Assembly: GCA_902728285.1 (NCBI GenBank)
Contig: CACVBU010000185.1
Coordinates: forward strand, 681,816 to 745,815
From: Clytia hemisphaerica
Lineage: Eukaryota > Cnidaria > Hydrozoa > Leptothecata > Clytiidae
Direction: 5' to 3'
Length of the DNA stretch: 64,000 bases
Of the stretch, positions 1-64,000 are shown piece by piece (position 1 is the stretch's first letter; each line of letters begins with the position of its first letter). The notes beneath the pieces were generated by a model. The model was given only the letters and a program-made list of their open reading frames with translations, did not search any database and was not told where the DNA came from. The translations under genes were made by a program, and so were the position numbers.

Positions 1-179
1 AGTCCACTAACTAGTTTGAATTTCTATGATTCGAATTTTTCCTATAATTCGAACTAATTCTCAGTTCCCCTCAAAAGGAAGCCCTCTTAAAATATTTTCT
101 TTTTCTCGAATCTCTCTCTAATTCGAAATTGGTCTCCTCGTTCGAGTTCGAAGTGAACAAAAATTCGGACATCATCAAA

Positions 180-277
180 CCCAGCTGGCACACAACGTTG
201 TTTCAACGTTCATCTAACGTTATATGGACGATATGAACATAAGATAAACGTTGAAACAACGTTGTGTGCCAGCTGGG
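180..277. repeat. MITE family A, copy 1 (98 bp palindrome)
   Basis: Terminal inverted repeat CCCAGCTGGCACACAACGTT with a near-complete hairpin. 98 bp, matched by a copy of the same length at 19607. Confidence 0.85.
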
Positions 278-549
278 AATGCACTTCTTGAACTGGATGT
301 GATTTTAAACTTTAAAAAGACGCCTATATTATGGTTGTATTTTGTCGATTATTGTGCAGTTCCAACGCTTCATTCTTGACAGGGATCTCAATATTTGAGA
401 GTTTTATAAAAAAGTTCACGAGATAAGGAATGTAATCTCCGATACAACGCCCATAAAGGGGGCTTAAACCAATATTTGAAAAAGACGTATCCAGCGGGTC
501 TTCGAGACACAGAAAAAGGGAGGGTATCAAAAATTAAACAGACCGCTAC

Positions 550-787
550 CTTTGATTAGTTTCTCGTTAGATGGTGAAGACGAGTCGATACGATTCTCCG
601 TCATCTCGTAAATTTCCGAATCGGTATCGAAACCTTCGTAACCTTCATTCTTGTAATGTGATGATGTAATCGACGGTGTGAACGACTCACCAAGATCGAC
701 GCGAGCGGGCCGTATAGACCTGAAGAGGCCGACCAAGATGACATTGATTGGAATGGTAATGCAAGCACTGATAATTGCGATGTAGAC
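550..787 (-). CDS. Pkd1-like: Polycystin-like exon 29: TM3 and cytosolic loop, last exon in window
   Basis: Residues 2064-2143. VYIAIISACITIPINVILVG followed by LFRSIRP is TM3. An acidic/Ser-rich cytosolic loop follows (YEGFDTDSEIYEMTENR). Acceptor atctttttag, donor gtagcggt at 549. The downstream exons lie outside the window. Confidence 0.94.
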
Positions 788-3700
788 CTAAAAAAGATGT
801 TCAAAGTGTTATTTGTTACCAGTGATTGAGACTTTATTAATTTTTCCTAAACCATAATTAGTTGACCTCCTCTATACAGGATATGCACCATTGCGATGTC
901 TTCCGTTCCACCCAATAGCTGATTGGTTGAAAGTGACGTATTGACTGCTTTTACGTCACTTCAAACCAATGAGCTATTGGTTCCGTGACGTAATGTCAGA
1001 AGACATTGCAGTGGTGCATATCATGAATACAGGATGCTAGGAAATCGTTCGTGGACCGAAGCGCTCCTTGGATCCTACTATGTATACCCAGTTCAAAACT
1101 ATGAAAATTGGGTACATCTGATTGGGTATGGCAGACATTGTCTCTGGAGTGGTGACGTTGCCCGCATGGATAAGTACGAGAGAGAGCAATTGTTTCCTCC
1201 CCCGTATTCGATTAGTATCGTCGATATGACATGGCTCTGTTGTGTCGCAAGCAAAGTCAGCGGTTTCTGGTACGCTATAATTTTCCTAGACAACTATCCT
1301 GAGATTGGGCCCGTGCTAGCAAGAACATCCTTCCGTCCTATCTTCTTTCCTTCTACTTCAAAGCTATTACCTATTTTTGTCGCTGGATTTTTATACGGAA
1401 TTCTCTGGGCTTGCAAAGAACGAAAAAGTTCGCATGATAATGCAACCCCATAAACATATGTAAAAACACGAAACATACAAACCTGTTTCCAAGTAAAGGA
1501 AAAATTTCCGATCCGATTTTCTTCGGCCGGATCACCTCTTCCCAAACCGAAAAACATGCAACTTGCTACCATAGCTGTAAACAATAAACTAACTCCCACT
1601 GACAACCGCTGACTTCGTGTGAAATTTGACCGCGGCGGTCGCGCGTAGATGGAAAACCATATATGGGCGTCTGATAGATCACGTCTTGATTTGGCGGAGA
1701 AAATGTAATTGAAATCTTTGAGTTCGATAGCACCGGCAACAGGGAGTGAACATTCAAGTAATCCGTCGCTTTGATCGACCGATAACCAACGTCCGGCAAT
1801 AAATACGAATCTTTCTTCCGTTTGTAGATCAATAATTTCTAAGCTCCTGAAGAGAGAAAGTTAGAAAATGAGGTTTTCATTAAAGAGATGGATAATCAGA
1901 TAGTTTGAAATATTTAGATTACAGAAACCTTCTGTGGTCCTTAGTAAAACCTCAAAGTATTTTTGTGTAACAATATTTTTAAATCGAGATATCAAAATTT
2001 GAAATTTTAGAAAATGGGTTCATACACAGTTCTCATGTTGAAAATTCTATTGTTTTCATTACTAAAAGCCAAAAACTTGTAATTTTAATATCTCGAGTTT
2101 GGAAAATAGTTAGGCAAAAATATTTTGAGATTTTGCTCAGGATAATAGAAAGATCCCACATGCCAAATATTACAAACCATCTGATTATCCCTTTAAAGTT
2201 GATTCTCGGTAATCCGAACTAGAACGGAAACTCCTTTTTGCTCAAATTAAAAAGAGATTCGAATTAAAGAAAGATTTGAATGATAGAAGTTTGAATAAGC
2301 AAACATAGCAATCTCTTATCCTAGAGCAAGTTGCACCATTTTATGATTTCACTGATGAGCGTGGTACATTCATGAGCGGTATCAGAAGTACTAAAGGACT
2401 AAAAACGAGTTTACTTATCACCGTAAAATACTTACTTAAACTATCTATTTAAAGCTTCATGGAGGCAATGGCATAGATTTGTAAAGCCTGAAGGGTTAAA
2501 TGTCGTGCTTTGGCTGAAAAGTGTGCCAAGGTTAGGTAGGAAATCCTAGCTAAGCCATGAGACATTACAATAGAATTTCAGCGCTTGACCAATAAGAAGC
2601 TTCACGGGTTTTCGAAAACAATAACATCAATATTTTTTGCGATATCCATTTTTTTTGCTTGAAAGAGTTTAAAGCACGACATCTAGCCCTTCGGGCTTTA
2701 TAAATCTATGGACAATGGATGTTAACTGGATGTTGAAACGACTCACCTTAGGTACCAGCCTCCACCTTTGTTATCGTGCCAGACCTTCAAATAAGTCAAA
2801 TCACCCAAACTCCCTGCAGTTGTCATGACAAAAACATCTGAGGAGGAACGTTGAAATGTTCTCCGTTTCGGATCTTTTAAAACACGAACACCCGTGTCAC
2901 CCAGATCACCTAGGAAGAATCAAAATTAGATTTCAAAGAAAAGAGACTGAAATTGACTTTTTGATCTTCTTTTAGCCAGTTTATTAGAATTTCCTAGATA
3001 TCTGCGCGAAGGGGTACTTAGGCAAAAATGGACGGCAAGGGTCGGTTTTTTCACCTTTCAAAGACTCTCTAAGGGTCGCAAAAATCCGAAAAATTTAAAT
3101 TAGTCTCTCTATGGGTCGCAAAGTTCACGTTCTTTTAGGTCCTTATTGGACCATTTTTTAACTTTTGGATCCTCAAATTCTAAGCTCCTACCCTAAGTGT
3201 TAAGTCTAGCGTTAAAGCTCAAATTTAAAACTCTACCCTTCCAACCTAACTTAGAGCACTACCAAATCGTTTGTGGTTTTGAAAATTCGTGGGAATTTCA
3301 TTTTTTTCTAAAATATTACGACCATGATTATAGATCCCGTCCACTAAAAATTTTCTTTCTTCTTATCCACTAGGCATCCAATTTTAGTTCAATGACGGAC
3401 AGAAATTTTACCAGATAATGTGAAGTAGACGTTTGACGTAGTTCCCGCTCTTCTACGGCTTCCCGTATTTACGGTGACTTCGTAAAGGTACCGGTCTTCC
3501 GGTCGATTGTCCGGTAACGGACAGACCCCAATCTAAATAAAATAGAGGGATATCTTTATATAATATTTTCATATTATAAAGTTTCTAAAAAGTTTCTTTT
3601 TGTCAAAATCTTTTCGTTATAATTATATTGAAAGCAGAGCAAGGTCTTTAGAAAAATAAAATAATTACTTCGGAAATCAAAAAACTTCAAAAAAATCAAA

Positions 3701-6700
3701 AATTTTGTTCAGCCTTTTGAAAAGTCGCTCAATTTTGTTAAAGTCTGTTCCAAAAGGGCAAAGTTGACCCTCAAAAAAGGGTAGATTTTGCAACTTTTTG
3801 TCACTTTTAGCCTACCTTAGAGAGCTGAAACTCAAACTCAGATCATTACTTCTTGCTTAAGCAATAGAAAAAAATTGGAAATCATTTTGTGACCAGCATC
3901 TTGATCTTTTATGTTTTGCTGAAACGGAAACGGAAACGGAAACGCATGCGGAAACGGAAACGGAAACGCATGCGGAAAAGGAACTTAGTCTGAGATGGGA
4001 TTGTGGTCAGCCTACCTTTGAAGAATCATCACGATCTGCGCGTCGTGTGAAAAGAAGTCCCACAAGATAAAGTAATAAAATCGATCCCACTGTCACTAGC
4101 AACACATAACCATCTTTCAAAGCAGCCAACGTTAACGGTTTCAATGGATTTGGTTTGACCACAAAACTTCCAAAGGATGTAAAATGATTACATTCGCAAG
4201 ATGTCATTGATAAACGTGTTCGCTCGGGAATAATCTGTTAATGAAGAAAGGAACTGATGTTTGTTTTTTTTATTTTCAAAATACAGCAGATAAGGGAAAT
4301 GCAGGATAAAACTAATGAAGTATAACATAAGTCCGAAAGGCTAGAATCGAACCTTTAACCTTTCTCAGGCAAGAAAAAGTGAAGCCTTAGAATATTCGCC
4401 ATATTTCTGACGACAGATTGAATCTAGCGATTACTTTCTTTTCGAGTGATATCTTTTTCGAAATTTAGGTGTCAATTTTAGTTTCAATCTGTCATTTGGG
4501 TAAAGACCAGCAGGACCGCGCTAGGCCGCGCAACTTTGGTAGGATTTGACAGGCTTCAAATTCCGTTAGGCAGTTTCGTGAGATTTCCCGCACCTTTAGA
4601 ATGAAACCCTTTCCAATGTCATGCCAGTTATCCCGTAAAAATGGCGGAAATATTCCGGAAAAGTGACACGAATCTTAGGGTGGAAATGGGAAACTTATTA
4701 AAAACGACGGTATTCGGGAACTTACCTCACAGCCATCTTCTTGCCACGTGTTAGTCGTTAAATTAGCGTAACGACATGAAGCACACAACGTCGTTAAACT
4801 ATAATTAAAAGCTCCTGCGAATTCGATCTCATCAAAATTAAACGGATTGTTTTGGCTGTATGTATCGGCTACCGGTCCTTCGTAATTGAATTGAAAATAG
4901 AGCTCAGTTTTGTTGTTACTCAGTGATGCATAAGCGTATTGATCGAAATTCCACATCACTAGAAAAAGTTGAAAACAAAAAAAAGATCAAAGGATTTACA
5001 GTGCTGATAAGATTGATCCTCCTTAATCTTTTTGACCGTAGCCGCCAATTGCCGCGTGGGCATATTTTAGTCTGTTTTACCCTAAAACCGTCCCAGTCTT
5101 TTTTTCGCGCCAAAAGACAATAGAAAAAAAGTGTAGAAAAAGGATTGGATTGAGTCTAGGGTGGTAAATTAAATAATAAAGTGGCACGCGCCTGACCGCG
5201 CGACTACGATCGAAATAGCGTATATGGGAATGAAAATTACTTCAGGAAGACAAATGGATAAACCAGAAGAACACGCTTTTTTATAAGAACAATTTTATAG
5301 GAACACGAGGCTCAAAATTGGCCAAAACCTAAGAACAAATTAACAGAGCCTCAGATTTCAGATCTTATTTTAACATTTTAAACCTATTTTAAGTTCTTGA
5401 AGTAGAGAACATCGCAAGAAGATTTAAGCATAAAAATTTACAAATATTTGAAAAAAACTAAAAACGACCCAGCCTGAGCCAAAACTTACTAGTTCTTATT
5501 AAAAAAGCGTGTATATATTTTGATAAAGGAATAGCCACTAGTTTGATTGAACTTTTCGGGAAGGGGGTGGTTAAGGAGAAATGACCCAATTTTTTGAACT
5601 TGCTTTTGAGAAGATTTTGTATTTCATATTTGGGCCTATAAAAATCCTTTTTCCAAGTCTAGATAAGAAAAGTTTTCTTAAAGGGACATTGCGGGAGTTT
5701 TAACAATAGAAGCCTTTCGTTTTTAAGAATCGGTAGATTGTGTTTTGTGTATTTTACAGACCAGCGCGCTTTATACTAAAGCCTAGGTCTGCAGATTATA
5801 TTATTCATTTTCCAGCCACTGAGATACAACCTACGGATTATTTTTATAATATTTTTCAAGATGTCGGCAAGAACATGTGTATTTCTCTGTGGTTTCTTTC
5901 ACTTTAATTTAATGGTCTAGTAGTTGTCTTTTATTTTACCAATTTCTTTGGGAATGTATGGAGTTGAAAGGAGACTTATCAAAGTTGATGTCTGCGAAGT
6001 TTCGATCCATGATTTAAGTATTTCGTTAGCAATCATAAAGATTTCTGTAATGCAATGCATATTTTTTGGATTTCATAGAAATATAAAATAGGTGTTTGAT
6101 CTTCCCTTGGCTTCCACTACTAAGAACTTTGTACTCTTTAAAATGTGGGAATTATTATTGCTTTTTAAATTGGAAATTGTAACTATAAACTTAGCTTATA
6201 ATCTCATGCAGGATAGGCTCTTCTTTTTCTTTTCCCACAAGAACACTTTTCTGAGCATTTGACAACCCTTGTTTTTGCAGGGACATCCTTTTCTGAGATT
6301 GGAATCTTTTCTACAACAGGTATTTTTACAATTGCAAAATAAATCATCCATTTTTCTTTTCCTTCTTCTGTCTGCTTTCTGTCATAATAACAAAGACGTA
6401 TTTGCTAAAAAATGGTCAAAAATATCATTAGATTTCAGTAAGTATTACGTAATCGTAGCGCACTTACCGTTGTGTCTTTTTTCATTTTTATAATAGAGTT
6501 CTTTTTTATAATTTCAATTTTTAGCTGCGGAGGAGAGAGCAATGAAATCGATTACCTCGACGTTCGAAAATTTGCAATAAACCCGGGGGCATCTAAAACG
6601 TAAAGCGACCCACCGGACGTTTGACGATATAGGGAAACTTTTTGGGACATTTTTTGGGAGTTCAGGAAGTGCATTTTAATGGTCAAGTATCCCATTTTCG

Positions 6701-9700
6701 AAGCAAAATTTTTTTGGCAAGGGCATTACCCTTTACAAGAGCGATAGAGAAACACACCAGCAACCCCGTCCAGAGAAATAAAAAAGTAAAACAAAAACAA
6801 AATGATAAGAAATGAATGAAAGATTTTTTATTTTGTTGGAAATGTTTCTCTGTGAATGAAAATATTACTTCGTTAGCTAATATTACAAGAAAGATATTGG
6901 AACGATTCATATGCAAAAGGCTTCCTGCGACTTTTCGCCCAAAGGAAAGTCTACCATGTTTGTTATGGTTTTTCTGTTTTCCCACGTGACTTTTGTTTTG
7001 ATTTTGTATGTTTTGTTTTGACTTGAAAGCGCGACAATCTTTACATCACAACTCCCGCAATGTCCCTTTAAGGGATAGGATTAATTACTATTTATTGGCG
7101 GGGATGGGGGGGGGGTGGTCTGTTTGAATACACGTTTTTTTTATAAGAACAAGTACATTTTGGCTCAGGCTGGGCTGTTCTTAATTTTTTTGAAATTTTC
7201 AGGCATAAATTTTCTTCTTACGATGTTCTTAAGCTTAGCTTTTTTACTAAAAATGGGTTTACAACCTGTTAAAACCAGTACTTCATAAGTAATTTCTGAG
7301 ATCTGAGACATATGATTAATTGTTCTTAATTTGTTCTTAGGTTTTGCCACATCTTCAGTTTTGTTCTCTTATGAAATTGTTCCTATAGAAAAGGCATAAT
7401 TTGTGAGATTTGATCGTTCAGATGATGTTTTCTTTTAAACAAGAGTGGCCAAGCCCAAAAAAATATCGAAAAATGGCCTACCTATAGATGTATCATTTGC
7501 TTTTCGAGCAAAAACCGATCGACCATTCACATCAGTAACTAATGACGATTGATTGGCTGAAAAGATTGGAGATTGATTCCCAATGGTGACCTCCGTATTG
7601 TTATTTCTCAATACAATCTTTACATCATAATCGTTTGAGCTTGGTGCTTTATTGTATTGTATCAGAACAGTTAGGTTTGTTAAACTCAAGTTTGTTATTG
7701 GATCATGATCATTCAAAGCTTTGATTGACATGACCAATGTGCAATTAACCGAATCCAATTGGATAGCTTTTATTATGGCGAATCCAGGGAATCTTAAAGA
7801 GACGTTGGTGCTTTGAAATGAGTCTGGATTGTTTTGAATTTGGTGAAGGAAAGGTTGTTCAGAATTTTCGATTGCAATTTCTGAGCCATTTGTTGAAGCA
7901 AACGATACAGTTGAGATTTCTGATCCAATGTTATTTGTACCGTTTAACTCTGGAAAGACGTTATTTTTATCAGTGATAGCCTGAAAATGAGATAGGAAAA
8001 CATTTTTGTTTTAATACAGGGTGTTTTGAAAAAATGAGCAGAAGATCAAGACATGTCGTTAACACGAATTCTCGGAAATCGGTAAGCCCTAGTTTAGACG
8101 GTCAACTAAGTTCGAATTAAAGTGAGCAGAAAATTGGCTGTCTTAAGACTCTTTTGTCGTCAATGCAATGACTTCTTTCGATCTTTTTCAAGCAAAGATT
8201 TTAACTGAAATTTTTTCGCCGACTTTTTGCCCACTCTAATTAGAATAGGCAAGACAAAAAGTCGGCCGTCTAAACTAGAACTAATTTTCGCGCATGCTGC
8301 CTTCTTTAGTCCTTCCTTCCTCTCCGGAATCGAAATTGAGCCCTAATTCTCCGTCGACCGTTGCAACTATGGTGTTTATACTTTGATCCTTTTTTTCCTG
8401 AATACTCTTTACTATGCCATAGAAGTGGAAACTGTGAGGGCAACACTGGGTAATATTTAGTTATGTTTGAAGGGATAGTATGTCGCAATCCTACATCCTA
8501 AAATGGTTAGTCCGGACGAAGGTTCATTCACTTGCCAATCGAATTGCAGCACCGAGTGGGAATCGAACCCCGACTTCTGGACGGCAGTGAGAATCGATAA
8601 CTAGGCTAATAAAACAAATAGTTAATGAACAATTATTTAACAAACATAAAGAAAAAAGACTCACGCGGACGGTAATACCACCAAATTCTGAACCATTCAA
8701 AAAAGACGGTGGCATCTTTACCCCGGTGGCAAAAGGGTTATCAGGATCTGTTGATAATTGTTGGTTCGCAAAATCGTCAGCAGAACTCATCTTTAAACAA
8801 AAAAGAAGAATCAATGCAATCAAAACATGTGATTACTCGAAAAAGTTGATTTTATTCCCATGTTACTTGCTTTACAACTTACAGCTGATAACCTTATTAG
8901 TGTCAATAAATTCGAACCAATCAGAAATAGATATCATGCAACAAGCACATAAAAATTTCGAGTAAAAGCGTGATTTGTCTTCAGGCTTTAATTTTGCAAC
9001 CTGTGTATTGTCGCGCAGGCACTTTTTTGTCTGTCTATTATCCTAAACTAGTATCAGTCTTTTTTCCCACATAAAATACAAAAGAAAAGGTGTTAAAAAA
9101 GATTGGGTTTAGTTTAGGGGGATACTTAAGTAATCAAATGGCACACGCTAATCTACGCGACTACGGTGCAAAAAGGTATATTACATTTGTTTTTACGCCG
9201 GCCCTACGTACCTGGGCGTAAGCCCAAAATCAGGCTGTGGCGTAATAAGGGCCGACGTAAAAAGGGCCGATAAGGTAATTAAAAATTGAAAAATTATTCC
9301 AACTTACTGTCTTGATACCGATTCTAACATTATTGCCGGCAATTGTAGTTTGTTTACGTCCAATAACTTGTTGTTGTCCAACGGCGTCTGCTAAGCGTCT
9401 CACCGTTTCACGAAGATTTTGAACGTTCTAATGGAAAAAAACAAACATGATTCTATAATAGACGGTCACCAGATGGTCGAAACTTAATAGTCTGGGAGCA
9501 GAATCACAAAATAGCAATTTTGCTTAACCCAGAAGGTGAATGGGGGTGTTATACATCGCTGGAACGGAAATTTTATGCTGATTATGGAAACCCGGGTCTT
9601 AAAAAGTCTATCCTGGATAAAATTGCAAACGAGGCTGGAGTTTGCACTCCGTGTGGTTTTTTCGATTTTACCTGTTCTAGAAAATTGCTTACTGTCAGCA

Positions 9701-12700
9701 AAGTTTAAGGTTTTAGAATTTCATTTTTCAGGCAAAATGCTGTCAATAGAATGGGTTAATAGAAGAAAATTCAAAAATGTCGAAAAAATTTTTTTTTGCA
9801 CTCCATCTTGGTGGGGTTGGCGAAAAATCGATGTTTTTTCTTAACTTCGTCAAAAACTAGTCAAAAACACGAAATTATGTCAAAATAAGTCAAAAATTTC
9901 CTGCTAAAAATACTATAAAAGAAATTATAACAAAATAAGGAAAAATCGCTCAAAACGCTATTTTTCTTTTTAATGAAAACGTGATATTGGTTTTGAAAAA
10001 AATATAAATTTTCTAGCGTTTTCTTTGATCTACGACTGGAAATCCTTTCTTTCTCTGAATCATTTTTATCCAACACAAAATGATAAATATTCTGAAAATG
10101 ACCCTCTTCGGGGGTTTTAAGTCAAATTCAGTATTTTGTAAGCCAAAATTCAGTATTTTTACTTACAATTCGTCAAAAACTAGTCTATAAACCACTGAAA
10201 TTGTGTCAAAGTAAGTCCAAAAATACTTTCCTGCAAAAAATACTAAAAATAAGAAAATTATAACAAAATAAAGAAAAATCGGCTCAAAACGCTATTTGCA
10301 GTCCCCCGTTGGTGTTTTTTTGAAAAAAAAACGGATTTTGGTGTTTTTGAAAAAAATATATATTTTCTAGCTTTCCTTTGTCTACGACTGGAAATCTATC
10401 TTTTCCTATCTTTCTCTTGGCATTATTTTATCCCAAAATGCTAAACTTCTGAAAATGATCCTCCTTTGCTGGGGTTTTAGTCAAAATTCAGTAATTTTAA
10501 GCAACATCAGTATTTTTACTAAAAAATTCATCAAAAACTAGTCTATAACCCCTGAAATTGTCTCAAACAAGTCCAAAACTACTTCCCTGTAAATGGTTAT
10601 AAACGAATGAAGTATAGGAATAGAAAGAGGGCTCCAAACGCATTTTTGCACTCCTCCGTTGGCTTTTTCATTGAAAAACAGGATTTTTGGTGTTTTTGAA
10701 GAAAATATAACATTATTATTTAGGTTTTCATTTGATTTACGAAGCTGGAAATCCTGTGTTTTCTCCTAGAATCATTTTTTCCAACACATATGCAAAAAGA
10801 ATCTGAATAAATCACCCTCCTTCGCTGGGTGTTAGGCCAAAGTTTAGTATCTTTGCTTAAATTTCATTAAAAACTAGTTATTATCCATTGAAATGAAATC
10901 GTGCTTAAGTGAGCTTTTTAAAGTCACAGAGGTTCAAAATGTTCCAACTTGGACCGGCTGCCGGAAAATTTTGCCACTGAAACTGTCTTCTCCAACAATC
11001 ATCGGGAATGGTCGTTCACTTCCTGCATCACTGACTGATGCTGATGAAGTCTACAATATCTTGATCAATGTGGGGAAGATCCTACGTAATCTAGGACAAC
11101 AAGATCAATGTGTTACCGTTGACCGTTGACGAGCTCTTGTAAAAGCTTGTGGGGCATGTCCCAGCTTCAAAATATGCATGGGTCGGTTTTTATAGAGTGA
11201 TGAAGAAGCACTTTTATGATATGAGTTTTCTACGATCCCACTGTTGTTATTCTACTCTTTTGCGCTTAATTGTAGATGGCGATGATGATTTTGCTAAAAA
11301 GCCCTAGGAAAATGAAGGTTTTAGCGATTTTTCAGGAAAATTTCATAAAATTGGGGGTTGTTATAAAATGATATTGAGGGTAAAAATTTTGAAAAAATGC
11401 AAAACGACCCCCCCCCCCCCCCCCCCACTGCAAAAGTACACAAGAGTACCCAAATGGAACAATGCGAATGCGAATTTCAGGGTTTTCGGTGACACGGTAT
11501 CGGCCTTTTTCGGTTCGGTATTTCGGTATTTTGTAAAATATGTACGGTATTTATATTCAAAATGCTGCTAGTGATGGTAATATACCCATAAAACTTCAGC
11601 CTTTCGGTATTTTACCTATGGAATCTAGGTATTATTTCGGTAACACTTTCTGAACTATATTCTTCATGAAGAGTTTTCCAAAAATAGAAATTTACTAGTA
11701 CACCCCTGTTTCAAATACGTTTGGCACTTGCCCGCACGTCCCCGTTGTATACTTATCCAACCGTCATAGTCCTTAAACAAGTGAAAGCTTTGTTGTTTTG
11801 CCAAGTTTTTGTACTAACTTTAACGAAGGTGATGGCATGCGTGTTGCCTCATTTCCCCCAATGAACTTAACTGAGAACTTAGGCAAAGATATCCATAAAA
11901 AGTAGCGTTTGAGGTACTTAGTTTTCATAAAAAAATCAGTCCAAAACATGGTGTAAAAATCGAAATTTTCTCCTGTCCCCGAAAACTACGGTTGCGACTC
12001 CTCCGTCACGAAAACCTCAGTTCCTCAATCTAATTGTACGTCGAAATTAAGTCATTCTTTTACTATATGCTGTGATCGGAAAATGTAAACTAAGACTACT
12101 ACTACTACGTTTGAGTTACGACATTACGTCATTCAGATCCCGAGTTTCATTCGTTTTGAAAGTCTCAGCAGTTATTAATGCTCAAAACTTATTTCAACAA
12201 TATTTTTTGCAGCTTAAACGCCTTATTTCCTCCATTAAGCACCACCATACCACCCTCTTGTAAGCGCCGTAACTAAGGTTTAAGTTTCGAAATAAGCGCC
12301 GCACCTCCCAATACGGCTGGAAAGTGAAGAATCTTCAATAGCAATTTCGTCCTAAAAACCCAGGCGAAGGAGAGCGATTTTTCATGGAGGAGTGCAAAAT
12401 AGCGTTTTGGACCCACGTTTCTTTTTTCTATACTTCATTCTTTTAAAAACATTTAGCAGGGAAATATTTTTGGACTTACTTTGACACAATTTCAGTGGTT
12501 TATAGACTAGTTTTTGACGAATTTTAAGTAAAAACCTGAATTTTGACTTAAAACCCCAGCAAAGGAGGGTCATTTTTCAGAATATTTTAGCATTTTGTGT
12601 TGGATAAAAATGATTCTAAGAGAAAGAAAGGATTTCCAGTCGTAGATCAAAGGAAAAGCTAGAATGTTATATATTTTTCAAAAGCACCAAAAATCTCGTT

Positions 12701-15700
12701 TTTTCAATAAAAACGCTAACGGGGGAGTGCAAAATAGCGTTTTAAGCCGATTTTTCTTTATTTTGTTATACTTTCTTATTCTTTTATAGTATTTTTAGCA
12801 GGAAAGTATTTTTGGACTTATTTTGACATAATTTCAGTGGTTTTTAGACTAGTTTTTGATGAATTTTAAGTAAAAATACTGAATTTTGACTTAAAATTAC
12901 TGAATTTTGACTTAAAACCCCAGCGAAGGAGGGTCATTTTTCAGAATATTTTAGCATTTTGTGTTGGATAAAAATGATTCCAAGAGAAAGATAGGATTTC
13001 CAGTCGTAGATCAAAGGAAAAGCTAGAAAATGTTATATTTTTTTCAAAAACACCAAAAATCTCGTTTTTTCAATAAAAACACCAACGGGGGAGTGCAAAA
13101 TAGCGTTTTAAGCCGATTTTTCTTTATTTTGTTATACTTTCTTATTCTTTTATAGTATTTTTAGCAGGAAAGTATTTTTGGACTTATTTTGACATAATTT
13201 CAGTGGTTTATAGACTAGTTTTTGATGAATTTTAAGTAAAAATACTGAATTTTAACTTAAAATTACTGAATTTTGACTTAAAATCCCAACGAAGGAGGGT
13301 CAATATTCAGAATATTTTAGCATTTTGTGTTGGATAAAAATGATTCCAAGAGAAGAATAGGATTTCCAGTCGTAGATCAAAGGAAAAAGCTAGAAAAGAA
13401 AATGTTATATTTTTTCAAAAAACCACCAAAAAATCACGTTTTTTCATTAAAAAACATCAACGGGGGAGTGAAAATAGCGTTTTGAGCCGATTTTTCTTTA
13501 ATTGTTATATTTTTCTTATTCTTTATAGTTTTTTTAGCAGCAAAGTATTTTTGGACTTATTTTGACATAATTTCAGTGGTTTATAGACTAGTTTTTGACG
13601 AATTTTAAGAAAAAACATCGATTTTTCGCCAAAATCCTCCGAGATGGAGTGCCAAAAAAATTTTTTTCGAGATTTTTGAATTTTTTTCTATTAACCGATT
13701 CTATTGACAGCATTTTGCACAAAAAATGAAATTCTAAAACCCTTTACTTTGCTGAGAGTAAGCATTTTTCTAAAACAGGTAAAATCGAAAAAACACCACA
13801 ACGGAGTGCAAACTCCAGCCTCGTTTGCAATTTTGTCCATGATAGACTTTTTAAGACCCGGGTTTCCATAATCAGCATAAAATTTCCGTTCCAACGATGT
13901 ATAACAATCCCATTCACCTTCTGGGTTAAGCAAAGTCGTCTATAACTCGACATATTGAATTCTGCTCCCAGACTATAACGTCTACGTCTTTTCGTGTCTG
14001 TTGGTACTCTGTATCATAGTCTTTTCCCTGAGTTTTGAATATACTTTATATGCTGGTAATGCTCGTTTTAAAAATTGTCTATCTCATTTTTTCTGAGACA
14101 ACCAGGTCAGGTCAGTTCGTTACATTCACCATATCCTGTTACAACAGATCATGGTATGCACAGAATGGGTGATATGTTAAGAGATTAGTTGTTTCCCAGC
14201 TTGATTCACCAACAAACTAGATACCTTAGTATAAATAGTGGAGAAAAAACACCGATGATGAGAATCCAAGGCCAGTTCCCACTTTCTTGCGAAATGGGCG
14301 ACAGTTTTTTTCTTAACCTTTTTTGCATGAAGAAAAGATTACGTCATAAAAAAATTTCGCACGAACAAAAAAAAGTTGAAGGTTGATGGAAGTTCTACTT
14401 TTTTCATCCGTTACGTCAATTTCGACCAATAGATTTGCTTCATTTTTCAACTGACCAATGACCTTACAAAAATGTCGTGCGAAAGTGGAGACCGGCCTTA
14501 AATACCTTTTTCTTCTTTTCTTTTTCTTCATTTTCTTTCTCTGCTGCTTCACTTCTCTCAAGGTCTGTTTGTTCGGTCGCAGTACCAATGCTATCGACAT
14601 TCGTTGCTTTGTTCACTCCTAGAAGAAAATCAATCGTTTACTCTCTTTTACACTTTTTCGACCTTCGTGCAAATGTCAGATATCTAACATTAGACTTATC
14701 TGGTATTCCGATGGCGGGTTGGTGGCCGCCCACGCTAAAGCTCTAAAGAGGCGGAACAATTACTCATCGGAGAGGAATACGGCCTTTAATATGCTACGTC
14801 CCCAGTCTGGTTCAGCTACATTTGCGCGTAAAGCTGAAAATATTTCAGTTGGACCCGCCAATCCCCGAAAACGAGAACTGGGTTACCAGATCTATCTCTG
14901 CAAAATCCTTTGTCTTGCAAAATTCCGTAATCTAAACCTTCCAGATGTTGAAAATTTTTCCGACCTTCAGAGCTTTAGCGTGTCGGATGAAAATTTCTGC
15001 CTCTGGGTGCCAGATAAACATTAGACTTCATGATTAAACAGAAGAAAAGTAAGTTGAAAATTGGCTGTTGACCAAAATTTTAGCCAAAACTAGCCTAAAA
15101 CAGTAAGTAGAATAGTTAAAAAAAATGAAAATTTAAAAAACTTTTTTTTTCATGATATATTTCGTCAGCAAGTGAAGAAAATTCATCAAAATATGGAGGT
15201 TTTACTGAATTCTGTCTTCTAGTGAATCCATTTGAAGTTTTTAAAAACAATAGTTCTTTGCTCCAAATCCTAAACTAAAAGACTCGTTAAATTCTTGTTG
15301 AAAAAAATGCAAAAACGAGTAGTAAATTTTCGAAAAATTGTACTGAACCTAAAAATAAGAAAATCAAAACGCATTTCGATTTATGCAATTCTTATTAAAG
15401 CTGTGTAAAAAATGAGAAAGAAAAACATGGAAAAATTAATAGTTACTACACTTGAGTCTCCATAAATCGAACACGCAAGGGGAACAAATTTGTTCAAGTT
15501 AAGGAAATTTAAAATTATGGAGTAAGATTTATAAGACATTGTTAACTAAAGGGACCAGAAAACTTGTTCGAGTTATGGAGACTGTTATACCTTTCGCATT
15601 GGCATCGATAGATTTAGATAATGATGAAAGAGCAATTTCGGTGTATTCTTCCAGTTGTTCGGGCCCAAGCCTCTCACCCCCTTGTGAGGGTGTCGACAGC

Positions 15701-18700
15701 TTAACAATGAAATTGTTAGAAGCTAATATGTTGGTGTCTGTAGCTAAACCCTGAATTAATTGAAAAGAGAAAGTTTTATGTATTATATTCTGTTTTAACA
15801 CATTTTACTTAAACAGCCCTTTCGACAAATTATCCCCTAATCTTTACCCTTATTCGACATAATTAGTTTTTGCTAAAAATAGAAATATTCCAGGGAATGT
15901 CTATCATTTTGAGGAAGAAAGAACTTTCGTTTACCAAATATGAATTTTTTTAGAAAATTTCAATTCATTCACATTCATTCACTTGTTCGAATTCATTCAT
16001 TCGCACTCATTAATTCGTTCGTTCGAATTTATTCTTTTGCACTAGTTCGTTCTCGTTCGTTCGTTCGTTTGTTCGAATTCGTTCGTTCGTTCGTTCGTTC
16101 GTTCGTTCGTTCGTTCGTTCGTTCGTTCGTTCGTTCGTTCGTTCGTTCGTTCGTTCGTTCGTTCGTTCGTTCGTTCGTTCGTTCGTTCGTTCGTTCGTTC
16201 GTTCGTTCGTTCGTTCGTTCGTTCGTTCGTTCGTTCGTTCGTTCGTTCGTTCAAATATAAACTTACCAGAGCCTCATTATCTTCACCGACATTCTTATCA
16301 CTAACGAAATCATTTGAAGCAGTAAACACAGCAGCTAAGCCGGAAAATGTAGTTTGGTTTGACACTGTTGATTTCATTATGCTCATCAATTTGGTGGCTT
16401 GCTGGAAAATGAGAGTGAAAAAATAACATAAATTTTTGGGCTAACAATTACCAGATTTAATGACCCTTTGAGGGAGACAATTTTTGATATTTCTTAATCT
16501 TGAGACGTTTTAGAGACTCAATAGCTAATTTATCGTTTTTGGGACCCCTTTGAGAGACTTTTGAGGGTTTAAATAAGGAACCCTTATGGCTCGGATATAC
16601 TCGACATAATAACCCGGAATAACCCGGAATAATGAAATATGAGTTGGGATTGAGAATACAGCCAACTCTCCTTAGTTCGAATCTCTATAACTCGAATCAT
16701 TATGTATGTAATTCAAACTAAAATATTAGTCCCCTCAGCTGAAAAGTGGTTTCATTTACTCTCTGTAATTTAATACTTTCTCTAATTCGAATAAAAAAAT
16801 GTTGGTCCCTTGAAGATCGAATTAGAGAGAGTTAACTGTAAATCGGATGGATCAATATTTTAAAAGTTATCTTCTATCATTACTGTACATATGATTAGTG
16901 CGTAAGCATGAAACTCAGAGTGATACACTTTCTAGGTTTTTAATGAAAGATAACTTTTAAAATATTGATACATGGCTCTGGTTCTTTAACTAATCGAACA
17001 CTCTTATGGAATTGATTTACCACTAAATCGGATGGATAAAGTTTTATAATGATATGAGCAAAAGTTAACTCGTTGAAATTAAAAGGTTCTGAATTTGTTC
17101 TTAAAGTTTGGCACAAAATTGAACCTCGTTTTCCGATGGAAATTGTTCTTATAAAAAATCGTGTATTGCAAATTCAACTTACTTTTCGAACTTCAGCTTC
17201 TTTCGCTTGTTGCGCTACTAAGTCATCTTCGTTAACAATCTCCACCCCGCCAAAATTAGCCTCATTTTCCACTGATTCAGTACCACCACCCTCGCCCGCC
17301 TTTGGAACATTAGCTGATAGGATGAAAACATTGACTAGACTGGCAACTGATTGGGTGTCTGTTGTATCCACGCTGTCTAGAAGTTTGTCTGCTGTCACTT
17401 CAACGGTAGGTGGAGTTTGCCGTACCTTGTGTAAGCAAAATAGCAGATATGTTATATTAAACATTCGATGGAACTACGGCAGCAGTTATGTCATATTAAG
17501 GATAAGATCTACTGCAACTGATACGTTTTTCGTATTTTACAGCAATTAAAGTTGACCTTCGTTATGACTTGTTGACCTGTGACCTGTTGACCTGTGACCT
17601 GCGTTTCGAACTAGCTGTTAATATACTGATGTGTTTACGACAGATAAAAGCAAAGTTGCAGCGCCCTCTAAGACCAAGGCTCGCGCAAACAAAATTGTGA
17701 TGTCTCATGATAAATTTGGATTTGATCAGGGAAGAAAATCTCAATCTAGTTTTATATGTGTGATATCTGTGATAAACATTGTAAAACACTTCGTATTGAG
17801 TAATGATATTAGGTAAATGGGTTGCGAGGGATGAAATTCCTGATAATAGTAAATATAATACCCCTGTTTGGTACTACTTTTGGTGCCAATGACATAATCA
17901 ATATTTCAATCAATTCACAATACTTATTTTTTAAAGATTTTCCTGCTAATATTCATAATTTGTTAACCTGGAAACCCTCTTAAAATTAAGAATCTTAATC
18001 AGGAAAAGGCCAAAACATTGGTGGATATGTCTAGTAGACCAAAAGATAAAAGAAAAATCAATAAATCTTACATAGAGTTCTACAGGCTCGACACGGTATT
18101 GACCGACGCTTGAATAAATATTGATTCGGAGGTTTAGCTTATAATTGTCTTCCCTTTTTCCAATAGTGAAAAGCTGTCTGGAGAAAATTGAACTTCCTGG
18201 TAAAATCCAATCTTGTCCATTTTCTAGTTTATAACGTAGCTCGTAACTCAGAGGTAATTCTTCAGAGATCCAATTTTGACATTGTATATCTGAAAATTCG
18301 TCTACTGTAATATTGTTGTTCCTGTGTGATAAAATATGAAACGATTTGGTTTGTTTCTTATACGAAGAAATTAAAAATATCCAGTTAGCTCAGTCGGTAA
18401 AGCATTCGCCTTGCAATCTAAGGGATGTGGGTTCGATCCCCGGTCACTGACATCTCAGCTAATGAGTAGCTTGGATTGGGTAATCTGATCTAAGTAGTAA
18501 GTCACTGGGAGCTGAGAGTAGGTATGGTGCTTCACCTCAGCACTCGATCTCCCACATCTAGCGCAAATGATAGAAAAGGGGATAAACTCCCACAATCCCG
18601 TTTCCTCCGACAGCAACTAGATGAAACTACTTATTTACCTAAGTAAAGGAGTAAAAATTAGTATTTTAGTTGGTTAAACAATTAGTCAAACACCGTTTTT

Positions 18701-21700
18701 TTGTTTTGCTTCCACTAACGGATTCGTGCTCCTTTTAAATTACCCTATATGGTAATGCAGTTTTGAGATCTGCGATTCAGACTCCAGGGGGTTTTCAAGT
18801 TAACTAAGTTACGCAACTTTCACTACCATTATGGAAGCAAACACGTTCGATTTGCGTAGAACCGGCTAATATACAAGTTAGAACGTTTGCCTCCATAATG
18901 GTAGCCTATACTAGACGTCACCCGCGTTTTTTAAGCAATTAACGTCCACTTTACGAATTTTTCGAATGTTTTGAGTCCGGGTTTTCGGGCTCTAAACATT
19001 AGATTTTTTGACGTCACTTTTAATTTTCGAAGCTCCTGCAGAAGCAAAATAATCGAATTTGCGTCAAAACGTCAAAATACTTGAAAGACTTTTTTAAAAA
19101 TCGTCAAAGTGGAACTCACTTAGAAACGAGATGAAAATCCCGGTTTTTAGTGAGGTGCTCTCTACCATAATGGCAGATTTTTTTCAATGTTACGTTACTT
19201 AACAAATCATGAAAAACTTCTTTACGCAGTTTGAAGCCTAGAAATCTAAGCTATTTTGATTCAGTGACTAGGATAAATCTGATGGTAAGTTGTGAACTTA
19301 CTTATATAAATTTAAAATCCGTATATATAAAAAATCTACAAAGCGCCAAAAAGCTATATTGCCAAAAGCCGTGTGATCTAGCCTTGTGAATACGGGCTCA
19401 GTTAACTAAGGCCAGTTTGAATTCTTGTGGTTTATTCATGATATGCACCACTGCAATTTCTTCTGACATTACGTCACGGAACCAATAGCTCATTGGTTGG
19501 AAGTGACGTAAAAGCAGTCAATACGTCACTTTCAACCAATCAGCTATTGGGTGGAACGGAAAACATTGCAATGGTGCATATTATGAATTGTTTGAGCTTC
19601 TACCAACCCAGCTGGCACACAACGTTGTTTCAATGTTCATCTAACGTTATATGGACGATATGAACATATGATAGACGTTGAAACAACGTTGTGTGCCAGC
19701 TGGGAAACTCTTTGCTGAAATGATATTGCAAAGTTTGGCACACGGCAGCGTTTTTTGCAAGATTATTGAAAGATTCTTACCCCGTAACTGCGCACGATCC
19801 TGAATGTGGTATCTGACTTGTCTGTCTTGTAATCCGATAAACCGATTTCCCAACATCTCCATAATATCGGAATTGGAATTCGAATGTATAATTCTTGGCT
19901 TCAACCAATGGGGTGTCAGTATAAATGATTAAGTTATGGTTATTGCAGTTACCATCACGTTCTTGTACGCGATGTTCTGATGATGGTTGACCGTCGTACG
20001 AGATAATCCATTTAGAAGAGAATCTGAAAAAAAAATGTAATCATTAAATCTTGATTAATTGTTTAAAGAAACAATCATACAGATTAATTTTAATTGTTCT
20101 AACCATTATATCAATGTCTTTGACATTTCATTGACGACACTTTGAGGAACTTTGAAGGACCCACAACGGTGCAGGCGTGTACCCTCGGATCCCCCCTGAC
20201 CTGTGAGCACCGGTCGGACTTAATGTGGAAGTTGGTCTGAAAACCCCTACTTCTTTTTTGATTCTGAAACTTGAAAAGTTACGGTTTCTTCACTCTTTTC
20301 AGTCTTATTGTTTAACTCTAGAAAAAACTTAAATTGCCAGCCAGAAAAACAGCACATTGAAGCTGCCTTAGAACTAGAGAATAAATATATTTGAATTTGG
20401 GCAAATTTTTGTTTTGAATAAAGAGTATGAAATTACACAATCTAGATCAGAAAGGTACTCCTTTCTTGCTATTCTCCTTTCTAGGGAAATTTTTGACCTC
20501 CCTTCTTCAGTTTTTGTAGAGTTCCAAAAAACCTGTTCTATTCTAAATTAAAAAGTTTTGTACAAAATATTGATTCACTTACTGTTGCCAGACTGGATAC
20601 CGATCACAATCAAGCCTGTAAGCCAACTCTCCTTGTGTATTAATCTTGCTTCCACAATTGTCTTGGCACAACAACACTATACCAGGTGGGTCTCCCTCAG
20701 CGAAAAATACAGTCTGGTCGTCTTGGCTACTTCTTGAGCCTTTCTGAACGATGACACGAAACTCATATTCGATGTTTTGTAAGAAATGATACGCGTTCGA
20801 TTTCGCCTCGACACCTGTGGAAATTCAAATTAATTTTTTTATTATTGAAGGAGGCCCACTGACCAAAGACACGAAAAGGTTTAAAGGTTTTGTTTTTAAA
20901 TAAGAATGATGTTGTTTGCTTACTCATCAATTTTAATTTGCAAGCTTTTTCGCATTGGATTGACACGGATGTGGAGCAAGATTGGTCACAAAGAGGAAAA
21001 AACAACATTTTTTTGCTTATATCAGCATAATATAACAATATGAAGCCACTGTCCCGATATGAAATATGTGTCTGATATGAAACGGGAACACTTATGTAAA
21101 AGCAAAACCTATGTATAAGACTTGTTAAATATTTCCTCTATCAGATCAGTAGACTGAAGTCGTCTATAACCTATGGAATACAATTATCTTGATACAATAA
21201 TTGTAACAGGATAATATCAGCTTTTCTAAACGACTGGAAACCTCCGACTAAGATTGTCCATTTGATTACATTATTTTTTTGCCATATTTCATTCTGTGTC
21301 TAGATTAGTCGTCTAGCATGCTAGCGACCGTAGTGCAGTGGTAGAGCATCCGGCTACAGTGCGCAAGGTTATGGGTTCAACCCCAAGGCGGTTCATACCA
21401 AAGATTCCCAAAATGGTACTGGACGCCTCTCTGCTTGATGCTCAGAAATTAAAAGAAGGATCAAGGGTAAGTGGAGCAATCCAGAGAGAAAGAGTGGCGC
21501 CCTCCTCTATCGGGTAGACGGCTATCAAAAGAGAAGCCTTCGGGTCGCCTCCGACTGCGGTCGCAGACTTACCTAGCATGCTAGACAACCCGATCAGACA
21601 AATGATTTTAAATACACTTGGATTTGTCATTTGCCGATCTAGTGGAAACACCTGAGAAGCACATGTGTCCGAATTAAGGATTCAATGTTTGTTACAACGT

Positions 21701-24700
21701 ATATAAGTTTTTCATGTTTTATTAAGCTACGTAGTTTCCGCCGTTACGGAAGCAAAAGTTCGAATCATACATTCAAATTGTGACGTCACTCCATTCAAGA
21801 TGACGCATTATTTTGCTTCGAATAGGGTCACTGACCTTTATATAACCTGGACCAATTCCAGCCAAGCAAAATCTTTAATCGGAGTTTTTTTGAAAAGTGG
21901 TACCCTAATAGAGGCACTACTCAATAGCGGTGTAAATGCATCGAAAACGCTAGATCTACTTTCCCTCGAAAACTTTTGATGATATAGCGCCGTTAGATTT
22001 TTAACACTGGAATGGCTTCTTTACGGGTACCAATTCCAAAAAAACTTCAATCAAAGATGGCGAATAAAGCTTGGTCCAGGGATATACAAAGGTCAGTGCA
22101 GAAGTTACATAACTCAACAAAACATGAAGAGACTTTCATTTTCTCTTACCTTTGCCAAACGGCTGGGTTTCATTCCAAACTTTATTCAAACATTTATACT
22201 CAACATTTGTATCATTTCTTTTTTGAATCTCAATTTGAACTTTCGTATCATTTTCAGTTTTCAACCGGCAAAACCATGTGAAATTTAGTCCGGAATATCC
22301 CAATCGCGGATCATCTGGATCCCGACTCTGTTTAGCGTCTATAACAGAATTATAAAAGGAGCCATCTTTATGGCGAGTTGGGAGCGTCTGAAAATCATTA
22401 TTACTGATAACAGCTTGAAGCGGTGATTGGACAATACGGAAATAACCACTATACTGGTATAATTCTCCTTTAAAAGACATGATCAAATTGACAGTGTATG
22501 AACCGGGTTCGTAGCTTCTCGGTTGGACAGTATACGAAAGTTTTCGTAATGAGAGATCGAATGAAAATTCAATTTTATCATTGGTTGAGCCGTCATTAGA
22601 TTTAAATGTAGCATTCATATATTTGTATTCTCTTTGAACAGTATCGACGCAATCTGGTAACTTAACCCAATAACCCACCATTGGGATTGACTGACCACGT
22701 GTGTATTGGAGCGGTTCGCTTGGCGTGCCATAAGAGAAAAATAACTCAGGTACAGAACAGGTTGATACGATGATTTTGACGGTATCTGATTTGATTTCAT
22801 TTTGAAGTTTATCGATGGCTGTGACAGTCAGGTAATATGTAGTTTCACCTGAAAGAGATGAAAAACGAAAGAATTAACATTTAACTTATACTTCGGACCG
22901 TACTCTAAATATACTGGAAGACAAAGGAAGTGCAGGTAGATATGCTTGGCAGGTAATATATTTGATATATTTGAGATTTTATAGATGATGCTATCGTCCG
23001 TTAGAGGGCCAGTAAACGCGGGAAAATTTATATGCACAGAGTCAGAGCGTCAGGCACTGCTTACTCATACTCCACCCCGGGCTAAACACGGTTTTCAAAT
23101 TTATCTCGGTCTCGTCTAGAGATTTTGGTGAATTTATGCACAATTTTGAGACGGGAAATCCTCTTTATATACTTTGATGAGACGGAAGAACTTTTAATTA
23201 GCGAGAGTAAACTGTAACATTTTTTATCGAAAAAAAATACCTGTATAAGTATGTTTCTTGTAGAAAACCTTGAGTCTCTGTCAAAAGGTAAAGTGGACAA
23301 AGCAAGGTTTTTCGACGGAAGAACTATTAATTAGCAACTGTAACATTTGTCAAATAAAAATACCTGTATAAGTATGTTTCTTGTAGAAAACTTTGAGTCT
23401 CTGTCAAAAGGTAAAGTGGTCAAAGCAAGGTTTTTCGACGGAAGAACTATTAATTAGCAACTGTAACATTTGTCAAATAAAAATACCTGTATAAGTATGT
23501 TTCTTGTAGAAAACCTTGAGTCTCTGTCAAAAGGTAAAGTGGACAAAGCAAGATTTTTCGACGGAAGAACTTTTAATTAGCGAGAATAAACTGTAACACT
23601 TTTTATCGAAAAAAATACCTGTATAAGTATGTTTCTTGTAGAAAACCTTGAGTCTCTGTCAAAAGGTAAAGTGGTCAAAGCAAGGTTTTTCGACGGAAGA
23701 ACTATTAATTAGCGAGAGTAAACTGTAACACTTTTTATCGAAAAAAATACCTGTATAAGTATGTTTCTTGTAGAAAACCTTGAGTCTCCATCAAAAGGTA
23801 AAGTGGACAAAGCAAGATTTTTCGACGGAAGAACTTTTAATTAGCGAGAGTAAACTGTAACATTTGTCAAATAAAAATACCTGTATAAGTATGTTTCTTG
23901 TAGAAAACTTTGAGTCTCCATCAAAAGGTAAAGTGGTCAAAGCAAGGTTTTTCGACGGAAGAACTATTAATTAGCAACTGTAACATTTGTCAAATAAAAA
24001 TACCTGCATAAGTATGTTTCTTGTAGAAAACCTTGAGTCTCCATCAAAAGGTAAAGTGGACAAAGCAAGATTTTTCGACGGAAGAACTTTTAATTAGCGA
24101 GAGTAAACTGTAACACTTTTTATCGAAAAAAATACCTGTATAAGTATGTTTCTTGTAGAAAACTTTGAGTCTCTGTCAAAAGGTAAAGTGGACAAAGCAA
24201 GATTTTTCGACGGAAGAACTATTAATTAGCAACTGTAACATTTCTCAAATAAAAATACCTGCATAAGTATGTTTCTTGTAGAAAACCTTGAGTCTCTGTC
24301 AAAAGGTAAAGTGGACAAAGCAAGATTTTTTGACGGAAGAACTATTAATTAGCAACTGTAACATTTTTTATCGAAAAAAATACCTGTATAAGTATGTTTC
24401 TTGTAGAAAACCTTGAGTCTCTGTCAAAAGGTAAAGTGGACAAAGCAAGATTTTTCGACGGAAGAACTTTTAATTAGCGAGAGTAAACTGTAACACTTTT
24501 TATCGAAAAAAATACCTGTATAAGTATGTTTCTTGTAGAAAACCTTGAGTCTCCATCAAAAGGTAAAGTGGTCAAAGCAAGGTTTTTCGACGGAAGAACT
24601 ATTAATTAGCAACTGTAACATTTGTCAAATAAAAATACCTGTATAAGTATGTTTCTTGTAGAAAACCTTGAGTCTCTGTCAAAAGGTAAAGTGGACAAAG

Positions 24701-27700
24701 CAAGATTTTTTGACGGAAGAACTATTAATTAGCAACTGTAACATTTTTTATCGAAAAAAATACCTGTATAAGTATGTTTCTTGTAGAAAACTTTGAGTCT
24801 CTGTCAAAAGGTAAAGTGGTCAAAGCAAGGTTTTTCGACGGAAGAACTATTAATTAGCAACTGTAACATTTGTCAAATAAAAATACCTGTATAAGTATGT
24901 TTCTTGTAGAAAACCTTGAGTCTCCGTCAAAAGGTAAAGTGGTCAAAGCAAGGTTTTTCGATGGAAGAACTATTAATTAGCAACTGTAACATTTGTCAAA
25001 TAAAAATACCTGTATAAGTATGTTTCTTGTAGAAAACTTTGAGTCTCTGTCAAAAGGTAAAGTGGTCAAAGCAAGATTTTTCGATGGAAGAACTATTAAT
25101 TAGCAACTGTAACATTTGTCAAATAAAAATACCTGTATAAGTATGTTTCTTGTAGAAAACTTTGAGTCTCTGTCAAAAGGTAAAGTGGACAAAGCAAGGT
25201 TTTTCGACGGAAGAACTTTTAATTAGCGAGAGTAAACTGTAACACTGTTTATCGAATAAAAATACCTGTATAAGTATGTTTCTTGTAGAAAACTTTGAGT
25301 CTCCGTCAAAAGGTAAATTGGTCAAAGCAAGGTTTTTCGATGGAAGAACTATTAATTAGCAACTGTAACATTTGTCAAATAAAAATACCTGTATAAGTAT
25401 GTTTCTTGTAGAAAACTTTGAGTCTCTGTCAAAAGGTAAAGTGGTCAAAGCAAGGTTTTTTGACGGAAGAACTTTTAATTAGCAACTGTAACATTTGTCA
25501 AATAAAAATACCTGTATAAGTATGTTTCTCGTAGAAAACTTCAGGAACAATTTTGTTAGTTTGATCCACATTGTCTGATACACCATCTCCCCATTCGATC
25601 AAATATTCTGGGAATGTGCCGTTCCTCATATCAACTTTGAGTTCCACTTCAACACCACCGGATATCTCTAAAACTCGGGAAGCTGAGAAAACCGGATCTG
25701 TTTCAATCTGGAGATCACCTAACGGGCAGATGATGACAATGTTTCGTTTGCTAACGCTTGGTGATGGCAAGTTTTCCCAGGTGTTGCCAGCGCTTAATGG
25801 ATTCTTGACTTTGACTGTGATTGCTTTTTGACCACACTCTGAGTAACTGAAATGCGAAAAATTAAAATGAGGGATGGTTAGAGTTCTTCAGATGGGCTAA
25901 ATATGACAAGCTGAATTATCTTTTACGATTTTACGGGGACAAATTTTAGCAAATGTCAATATATTAATCTGGATGCATTCAAATATGCACTCAGAACCAC
26001 GCAATGGTATATGAGTGAAGGTAGAGAGTCTATCACCATATTTCCCTAATACCCTGCCTGGTAGCGCTTGGGATTCGAACACAGTGCATTGCAGTGTAAG
26101 TCTGTGATCGAAACCTTTACACTACCAATCGCCAGAATGTTAGTGAGACACAGTGATAGCCTTATCCAGATGGTGAGTGAATGTATACCGAGTTTATCGT
26201 TCTACAAAATAGTATTTCAGGTTTTGATTTAATCAAAATTAATCCATGGATGAGACAAAATATACAAACCCAATATTTAGACCTTGAGGGTGAGTTGTGC
26301 AGCAGTGTTTAAAATACTTTCCCTTACACGATGTTGTAAGTCCAAAGCAAAGTTAATGAACATTATATGAATGTTGACATAACGTCGCATATCAGCTGGG
26401 GATTAGTCTAGCAAACTAGACGACTAATTCAGACAAATATTGTAATTATAATTTTTCCCGCTCAAAAAAAAATTGTGTTAAAAGTTTTTCATTTGAGTTG
26501 ATTTTGTTTTGAGAGTTTGTTGTTGCTTGATAAATTATTTTCTCGCTACGCAAGTTTCTGCGTAGCTAGCCGGGGATTCTGTAAGGCTGGAACACCGGAT
26601 TCTTTCAGTCGTTTATACAAAATAAACCCCGTAACAATAATCGTGTTATCATATAAAGCCTATACTACTGTATTACACGCATTATAAACGACTCCAGCTC
26701 ACCTTTTAGTGAATGTTCTTTTGATAGTTGGGTTTGCTATTGGAAAGAAATCAGTTTGTACATCCCCTTCACCAAGGTCAATCTCAAAGTCGATTTCATT
26801 TCCATTATGTATAGTAACGTCTATTTGGATCTCCTCGTTTCTGCAAAAAAGAAGGTATTAGCGGTTAATATCTTTGAGTTCAAAACCCGACAGGGCTAGA
26901 CGGGGCCCGCGTAGTTTTAGGTTTTATTTTTTCCATTGAGTTTCAAACCCAAAGGGCTAGAGGCGAGACTACTGGATGCGAAATGAAACCACTACACAAA
27001 CGGCCGATTGAAACTAAAATCTATCACTAGATTTCAAAATATGTAGTCCAAAACAAAGGAACCTCTAGATACAATCCGTTGTCATGATTACTCATTACTG
27101 TGCGTTCTATGCGCGTTTTGGATGGAAAATAAGTGGCTTCAATTTCTTTTGCCTGAGAAGGGTTAAAGTTTCGCCTCTAGCTCTTCGGACTTGAATTACA
27201 ATGATTTTATCCTCACTAGCCTAAAGGGTTTTAAACTCGATGGTTTATGTCATATAAGACTTAGGCTTATATTTGAAAAGTAAACTTTGTGTCAGTTCCA
27301 AGTATGTAAAAATATAGTTTCCTTCACTTTTTTTTATAAGAACCAGTAAAATTTTCTGAGGCTTGGCTGTTCTTATTTTTTTGGCACCTTGAGTCTTAAA
27401 TTGTTCTTATCCTGTTCTTATTTATTGGATGTAATTGGGGTATTTTAGGCGTTATACTAAGTTTTTACTTCTTTGACCCCTAAATTGCTTGAAATTGAGT
27501 ATTTTAAATTGTTTTCATTTTTTGCCGATTTTGAGCCTCATTGTTCTTATAAAATTGTTCTTATATAGAAAAAAATGTACTAGTCTAGCATGCTAGATGA
27601 CTAATCCATACAAAGTAGAAAATACCTTATTACATGAATATGAAGTATTTAAGTATTTAACGGCGTTGAAATTAACACGACTTCAAATTAACACGGATGA

Positions 27701-30700
27701 GCTTTAAACTTTAAAGTGAGCCATCGAAAAATGAACGGGATTTTTATTAACGCGAAATTTTTCTATTCGTGTTAATAACACGTCTCCTAATATTCATGTA
27801 ATACACTTTTTCGACCGTAGCTGCCAATTGCCATGCGGGCATTTTTTACCAACCTAAACTCGATCCAATCATTTGTTTACACTTTTTTCTATTGTCTTTA
27901 GGTGCGGAAAAATGGCCGCGCGGCAATTGACGACTACAGTCGAAAACGTTTACAAGGTAAGCCAAAAAAATACAAATATTTTGAGTTCGCATTGTATTAA
28001 TCAATATTTTCAAGATGATGTTACATTAATTGTTCGTTTTAATGCTACTCACCATACATGGGGGGGGGGGGTACTTTTACGGTGTGACAGGATTGGCGCT
28101 TTTTTAGTACGGTATTACGGGATTTGACGAAAAAAAAGACGGGAAAACGGTATTTTAAAATCAGACGGTGACGGTATTTGGCCTTATTTTTTGTCATTAT
28201 GCCGGTATTTGAACCTGTACAAACCGGTGTGACGGTGTTGTTATTTTTTTCAATTTACGGGATTCCGGGATTCAGCAAAAATTTTGACGGAAAAAACGGT
28301 ATTTCGAACCCCTACAACCCCCCCCCCAATACATGAAAGACCATTTATTTTCATAGTTGCTAAAACGGCTGACATTGCTGTATGAAAAGTCAATTTTTCA
28401 ATCCGACAAATTTGAAATTTGTAGCAGATCCGACATTGTTTATACCTGTATACAGTCAAATTAGAGACAAAAAGGTCTTGGCGTGTGATCTTCTCCAGTA
28501 ATTTAAACGATGTCGATTTTTGTGTTGAGCTGATCAAATTGCTTGCTCGTGCCGTCAAGTTGTATTCGCCTGAATTTTTGACAAAACAAAATACAAAAAA
28601 GCAAAATGAAATGTTTTTTCCATTTTCATCATGAACATTCTTATAAAGTATATTTTTATAAAAAAAGCGTGTATCCCATCTCTAGCTGAATTCATGATAT
28701 TCATGACGTGATGTTTAAAATGGAAGCACCCAAAATAGCTCGGTCGATTGCCTAGTTTTATCATTTAAACTCAAAATTATTGACAAACTTCTGTATAAAA
28801 TATTACATCACGAAAATGACAAATCCTCAATATAGTGAGCTCTATCTTCCTTTTTAAGGTTAGCCTAGTTATCTAAGCCCGTATTCACAAGGCTAGGACA
28901 CACGGCTAATGGCAATATAGCGTTTCCGGCGCTTTAAAGATTTTTTATATTTACGGATTTTATGTTTGCCTTGGAATATAGTTATTCAGTCACAACTTAC
29001 CATCAGATTTATCCTAGTGACTGAATCAAAATAGCTTAGATTTCTAGGCTACTTTAAGGTCATCTTTTTTCGAAAAAAACAAACATATCCTTACCTAAAG
29101 CTAGCTCTGAGATTTCATTAGCAGTGAACTGATAATAATTATTAGATCCAGCTTTGATGGTTCGATTGTATTCATCTGGCCCCGTTATAATGAATTCGTA
29201 GATCAGAGATGTCCCATAATCAACGGACACTTGAAATCGCAAGTTTTGTGCATTGATGTCGACGTGGGGTGGCGGATTAGCGTTATCGATCCTTAACGTA
29301 CCAACACTTTTCTAAGGATAAATGATAGAGACAGAGTAATTTCTCGTTCCAAATATTGACTTAGAATATCATTCAGCCCAAATTTCCAATCACTTTTTTT
29401 CAATCGAAGTTTCTTTGCTATGGACCGAAAGAAAATAAAACTCCATTGCTCCGATCTAAAACGTATACTGATTAAAAAAGGGTGGACTTAAATATTTCTC
29501 AAAGGTGTACTACTTTTATAACGACATAATCTTTTCTCTAAGTAAAAATCATTGAAGCTGAAAAAGCAATTGCAGCGCGCCATTAAGTAAGTAGATCTGC
29601 GACCGCAGTCGGAGGCGATCCGGAGGCTCCTCTTTCGATACCTGTCTATCCGAAGGTAGAGGAGGCCACCACTCCTACTCCCTTGATTGCTCCACTCACT
29701 CTTGATCCTTCTCTTAATTGCTGAGCATCAAGCAGAGAGGCATCAAGTACCATTTTGTAAGAAGTCTGACCAAGTCAGGAATTGAACCCACGACCTTGTG
29801 CACCGTAGCCAGATATAGCTGGACCTTTAACTTTAAGCTAAGACTTTAAGGGGACCGTAGTATATAGGTAGAGCATTTGGGCTACGGTGCACAAGGTCGT
29901 GAGTACAATACTTGAACCGTACTAAGCATAGGAAAACCGGTTTTTATAACAGAGAACAATTTTGCAAAAATAAATTTAACTTTGAACAACAACATACTTG
30001 TACGGTGACCCAACGTTTCTCTATCGGTCCATTCTCATACTGCGACGTAATCTTATAAGATCCAGCAACGGTAAAACGTCTCCGATATTCAAATCCAAAA
30101 AAATCGGAATAATAAAATCGTAATTTCGGTTTCATATAGTGTTTAGTAGTAATATCGGATGAGTAAAATCGGGTGTTCTCTTCAGGATTTCCAGTAGCTT
30201 GGAATATATTATATTGGCTTGGTGTTGATTCAGTGTTGAATTGAGCTGAAGTGGTTGTTTGATGGTAACCTACTAAGTCACCCTTTTTAATAGCAATGCT
30301 AGGGTATGAGATATCGATCGTGTTGTGACCAGGGGAGCTGATTCGAACAAGAATACCTTAAATGGATAAAAAACAGTAAGTTTATAAGTTGAATTAATGC
30401 AGCATGTCTAAGATATATGAAAGTCAAGGTTCAATCAATTTGCTTTAAGTGAAAAAAAGAAAAAAATAAGTGCTAAAATAAAATAAAATGTTTTGATACA
30501 GTACATCTTTATCTCAAACCTCTATTACTCGAATGTCTCCTTGACTCCTTCTAACAGAATGCTTATTTTTGAATGAGTAAAAAATATCTTTCTAGTGGTA
30601 CCAAAAATTATTGCCTAACTCTCAAGATCTCTCAAGAAAAAAAGAACGGTTGAAAATCACATTTTTCAAAAAAAATGCTACATCAGCAGAAATGCTTACT

Positions 30701-33700
30701 TCGTACAACAATGAACTGATCCGGGATGTTTGACCAATCACCACGCTTTGAAGGTATTGTCAGACTTTCCGTTAAATTAAGACCATCAGGTGTACTACAG
30801 CAAGAACCAGTTGAAATACAATACTCTTGTGATGAACAAACTGGACGTAAGATCTAGAGAAAAGACAAAATGTTGGTTGGATAAGGGCTACTTAGACTAC
30901 ACAATATATTGACGAACAATATTCGACAATATCGTTTTCGGACCGTAATGTACGATTTAAATAACTGGTACTCTATTGTAAAAATATATTTTCTTTCTGT
31001 AAAACATCCCCCTATATTGTGAGAATATTGCAAATAGAGCTTACAACGTATTGTGAACGTCTTTTCAATATATTACCGGCACTCAGCAATATATCGTCAA
31101 TGTATTGCCCGACAATATATTGTGTAGTGTATGTAGCCCTTTAAAGACATCCCCCTCTCACAGATCTCAGGGACCCCCTCCCGCTAGAAAAATTTGCCAT
31201 CACGTTCCCAGTTGAAAATTATATTGCAATTTTTGGTTCCTTACTAAAAGTATTTAAACTAGGTCACAGTGTGGATGTAAACCACACTGAAACGACCGCC
31301 TTCCATCTCGCATCACGCTCGCGAAAGAGCGCGCGCAAATTATTAACGCCTACATGTCATCTCCAGTACATTTTAGATTATTCATTGAAAACAGATTACA
31401 ATATAGTCATTTTTCCTGTCTCGATTATTCAATTCCGAATAAAAAGACATTCGGGGAAAAAAAGAGAAACACCTGGGTAATCTAGTTAAAAAAACCGAAA
31501 GTAAATGGTAGACAAAGTAATGAGCCAAGGCAAAACGAGATTAGCGTACCACTATGAAAGAAACCGCCTCCGGCGGTCGATAAACAAATCCTCACTGAAT
31601 TTTCTGACTGGGAAACAATGGAATTCAAACTCCCTAGCCATAAAAAAAACATCGGAATATTCACCCCCGCCGAGAGTCCGTTATTTTTACCCCCACTGGC
31701 TGAAGAAATCCTACTGGCTGAAGAAATCCTACCGCTTCTTTGCCTACGGGTATATATTAATAAAAATCATCATTAATGAACCTCAACACTATTAATCAAA
31801 AGCCATCATCTACCATGTGGGTATTTTTTGTCAAAATCTTTTATAAGAAAATTTCTTTGAAAAATATTTCTCCAAAAATTACACTACACTAGGAGGGATT
31901 TATTTTGCAACTTTTGTATCAAATCTTGATATAGCCTGCCAAGTAGAGGATTTTTCCCTAACTGGCACCATGGCCTATCAAATATATTTTTAGTAGCTCG
32001 CGCTAATATTTAATAGTCAACAGAACATAGAACGTGATTTGGAAGTCGGTTTATTTTGAATTTCGAAGTTAATATTTTTTTGCCCCGCAATTTTGATCAC
32101 ACAATTTAACCGTACGTAAAAATGATGTAAAATGGACGTTAGAGACGTTAAATGGATGTAAAATAGACGTCAAATGCACATTTTATAGACGTAATCACTG
32201 ACCTTTATATATCTCTTGACCAACCAATATCCGCCATCTTTGATTAGAGTTTTTTTGGAATTGGTACCCGAGAAGAAGCCATTTCAATGTTAAAAATTAA
32301 CGTTTAACGCCGCTACATCATCAAAAGAATTTGAAGAAAAGGAGACCTAGCGCTCTCGATGTATTTACACCGCTATCGAGTAGTGCCGCCATTAGGGTAC
32401 CACTTTTCAAAAAACTCCGATTAAAGATTTTGCTTGGCTGGGATTGAGAAGCTTGGTCCAGAGTTTATAAAGGTCAGTGGACGTAATAACTTACCAGTAT
32501 ATTCAATGATCCAACTTGTTTGAAATCACCTTCAATTTGATAGAGGTATCCATCAGTTTCGAAAGTCAGATCAGGAATGATAAAGAATCCATTTGAAGGG
32601 ACTGATGTTCCACCTAATATCTTGATGTCACGTGATTTCATACCAACTGCCCATACAGAGACGCCTGGAATAGAAAACAAGAAAAAACGTCAAAGGAATG
32701 TTAATCTCTATTTCTATTTGGTTGAGTTGCAGGAGGCTTTGAGGCCTATTTTTGCAACTATAGACGCTTTCAATGAGCGTCCCGTCAGCACCTTGGACTG
32801 ACTACCCAATTCCCCTCACATGGCATGGGTTGACCCGGGCGGTAAAAATCCGTTACGTGGTCTGTTATAATTCCGTAATCAAAACCTTCTTTAAGATGTT
32901 GGAAATTCTCCTCGTAAACGGTCATATAACTTTTACTCTACCAAGATCAAGGCTCTTTGAATAGCGCGCTAAACTTTGAAAATACAATTTTGTAGAATCT
33001 GATGTTGATGTTTTTTAAAGGCAATCTATACATAGAAGAAGCAGTAGCCGAAATGTTCTAAATTAATGGTCTGTATTTTGCAATTTGTCGAATATAACAA
33101 TCAACTGGCAAAACGCACGTTATTTCGTTTTAATGATTGGTTTTAAAAACTGCAATATTTTTTCAAGCTCAGCATTTTTTCCCGTACCGATTCGGACCTC
33201 AATTTTCATACTGTCAATTTGGCTTTAAAGGTTTTATTTTTACAAAAGTGTTCCCGTTTCCTATCAGACACATATTTCATATCAGGACAGTGTCTGCCTA
33301 TTGTTATATTATGCTGATACAAGCAAAAAATGTTTTTCTTTTCGTCTTTCTGACCAATCTTGCTCCACATCCGTGTCAATCCAATGTGAAAAAATTGTGA
33401 ATTAATATTGATAAGTAAGCAAACAATATCACTCTTATTTTAAAACAAAACCTTTAAATTAAACTTTAGATACTGAACAAAACCTACCAGCTGTAACATT
33501 CATTTCTCCATCGTTGATGAGAATATCATTTTGAGTAATTCTGATCAACAAACTTCCGTTTGATACTGAACGACTGTTGAATGTCCATAGACCTTCCTCA
33601 TTCTCTTCTAAGGATGTTGGTCCCCAGATCTTAAGAAAAGTAAACAGAGTATGTCAAATATTATAAAAGAGTAGAAAAGGGCTCAATCTCAGTGGTCAAT

Positions 33701-36700
33701 AAATCTTACACATCAAATTAGCACACATTCTTGAACTTTCCGTAAATTATATGCAGAATTTTGAGAAGTAAAAGCCTCTTTATACAATATGCTTTACCGA
33801 GACGGAAGAACTTTTAATACTAAATCTACACTAGATCTATGGTATCAATACACCTGTCAACCATTAGCATTACAGTCCAAGGGTCGAGTTTATACCAAAG
33901 ATATCTTAAGAAAAGCTAACAGTTCAGAGTTTAAATCTTATTAAACTACAAATGGTTGGCCATACTTGTAGAATCCGTTAACGGAGCAGGGGGGGGGGTC
34001 AGGATCCAGATACCAAACCCAGGGCCGGGGGGGTGGTGTCAATTTTTTTTTTCAAATTTCAAAAAGTCAAGTTGGTATTGATACTTAAATGAGGGGGTGG
34101 GTCCCCCTTTTTTTGAAAATAAGGGAATCTTTAAGTTGGTATCGATACCAAAATGAGGGGGTGGGTCCTCTTTTTTTTAATTTTTGCTGAATTTGAAATT
34201 GGTATCTGACTTAAAATGTTGTATAATGTAAGTAAAGTCTGTTCAGGATATAAGTGTGCACTCTTTTTTCTTTTACCTATAACATTTGAAGGAATTCTTC
34301 AATCTTTATAAATTTGGTATTGTTGGAGAGATATTTGTGAGTGGAACAATTTGAAATAAAAGTCTTTAAAAAAATTCCAAAAACGAATATGAAAATAAAG
34401 AAGAAAAAATGAAGATCTTGTAGAAAAGTGCTATAACTTTCATTTTCACTGGAGAAATTCTTTGATCTTAGGAGGTCATTATTGTGAACAAATTTTACTA
34501 AAATATTTATTCAATATCAAGTTATGACACAAAGTTTAAATAAGTGATTGATCCCAAAAAAGAGCAGAAAACAGCGTTTTTAGGTGTCAATCAGCTTATA
34601 ACTTTGTTTGATATCTTTTGACTGAATGATTATTTTTGAGAAATTTTTTGACAGTAATGACATTTGATGATCAAGGATTCACCTCAGTGAAAATAATAGT
34701 TATAGCACTTTTCTACAAAATCTTAATTTTCATCTTCATTTTAGAATTGTTTTAAAGTCTTTTTTATTTCAAATTGTTCCACTCACTAATATCTTTCCAA
34801 TGATACCAAATTTATAAAGATTGAAGAATTCCTTCAAAAATTATAGGTATATAAAAGAAAAAAGAGTGCACACTTATTGTGAATACACTTTAGTATCCTA
34901 TGCATATAAACTTCTTGCATTTTTACTGATTGCCAATTTAGGGGGGGGGGGGGGGGTTCCCCCTTTTTCAGAAAAATCAGGATTTTCAAGTTGATATCGA
35001 TACCAATTTAGGGGGGTGGGTCCTCCCTTTTTTAGAAAATTGGGGTTTTCAAGTTGGTATTGATACCAATTTAGGGGGTGGTGGTGTCTACTACTTTCAA
35101 ATGTTGAAAAGTCAGGTTTTTGGGCCCTGGGTTGGTATCCTGGACCCTGACCCCCCCCCTGAACGGAGCGAGTTTGAACAATTTTTGCGGGTTTTTGACG
35201 ACACTTTGAGGAACTTTGAAGAACCCACACCGGTGCAGGCGTGTACCCTCACACCCCCCTGAACAGTGGGCACCGGTCGGACCCCCCCAGGACCCCGGCC
35301 AGGACCCCCAGAGGCCGTCCACCACGGTGGTACCCAAAGGTAGTGCTGGCAAAACACTTATATTGAGATAAGAGCCTCACCTCAACTCGATCGCACAAAA
35401 GAGCATGATTTGGTGCCACTGACCTTTATATACCCTGGACAAAGTTTGTCGATCGCACAAAAGAGCATGATTTGGTGCCACTGACCTTTATATACCCTGG
35501 AAAAAGTTTGTCGATCGCACAAAAGAGCATGATTTGGTGCCACTGACCTTTATATACCCTGGAAAAAGTTTGTCGATCGCACAAAAGAGCATGATTTGGT
35601 GCCACTGACCTTTATATACCCTGGACAATAATTTTCGATCGCAGCCAAACAAAATCTTTGATCAGAGTTTTTTTAAAGTGCCTGACGGTAGCACTATTCA
35701 AGATTTCACTTTTCTTTGAATACTTGTGATAATGTAGCGCCGTCTAACGTTAATTTTTCAGCATTCAATGGCTTCTTAGCGGGTACCACTTCAAAAGAAA
35801 AAACTCCGATCAAGGATAGCGGAAAAAGCTTTGTCCAGGGATATATTAAAGGTCAGTGTTTGGTGCTAAAATAAACTTCATCACAACTCGACTTCTCAAA
35901 AAAACAACGTTAACAAAGATAATTGCCACCGCAGGGAGTCTAAAGCGACCGAGGATGGTATTCATAGCTTCACGCCTAAGGACAGTTGGACAAATAGCTC
36001 ACAATTTTGTCACTCTTCTTATACCGGTTAAATGATAGCCCGGTATTAAGGTTTGTCTTTTTCTTATCCCTAGAGAATTAATGAATCTAGGAAATTCCCT
36101 TTTATGGGAAATTCCCTTTTTTGGGAAATTCCCTTTTTTATACCACTCGATTTCTCCAAAAAGCAACGTTTACAAAGATAATAATTATATCCTACCTTAA
36201 CTGATTCACCAAAAGAATCAGGTGCAAAGTCGACATTCACCATTTCCGAGAACTTTAACATGACGTCATCGAAATAGCCTGTGTTCAATTTGACGGTGTA
36301 TTTATGGTAGCCTGGAGTATCGAACATCCATGTGAAAGGATCAGTTGATAAGGTCTTTTCAGTTGCATCGTCATCATCCATTGTGTATGTGATATTGTAG
36401 TTTTGATCATATTCGCCTGTGTGAAAAACATTATGAATCTTAAGGGCTACTTAGACTACACAATATATTAGTGAGTAATATTAGACAATATAGTTTTCGA
36501 ACCGTAATGTACGAGGTAAAAGACAGGTGCTCTATTATAAAAAGGAATTTTCATTTTGTAAACAATTTCCCTATATATTGTTGAAATAGTGAAATCTAGC
36601 TGACAATATATTGCGGACACTTTTTCAATATATTGCCGGTGTTCAGCAATATATTATCAATATGTTGCCTGACAATATATTGTGTAGTGTATGTAGCCCT

Positions 36701-39700
36701 TTACTACAACTTGGATCCAATGCTCTTTTCCCGTCAAAGGGCAACCCTCGTACAATATTTTCTACGATTCAAATCTCCCTCTAATTCCCCAAAAACTGGA
36801 CCTCAATGTTCTGTTTTATTATATTCGCCTGTGTGGAAAGCATTAATCGAATCTTACTACAACTTGGATCCAATTCTCTGTTCCCGTCAAACGGAAACAC
36901 TTGTACAATATTTTCTACGATTCAAATCTCCCTGCAATTCCCCAAAAACTGGACCTCAATGTTCTGTTTTATTATATTCGCCTGTGTGAAAAGCATTATT
37001 CGAATCTTACTACAACTTGGATCCAATTCTCTGTTCCCATCAAACGGAAACACTTGTACAATATTTTCTACGATTCAAATCTCCCTGTAATTCCCCAAAA
37101 ACTGGACCTCAATGTTCTGTGTTATTACTTTAGGCGTACAAACTTTCGCGAACAGAAATTTTCGCGATTTTCGTGAAAATAAATGTGTTTAAAAATTCTA
37201 GGAAGGGCCATTCGCGAAAGTTTATGCTCGCGAAAAGTTCTTAACAAAATAGAAAATCTGTAAAACTTCAAACTTTGAATATAATGTAACTTTTATGGCA
37301 CTTTTTACTAATATGTCAAAGGACAAATGTTTCAAGCGAATCCAAGAAGCATCTGTCCCTCTAAGCCATTTTTTCATGTAAAAATTCTCAATTTGACGTC
37401 TTGATTCGCGAAAGTTTATGCTCCTGAAAAATATTTTTCTGTTGAATTCGCGAAAGTAAAAGTCGTGAATTTTGCAATTCTTCTTCTCGCGAAATTGTAT
37501 GCTCGCCAAAGTTTGTAGCTGGAGTGGAATATTGAGGGAATCGACTCTTAGTATGAAAGTACTTGAGATAGGCGAGCGTATAAACACTCTTGGAAATTCC
37601 TTTTTTTGGTTAAATGTACTTTAAATTACCCAAAATTATCAAATAATATTTGTTCTAGCCAAAAAAGGGGTGCTAAGATCGGACACAGGACTAAGGAAAA
37701 AGGACTGAGGACATAGGACTAAGGACACAGGGATAAGGACACAGGACTAAGGACACAGGACTAAGGACACAGGACTAAGGACACAGGACTAAGGACACAG
37801 GACTAAGGACACAGGACAAGGACTAAGGACACAGGACTAAGGACAGGACTAAGGACACGGACTAAGGACAAGGCTAAGGACACAGGACTAAGGACACAGG
37901 ACTAAGGACACAGGACTAAGGACACAGGACTAAGGACACAGGACTAAGGACACAGGACTAAGGACACAGGACTAAGGACACAGGACACAAGGACACAGGA
38001 CTAAGGACACAGGACTACACAGGACACAGGACTAAGGACACAGGACTAAGGACACAGGACTAAGGACACAGGACTAAGGACACAGGACTAAGGACACAGG
38101 ACTAAGGACACAGGACTAAGGACACAGGACTAAGGACACAGGACTAAGGACACAGGACTAAGGACACAGGACTAAGGACACAGGGACTAAGGACACAGGA
38201 CTAAGGACACAGGACTAAGGACACAGGGGACTACGGACACAGGACTAAGGACACAGGACTAAGGACACAGGACTAAGGACACAGGACTAAGGACACAGGA
38301 CTAAGGACACAGGACTAAGGACACAGGACTAAGGACACAGGACTAAGGACACAGGACTAAGGACACAGGACTAAGGACACAGGACTAAGGACACAGGACT
38401 AAGGACACAGGACTAAGGACACAGGACTAAGGACACAGGACTAAGGACACAGGACTAAGGACACAGGACTAAGGACACAGGACTAAGACACAGGATAAGG
38501 ACAGGGGACTAAGGACACAGGACTACAGGACAGGGAGCAGGACTAGGACACAGGACTAAGGACAGGACTAAGGACACAGGACTAAGGACACAGGACTAAG
38601 GACACAGGACTAAGGACACAGGACTAAGGACACAGGACTAAGGACACAGGACTAAGGACACAGGACTAAGGACACAGGACTAAGGACACACTAAGGACTA
38701 AGGACAAAGGACACAGGACTAAGGACACAGGACTAAGGACATATGACTAAGGACACAGGACTAAGGACATAGGACTAAGGACACAGGCCGTTGCCAGCAC
38801 ATCAGTAATCAAGTGCAACATATGTAGACAGAAAAATGAGAGAGATTTCAACTTACCATTGAATACAATATTTCCAACAGAGCCTGCTACAAATGTTTGG
38901 TTTTCGGTGAATTCAAAGTTCTTGATTCCATCTCCAAGTGCATTTACTGTATAATTACTCGTTTCACATTGTGACAATGATGGTTGACATGTCTCATTTG
39001 CCGGTGTACTGATGCTGGAGAAGTATTTAGAAGTTGGAACGGTTTGCGAACAGAATAGCAGGTCGAATACCTGGTTGGTGAAAGATATATTGATGATTAT
39101 TAAGGCATGTTATTAAACTTTAAGTTACTAGTTGCAATATATAATCACGAACAAAAATCATTGAGAAAACATGAGGAGTTTTATTAACAATATGGTAAAA
39201 CCCTTCCTGATTGGAATTCATTAACCCTTCTTTACTCTCAGGTGCCTAATAAACTTCTAATTACCGGGAGAATGGAGCGATTAGTAAAAAGGCACCACTG
39301 AGAGTACTTAGCCAACAGCAAGGTTTAAGGCGCAAACCACGTATAACTGAGTGTTGATTTCTATGTAGGGCCAGTAAAAGGAGCACTGATAAAATAAATA
39401 CATATCCTCCATAAATTATGAACCAATCTGAAGATCCTCCACTCGTTTGCCCGGTGTAAAGCAAATTATTATACATCCCTGTGTCAAGCAGACCCGGTGG
39501 GACCCCCGCCTACTGGAAAATTTGGCCAGAACTTCGTTCCCGTTGGGGAAAACACCCTCCAATTTCAGTCCCATTTGGAAATTGACCTTTGTTTCATCCG
39601 CATTTTAAATTGATTGCACCTCTATTCTCGTTGGGATTTAGATAGAAATTTCCATCACCGCTTTGGAAAAAATTTTTACTGGAGCTTTGAGACAGGGGTG

Positions 39701-40647
39701 TAGTTATATAAAATAAATTTAAACTTACCTGTATAGAATATTGTGGGTTGAAGGTGGATTGTTGGAAACATAATTGATTGATGTCTTTGGCGATTGCATT
39801 CAGCCAGACATATTTCAGTTGATTGGCTCCATAGTTAGCAAGAGGAAAGGTGAAGTTTTGACAATCTAAAGAAGTAAGAAACAATAGTCAAAACTTTAGA
39901 GGTGTTAGTAGCAGAGAAGTGTTTTCGCAAAAACATAACCACGTCACACGTTTTTTTAAATTAGAACGTCAAAATATTTTCAAGCCTGAAAAAGTTCTTA
40001 AATTGTTCTTATTATCAGCATAATGAGAGAATTTAAGAGTTATTTCCTAAAACGCCAAAACAACGTGATTAATTCAACCTTTGCCAGGACAAGGCAAACT
40101 CGTTGCCAGGCCCTCAGTGATTCTGATAGTGCTTAGATATATTATGGTCGTACCAAGTTCACCATTAAAAAAGTGGTGCAAGTGACTCTGGGTACGAGAT
40201 TGATGACTTGAGTTTACTTCTGAGTGAACTTTGTTTTCTAATGATTTTTGATAGTTGAGTAAACTTGACTACAGAGGATTCCACCAGATTGAAAATTTTC
40301 ACTTTCGTTTTCAAAAATTCCAGGAAAACACCAAACAATAAAATATATTTTAAAACACCATTTGAAATTATGGAACAATCTCCCAAATTTGAAAAAAAGG
40401 TCACGATTTTCTGTTTGATTTCCTCTAAAAAAGGGACTGAAGCTAGTCGTACGAATTTTTTGTGTAATCAGGCAAAGCCAAAAAATGGAGTCTGCCTTAT
40501 CACACCGGGTCACTTGCTTATCAGCGCCATCCATTCTATAAAAAAGTCTTGGGCAGCCCCTAGACAAGACAAAATTTTAGATTACTCACCAACTTGGGAA
40601 GGAGCAAACAAGTGAATCAAACAAATCAACAATACCAATTTTTTCAT
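550..40647 (-). CDS. Pkd1-like: Polycystin-1-family protein (PKD/REJ/GPS/PLAT), 29 exons, 3' end outside window
   Basis: Large multi-exon gene on the minus strand, joined from exons listed separately below. All introns are GT-AG and the phases agree, giving about 2,142 residues before the left edge. Order: signal peptide (1-20), unique region, PKD-type beta-sandwich repeats (about 100-790), REJ module (about 790-1230), GAIN-like stretch, GPS motif (about 1768-1795), TM1 (about 1816-1838), PLAT (about 1862-1975), TM2 (about 2020-2042), TM3 (2064-2085). This order is diagnostic of the polycystin-1/PKD1L family: 11-TM receptors that assemble with TRPP channels at cilia or sperm membranes and are usually autocleaved at the GPS. 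No LRR or C-type lectin is seen at the N terminus, and the unique region replaces them. Many N-x-S/T sequons fit an extracellular N-terminal region. The last helices and coiled-coil tail are missing because the window ends. The assignment to family is firm; the paralogue is not resolved. Confidence 0.93.
881..1028. repeat. MITE family B, copy 1
   Basis: Palindromic element with ATATGCACCATTGC and its complement at the ends and CCAAT/ATTGG boxes inside. The 9-bp direct repeat ATACAGGAT occurs at 874-882 and 1027-1035 and may be its target duplication. In intron 28. Confidence 0.75.
1483..1846 (-). CDS. Pkd1-like: Polycystin-like exon 28: end of PLAT, TM2
   Basis: Residues 1942-2063. FVFIAGRWLSVDQSDGLLEC closes PLAT. 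HIWFSIYARPPRSNFTRSQR, then LSVGVSLLFTAMVASCMFF is the highly conserved TM2 entry of polycystin-1 proteins. Acceptor ctctcttcag, donor gtttgtat. Confidence 0.96.
2468..2712. repeat. Inverted-repeat element (GTCGTGCTTT arms)
   Basis: Arms CATAGATTTGTAAAGCC / GGCTTTATAAATCTATGG enclose AAATGTCGTGCTTTG / TAAAGCACGACATCT. About 245 bp, abutting exon 27. A related divergent element occupies 26875-27245. Confidence 0.65.
2747..2909 (-). CDS. Pkd1-like: Polycystin-like exon 27: PLAT domain, middle
   Basis: Residues 1888-1942. GDLGDTGVRVLKDP, FQRSSSDVFVMTT and LGDLTYLKVWHDNKGGGWYL are textbook PLAT (including W-H-D-N and the W-x-L that binds the next strand). Acceptor tcttcctag, donor gtgagtcg. Confidence 0.96.
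3005..3145. repeat. Fragment of the G-rich-TIR element found whole at 46099
   Basis: GGGGTACTTAGGCAAAAATGG, then GTCGGTTTTTTCACC and AGACTCTCTAAGGGTCGCA, the reverse complement of the right part of 46099-46411. Lies in intron 26. Confidence 0.65.
3412..3532 (-). CDS. Pkd1-like: Polycystin-like exon 26: PLAT domain, first half
   Basis: Residues 1848-1888. RYLYEVTVNTGSRRRAGTTS followed by NVYFTLSG is the opening PLAT strand pair (usual form Y-x-V-x-V-x-TG-x..GT-x-A-x-V). Too short for a simple ORF scan and recovered by phase. Acceptor ttttatttag, donor gtaaaatt. Confidence 0.92.
3922..3980. repeat. (GGAAAC)n minisatellite
   Basis: Hexamer GGAAAC runs interrupted twice by GCATGC, about 60 bp, ending about 35 nt left of exon 25 in intron 25. 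Confidence 0.8.
4016..4234 (-). CDS. Pkd1-like: Polycystin-like exon 25: GPS cleavage motif and TM1
   Basis: Residues 1775-1847. CECNHFTSFGSF is the second half of the GPS. Cleavage would fall between Phe and Thr of H-F-T, where most family members have H-L-T/S. It is followed by a 22-residue hydrophobic helix (YVLLVTVGSILLLYLVGLLF) and positive residues TRRADR. Acceptor ttaacag, donor gtaggctg. Confidence 0.95.
4726..4958 (-). CDS. Pkd1-like: Polycystin-like exon 24: GAIN to GPS, first half
   Basis: Residues 1697-1774. TTLCASCRYANLTTN, then the first GPS segment W-Q-E-D-G-C before donor gtaagttc. Acceptor ctttttctag. Confidence 0.9.
5271..5512. repeat. MITE family E (TATAAGAAC), copy 1
   Basis: TIR ACACGCTTTTTTATAAGAAC / GTTCTTATTAAAAAAGCGTGT, 242 bp, in intron 23. 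The interior repeats TTCTTA motifs and AGCCTGAGCC. Confidence 0.8.
5682..7067. mobile_element. 1.39 kb non-autonomous DNA transposon with TTAA target duplication (Kolobok-like)
   Basis: TIR AGGGACATTGCGGGAGTT and its complement AACTCCCGCAATGTCCCT are perfect over 18 bp, flanked by TTAA at 5678-5681 and 7068-7071. No transposase ORF; the small frames inside show no known motif. TTAA with AGGG ends suggests Kolobok rather than piggyBac; this is inference. Confidence 0.8.
7130..7392. repeat. MITE family E, copy 2
   Basis: Starts ACACGTTTTTTTTATAAGAAC, has GGCTCAGGCTGGGCTGTTC and ends TTCCTATAGAAAAGGC. In intron 23, just left of exon 23. Confidence 0.75.
7482..7980 (-). CDS. Pkd1-like: Polycystin-like exon 23: GAIN beta domain
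   Basis: Residues 1531-1697. Strand-rich with many sequons (NGTNN, NVSL, NLSL, NLTV, NNTE, NQSS). VSLRFPGFAIIKAIQ and LTVLIQYNKAP are GAIN-type strands. Acceptor tcattttcag, donor gtaggcca. Confidence 0.88.
8525..8612 (-). repeat. tRNA-like SINE head (box B readable)
   Basis: On the minus strand GGGGTTCGATTCCCACTC resembles the pol III box B and T arm, with a degenerate upstream half (TAGCCTAGTTATCG). No folding tRNA. Confidence 0.45.
8665..8790 (-). CDS. Pkd1-like: Polycystin-like exon 22
   Basis: Residues 1489-1530, MSSADDFANQQLSTDP to GGITVR. In-frame 42 codons. Acceptor tgtttaaag, donor gtgagtct. The Met at its start is internal, not a translation start. Confidence 0.8.
9308..9427 (-). 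CDS. Pkd1-like: Polycystin-like exon 21: GAIN-like helix and strand
   Basis: Residues 1449-1488. NVQNLRETVRRLADAVGQQQ, then VRIGIKT, the helix-strand pattern that precedes the GAIN beta domain. Acceptor tttccattag, donor gtaagttg. Separated from exon 20 by a 5 kb intron holding the fold-back element. Confidence 0.85.
9520..9708 (+). pseudogene. Open frame in left arm of fold-back element (unknown)
   Basis: MLNPEGEWGCYTSLERKFYA followed by DYGNPGLKKSILDKIANEAG, 62 codons. The same frame is open in the right arm (13933-13691, minus strand) with two substitutions over the first 44 residues and a 3-nt insertion. Not a recognised family. It could be a captured gene fragment or a remnant of the element's own gene. 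Confidence 0.4.
10893..11129 (+). pseudogene. Open frame in core of fold-back element (unknown)
   Basis: 78 codons, MKSCLSELFKVTEVQNVPTW...VYNILINVGKILRNLGQQDQ. The amino-acid composition is protein-like, unlike surrounding frames. Possibly the tail of a transposon-associated protein. Not identified. Confidence 0.3.
13691..13933 (-). pseudogene. Open frame in right arm of fold-back element (copy of 9520-9708)
   Basis: MLNPEGEWDCYTSLERKFYA..., 80 codons, mirrored in the left arm. The indel between copies is a multiple of three, which is at least compatible with past coding constraint. Function unknown. Confidence 0.4.
14506..14618 (-). CDS. Pkd1-like: Polycystin-like exon 20: charged linker
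   Basis: Residues 1411-1448. GVNKATNVDSIGTATEQ, then a Lys/Glu-rich run ending KKKK, probably a disordered loop. Acceptor ttttcttctag, donor gtatttaa. The composition makes it the least certain exon, but the phase is right on both sides. Confidence 0.65.
15591..15750 (-). CDS. Pkd1-like: Polycystin-like exon 19
   Basis: Residues 1358-1411, GLATDTNILASNNFIV to SIDANAKG. Alternating helix and strand, GAIN-like region. Acceptor ttaattcag, donor gtataaca. Confidence 0.83.
15958..16254. repeat. (TTCG)n / (GAAC)n microsatellite
   Basis: Perfect tetranucleotide GTTC from about 16077 to 16252 (about 43 units), with an imperfect ATTCATTCAC/GTTCG lead-in from 15958. Ends 14 nt from exon 18 (donor side). 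Confidence 0.95.
16267..16401 (-). CDS. Pkd1-like: Polycystin-like exon 18
   Basis: Residues 1313-1357, QATKLMSIMKSTVSNQ to EDNEAL, helical GAIN-like. The donor gtaagttt is followed within about 10 nt by the (GAAC)n microsatellite. The apparent long frame of NERT repeats is read-through into that intron. Confidence 0.85.
16659..16838. mobile_element. Pogo/Tc1-like MITE, TA target duplication
   Basis: 180 bp between TA dinucleotides. Ends CAGCCAACTCTCCTTAGTTC and its imperfect complement GAATTAGAGAGAGTTAACTG. CAG-starting TIRs with TA duplications are typical of pogo-type elements. In intron 17. Confidence 0.65.
17183..17425 (-). CDS. Pkd1-like: Polycystin-like exon 17: REJ to GAIN linker
   Basis: Residues 1232-1312. 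LLDSVDTTDTQSVASLVNVF is a helix of the type that begins the GAIN region, followed by a Gly/Glu-rich low-complexity loop. Acceptor cttacacaag, donor gtaagttg. Confidence 0.85.
18072..18321 (-). CDS. Pkd1-like: Polycystin-like exon 16: REJ core motif
   Basis: Residues 1148-1231. TVDEFSDIQCQNWISEELPL followed by SYELRY matches the hallmark C-x-x-W...PLSYE segment of REJ domains. Acceptor ttatcacacag, donor gtaagatt. Confidence 0.92.
18380..18645 (+). repeat. SINE with tRNA-derived head
   Basis: Box A TTAGCTCAGTCGG and box B GGTTCGATCCC 35-45 nt apart, followed by a ~190-nt unrelated body. The acceptor and anticodon stems do not pair, so not a functional tRNA gene. In intron 15, just right of exon 16. 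Confidence 0.75.
19236..19415. repeat. Dispersed repeat M, copy 1
   Basis: Matches 28861-29057 in inverted orientation (GCCTAGAAATCTAAGC ... GCCTTGTGAATACGGGC). About 180-195 bp, ends partly complementary (GCCTAG/CTAAGGC). Confidence 0.65.
19434..19588. repeat. MITE family B, copy 2 (inverted)
   Basis: About 155 bp, ATTCATGATATGCACC at one end and its near complement at the other. Same family as 881-1028 in the opposite orientation. Confidence 0.8.
19607..19704. repeat. MITE family A, copy 2
   Basis: 98 bp palindrome differing from copy 1 at a few positions. It sits in intron 15 just left of exon 15 and 19 nt from a family B MITE. A degraded relative ends near 26400. Confidence 0.85.
19781..20023 (-). 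CDS. Pkd1-like: Polycystin-like exon 15: REJ module
   Basis: Residues 1067-1148. KWIISYDGQPS, then LVEAKNYTFEFQFRYYG and a closing Cys (GSCAVTG). Acceptor preceded by a long pyrimidine tract, donor gtaagaat. Confidence 0.88.
20115..20240. repeat. Dispersed repeat J, copy 1
   Basis: GACGACACTTTGAGGAACTT, then GGTGCAGGCGTGTACCCTC and GCACCGGTCGGAC are shared with 35185-35290. GC-rich for this window. Confidence 0.65.
20583..20814 (-). CDS. Pkd1-like: Polycystin-like exon 14: REJ module
   Basis: Residues 990-1067. NIEYEFRVIVQKGSRSS and a paired-Cys segment LLCQDNCGSKINTQGE, typical of the middle of REJ. Acceptor atttccacag, donor gtaagtga. Confidence 0.9.
20820..21060 (-). repeat. Dispersed repeat R, copy 1 (inverted)
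   Basis: About 240 bp containing ACCAATCTTGCTCCACATCC (minus strand) and ATATTATGCTGATATAAGC, shared with 33215-33470 and 48905-49160. Confidence 0.7.
21323..21590 (+). repeat. tRNA-derived SINE, second family
   Basis: GACCGTAGTGCAGTGGTAGAG (box A) and GGGTTCAACCCC (box B), then a body ending CTCCGACTGCGGTCGCAGAC. The same body lies inverted at 29585-29845. In intron 13, right of exon 13. Confidence 0.75.
21829..22098. repeat. hAT-like MITE family D, copy 1
   Basis: TIR CACTGACCTTTATATAACC and its complement, 270 bp, with ATAGCGCCGTTAG in the middle. The flanks do not show a clear 8-bp duplication. In intron 13, 51 nt left of exon 13. Confidence 0.8.
22150..22848 (-). CDS. Pkd1-like: Polycystin-like exon 13: end of PKD repeat, start of REJ module
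   Basis: Residues 757-990, the largest exon. GETTYYLTVTAIDK closes the last PKD repeat. From CSVPELFF onward it is REJ: VSYTVQPRSYEPGSYTV-like strands, DAKQSRDPDDPR (the Ser-x-Asp-Pro-Asp motif) and LNFTWFCR. Acceptor tctctttcag, donor gtaagaga. Confidence 0.92.
23082..23200. repeat. Dispersed repeat K, related to the minisatellite unit
   Basis: AATTTTGAGACGGGAAA, CCTCTTTATATACTTTG and GACGGAAGAACTTTTAA recur at 33735-33815 and 53500-53600. It looks like the source of the intronic half of the array unit. Confidence 0.6.
23190..25511. repeat. Minisatellite of 18 units (~122-131 bp), each with a copied exon 12 end and splice donor
   Basis: Units begin at about 23240 and then every 122-131 bp up to the genuine exon 12 boundary (25511). 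On the gene strand each carries GTTTTCTACAAGAAACATAC then TTATACAG|gtatttt, matching the last ~30 nt of exon 12 (one substitution) and its donor. About 12 units also have CTTTACCTTTTGACAG| 37 nt upstream. Two unit subtypes differ in the segment TTAGCGAGAGTAAACTG / TTAGCAACTG. Fills most of intron 12. Confidence 0.97.
25512..25846 (-). CDS. Pkd1-like: Polycystin-like exon 12: PKD repeats, WGDG motif
   Basis: Residues 645-757. Closing strand KAITVKVKNP of one PKD repeat, a linker with Cys, then a second repeat with YLIEWGDGVSDN and YEKHTYTG, the most canonical PKD signature in the protein. Donor gtattttt. The last ~30 nt and this donor are repeated 18 times in the next intron. Confidence 0.9.
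25935..26140 (-). repeat. tRNA-derived SINE, third family, inverted
   Basis: Minus strand: TAGTGTAAAGGTTTCGATCAC ... GTGTTCGAATCCCAAGCG (box B), then a body. In intron 11, left of exon 11. Confidence 0.55.
26703..26840 (-). CDS. Pkd1-like: Polycystin-like exon 11: PKD repeat
   Basis: Residues 599-645. IDVTIHNGNEIDFEIDLGEG is the central PKD motif (the usual F-x-x-D-x-G-D/E-G), ending RTFTKR. Acceptor ttttgcag, donor gtgagctg. Confidence 0.85.
26875..27245. repeat. Inverted-repeat element (GGGCTAG arms)
   Basis: TTTCAAACCCAAAGGGCTAG, AGGCGAGAC and, inverted, GTTTCGCCTCTAGC...CTAAAGGGTTTTAAACTCGA. In intron 10, right of exon 11. Confidence 0.5.
27328..27573. repeat. MITE family E, copy 3
   Basis: CTTTTTTTTATAAGAACCAG ... 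AAATTGTTCTTATATAGAAA, with GAGGCTTGGCTGTTC. In intron 10. Confidence 0.7.
28052..28336. repeat. Element with poly-G/poly-C ends and repeated CGGTATT motifs
   Basis: CATACATGGGGGG at the left, CCCCCCCAATACATG at the right, with many CGGTATT/GACGG words between. Similar words at 11490-11660. In intron 10. Confidence 0.55.
28446..28569 (-). CDS. Pkd1-like: Polycystin-like exon 10: PKD repeat closing strand
   Basis: Residues 558-599. GEYNLTARASNLIS is the strongly conserved closing strand of a PKD repeat, followed by the linker into the next. Acceptor aaaaattcag, donor gtataaac. Confidence 0.85.
28861..29057. repeat. Dispersed repeat M, copy 2
   Basis: Inverted counterpart of 19236-19415. Ends 38 nt left of exon 9, in intron 9. 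Confidence 0.65.
29095..29311 (-). CDS. Pkd1-like: Polycystin-like exon 9: PKD repeat, first half
   Basis: Residues 486-558. NLRFQVSVDYGTSLIYEF is the early-strand pattern of polycystin PKD repeats. Ends ISELALG and joins exon 10 (EYNLTARASN). Acceptor atccttag, donor gtaaggat. Confidence 0.85.
29585..29845 (-). repeat. tRNA-derived SINE, second family, inverted copy
   Basis: Minus-strand order: tRNA head with box B GGGTTCAATTCCTGAC, then body to GACTGCGGTCGCAGATC. A second plus-strand tRNA-like head (GACCGTAGTATATAGGTAGAG) follows at 29855-29930. Confidence 0.75.
29855..29930 (+). repeat. Isolated tRNA-like SINE head
   Basis: GGGACCGTAGTATATAGGTA and AAGGTCGTGAGTACAATA, a decayed copy of the head at 21323, without the body. 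Placed head-to-head with the inverted SINE. Confidence 0.6.
29998..30356 (-). CDS. Pkd1-like: Polycystin-like exon 8
   Basis: Residues 366-485. Begins SILVRISSPGHNTIDI, contains IAIKKGDLVGYH and ends with a beta hairpin FTVAGSYKITSQY..KRWVTVQ resembling the closing strands of a PKD repeat. Acceptor ccatttaag, donor gtatgttg. Confidence 0.82.
30700..30853 (-). CDS. Pkd1-like: Polycystin-like exon 7: short cysteine-rich segment
   Basis: Residues 315-366. Four Cys in RPVCSSQEYCISTGSCC, then a serine/threonine-rich linker and RGDWSNIPDQFIVVR. Acceptor tttctctag, donor gtaagcat. Small disulfide module of unknown identity. Confidence 0.78.
30884..31140. mobile_element. Harbinger-like MITE family C, copy 1
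   Basis: 257 bp, TIR AGGGCTACTTAGACTACACA / TGTGTAGTGTATGTAGCCCT with CAATATATTG subterminal motifs. In intron 6, right of exon 7. Flanks ATA / TTA. Confidence 0.8.
32196..32479. mobile_element. hAT-like MITE family D, copy 2, 8-bp target duplication
   Basis: 284 bp, TIR CACTGACC / GGTCAGTG, flanked by GACGTAAT at 32188-32195 and 32480-32487. 7 nt from the boundary of exon 6. An 8-bp duplication supports the hAT superfamily. Confidence 0.85.
32495..32664 (-). CDS. Pkd1-like: Polycystin-like exon 6
   Basis: Residues 258-314. Begins GVSVWAVGMKSRD, ends GSLNIL, donor gtaagtta. Completes the exon 5 module. A hAT-like MITE with its 8-bp target duplication (32188-32487) sits only 7 nt from the exon boundary on the donor side. 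Confidence 0.8.
33215..33470 (+). repeat. Dispersed repeat R, copy 2
   Basis: GTTTTATTTTTACAAAAGTG, TTGTTATATTATGCTGATAC and TGACCAATCTTGCTCCACAT. Ends 17 nt left of exon 5, in intron 5. Confidence 0.7.
33488..33629 (-). CDS. Pkd1-like: Polycystin-like exon 5
   Basis: Residues 211-258. Begins IWGPTSLEENEGLW and ends EMNVTAG. Acceptor tcttaag, donor gtaggttt. Beta-strand-like alternation (GSLLIRITQND), no named domain. Phase 0 in, phase 1 out. Confidence 0.8.
33987..35161. mobile_element. hAT-like palindromic element with 7-bp target duplication
   Basis: Starts CAGGGGGGGGGTCAGG and ends CCTGACCCCCCCCCTG, flanked by AACGGAG at 33980-33986 and 35162-35168. Arms of ~220 bp (TTGGTATCGATACC, GGGGGTGGGTCC) mirror each other. 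A second palindromic MITE (34225-34898) is inserted between them. CAGGG ends and a 7-8-bp duplication suggest hAT. In intron 4. Confidence 0.82.
34225..34898. repeat. Palindromic MITE family H, copy 1 (nested)
   Basis: About 670 bp hairpin. Ends AAGTGTGCACTCTTTTTTCT and complement. AATTCTTCAATCTTTATAAA and its mirror inside. Copy 2 at 57256. Confidence 0.85.
35185..35345. repeat. Dispersed repeat J, copy 2
   Basis: Same motifs as 20115-20240. It abuts the right end of the 33987-35161 transposon, on the far side of its target duplication. Confidence 0.65.
35389..35636. repeat. Four exact 62-bp tandem units spanning a transposon end
   Basis: Units start GATCGCACAAAAGAGCATGA at 35389, 35451, 35513, 35575. 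Each includes host flank, TTTGGTGC and the first ~30 nt of MITE D. Almost no sequence change between units, so the amplification is recent. Confidence 0.95.
35603..35858. mobile_element. hAT-like MITE family D, copy 3, with amplified left end
   Basis: 256 bp, flanked by TTTGGTGC at 35595-35602 and 35859-35866. The left junction (host flank, duplication and TIR) is tandemly repeated: see 35389-35636. Confidence 0.85.
36196..36416 (-). CDS. Pkd1-like: Polycystin-like exon 4: PKD-like beta-sandwich
   Basis: Residues 137-210. Acidic run MDDDDATEK, then PGYHKYTVKLNTGY, the end-strand pattern of PKD domains. Acceptor tttcacacag, donor gtaggata. The acceptor and first 9 nt are copied in the tandem repeat at 36704-37125. 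Confidence 0.82.
36443..36700. mobile_element. Harbinger-like MITE family C, copy 2, TTA duplication
   Basis: 258 bp. TTA at 36440-36442 and 36701-36703. The uninterrupted site (GAATCTTACTACAACTTGG) is preserved in the neighbouring tandem units at 36850 and 37002, proving insertion. 26 nt from the exon 4 boundary (acceptor side). Confidence 0.9.
36704..37125. repeat. Tandem repeat (~152-bp units) containing copies of the exon 4 splice acceptor
   Basis: Almost three units of CTACAACTTGGATCCAATTC ... GAACATTGAGG. Each junction contains TATATTCGCCTGTGTG, the reverse complement of the exon 4 acceptor cacacag|GCGAATAT. Short open frames here are repeat artefacts. Confidence 0.9.
37130..37590. repeat. 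Repeat rich in TTCGCGAAA motifs
   Basis: Many TTCGCGAAAGTTTATGCTCG words in both orientations. Related to 41995-42293 and 52255-52600. In intron 3. Confidence 0.5.
37681..38788. repeat. 14-bp minisatellite (AAGGACACAGGACT)n
   Basis: About 1.1 kb, close to 79 units with few variants (deletions, GGGACT). Lies in intron 3, 68 nt from exon 3. On the gene strand the unit is pyrimidine-rich and has CCTTAG in each copy. Confidence 0.97.
38857..39070 (-). CDS. Pkd1-like: Polycystin-like exon 3: N-terminal region, start of first PKD-like unit
   Basis: Residues 66-137. Begins VFDLLFCSQTVP, ends AGSVGNIVFNG, with several Cys and sequons. The donor gtaagttg lies about 70 nt from the 14-bp minisatellite in the following intron. 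Confidence 0.8.
39729..39865 (-). CDS. Pkd1-like: Polycystin-like exon 2: N-terminal unique region
   Basis: Residues 20-65, begins DCQNFTFPLANYGANQ after acceptor ttctttag and ends YSIQ before donor gtaagttt. It contains two Cys and an N-glycosylation sequon. No domain recognised. A frame continuing left past 39729 is intron read-through. Confidence 0.8.
39950..40030. repeat. Fragment of MITE family E
   Basis: TCACACGTTTTTTTAAATTAGAAC and AAATTGTTCTTATTATCAGC. In intron 1. Confidence 0.45.
40590..40647 (-). CDS. Pkd1-like: Polycystin-like exon 1: start codon and signal peptide
   Basis: Residues 1-19. ATG at 40647-40645 opens MKKLVLLICLIHLFAPSQV, a classic signal peptide (two Lys, then a hydrophobic core), followed by donor gtgagtaatc. 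Six nt upstream of the ATG is a strong acceptor (pyrimidine run then AG at 40655-40654), so a non-coding 5' exon probably lies further right. Confidence 0.8.
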
Positions 40648-40827
40648 TTCAAACTAAAAAAAATGAAAAACAACCTAAAAATTAATCATCTCACTAGGTT
40701 TGAACTCCATTCCCACTCCTCCACTCTACTAAGTGACTTCGTACATTACAAGATTTTGTGACATTTATCATTAAAACGTACATTTATGCACTGGAGTCTC
40801 TTTAACTCAAACCTCTATAACTCGATA

Positions 40828-41197
40828 TACGTTTTTTTTTATTAGAACACCTAAAATTTGGCTGAGCCTGGATGTGCTTATTTGCTTAGCAATTTTCAGC
40901 ATGAAATGTTCTTAGATGCGTTCTTAAATTTTCAGACTACTCTAAATCGACAATATCATGCAAAATATAGAGCACTTAAAATTGGTAAAGTTTGGACAAT
41001 ACTATTTGACTCTCGATTTAGAAAATCCATTCCTAAGTTTGTTTAAAACTGCTTGAAAAGAGGAAAAAATTGTAGTTTCTTGTCATTTTTTTTCCAAACT
41101 GAGGCTGGGCATGTTCTTAAGATGTTCTTAATTTCTCGACAAATTTCAGCCTCAATGTTCTTATAAACTGGGTTCAAATAAAAGAAAAAACGTGTAG
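40828..41197. repeat. MITE family E, copy 4
   Basis: ATACGTTTTTTTTTATTAGAAC ... TTCTTATAAACTGGG, AAAAAACGTGTAG. Contains GGCTGAGCCTGG. About 370 bp, just upstream of the polycystin start. Confidence 0.7.
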
Positions 41198-41994
41198 TCT
41201 TCTAAAGTCGAACAATTTTTATTATCCATTCAGTTAACAATGCCTTATAACCCTTACTCGAAATTTCAATAATTCAAACATTTTGTTAGAATGTTATGAA
41301 ATATACACTATATTTATAATGTTGAAAACATGGAAAATAAAACAAAATTACAAACATTAAAAAGTGTGAATATTTCGGGTGAATATGTTACTGGCAAGTT
41401 TCCCAGTTTAATTACACATTTCTTTTATAAGCAACTCCAATTTTCAGGCCAAGGCTGGGGTTGCGAGCATTTTAACTATAAATTGCCAATCATTCCCACA
41501 ACAGTTCTTAGTAAGCCTAGACAACTTTCACGAAATCATTTTGTTTCAGACATGTTTTACATGTTAAATTTAGGTTCGATTTGGATCTTAACCTCTAAGA
41601 ATACCGTAAAAATAATTTAGGATGATTATTTCCCCCAAAAAAGTTAAAAATACCTATGATAAAATAGATAAACAAAATTCTTGTTAGAAAACGCAGTGCC
41701 GTAGGAAGCATTTTGATATGGGGGCATAATAAGTTCAGTGACACCGTGAGGGCCAACCATGGGGAATTTTGAAATCTGAATTGTTCGATCCTAATAAACT
41801 CGAAAGCATGTCTCTAATGGAATTGGGACGATAGATCTAAAATCATATTCTCACCAACAATATACATTTAACGGTCGAAATGAATCATGGATGCCCCCGT
41901 AACAGCTTCCCATTGGTTGGGCGTAAGAGCACCAAAAATCTTACACCAATGTAAAGTCGTTATTACAGATTAGTGGTCCTGATTACCCATTACT

Positions 41995-42293
41995 TTAATC
42001 GGATTAACTTTCGCGAGATTAAATTTCGCGATTTCACAAAATTTTGCCATTTTCGCGAAATTAAAACTCGCGAAAACGCGTGAGATTCCTGACTCACGAA
42101 ATTAAATCCACCGCAAAACTTTTAAAATCGTATTTTCGGTGGAGAAACCAGTCCAAAGTCTCCATTTGTGGCGAAAAATGGCTGTTTTTCAGCTGATTTC
42201 AAGCTTATTCGCGAAATTAAATCCAGAAGATTTTTTTTGCTCGCAAAATTTAATCTCGCAAAATTTAATCTCGCGAAATTTAATCCGATTAAG
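41995..42293. repeat. Inverted-repeat element with CGCGAAATTAAA motifs
   Basis: TIR TTAATCGGATTAACTTTCGCG / CGCGAAATTTAATCCGATTAA. Internal TTTCGCG words in both directions. A relative lies at 52255-52600. Confidence 0.7.
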
Positions 42294-44191
42294 AGTATTC
42301 CTTTCCACTTTAAAATGGTCAATGTACATTTAACGAGTAAAATACTACAGTTTCAAAAAAGGGAAATCTTCTAAAAACGAAAAATAAATTTAATTTTGAT
42401 TCTCGATCAAGAGGTTACCTACTAGTTTAAACCAATTTTCAAGATTGTTTTTCGCTGTTCTCTGCTGTCAAGATCTCAAGAGGAAAGAAAAAATAATACG
42501 AAAGAGGAAGAAATCGAAAAATCGCTTCTTACTCTTTTATTAGAAATTGGTCAATTATGAATATTATTGAGCCCAAAAAATTTGACTTTTAAGATTTCAT
42601 TTCATCAGCTACAGCTACAATAGTGATATTATTTGTTTGATCATTTTAAGACTGAAAGACTTTCAATTAAAATTTTTACCAAATATCTCTAGTGTTGATA
42701 CATGTCTTTTATTGAAAAATCGGAACAAGTTTTGCCCCTAATCCTTTAGAAAAATAAGAAAGGCAGACAGGGGGTTAAAAAAAAGTTTCTTATAAAGAAA
42801 GAATTTTGGTGATATAGATATGATAGGTTATAAATAAAAGTAAAACATAGTGTTTCAGAGGCCTTTAATTTCTATTGTACCAAATTAATTGCAACTTAGG
42901 TGTTAAAAATTTCAAACTAAACGAAAAAAAATATGAGAAAAATGAAAAATCCAAACAATGTATATAATAAGTTATTACTATAACAATATTTTCATTTTCA
43001 TTTTCGTTATCCCCAAAAGTATTTGGATATTTCCCTTTTTTTTGACAATTTCTCAATTTCTCAATAATGTATTAATGCTGTATTAACGAAGATATACACC
43101 GTTGGAAAGATATTTCCAAGGAGAATAATCTAAAAGAGGAAGGATTTTTGAAAAATCGAAAATAACGAGATCCGACATTTTTTAAATATTTAAACATTTA
43201 CTGACGTCAAATCTCTGTCAGATTTTTCGTATCTTTGTTGATTAAAAAGGTACAGCCCTTTGAAGTTGGCTTAAATAACTAAAAATGACCAAAAACAGAT
43301 AAATTTTGGAAGGCAGTAACATTTATCTGAGAAAACGTTGAAACGTCTTAAGGCAGTATTTGAAATCAGCGAAACTCTAAAAAGCTAAAAATCAAAATAT
43401 TTTTTTGTACATTATTGTAGCCTTCGAGGAATCCATTCAAGATTACTTTTCCAAAGGGTTATAACTTTAAAGCAATATCTTTTTCTCTCCTAGAACAATT
43501 TTTCGACATGTGCAAGCTCGTCCAAGTTCGAACCTAGTAGCGGTATTGCTACGATCCAAGAGTTTTTCTAAACACCCCTGTCAAGAGCCTCCAGCATAAA
43601 AAAACTTACTTATTTTCTAGCAGACAGAATTCTTGACTTTAGGACTTTATAAAATGTAAAATATAGATTCATTTTGTCCTTTTTGTACAAAAGATAAAAA
43701 CGATATAAAATCTACAATATACAAAGTCAACTGAAATTCACTGATAGAAACTTTTCCGCAAATTGTCCAAATAATATTTATCAAAAAGTATTAAGTATCC
43801 TGTAGCCTTTCCCAACCATTGAGGAAGAATAAATTTAATTCAAAGTCAATTTTCTATTTTAGAAAAAAAATAAGAAAAGATAAAACAATTTAAATACAAA
43901 CCTCTTTGACTTACAGAATCGAAAATATCATCCAAACTTCATTGCCACAAAAAATCAAGATTCTTTTTGAAATTCACTTTTCCAGATGTGGTTAATATTA
44001 ATTAAAAATTCTCTATGTAGAAATCACTCCAAACTGGTCAATATAATTCTGTCCAAAATTCAAAGGTTGATTCTGAAAAAACGAATGTTGAAATTACAAT
44101 TGAAATTATAAATTAATCTTCTAGTCAGTGGTCTAGATTAAGTTAACCAGGGCTATTTCCTAAAGTTAAGAGTTTTCAAATTTTTGAAATA

Positions 44192-44364
44192 CAGTAGACT
44201 CTCTTTAACTCGAACCTCCATAACTCGAATGTTTGCTTATACCGAACAAGTTTTCTCGTCCGTTCAGTTATAACAATGCCTTATAAACCTTACTCCATAA
44301 CGCGAAATTTCCTGAACTCGATGAAATTTGTGTTATTTATGTGTTGGTTCGAGTTATAAGGCTG
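44192..44364. mobile_element. Pogo/Tc1-like MITE, copy 2
   Basis: 173 bp, TA-flanked. Ends CAGTAGACTCTCTTTAACTC and GGTTCGAGTTATAAGGCTG. The right end abuts a family E MITE. Confidence 0.65.
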
Positions 44365-44690
44365 TATACACGCTTTTTTTTATAAGAATGATGTAAATCC
44401 ATTTCATCATGGATATTCTTAACTTTTTTGGGAAAATCATCCTAAAATATTCTTACAGCATTCTTAGGTTAGGATCCTAATTCAGACTAGATTTAACATT
44501 TAGTACATACGTCAAGCATAAAATGACATTTTTGTGAATAGAGTGATTATAATTGAAAATGCTCTAACAATGGCATTCTTAGCTTGGGTTGCCAAATCCA
44601 TTATAGTGATATTCTTAGCATTATTCTTAATTTATTGGCCATTTTTATCATGGACATTCTTATAAAGTGTATATTGCGTGTATTACGATA
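44365..44690. repeat. MITE family E, copy 5
   Basis: TATACACGCTTTTTTTTATAAG ... GACATTCTTATAAAGTG, TTGCGTGTATT. Directly abuts the pogo-like MITE. Confidence 0.7.
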
Positions 44691-44844
44691 CCAATATAAT
44701 GCTCACTGTTGAATATTTCAGAAAATTCGTTCAAAAATATCATCGAGACAAATTTAGAAGATGGAGAGCTAAAATATTTATTTCTGAGTTCTTTCTGACA
44801 AATCTGTACTAGGACACTTTTCGAATTTATAATTTTCAACTTCC

Positions 44845-44985
44845 ATAATAAATTGGAGTCGAGATTAGAATTGTTTGATAGTCAAAGTTTCACGCAACTT
44901 TTCGTTAAGATCTTCAGTCAAAAATTCTAATCTCTAATATTTATAACTATAATTCTAATCTCGACTTCAATTTATTGTGTAAAAT
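44845..44985. repeat. Inverted repeat (~30-bp arms)
   Basis: AATAAATTGGAGTCGAGATTAGAATT and its complement AATTCTAATCTCGACTTCAATTTATT enclose ~85 nt. Unclassified. Confidence 0.55.
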
Positions 44986-45640
44986 GCTTCCTCCGGGTCA
45001 AGCACTCATTCTCAACTTCTAAATTCGGTAAGGGTTTAGAGAGAAGAAGTAAGCCAACTTGGATCTACAGTGCATGGCTCTGGCTAATTCAAACTTCTGT
45101 TATTCAAACCTTTCGTTTTCCCGTTTCTGATTTTTTTCTTTTAATATTCCACTCCGGATTATCTTTTTAACAAGCACAAAACCGTTAACTAATTCAAATT
45201 CTATCAAAAGTTATTGAGGTTTGAAAAAACACTGCCAGCTAATTTGAAAATTTAGTAGAAAATCAAATTAAACACCTTCGCCATACTGAACCTGAAGATA
45301 ACATCCGACATACTAATGGCGAATATTTAAAGAAAAAGGGCATCGATATCGAATGATTTTTGATTTTTGGCTTTTACGAATTCTTTCTTTTTTTAGGGTA
45401 AGTACTCCTGTTACGTCGTTTTTAGAACAATAGGTAGAAAAAAAGAAGAAGCAAAGTTTACATAATTTCGTAAAGTCATTGCAGTGGTTTATATCACGGA
45501 ATGTCCAAAGAAAATTTCCTGTCTTATCATTTCCCACCCTTATTGTTGTAAACCTCGACTAATAAAATCCCCAAGTTTATTTTGTTTATAAATTTACTAA
45601 AGAATCTAGTCTTAAGTCTCTATACTTTTAAGGCTGTTTG

Positions 45641-45869
45641 ATACACGTTTTTATAAGAACATCCAATATTTTTGTAGCCTTCGGATGTTCTTGACTTTTG
45701 AGTTAAAAATGTTCTTATTATGAGCATTTTGTGAATATTTTTTACCATTTTCCTAAGAAAAAAGGTGTTTTTGAATTTTAAGCCTAAAAATGGTCTTAAC
45801 TTGTTCTTAACATTTTAGCCAGCGAAGCCATATGTTCTTATATAGTTTGTTCTTATAAAAAATGTGCAG
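45641..45869. repeat. MITE family E, copy 6
   Basis: GATACACGTTTTTATAAGAAC ... TTGTTCTTATAAAAAATGTGC. The interior uses GTTCTTA words throughout. Confidence 0.7.
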
Positions 45870-45896
45870 CGTCTTTCCTTTTCTGAAATATGAAAA

Positions 45897-46790
45897 TAAC
45901 TGAAAATCTTTTAAAATACTACCAGCAAAATGACAAAATCTACAAGCCAAAAATTCTCTCCGAAAATTTCTCAAGCAAAAAGTGAAGATAGAATGATATT
46001 GAAGAGAAAAACTGCACGAATTGAAAAAAAATATATTGAAGAAAAAAAGTGAGAAAAATATTACGTCGCCCGCGTATAAAATCTATTGAAATTGAGAACC
46101 CGGGGAGGAGGGGGGGGAGTACTAGGGTTGGCGGATGAGGGGTATCTGCGGATGGGACCTCCAAAAACCGACCCTTAGAGAGACTTTTTTGAAAATTTTC
46201 TTCAATTCTTGGAAAAATCCCTACCTATAGAGAGATTTTTTCAAATAAATTTCCCTAAAAATCGTGAATTTTCCGACCCTTAGAGAGACTGATTTAAATT
46301 TTTCTGATTTTTGCGACCCTTAGAGAGACTTTGAAGGGTGAAAAAACCGACCCTTACCGTCCGCACATACCCAGCAACCATTTTTGCCTAAGTACCCCCC
46401 CCCTCCTGGGATTGAGAATTTCTAAAAATATTGATAAGTTAAATAACTGTACTTAGATTTTGTTGAAAATTCAAATTAATGTAGAAATTGTGAGAAAATC
46501 TTTTAAAATAATCTACCAGCAAAATGACAAAATCTACAAGCCAAAAATTCTCTCCGAAAATTTCTCAAGTAAAAAGTGAAGATAGAATGATATTGAAGAG
46601 AAACACTGCATAAATCGAAAAAAAAAATATTGAAGAAAAAAAGTGAGAAAAATATTACGTCGCCCGCGTATAAAATCTATTGAAATTGAAAACCTCCAAA
46701 ATATTGATAAGTTAAATAACTGTACTTAGATTTTTGTTGAAAATTCAAATTAATATAAAAATTGTGAAAATATAACAGAATATGTAATAT
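45897..46790. repeat. Segmental tandem duplication, one copy interrupted by a transposon
   Basis: Unit (CTTTTAAAATACTACCAGCA ... CCGCGTATAAAATCTATTG ... TGTACTTAGATTTTGTTG) occurs at 45900-46487 (with the 46099-46411 insertion) and at 46488-46790 uninterrupted. About 95% identical by eye. Confidence 0.85.
46099..46411. mobile_element. Element with G-rich TIRs, 8-bp target duplication
   Basis: 313 bp. Starts CCCGGGGAGGAGGGGGGG, ends CCCCCCCCCTCCTGGG, flanked by ATTGAGAA at 46091-46098 and 46412-46419. The sister tandem copy has the empty site. The interior repeats CGACCCTTAGAGAGACTTT. hAT-like by duplication length. Confidence 0.85.
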
Positions 46791-48501
46791 GCCGTGAAAA
46801 TAAAAAGAGAAATCATCTTTTGCAATGGAAAATTGAACAAAAATTTAACGATTACTCCGGAAAAAAGCCAATCAAGTCGCGCAATAGTAGAGGGGAGTAA
46901 GCCTCTCGCGCATAAACCTATCTGTTATATTATTTAAAAAATAATTTCCTATCTCATAAAATTAATAATTCAACCAGAAAAATATTCAAGAAATTTGATG
47001 TATGTAAACTATAAAAAATAACATTACCAGCTATAGAAAAAATAACCAACTCTATAAAATGTTATAAAAATTTGTTTAATATAATTTTACTAATCATGTA
47101 TAATATAACATGAATGTTAAATGAATTTTAAACACTACTCAACTTAAATTTAATAACATCAGTTTTGGGCTTTCAGACTAATCACTATTCAGAATTTATA
47201 AGCATTACACTCTATTGCTCAGATTCCAGAAAAGTTCTCTTGAAAATACCAGTCACTAAAATCAAAATCCAGCAATTTACTCATTCCTCATGATCAACAT
47301 AGTGTATGTTTCTGATATTTTTACTTGGTACTGAATAATTTTTCCTGACTTTATGCCCACCCAGTAGTATGGTGACATAGGAATGGGGGAATGGGGTATA
47401 AGTAATTGATTCTTGGGTGGTGCTGAGAGGCAGAGAGCACAAAAATTCCATGAGATCACTTATTTTCGCGCCTCTTGACTTTTTCACAAACAAATAGCTT
47501 TTCTATCCGAAAATAGGGAAAAAAATTCGCACTTACTCAGTTAGCATGCTGAAAAAAAAACCTTATTCCTTCAATATGCCTCCCCAGTCTAAGCCACGTC
47601 ACTGCTATCCCTATAGATAACTTAGAAATCGGATCAATTTCTTTGGCCTTTTTTCAAAAATCGCGCTTTCCCTTATTTTCTTTCAATTACTTTGTTGGAA
47701 AGTCAGAAAATTCAGTGGGAATGGGGAAAATAGCTTAATAATTTGCAGAGGAGGATTTGTTTATTTTATTATTTTCAGTGGGGACAAAAAATGGAGAATA
47801 ATTTTACACCGGGGACGATATTTTTGCCAATTTTTTCAGTGGGAAGGGCTCCCCAGTGGGTCTGTGAGAAGGGGATGTTTAAATTCACACACAATTTTCT
47901 CCACCAGGAATTTTCCACGATAAGATCTTTTCCCCTAGCACAACCCATTGCAATTATATGGTCAATAAAGATAAATACTTTATATAACATTCCAATCAAT
48001 GATAAGAATAGTTTAAGAATAAATACTCAAAAAATACTTCTGGACTATTCTAGAAAGAATGATTTATAGTTATCTTAATTTCTAAAAATGATTTGATTTT
48101 TGATAGAAAAAAGGAGGCTTCTTTTAAAAAGAAGAAGAAAGTTTAAACAGGTTTAACTTGCTTTGACTGAAAAGTAACTTAGATTAGCTTAAAAATTTAT
48201 GCAATAAAAATTAAGGTATCAAAAATGAGATATTATTCTAAAAATATTCTGATAGATTAATAAAATATTATAAAGCAATTTGTTTAAAAGTTATACAAAA
48301 TATAAGTCGCGCACTGTTCAATACAAAACAACTCCGCGATTAAGGTTTTGTAACCAAGGGTAACCAATAAACAAAATGAAGACTTTTTTCAATGAGTACA
48401 GTAGAGACGTGAGAAACCAAAATAATATTGGTGTAAATGATTAGATTACGAAAAAAAATGAAATCTTCTTAGCTCTAAAGAAAGGAGAACTTTGTTCAAA
48501 G

Positions 48502-48778
48502 CCCGGGGGAGGGGGGCACTCAAGGTAAATGACCTACCATACGGGTATATTAACCGTACCTTAGGGATATATTTTCCAAGCTTCCCAAAGTGCATAGGAA
48601 GGGTCGAAAACAGCAAATAGGTGGAGAATTTCGAAAATCTAACCATGTTTTGCCTAAAATTGGTCAAATTTTTGCTCAAATTTGCTCAAATTTTCTCTGC
48701 ATTGTAAGAGTCCGATTTCAAAGGCCTAATTTTGGGCCGCACGTATGGTCGTTTTTGAATCAAGTGCCCCCTCCCGGG
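48502..48778. mobile_element. Element with G-rich TIRs, 7-bp target duplication
   Basis: 277 bp, CCCGGGGGAGGGGGGCACTC / AAGTGCCCCCTCCCGGG, flanked by TTCAAAG at 48495-48501 and 48779-48785. No ORF of its own. Confidence 0.82.
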
Positions 48779-48904
48779 TTCAAAGGGGGTACTTCAAGCA
48801 ACATCAAAGGAGGGGAAAGGATGAGGTACGGCAATTTTTTTCAAAATTTCAACAGTCACTCTCTCAAAGAGCTAGAAAAAATTAGTCCAATCCTAAATTG
48901 ACGA

Positions 48905-49160
48905 AAATCTTAAAGGTTTCTTTTTACATAAGTGTTCCCATTTTATACCAGACACGTTTTTCATATTGGGACAGTGTCTGCCTATTCTTATATTATGCCG
49001 ATATAAGCAAAAAATATGTTTCTCTTTTCCTCTTCCTGACCAATCTTGCTCCACATCTGTATCAACTCAATACGAAAAAGCTTGTGAATTAAAATGGATA
49101 AGTAAGCAAACGATATCACTCTTATTCAAAATCAAAACTTTTAAATCAATTATTGAAAGG
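48905..49160 (+). repeat. Dispersed repeat R, copy 3
   Basis: Same as the other two copies, about 85-90% identical by eye. Intergenic. Confidence 0.7.
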
Positions 49161-50508
49161 ACTATGATTTCTATTTTTGTTTCTGGAATGCAGTTTTGGC
49201 TTTAAAATAAAAAATCTTCAAAAATAACACTTTTTCAAGAAATGAATGAATAAAGCAACAAAAATAATGTCGAACTAGGAAAAGAGTCAGAAGAAATGTA
49301 ATTTTATAATATAATATTATATTGAGTATTGGGAATAAATTTTCACTGAAATAAAAAAAAAATCAATAAATTGATTTAAAATTAAGATAGAATTAAAAAA
49401 AACTCGATTTATAGATCTATTTACTAAATTAAATCTAAACTAAAATATGCAATAAAATTGCTACGTACATGGACAGAAGTATAGGGTAAGGCCAACACAT
49501 TACCATCCTTCCTTACCATAAAAAATGATCAATGGAAAGAAATCTCCGCGGAAGTCCTAAATAAACTAACGGAAAGGGTCTGTTTTTCGTCGGGAATGAC
49601 AGAATACGCAGAAATCTAGAATTTAGGTCTAAAAATTAAGTCCACTGTCTGAGACGGAACCTATCGACGGAACAATAATGGAATGATGGAATTACGGAAT
49701 CACGGTACCCCTTAAAAATGCAATGAATGGGTCTTATTACTAGAAAAGCTAAAATTGGGCTCTTCCAGAAAATGTACGTACATGAGGGGGCGGAGGAAAT
49801 AGTGTCCGGGGTGTAGTAAAAATTCTGAAAAATTTGCCCTGTCCGGGGATGGGTAAACTTGCTCCCTTGTCCGGGGGTTCGACCTGCTGTCCAGGGGGGG
49901 GGTAAAAATCCACAATGTCCGTAGAATAAATTTCTAAAAAATGTTATATCCTCCACCGCCTCCCATATTCATTTATTTTCTCGAACAGCCCATTGTAGAT
50001 AAAGATTATTCCTACGAAAACTATTTACAACAATCGAAACAAAACGAAAATAAGTTTAATTCCATAAATTCTCCATATAATTATTTCTATATGTATAACA
50101 TAATAAAGTCTCGTAATAAATGGTAATAATATCTTTTTCAATATGATCCAAATCTCCAGACATGAGGAGATTGGTTTTGAGTATAATACACTAGGGTCAA
50201 ATTTAGCCATTTCGTTTTACATCCATACATAGGGGTGGCCGAACATTTCCTTCTTTATCCACAAAGAAGAAATTCCAAAAACTTAAACGACAAAGCATCG
50301 CCTAACCTATTTTTTCTTTTCCAGGAATGAAACTATAAGCTCGTTTACATTCCAAGGAGTTTGTCCACCTTAAATTTAGCATAAAATAGTATTTTTCCAA
50401 GGGAAATAGATTCCTTTTTTCCAGGGATTTGTTGCAAATTTTGTAATACTACTAAAAAAAACTCGCACAATTTAGAGAAAAGGTTTGTCCTACCCCTGCA
50501 TGGATATT

Positions 50509-50663
50509 ACCGAGTTTATCTAATTTGACTAAATCCTGATCAGCTGAGGACGACAGTAAATCAGCACTTTTACAGTCCTCGATAATGCGGATCAGAAATG
50601 CAGGTTTTTTCCAAATCGCTTCAGTTACTCTACCGCCCTCAAAAGTGCAAATACATAAACTCG
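50509..50663. repeat. Repeat F, copy 1
   Basis: ACCGAGTTTATCTAATTTGA ... AAATACATAAACTCG, with AGCTGAGGACGACAGTAAATC and CAAATCGCTTCAG. TIR GAGTTTATGTATTT type. Confidence 0.75.
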
Positions 50664-50862
50664 CTATTAAATGGTACAGCTGGTACATTGACTGAACAAA
50701 TTGCATCGGTGTGCATTCAGAGTCTGATACTTGACGCGACCTGATCCTAGTACACTCTAGCCCAGCTTCGTTTGCACCCAATCATGGGTCTCTCGCCTAT
50801 AAATCTGCAAATCGATTAGTTATAATGGGGCCTTATTCCTGATAAGTACCACTGTACTGTAA

Positions 50863-51036
50863 CACCGAATTTATGTATTTGCACTTTTGAGGACGGTAAA
50901 GTGACTGAAGCGATTTGGAAAAACCCGCAATTCCGCCCCGCAAAACCGAGGACGGTTTACCGTCCTCCTCAGCTGGTCAGGATCTAGTCAAATTAGAACC
51001 TCCGTCCAAGAAAAATACACATACATAAACTCGGTA
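50863..51036. repeat. Repeat F, copy 2 (inverted)
   Basis: ACCGAATTTATGTATTTGCA ... ATACATAAACTCGGTA, in the opposite orientation to copy 1. Confidence 0.75.
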
Positions 51037-51682
51037 GTGGATTGATAAATGTGTCCAAACTTGAACGCCTTCTGAAATCGCGTCTAATTGTTTTGGTGTT
51101 ATCGTTAAATAGTGGTAATACCATAAAACATTTCTCGATAGCGGTTACTGAGACCTCACCTCATTATCAAGTAAATGCAGTATGGTAGTCTATCTGTCAA
51201 CAGTTTCATAACAAAGAGATAACCAGCTAATAAATTGAATATTACTACTGAAACATCACTTGCGAGAGGAATAGACTTCTTTATCCACCATTAAGGAATA
51301 ATTTCATAATAACATTCCCACGCCATCACCAACAACCAGCATTTATGACTGATCATCCATCTTTTGATTTTATGATAAAACATCTTTGTGAAAACTCAAT
51401 TAATTCTTCATTATAATTGCAATAACAACCAAATAACACTTTCTTTTTAAAGTAATGAATCCTTTTAATTGCTATCTTTACTGGATAAACAGTAAAATAA
51501 TGACCTATTTCATCATCGGTGTAATATCCACCGATCAACTGCGATATACCATTTACTAAACTTTTTTATAAAACCTCTCTTAAGAAGTTAAAAGGAAGAA
51601 GAGGATGATATTCTCACTTCAAAGACAATAACTGCATCTCCCAGCTCAACCAATCACCATTCGATCCATTAAAATTTTCGTT

Positions 51683-51688
51683 TTTATT
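51683..51688 (-). terminator. Probable poly(A) signal of the CBX gene
   Basis: AATAAA on the minus strand about 33 nt after the CBX stop codon. It implies a very short 3' UTR. A downstream GU-rich element was not assessed, and AT-rich flanks make chance matches easy. Confidence 0.4.
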
Positions 51689-51720
51689 GTAATAAAAGAT
51701 TAAAAAAAAAACCTCGTCCA

Positions 51721-52129
51721 TCATGAAGTTGCCAGGAAAAATCCTTTATCTGTGAAACATTCTTTAATAGTAACTGTCACTCCACCTTTGGTGATATCAG
51801 TCAATGTGATCTGATCAATCAATGGCCTTTGTTTCAAGCAATCACATTTAATTTTCGTAATGTCAGTCTTCGGTAAAAGAGTGGCTTCAGTGGTAGACTT
51901 CATCTCCGATTCTGCATTATCTGTTGTTGACTTAGTAGTGAGTATTGTTGTTTTTGATTCTGGAACTTCGATATTTTCTAGTTTATTGGGAACCTCTTTG
52001 GGCTTGGGAATCGCTACATCTGCAGGAATAGTCTTTGCTTTGGTTGATTTTTTAGTTTCTGCAGAGACAAGCCTTGGCGAGGGTGAAACAGGACATGATT
52101 TTGAACCATTTTTTCGGTTAGTTAATACT
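51721..52129 (-). CDS. Cbx-like (Pc class): CBX terminal exon: Ser/Thr linker and Pc box
   Basis: Encodes a Ser/Thr/Lys linker (VSAETKKSTKAKTIPAD) and the C-terminal Pc box, stop TGA at 51723-51721. The exon start is ambiguous: an acceptor AG at 52131-52130 (atcaag) or one at 52074-52073 (cgccaag, better pyrimidine tract). Both keep the frame. Confidence 0.82.
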
Positions 52130-55100
52130 CTTGATGACGATGGCTGTTCTTCTCAGTTTCTTCATTATTGGAACTAAATATTGGTAGACAAAAAAAAGTT
52201 TTATACCACAAGTTAAAATGTGAGGTTCTTTTTTGGCTGAGAGGATACTACAATAGGATAAAATTTTGCGGGATTTAAATTTCGCAGATTTCGCGGATTT
52301 GGGTGTCATTCACACTCCCAAGGGAAATCCGATAAGTCCTTATCCGCGAGATATATTTCTGAACAAAACTCAACACTTCTCAAATAAACTACTTCCTTTA
52401 ACTGGGATCGATGAAGCACTAATGATGCATATTTTAACAACCAACATGTATGATTTGTAAGTAAAAGCCACGTCTTTGTGAAAATATTACAGTATTTCCC
52501 ACAATAGTGCCATTTGCGAAATTAAATCCCCATGAAATCTTAAAATTTCGCGATGAGCTTAACCGCGAAAGTTAATCCCCGCGAGAAAATTTACCCATTA
52601 AAATAGGGGACCGCTTTGTAGATTTTTCGCAAGTTGTTGGTTGGTAGGAAGTTCAGGCGCAAACTTAACTAATAAGAAAAAAGGGGATTAAAAATGCTGG
52701 CCGTTCGTAAGCGTGTGTCTGCTTAAGAAACTATTCGATGATATTGAAAGTCACCGTCAACAAGTAACTGTCATAAATGAAACTCTATTATTCGATACGC
52801 TCCCTTATTCGTTGAAAATCCTATTCCCCTTGAAAATCGAATTAGAGACCATCAAATGTATACCTGTTCAATCGGTCGAGAGTTGGTTCTGTATTCCGAT
52901 CTTCATCTTGTGAGTCATTCAAAATATCTACATCTTCATCTTCGGTACCATGTTCAATATCTTCGATCACACTCCCTTCTACTTCGCCCATCACCATGGG
53001 CGGTGGTGGTGGCGGTTCTTCAACAGTTGTATCTCCTTCATCTTCTTCTTCTTCATGTTCTGTCGCTTCTTCTTTTACATTAACCTTTAACATAAGAAAC
53101 ATGGTAATAATCATCTCTAGGATAAGTAATATTTTTGATCAAAGTTTTTTGAAAGAGGTACCCTATTGGTAGCACTACTCGATGTCGGTGAGAAGGAAAA
53201 TTTATTTGAATTAAACATTGGAAATATAGTAATACAGTGGCCAAAGCAATACCGAGTTTATGTATGTGTGTTTTTCAGCGACGGAGACGGTAACGTTCTA
53301 ATTTGAGTAGATCCTGACCAGCTGAGGACGACGGTAAATCAGCACTTTTACCGTCCTCGATTTTGCGGGGCGGAATTGCGGGTTTTTCCAAATCGCTTCA
53401 GTCACTCTACCGTCCTCAAAAGTGCAAATACATAAACTCGGTATTGTTTTGTCTGAGACGGAGTACGGCTTTTACACAGAAAATCAGCATATAATTCTGA
53501 AAACTTTGGTGAATTATGACAGAATTTTGAGATGGGAAAGCCTCTTTGTAATATACTTCGCCGAGGCCGAAATCCATCTGAGAAGGAAGAACTTTTAACA
53601 CTGGTAATATAATAGAGAATTTTTCATGCTTTTCAAGTTATATACTGTATTATGGTTAAGCTAGACTAGTAAACTAGTCGTTGAAAACAGACCCATATAC
53701 AAAAAAATCAAGCTCCAAATAAAAAGAATCGAAGGGGTGAAGTTGCGTCTCTTTTCTGAATTTCAACGACTAGAAGCTACTTCCCTCAAAAAACGTTGTT
53801 TAATTTTACAACTTTTTTTAGGTTTTTGAGAATCCATTCAACTTTTTTGACTAAATGATATTTCATAGTAACATTGAACATGAGAACATATAAATAAATG
53901 AGCATTTCTAAAAACGCAATAAACAGAAAGAAAAATAAATGCAAACCCGTACGGGTCAGACATATAATACAGAAATCTGTATGTCTCTCCTTACGATTTT
54001 AGGTGAAGAAAAAAAGGCGTTAGAAGTAGCTTCTAGTCGGTTATTTTCCTTTTCTCTCACGCGCGCTGAATAATCAATTAGTGTTTACATTATTTGATTG
54101 ACAGTTTTATTATAAGGTTATAAGTAATAACCGACTAGTTTACTAGTCTATGGTTAAGCGAACATTGGATCCCTTCAACAGATTAGACATTTTCTCCCAT
54201 AATGGCGGAAACTACGCAAACTTAATAAAAAATGAAAAATCTTTCATATATGAACCAAGCGCAATATACTCTTGCCTTCCGACACTCCCCAGTGAAACAC
54301 TGATTAAGCCCTCATTTCTTATAAGCTAGGTTACTCAAAATTGTGTTAAAATATGGTGTACTAAATGAAGACAGCGCAAAAAATGAAAAGAAATAATTCG
54401 AAGGTTTATCATATTTTCTTCCCACACTCTCATAATCATTTACGAATGTAATAATCAATACAATAAAAACATGATAACATTAACATTTCATTTTGTTTGA
54501 AAAAGCGCCAGTCGTCATAAGATTCCTATTACTCTTAGGTGCCAAATAAACGGCCCCCCGCTTGTTAATTTTTCGATTTTTTTCCAACTCCCCGGACGTT
54601 ATTAGGACCCCCCTGTTTATTAATTTTTGAAAAAAATTCCCAGCTCCCAAAAGGAAAGTTTCTTGTTTTACTCTAAAAAGCCTAAATTTAGTCTATTTTG
54701 ACCCTTTTTAGAGTTTTTAAAAGTCCATTTTCCAAACCCCCGGTAATTAGGCCCCCCCCCCGTTTATTTGATTTGAAAAATTTTTCCAACCCTCCCGTTT
54801 ATTCGAACCCCCCCCCCGTTTATTTGGCACTTAAGAGTATTCAGTTCGAATTTTTTTCAATAGCTCTATCCATCGAAATTTGCCATAGTAAAAAGATTGA
54901 GCCAATAAGATTTACTAACCTGCTCTAACTTAGGTTTTTTGGGGGTGATAGACTTCACATTGCCACCTCTTCTCTTCTTTTTACCGCGATTTCCTGGTGG
55001 GTGACTGAAATGCGAAAGACTATAAAAATTATTTACAACGTCATAATACTTCGAGGGGAAGCACCTTGGGGGGGGGGGCTCGAGGCCGCCCTTAAAATTC

Positions 55101-56811
55101 CAAGATTGACAAGTGCTATGAATTTTGACCAGTGGTAGATATGGATAATTGAGGATGATTTACGAAATTTTTTGGTTCGGTCACCTGCCTGGTTGGTATT
55201 TTACAGACCAGAATGTAAACTTAACAAAAATCATGTATTACTGATCGGCTCGTTCGATTTGATTTAATTTTGTTCCTGAATGCTGATTTGTCAAATTAAG
55301 GAGACTAGTAACAGAAAAAGTTCCTTCCCTTGAGTACTCGGTACTTTACAGACTGGTAACCAGGACCACCTTCCGGAACTCAGGAACTACTGCAGCTTTT
55401 GACTTGAAATTTACCAGTGATAGATAAGATATTGACCATCTAAGGCAGTGTACAAAATTTCAATTTTGTCACGTGAGTTGTTAGTATTTTACAGACCGGT
55501 CAGTTTTTTACCTAAACTACTCACTTTCAGCATGACTACTCGTCCGAATTCGCTGAAATTCAGGCTGCAATCTTGTATCATCAATACCTACCATTTGTCA
55601 AAATTTCAAGTATCCAAGGACTATTTATAAAAATTCGTTTTCGGGGGCGGGGCCTCTTTACCCTTCCCAAGATGCTCGAAGGATTAAGAAGCACGAGTAT
55701 AGAGCATTTTAAAATATTCTTTCAAATGTGACCAAACAAAAAATGATATAAAAGCAAGTTTGTTAAAGACGGAAGCTATATGCAATCAATTTCATCTTTC
55801 ATTTTACTAAAAAATTTTAATGTGGGAATATTTTTAAGCTTGAGAAGATTGTAAAAAGAAACAACAAAAAAACAACTAATAAAATTTAGCCAATTTTTTT
55901 TCTTTTGCTTTTTGCACCTTCCAAACGCTATTAATTGTATAAAACCAGGTTATTGACTTAAAGATTTAACTAGTCTACACAAAAGGTGAAGTGTACAAAT
56001 AATGTGTACAGGTGAGTGCATCAATGCAAGGACAAGGACAAGAAATCTTATTATGTGAATCATTAGGTCATTTCAAACATGGCATTCTAACGCTATTTGG
56101 TCATGTCTCAAAACCCATAACCCTTTCATCCAACATTTTTATCTGTTTGGATTTGATAAGGGAAGTTTAGACTGACAAAGCTACGATATCCTTAAACCGC
56201 ACAAGAGTTTAAAAAGTAAAGAAAATAGTCAGACTTACAGGGCTTTATAGCTTTCCAATAAGCGTTCGTCTAAAATATTCTCAACTGGCTCCCAGGTGTT
56301 GAATCTGAATAATAATTAGATCAATATAACTAAGAATGGAAAATCACCATGCGAATTTCCAAGGGATTTTTATAGTATTTAGTTGAGTCTAGCTGCTAGC
56401 TATTGTTAAATCTATTGGAACTTTGACGATCTATCTAGCCTTCTTCCCTGGCAATAAGAGGTTTAAAAGATGAGTGCTTGACCAGTAAAAATTATACAAA
56501 TGCTGTTTCAAGAAGGTTTACATAATCAATCACCCATTCTCCTTCCCCCTTCCTATCCTGTCCCTTTCCTAGTCAGTGACAAAAAAACAGTTGCTGTTTT
56601 GCCATCAAACTCTCTGTATTTCATGCAACCCTGTCCAGGCCACTCAGAATCTTTTCAATTGGTATTTAACCATTGAGCATCATTTCCAAAGCATCAAAGT
56701 TCATCGCCAAAATATTTTGTTTGTTGTTGAAAAATTCATTAATTAAAAAAAAGTAAGTCAGTTATACTTTGATGAATATCCTTGCCATTTAACCAAATAC
56801 TCTGCGCGTCC
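51721..56811 (-). CDS. Cbx-like (Pc class): Polycomb-class chromobox (CBX) protein, first coding exon not found
   Basis: Five exons joined on the minus strand (56768-56811, 56239-56304, 54920-55004, 52864-53084, 51721-52129), phases consistent, about 274 residues. Order: chromodomain (GRAEYLVKWQGYSSK then FNTWEPVENILDERL), basic segment GNRGKKKRRGGNVK as nuclear localisation signal, acidic and proline-rich middle, Ser/Thr-Lys linker, and a C-terminal Pc box (LTDITKGGVTVTIKE..TDKGFF). The chromodomain of Pc proteins binds trimethylated H3K27, and the Pc box recruits RING1 into PRC1. HP1 proteins lack this Pc box and carry a chromoshadow domain instead, so this is the CBX2/4/6/7/8-Pc class. The N-terminal exon (start codon and first chromodomain strand with one cage aromatic) should precede 56811 and was not located. 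Confidence 0.9.
52255..52600. repeat. Related CGCGAAATTAAA inverted-repeat element
   Basis: TAGGATAAAATTTTGCGGGA ... CCCCGCGAGAAAATTTACCC. Diverged relative of 41995-42293, in the last CBX intron. Confidence 0.55.
52864..53084 (-). CDS. Cbx-like (Pc class): CBX exon: acidic and proline-rich linker
   Basis: 221 nt, VNVKEEATEHEEEEDEG, a PPPPPP run, then IEDIEHGTEDEDVDI and TLDRLNR. Low complexity, probably disordered. Acceptor ttatgttaaag, donor gtatacat. Confidence 0.8.
53140..53192. repeat. Fragment of MITE family D
   Basis: TTTGATCAAAGTTTTTTGAAAG, GGTACCCTATTGGTAGCACTAC matches the interior of family D. Truncated, in a CBX intron. Confidence 0.55.
53251..53443. repeat. Repeat F, copy 3
   Basis: ACCGAGTTTATGTATGTGTG ... 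AAATACATAAACTCGGTA, 193 bp with complete TIRs. The best copy. In a CBX intron. Confidence 0.8.
53662..54150. mobile_element. 489-bp TIR element with 9-bp target duplication (Mutator-like length)
   Basis: Perfect 19-bp TIR TAGACTAGTAAACTAGTCG, flanked by TGGTTAAGC at 53653-53661 and 54151-54159. A second, inner inverted repeat (CGACTAGAAGCTACTTCC / GAAGTAGCTTCTAGTCGG). No transposase. In the CBX intron between the basic and acidic exons. Confidence 0.9.
54529..54840. repeat. MITE family G, C-rich interior
   Basis: TTACTCTTAGGTGCCAAATAAACGG and CCGTTTATTTGGCACTTAAGAGTA as ends. The interior repeats CCCCCCGTTTATT. About 310 bp, 79 nt from a CBX exon. A fragment is at 39231-39255. Confidence 0.75.
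54920..55004 (-). CDS. Cbx-like (Pc class): CBX exon: basic nuclear-localisation segment
   Basis: 85-nt exon, HPPGNRGKKKRRGGNVKSIT then PKKPKLEQ, with two basic clusters. Acceptor cgcatttcag, donor gttagtaa. The phase fits the chromodomain exon. Confidence 0.85.
55060..55680. repeat. Internally repeated DNA with C/G-rich ends in CBX intron
   Basis: Two related halves, each with TTTGACCAGTGGTAGATA / TTACCAGTGATAGATAAG and GTTGGTATTTTACAGACC. GCACCTTGGGGGGGGGGG at the left. No coding signal. Confidence 0.5.
56239..56304 (-). CDS. Cbx-like (Pc class): CBX exon: chromodomain end and C-terminal helix
   Basis: 66-nt exon encoding FNTWEPVENILDERLLESYK plus A-L. Acceptor ttattcag, donor gtaagtct. 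N-T-W-E-P-x-E-N-I is the signature of chromodomains. Confidence 0.95.
56768..56811 (-). CDS. Cbx-like (Pc class): CBX exon: chromodomain strands
   Basis: 44-nt exon encoding GRAEYLVKWQGYSSK (last codon split). Acceptor tttttcag, donor gtataact. Contains the second (W) and third (Y) residues of the methyl-lysine aromatic cage. Confidence 0.9.
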
Positions 56812-57255
56812 CTGAAAAAGAAAACAGTAAAAGATAAAGACTGTGGGGCAAAAAAAAAGTAGTTCTGTATTCGGAAATGCGAGTGACGAAAAAAAATCTC
56901 ACCCGGGTGGCCGGAAAAATTTTTTTTCTCCAATTTACCTTATTATTTAATTGCCGAGGTACGAAAAAATACTTAAGGTTTGATGCGCATATAAAAACGA
57001 AAACTATTGGACTGTGATTGAAATTTGAAATATTTAAGCTTTATCAAACCATTAAACAGAAAAACAAAGAAACTTTTCTCAAATAACTATTATAGTAATT
57101 AGTATAGTTACTACGAGGAACTAAAAAATATATATTTGGTTAGCTCGGCCGGGTGATGTTTTAAAAAAGATTCACCTGGCCAGTTTCCGGAAACAAAACT
57201 ACTTTTTTTTGGCCTGGCCAATAGGGAGGTTGTCAGTAGTCCGACACTTTCTAAA

Positions 57256-57920
57256 GTCTATTCACGATAAGTGTGCACTCTTTTTTTTTTACCTATAACT
57301 TTTGAAGGAATTCTTCAATCTTTATAAATTTGGTATCGTTGGAAAGATATTAGTGAGTGGAACAATTTGAAATAAAAAAATCTTTAAAAAAATTCTAAAA
57401 ATGAAGATGAAAATGAAGAAGAAAAAAATGAAGATCTTGTAGAAAAGTGCTATAACTATAATTTTCACTGAAGTGAATCCTTGATCATTGAACGTCATCA
57501 CTGTGAAAAAATTTCTCAAAAATAATCATTCAGTTAAAAGATATCAAATAAAGTTATAAGCTAATTGCCGCCTAAAAACGCTGTTTTCTGCTGTTTTTTG
57601 GGGTCAATCACTTATTAACTTTGTATCATAACTTTATATTGAATAAATATTTTAGTGAAATTTCTTCACAGTGATGACCTTCTAAGATCAAAGAATCTCT
57701 CAAGTGAAAATGAAAGTTATAGCACTTTTCTACAAGATCTTCATTTTTTTCTTCTTCATTTTCATCTTCATTTTTAGAATTTTTTTGAAGATTTTTTTAT
57801 TTTAAATTGTTCCACTTAATATCTTTCCAGCGATACCAAATTTAAAAAGATTGAAGTATTCCTTCAAAAGTTAGAGGTAAAAGAAAAAAGAGTGCACACT
57901 TATCGTGAATAGACTCTAGT
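57256..57920. repeat. Palindromic MITE family H, copy 2
   Basis: About 660 bp, ends GTCTATTCACGATAAGTGTG and exact complement. Mirror arms with GATCTTGTAGAAAAGTGCTA. Inserted inside a larger repeat: TAGTCCGACACTTTCT (57238) and its complement (58546-58562) flank it. Confidence 0.88.
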
Positions 57921-58717
57921 CCGACAGTAAAAATGCTTGACGTTGGATTTGACAAATACGTCAGTATTCCAACAATTTTTTCCAACAACGAGTAAAAATA
58001 AACAACATATAAAACGAAATATGCGAAATATGAATCGCCAAAGAGGGGACACAAATCCAAAGTTCCGACTTTGAGGTTGGGCCCCTAAACCACCTAACTT
58101 TTATTAAATTTTGGGAAGCTTATTAGGATTACTTTCAAGAGTCAAGAAATTGGATTTAGCTGTTTTACGACCCTTCTTATTTTTTTTTTTTTGGGGGGGG
58201 GGGGCTGGTTTTAAAGTTTGTGATTTACAACCCTTAACGGTGGTACCTGAAGGAGGTCATTTTTTTCCAATTTTGACCAATTTTTCGCCAATTTTCCAAT
58301 TTTTGCCGGCATAATTCTGAACATGCAAAAAGGTGCATTCTTTTTGCTATAAATTATATTTTATTGGTCCAAATAAAGCAAATTTGATTGGTCCTTTATT
58401 TCTCATTATGTCAAAATGCCACCATAATGAACTTTTATTAATATTATCTCAGTGAAAAGCCCTTTTTCAGACAAAAGTGACGTCGGAAAAAAAGACTTCT
58501 AAATTGTAAATTTATTTTATAGATTCGGACTATTTTACCGTCGGAAAAGAAAGTGTCGGACTAGTGACATGCATCCGGCAAATAATTGAAGTGTTAAAAT
58601 TTCAGCAACAAGGAATTGCGATCGACTTGGATTAATTTGACAAGGCTGAACAATTTTATCATAACTTGTTAGTTTTTGTATCTTATTCTGTAAATTACAT
58701 CTTCAATACTTCTCGAA

Positions 58718-58917
58718 ACTTGACAAAAAATTTCAAATTGATTGACGCAGTGAGCGTGAAGCACCGAGCAAGAGAAGGGAGCTCGTTTTCGTGATTTTTT
58801 ACAATTTTGAGCGATTTGCATTTCGCTGCTCAAGTCTTGAGCAGCCAAACGAGCTCCCTTCTCTTGCTCAGTGCTTCACGCTCACTGCTTCAATCAATTT
58901 GAAATTTTTTGTCAAGT
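58718..58917. repeat. 200-bp near-perfect palindrome
   Basis: ACTTGACAAAAAATTTCAAATT and the mirror AATTTGAAATTTTTTGTCAAGT. Arms ~75 bp with AGTGAGCGTGAAGCACCGAG / CTCAGTGCTTCACGCTCACT, loop ~40 bp. Could fold as a cruciform or, if transcribed, a long hairpin. Confidence 0.9.
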
Positions 58918-60061
58918 ACAAAATGTTGGAATATTCACTATAAATGTCTATAAATTCTATTTTAAGTATATAATGGTAACACGTGCGTTTGCGTAGGGTA
59001 AAATGGCGAAGTGCGAAGATCGAATTTGGAAATTTTTTTTTGAAAAATGACCCTACAAGATTTAACTATATCTTTTTATTCCATGAAGAGATTATACTTT
59101 CAAATAAAAAATATATTGACAATGAATGGATAAGCTTTCTAGAAATCTAAACATAAATTGCATAGCTTTTACCAAAAAATAGCACTTTAGGATCAGAAAC
59201 AGTCAAAAACCAGCTTTTCCCAATTTTCTTCGAGTTACAGGAATTAATTCCTTGTTTGTTTTGATCTGAAATTTACAGTAGGGGCTGGTAGGGGTGGCCA
59301 ACATGGTTCCCTTGCTCATATCAGAGGGGCCGAGACGGGGGTAAGAGAATTAAAGTTTCTAAGTAAAATCTTAATTATCACCCAAAAAATTGCCTTTTTT
59401 TTGTCCATATCTTTTAAATAGATAGTCCCAGCCTTATCCCTCCTTCAGTAAAGCTTCCCATCTCTGGTAAATCAACTCGGGTTCAATTTCGGGTGTATCA
59501 GGTTCACCCGACCTTACCTGAAATTGCTATTTTTGGAAGTCCGGTTCGTTTCCAGTAAATCGGGTTAACCCGAATTCACGGGTTGTTCAGGTTGTTGTTT
59601 TTTCGAGTATTTCGGGTTTACCTTAAAAGTCGGGAAACCCAGGTTAGTGCGCGCCTGCGCACCGAGCACTTACCTGAAGAACTCGGGTTATTGGACGATT
59701 TTGAGTGGTCCTTCGCGTCCGCAAAAATATTTTTTTCACGATCGGGAATTTAGAGCGCGCTTTTTTTCTTTCTGCGAGAGAGTTCAAGATGGAAGGTCAC
59801 GTCATTTCGTACTTCTCATTTTACTTTGACAACTGGATGAAGAAAATCGCCTTCAATTTTCCAAAGGGAATGACTATGACTGGATGAAGAAAAAAAGGTA
59901 TGCTTTTATCATTTTTTATGGAATGGAAAATCTTATTAAAAACACTTAAAAAGCTGCTTTTTCCCAACAAATTCAACTACTACAACCAACTAGTTGACCA
60001 AATGGCATCGGCTGCATCATCCGTAAGGCCAAAACAATCTACTGCTTCTTAGAAAATCTTA
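58918..60061. other. No recognised gene
   Basis: AT-rich, then a CpG-richer stretch (59640-59820) with a strong minus-strand donor (cttac|ctgaag at 59673-59674). The latter might be a non-coding CBX 5' exon, but no chromodomain start is encoded. 59480-59640 repeats TCGGGTTAACCCGAA words. Confidence 0.35.
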
Positions 60062-60725
60062 ATGAAAGAAGATATCATTATATGCACCGAAAATCGATGT
60101 GTTGACGACAGGGATTCAGATTCGCTAACCTGTGCAAAATGTAAGAGATCCATTCACTACAAATGTTGCATTCCATATTCAAACACTCAAAGCCAACAGA
60201 ACCCAGAAATACATTTGTATCAACTGCGTTGAAGTTGAACCCAAGCTGCTCGAACTGGTCCCCAAGAAGGAAAAGGCTCAACCATCGCTTCAAACGCAAA
60301 ATGAAATTAAACGCCTTCGCAGAGAAATCGACGCATGCGAAGGAATTATAAAAAGTAGTCGTGACTTTGAGGATCACCTTAAGAAACAGCTTGAAGATAA
60401 GGACGCAGATCTCCAACTCTTGAAAAATGATTTGAAAGCTGACCCCGGCCTGCATACACTCGAGTTTGCTGAAAAGAAATTCGAACGAAAGCTTGACGAA
60501 TTCAAGGACAGTATCCTGTCAACAATAAAGAACGAATGCCAACAAGCTATGAAATCGTATTCAGAAGCCACAAAATCTGGTCTCCCTCAACAACCGACGA
60601 GTGACACGAGCGGAATCAAACTTGCTATTAAACAAGCCAGAGACGAAGAGATCGCTTATGAGATGGAGAAGAGGAGAAGACATCATCGTTCACGGAATAA
60701 AAGAAGAAGAACAGGTATGCGATAA
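60062..60725 (+). pseudogene. LINE ORF1, PHD-like finger and coiled coil (frameshifted)
   Basis: ATG at 60062 opens KEDIIICTENRCVDDRDSDS, then LTCAKCKRSIHYKC, a PHD-type Cys/His pattern. Near 60160 the frame shifts and continues as IQTLKANRTQKYICINC, which supplies the last finger cysteines. A coiled coil follows (RLRREIDACEG to about KNDLKAD) with a basic C terminus (KRRRHHRSRNKRRR). The finger and coiled coil are normally one protein. Confidence 0.8.
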
Positions 60726-61128
60726 TAGTGACAAAAATAATCATACTAGGGACTGTGAATGGGCTGATCAATTAATTAAGGATTTGCATGTTTCTTCTAA
60801 GATCAAAAAAATATTTAGAATAGGTAAGAAACCAAATCGTCCACTGTTAATTTGCCTCGATAGTGAAGATGATAAACTTAAGATCATGGGAAATCTCCCA
60901 TCACTTAAAGGTAACGATACTTATAACGGCATAAGTATCACAGAAGACCTGTGTAGGTCCCAACGTGAAAAGTATAAAGAGCTATCACAACAGGCGAAAG
61001 ACCTAAATGATGACCTAGAAACCGATGAATTTATTTATCGGGTTGGAGGATCGTCAAAAAACGGCTTCGACATAAAGAAGGTGTACAACAAAACACAAAA
61101 ACGATACAACAACCCAATCAATCAATAA
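60601..61128 (+). pseudogene. LINE ORF1, C-terminal RRM-like part in shifted frame
   Basis: A second frame overlaps the first from about 60650. It has RRGEDIIVHGIKEEEQ, WADQLIKDLHV, RIGKKPNRPLLICL and ISITEDLCRSQREKYKELS, the RNA-binding module seen in ORF1 proteins of LINEs. It probably joined the coiled-coil part before a frameshift near 60680. Confidence 0.75.
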
Positions 61129-61154
61129 AACCGATCGATAACGATAACGACAGC

Positions 61155-62345
61155 TTGAATGAAAACCCACCTAACAAAAACGATTCAAAAAACACAACCA
61201 AAACAATTAGTGAACTTACTATCATCTACACATATGCAGACCAAATGACATCTAAGAAGAAAAAAGAACTTTTAAAGCACGTCGCTAATGAACAACCTCA
61301 TATAATTGCGATCACCGAAGTCAACACCAAACGGATCTCTGAGAGAAAAGATCAAGACTACTCAATTGAGAATTATTCTACACCATATAAAACTAACATA
61401 GGAATACAAAAAAAGAGAGGAATCATCATTCTAGTCCACAAGTCTATTGATCACCTCATCCTACAAATACAAACGAAAGTTGAATTTGAAGAGACTTGCC
61501 TGTTAGAAATTGCAATGGAGAACAAAGACACCATGTTACTCGGATGTCTTTATAGAAGCCCGACAAAAACTGAGACAAACATCTTCGATGAAAATAACAA
61601 GAATATGAATAAGCTCGTAAAAGATCTCTGCCTAAATCCGAAATACACTCATATATGTCTTATAGGTGACTTTAACTATAAGAAAATCGATTGGGTCCAT
61701 TGGTACTCACCTTGTGAAGAAGATAGCGACGAGGAGAAATTCCTTGATGCTTTAAGAGACTGTTTTTTATACCAACATGTCCTTGAACCGACACGGCGAC
61801 GAGTTATCGACAAACCATCAATACTCGATCTCATCCTTACAGGGGAAGAAAATCAAATTTCCGAGATAAAATACCTTGCCCCACTCCATCTCAGTGATCA
61901 CAGTGTCCTCTCCTTTAAATTCTATGGCTATTTCACAATTAAAAATGAGCTTGATAGATATCAATACAGCAAAGCCAACTACCAGTTTATGAGATCTCAT
62001 CTAAGCCATATCAATTGGTCTATCGAATTCATCCAAAAGTCGATTGAAGTTGATGTGAATGAGAGTTGGGACCTATTCCTAAAGCAAATGATCGAGCTCA
62101 GAAACCTCTATGTGCCACTTACCCAAAATAAGAACAACCTGTCAAATCAAAGGAGGAAAGGGAAGCATCCCTTAGATCCAAAAATTTGTCAGATAATTAA
62201 AGAGAAACGTAAGGCGCATAGAAAATGGATCATCTCACTTCAAAACGACGACACTGAGAGACGTAGAAGGGAGTACGTAAGATGGCGCAACGCCGCTAAT
62301 AGAGCCCTGACTCGCTACAGCAATGGTCAGATACGTGGCTTTTAA
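61155..62345 (+). pseudogene. LINE ORF2 endonuclease domain, RT missing
   Basis: APE-type endonuclease: IIAITEVN (catalytic Glu), LLGCLYRSP, LIGDFNY (Asp/Asn) and HLSDHSVL (Asp-His) all present. At the first catalytic site the usual T-N-x-D/A is T-Y-A, so the Asn is lost. After a helical linker (LDPKICQIIKEKRKAHRKW) the frame ends at 62343 at a deletion junction. 396 residues; intact ORF2 proteins of this class have about 900. Confidence 0.88.
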
Positions 62346-63069
62346 AATTTCATCCCGACAAATGTCATGTACTAACGTTAGGTAAGCCGAATATAATTAA
62401 ACATGTACATCAATACACACTCGGAGGAAATTTACTGAAACATGTACAATTCGAAAAGGATCTCGGAGTTATTGACCAAAATCTCTCATTCGACCAACAT
62501 ATATCAAACCAAGTAAAAAAGGCAAACTCAATGGCTGGTCTAATTAGAAGAACCTTCACGTATCTCACTCCTGAATTATTCCGTAAACTTTACATAACAT
62601 TTGTCAGGCCCCACCTAGAATATGCCCAAGTCATTTGGTCACCGAAACTGAAAAAACACAAAAAACTTATACTATAGAAGGTGTTCAGCGGCGCGCTACA
62701 AAAACGGTTGAAACATGTGGACGACTATGTTATGAAAGCAGACTACAAAGAATTGGAATCCCAAGTCTAAAATATAGGCGTGCGGTAAGTGATATGGTTG
62801 AGATCTTTAAACATTTAAATCACTATGAAAAATCGTGTGTTCCTAAGAAATTTAACCAACGAATAAGACCAATGAGAACACATAATTCTGAACTGGTAAG
62901 AATTTTCGGGAACGATGGTGTCCGTGGACCCCAGAGCAACTCCCTTTACTATCGGGGCATTCAACAGTGGAATAGCCTACCTGAAAAAGTAGTTAAATCA
63001 TCTACAATACAAGAGTTTAAAGAAAACCTCGGTCTAGCTTGGAAAGAGAAAATGTTTGAGTATGATTGA
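62328..63069 (+). pseudogene. LINE ORF2, C-terminal end of reverse transcriptase ORF
   Basis: WLLKFHPDKCHVLTLGKPN, FEKDLGVIDQNLSFDQHI, then VRPHLEYAQVIWSP are the thumb and C-terminal motifs of CR1/L2-like RTs. A frameshift near 62670 shifts into IEGVQRRATK...LCYESRLQRIG...RIRPMRTHN, ending with a stop at 63067-63069. No YADD-box palm remains. Confidence 0.88.
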
Positions 63070-63205
63070 AATTGTCACTATTGTTGCATATCTGTTTGAA
63101 GTTAACCTTTGTAATAAACCAAACCAATGTATGAGCGATTTATAGAGGCCCATGTGCTTGCACGGTGGCCTGGAAATCTGTAAAACATTATTATTATTAT
63201 TATTT

Positions 63206-64000
63206 ATTTTCTTAATAAATTTCACAGGGCAGGGGAAGTTGGTTTGATTCATGCTTCTTCTGATCAATCTCTTTGTCTTTTCTCAGCCTCAGAGTGTTCT
63301 TTGAACTTAAGTGTCAAAAATATATCTCAGTTATTTATCTTTGCAAGTAAGTCTATAAAGTAATCCCAATAAATTGTTTCCTGGAAATTTTTAACCTTTA
63401 GTAGAGCTAGAATATGAGAGTGTTTGTTTGGGGTGTATCTCACTAGAGTACAACACCTACTTCAACAACAACAGTCGGAATCCAGCGTGGAAATTTGTCT
63501 ACTATGACTGCTTTTTTGTCCGAACACAGTTGCATGATTTGTCATATTTTGTCTGAAGGCCAACCATCCCAAATAGTGCATCTCAGAAATCAACAATTCT
63601 TCACTGAGTCCCTTCGAATTTTTTTTTACAATCCCCTAAACTTTTACCAATTTTACCAACCGGCAACAAATAAAATTCTCAACTTCAATTGAGCTACAAT
63701 CTGAGAATGTCTGTCAGTATGTTCGTGCAGTCTGTCAGTCTGTCACTGCTAAACTTTGTTTGGGGCAGCGGGCAGGCTGGAGTCTTCAAAAATGGTTGGA
63801 TTCGGCTGAAATTTTGCACACTTGTTTCTTGGGTGAATCCCTGGTAGCCCTGGGATTTTTTGTTTTTGTTTTTTCATTTTTTCAAATTTTTGATTTTTAG
63901 GGGCATGGTCACGTGTTTTAGTCTCAAAACGAGGCTAAAAACTTTGGGACAGGCTTGAGACTTCAAAAATATTCTGATTCAGCTAAAATTTTGCACACAC
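63206..64000. repeat. Unclassified end region with a direct repeat
   Basis: GACTTCAAAAATATTCTGATTC / GTCTTCAAAAATGGTTGGATTC and TGAAATTTTGCACAC occur at 63780-63820 and 63957-64000, about 180 bp apart, so a tandem array may start here. No gene seen. Confidence 0.5.

Follow-up and report, generated by a model that had tools for sequence, protein, structure and literature searches.

An exon-end and splice-donor minisatellite in a hydrozoan PKD/REJ gene, probably a mirage-type array whose copied splice sites are ignored

Minisatellites lying on exon-intron boundaries, termed mirages, have been described in amphioxus in Adh3, TnC, the globins BflGb6 and BflGb9, and PGBD5 (PMC3087553, PMC3902484). 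In the descriptions given there, the Adh3 data and RT-PCR of the globins suggested that regular splicing is undisturbed. An intron-gain model was proposed for the amphioxus globins, with the idea of Rogers cited, and, according to a supplement legend, the assembly of a mirage in the B. floridae draft is aberrant (PMC3087553). Internal tandem repeats have been described within human segmental duplications (PMC2812944), and the minisatellite of human IFI6 (6-16) is described as supplying several splice donors (Turri et al. 1995, cited in PMC4526556).

The window, the whole stretch of 64,000 nt of hydrozoan DNA that was analysed, is predicted from its translation to carry a polycystin-1-like PKD/REJ gene, of which 14 exons were modelled by eye (exons 12 and 13 follow the numbering of the original prediction). 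Over the spliced joint, a weak PKD match (PF00801, E 4.3e-4, 20.7 bits, below the Pfam cut-off of 23.5) was followed by REJ (PF02010, E 1.1e-9), in agreement with the expectation that the intron interrupts the last PKD repeat before REJ. This order of domains supports a direct join of the two exons as the predicted normal product. The direct join 25512-22848 is also supported as the normal protein by two paralogues (C928 and C270), which read through this stretch in a single uninterrupted frame without an intron; in a third paralogue, an intron was placed by eye about 12 residues upstream of the position here. The coordinates of all features are given in Table 1.

Table 1. Features of the donor-side array, the probable acceptor-side array and their surroundings in the window (a slash marks the exon-intron boundary)
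Feature	Position	Strand	Remarks
Donor-side array, 19 units (genuine + 18 copies)	23181..25541	minus	Tandem Repeats Finder, unit list, BLAST; BLAST homology of the last unit stops at 23181
Copied 37-nt segments (18), AGACTCAA..CTTATACAG/GT	23241..25425	minus	12/18 preceded by AG (potential mini-exons)
Upstream exon (exon 12 of the original prediction)	25512..25846	minus	Encodes most of the last PKD domain (sequence, translation); 3' end ...ACTTATACAG/GTATTT, phase 1; 25512 is the last exon base of the genuine unit
Genuine donor GT	25510..25511	minus	5'-most among 19 identical CAG/GTATTT donors
True acceptor AG, with the PKD-end/REJ exon beginning at 22848	22849..22850	minus	Leave-one-out 12.7 bits
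Remaining intron	22851..23180	minus	Pieces of dispersed repeats (genome matches, one copy aligned)
Downstream exon (PKD end + REJ start)	22140..22848	minus	3' end not fixed; REJ PF02010, E 3.6e-10
Probable acceptor-side array, 153 bp x 2.8	36701..37127	minus	Tandem Repeats Finder, junction scan, BLAST
Exon whose acceptor the second array copies	36196..36416	minus	Phase fits upstream exon ending at 38857 (by eye)
258-bp inverted-repeat element, TAA duplication	36443..36700	minus	Between second array and true acceptor

The donor-side array occupies 88% of the intron preceding the PKD/REJ exon. Both Tandem Repeats Finder (23233-25539, period 123, 18.3 copies, 91% matches, score 3547; periods 255 and 380 are also listed) and the unit list confirmed the predicted 18 copies of the exon end with its donor, in tandem with the genuine boundary at 25511, which forms part of the repeat. 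Each unit (123-133 nt) combines the last 28-30 nt of the PKD-domain exon with the donor and roughly 93 nt of the intron, and the copies and their position are directly observed. The donor 9-mer CAG/GTATTT shows no difference among all 19 positions. The shared tail reads CTACGAG in the genuine exon and CTACAAG in 18/18 copies, a single base common to every copy and absent from the genuine exon, and 2/18 copies carry ATGCAG instead of ATACAG. Two subtypes and hybrids between them occur, and only 1 of 136 pairs among the 17 full copies is identical. A 32-mer over the array donor had 18 further copies within the window (at most 25% mismatch), while 32-mers over the other 12 modelled donors had none. 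When the genome was searched with a 241-nt probe, all 13 matches lay inside the array, and a dispersed transposon as the source of the unit was rejected on these grounds. For the remainder of the intron, a 345-nt query gave 48 genome matches in sub-ranges, one of them the locus itself, and the final dispersed-repeat piece stops about 12 nt before exon 22848.

At 37 nt upstream of the copied donor, the acceptor-like TTTTGACAG is found with AG in exactly 12 of the 18 units, where about 12 had been counted originally, and with TGG in four and CGG in two. All 18 37-mers end in AG/GT, so that splice signals stand on both sides in most copies, though not in every one (18/18 donors, 12/18 AG acceptors). 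The distance from a donor to the next mini-exon is 86-96 nt, which is probably long enough to splice. As had been argued from the length of 37 nt, the frame is broken by all single (12/12) and double (66/66) mini-exon inclusions and is restored and open in all triple inclusions (220/220); use of a distal donor leads to a stop before the junction in 18/18 cases. This arithmetic, like the identity of the donors, is a direct reading of the DNA.

Splice scores were built on 13 donors and 14 acceptors picked by eye and are therefore rough. The genuine donor scored 6.8 bits, a value reached by 2.6% of minus-strand GT, and since the 19 donor 9-mers are identical, donor strength alone cannot select the correct one. 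The 12 copied AG acceptors scored 2.16 bits (n=5) or 4.93 bits (n=7), while the true exon-13 acceptor scored 12.73 bits (leave-one-out), the second best among the 14 modelled acceptors. The 7/18 copied acceptors at 4.93 bits are above the two lowest-scoring acceptors modelled as genuine (2.3 and -2.2 bits), whose placement may be wrong. A copied exon end serving as recursive-splicing acceptor was rejected (-0.6 bits; 23% of the AG dinucleotides on the minus strand score at least as high).

The array is best read as a mirage-type passive minisatellite in which the genuine donor is used and the decoys are skipped, with a probability of about 0.8. A chance tandem duplication over the exon-intron boundary, covering roughly 30 nt of exonic and 93 nt of intronic sequence, would have provided the seed, and unequal exchange or slippage would have expanded it to 18 copies. 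Splicing would pair the genuine, 5'-most donor with the strong 22849 acceptor and take out the whole array as intron. Two features would make the decoys fail, namely the lower strength of the copied acceptor and the length of the enclosed exon, which at 37 nt is small for exon definition; splicing errors would lead to stop codons and be cleared by nonsense-mediated decay. On the best reading, the array needs no function. The original prediction had left two outcomes side by side, namely that decoy splicing switches or diversifies the last PKD repeat, or that the decoys are ignored. Judged from the sequence, the second is most likely and the splicing switch is not favoured: copied acceptors reach 2.2-4.9 bits against 12.7 bits for the true one, the protein is disrupted or cut short by one or two mini-exons and by any distal donor, and the mirage papers cited above report undisturbed splicing.

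Several features count against ignored decoys: the 19 donors are identical, seven copied acceptors outscore two of those modelled as genuine, and the spacing from donor to next mini-exon is probably sufficient for splicing. In addition, none of the 18 copied donors has decayed, which need not be so under neutrality, although a young or homogenised array would account for it. Polymorphic columns made up 2/30 of the exon-derived and 12/85 of the intron-derived columns (Fisher p 0.35; genuine and incomplete last unit dropped from the 19, columns with fewer than 12 bases dropped). These counts give no support for selection keeping the copied exon or donor, as conservation is not significantly higher in the exon-derived columns.

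Among the alternatives, it is possible though unlikely that the copies act as poison mini-exons, whose low or regulated inclusion would each time bring a premature stop, so that the unit number tunes the amount of full-length receptor. The combination of AG acceptor and donor in 12/18 units, the frame break by every single or double inclusion and the 7/18 acceptors within the range of modelled genuine ones are consistent with this, but the true acceptor is far stronger, the exon has just 37 nt, 6/18 copies have no AG, and published mirages are reported as leaving splicing undisturbed (PMC3087553, PMC3902484). The extended form, an expandable splicing rheostat in which every unit is a potential 37-nt poison mini-exon, the unit number sets the productive share of the transcript and only multiples of three mini-exons give protein, is regarded as still less likely. 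If it were true, boundary minisatellites could, together with the second probable array described below, be a recurrent way to vary this gene's splicing among individuals.

Intron gain in progress, in which the array itself created the intron after the Rogers-type or the amphioxus-globin model, is improbable. The published model (PMC3087553) and the paralogues, two without an intron here and one with its intron upstream, point in this direction; the paralogues are only 24-26% identical, so that the gain or loss may be ancient. As in tandem-duplication intron gain (Rogers; PMC2812944, as described there), sequence bearing a splice signal is duplicated in tandem within a gene. However, a Rogers-type unit has exon sequence on both sides, and the unit here holds the donor side only: no further copies of a 32-mer spanning the 22848 acceptor were found within the window, and the 3' part of the intron consists of dispersed repeats. 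Since the unit has no acceptor-side exon sequence, the array did not make the present intron.

It is very improbable that the array or its copy number is an assembly artefact. Assemblies often go wrong in arrays of similar units, as in the B. floridae draft case (PMC3087553), but the units here differ from one another, with two subtypes and hybrids, and any error would be confined to the count. The least probable alternative, three mini-exons included together as an in-frame 37-residue insert that diversifies the last PKD domain, is in line with the open triples and with a weak three-unit periodicity (Tandem Repeats Finder period 380) that is suggestive but, given four periods tested, not significant (260/5000 shuffles as strong), and is set aside because three weak sites would have to be used and the others skipped, and because the insert reduces the best PKD stretch from 66 to 22 residues (16.2 and 15.7 bits for the two forms, both below the Pfam cut-off).

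A second array in the same gene is a probable acceptor-side mirage. It contains two copies of the acceptor and start of exon 36416, with the copied junctions at about 36981 and about 36828, the better copy matching at 88% over 41 window bases. The 258-bp element beside it has another copy at 30884-31140 (80.7% identical), and when the flanks of the element are joined, the true acceptor falls in register with the array. This array is less certain since most of its unit (about 100 nt) is a dispersed repeat that is also found in tandem on contig C513. In the genome search for this second array, 39/41 matches lay elsewhere, mostly over unit bases 35-133, and the C513 match across the junction (query 35-286, 69%) comprises two tandem dispersed-repeat copies 150 bp apart, separated by a poorly matching stretch. 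The acceptor motif (at most 5 mismatches in 19) was absent at the four other loci examined. The only match of a probe made from the true junction was the junction itself; since even the known copies in the array were missed, this probe was without power.

Further loci were scanned for repeats of the match region, taken together with 80 nt on either side. The 35 loci came from the REJ family search (30, two of them in the present gene) and a protein search (5), with overlapping loci counted apart; each spans about 3-4 kb, so that copies further away would be missed. No repeat was found in 34/35 loci, and one locus (L023) gave a single 27-nt match, which was again the only match when the 33 loci outside the gene were rescanned over the open frame. 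No tandem array was found in L023, and by eye the 27-nt match is no boundary copy. Within the window, 2/27 junctions have a further copy, as have 70/300 random 32-mers, which indicates no enrichment of junctions by this control, a poor one since arrays and dispersed repeats are included. Rfam gave nothing at the gathering threshold on the window, and a bacterial promoter and terminator scan is not meaningful for an animal gene.

In IFI6, as cited, each tandem unit likewise bears a donor at the exon end; in that gene, two of the downstream units serve as donors, giving three mRNAs, whereas here the distal donors meet a stop at once, and this coding consequence (18/18) speaks against a predicted use of the IFI6 type. 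The locus offers a natural test of splice-site choice, with 19 donors of the same 9-mer of which the first alone gives intact protein, alongside 12 near-identical potential mini-exons whose inclusion is easily read from RNA. The closest likeness is to the amphioxus mirages as described in the cited text, in which the start or end of an exon, together with its splice signal, is likewise repeated in tandem within the intron beside the true boundary, donor-side and acceptor-side forms both exist, and unit sizes (10-72, 60, 108 and 150-160 bp) are of the same order as those here (123-133 and 153 bp). Those mirages have 2-7 units (the counts for Adh3 and TnC not included), while 18 copies are present here, and unlike them, going by the same descriptions, 12/18 units enclose a complete 37-nt mini-exon. 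Their host is a cephalochordate and the present one is a hydrozoan cnidarian, a member of the Hydroidolina going by its mitochondrial contig, which indicates that arrays of the mirage kind occur outside chordates. The kind is already known in lancelets and its cnidarian member is new; this gene adds a cnidarian to the hosts of boundary minisatellites, with one array that is clearly of this type and another that probably is.

A large PKD/REJ gene lies on the minus strand of the window. When the exon at 25846-25512 was joined to 22848, a PKD (PF00801) match was found across the joint (E 4.3e-4, 20.7 bits), which is weak since the curated cut-off is 23.5 bits, and in the joined translation it was followed by REJ (E 1.1e-9). 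The intron between these exons (25511-22849, minus strand) is 2663 nt long, and 88% of its length is array 1, the minisatellite at 23181-25541. In the 3' part of the intron (22851-23180), pieces of several dispersed repeats follow one another, and the final piece stops about 12 nt before the exon.

Coordinates of REJ matches, the second array and its neighbouring element
Feature	Position	Strand	Details
REJ (PF02010) match	exon 22848-22140	-	E 3.6e-10
REJ (PF02010) match	exon 18321-18072	-	E 6.4e-7
Array 2 (probable boundary array)	36701-37127	-	153-bp x 2.8; contains copies of the 36416 acceptor
Inverted-repeat element	36443-36700	-	258 bp, ends AGGGCTAC...GTAGCCCT, TAA duplication; between array 2 and acceptor
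Second copy of the 258-bp element	30884-31140		80.7% identical to the 36443-36700 copy

The intronic minisatellite of 18 copies of an exon end with its splice donor, as described in the original prediction, was borne out, array 1 comprising 19 units including the genuine exon end. Each copy starts with the terminal 28-30 nt of the exon and continues through the donor into about 93 nt of intron. Unit lengths are 123-133 nt, and two subtypes (a 7-nt indel and a 3-nt indel) as well as hybrids of both were observed. The donor 9-mer CAG/GTATTT is identical in 19/19 units, so that, judged from sequence, the donors alone would not be distinguishable from one another; a single-base difference separates the genuine exon (CTACGAG) from all 18 copies (CTACAAG). 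Among the 17 full copies, the column comparison gave no sign that the copied exon is kept (variable columns 2/30 exon-derived vs 12/85 intron-derived; Fisher p 0.35). Identity between units peaked at lags 3, 6, 9 and 12, but 260 of 5000 shuffled unit orders gave a three-unit periodicity as strong, with four periods tested.

All 18 copies are terminated by AG/GT, and an AG lies exactly 37 nt upstream of the copied donor in 12/18, CGG being present in two and TGG in four, which agrees with the expected 12 or so potential 37-nt mini-exons; each donor and the mini-exon that follows it are separated by 86-96 nt. In computed inclusions, the reading frame was broken by one (12/12), two (66/66), four (495/495) and five (792/792) mini-exons and restored by three (220/220) and six (924/924), in line with the predicted frame arithmetic for one and three. 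From the distal donors a stop was reached before the junction in 18/18, the stop lying four codons past the exon end.

Splice sites were scored with matrices derived from 13 donors and 14 acceptors whose positions in this gene had been assigned by eye. On this scale the genuine donor scored 6.8 bits, a value equalled or exceeded by 2.6% of minus-strand GT. The copied acceptors scored 4.93 bits in 7/18 and 2.16 bits in 5/18, and the six without AG scored -1.7 bits or less, while the true acceptor of the exon starting at 22848 reached 12.7 bits (leave-one-out), indicating that the copies are possible yet poorer competitors; the modelled genuine acceptors of the gene span -2.2 to 14.5 bits. The first donor probably pairs with the strong distant acceptor, the copies being skipped or the resulting products decaying. 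The anatomy, frame outcomes and relative site scores of array 1 were shown; a function is possible, though nothing calls for one, and use as a splicing switch is unsupported.

Array 1 probably arose by a boundary-spanning tandem duplication, enlarged via unequal exchange or slippage. That the array made the intron was ruled out, because its unit lacks the acceptor side and what remains of the intron is built from fragments of dispersed repeats. In the genome assembly (417 Mb, 951 contigs; window at C133:681816-745815), junction-reaching alignments were obtained for three paralogues. Those on contigs C928 (frame of 361 aa, 26% identity) and C270 (frame of 327 aa, 24% identity) have a single open frame through the junction, and in the one on C252 an intron was placed by eye about 12 residues upstream of the junction position, indicating that the intron is not universal in the family. 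A match on C671 in the protein search also spans the junction.

A scan of the window for extra copies of modelled junctions covered 13 donors and 14 acceptors, 27 in all. Two had such copies, the array 1 donor (18) and the 36416 acceptor (2), which is no enrichment by count alone since 70/300 random 32-mers also have a further copy. The better of the two acceptor copies matched at 88% identity (E 3e-5) along 26 nt of intron plus 15 nt of exon, and when the flanks of the 258-bp element were joined, array 2 continued in register into the exon. A TAA duplication, as this element has, is found in PIF/Harbinger-like elements, a putative type for it. A simple reading is opposed by the fact that about 100 nt of the array 2 unit is a dispersed repeat, with 39/41 genome matches elsewhere. 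On another contig (C513, locus L062 119-367) this repeat occurs twice in tandem at a spacing of about 150 bp, which also opposes it and suggests a possible tendency of the repeat to duplicate in tandem. The acceptor motif (≤5 mismatches of 19) was absent from the four other loci examined for this repeat. Most likely, the repeat adjoined the acceptor and both were then duplicated jointly; the reverse order, with the exon start derived from the repeat array, is possible but ranked lower. Array 2 is thus a probable second boundary array of the gene, and the exons of other REJ genes (33 loci, about 3-4 kb each) had no clear boundary array.

Other repeats were also observed. A 14-bp x 79 minisatellite (37681-38787) starts about 70 nt past the donor at 38857, in the intron of array 2, and a GAAC/GTTC microsatellite of 52 units (16045-16252) starts about 14 nt past the donor that follows the exon end at 16267, so that the intron there opens almost at once with it. 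A dispersed repeat pair (21773-22098 and 32196-32540) is in opposite orientation at 78%, the alignment tail having a weak 46-nt overlap with the exon end at 32495. The minus-strand frame 51721-52152, with a CBX7_C motif (PF17218, E 1.1e-7), is probably the last exon of an adjacent chromobox (Polycomb) gene. Plus-strand frames at 60129-63069 resemble a non-LTR retrotransposon, and frame 61032-62345 (plus strand) matched an endonuclease/reverse-transcriptase family (PF14529, E 1.3e-13).

The mitochondrial contig (C900, 14,551 bp) has rnl on one strand, two tRNA matches, and on the other strand cox2, atp8, atp6, cox3, nad2, nad5, rns, nad6, nad3, nad4L, nad1, nad4, cob and cox1, the protein genes being named from translations and their order. 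This is the order given for Podocoryna, likened there to Hydractinia (PMC13119343), and is consistent with the description of non-aplanulatan hydroidolinans (PMC4655093). By this gene order the source of the window is a hydroidolinan hydrozoan.

Array 1 is real and its class is already known; the taxon, the high copy number, the enclosed 37-nt mini-exon and the presence of another, probable array within this gene are new. No cnidarian boundary minisatellite was found in the literature searched, which is weak evidence of absence since most subscription papers lay outside its scope. In a human IFI6 minisatellite, repeat units act as donors (PMC4526556), and 60- and 108-bp examples were described for amphioxus PGBD5, with Adh and TnC cited by the authors (PMC3902484). 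In amphioxus, according to PMC3087553, mirages are duplications resembling minisatellites that copy the end or the start of an exon, with units of 10-72 bp in Adh3 and of 150-160 and 157 bp in globins; splice signals are present in many but not all copies, copy number is unstable, and Adh3 data and RT-PCR suggested normal splicing. Compared with these descriptions, array 1 is of the same kind as the amphioxus mirages.
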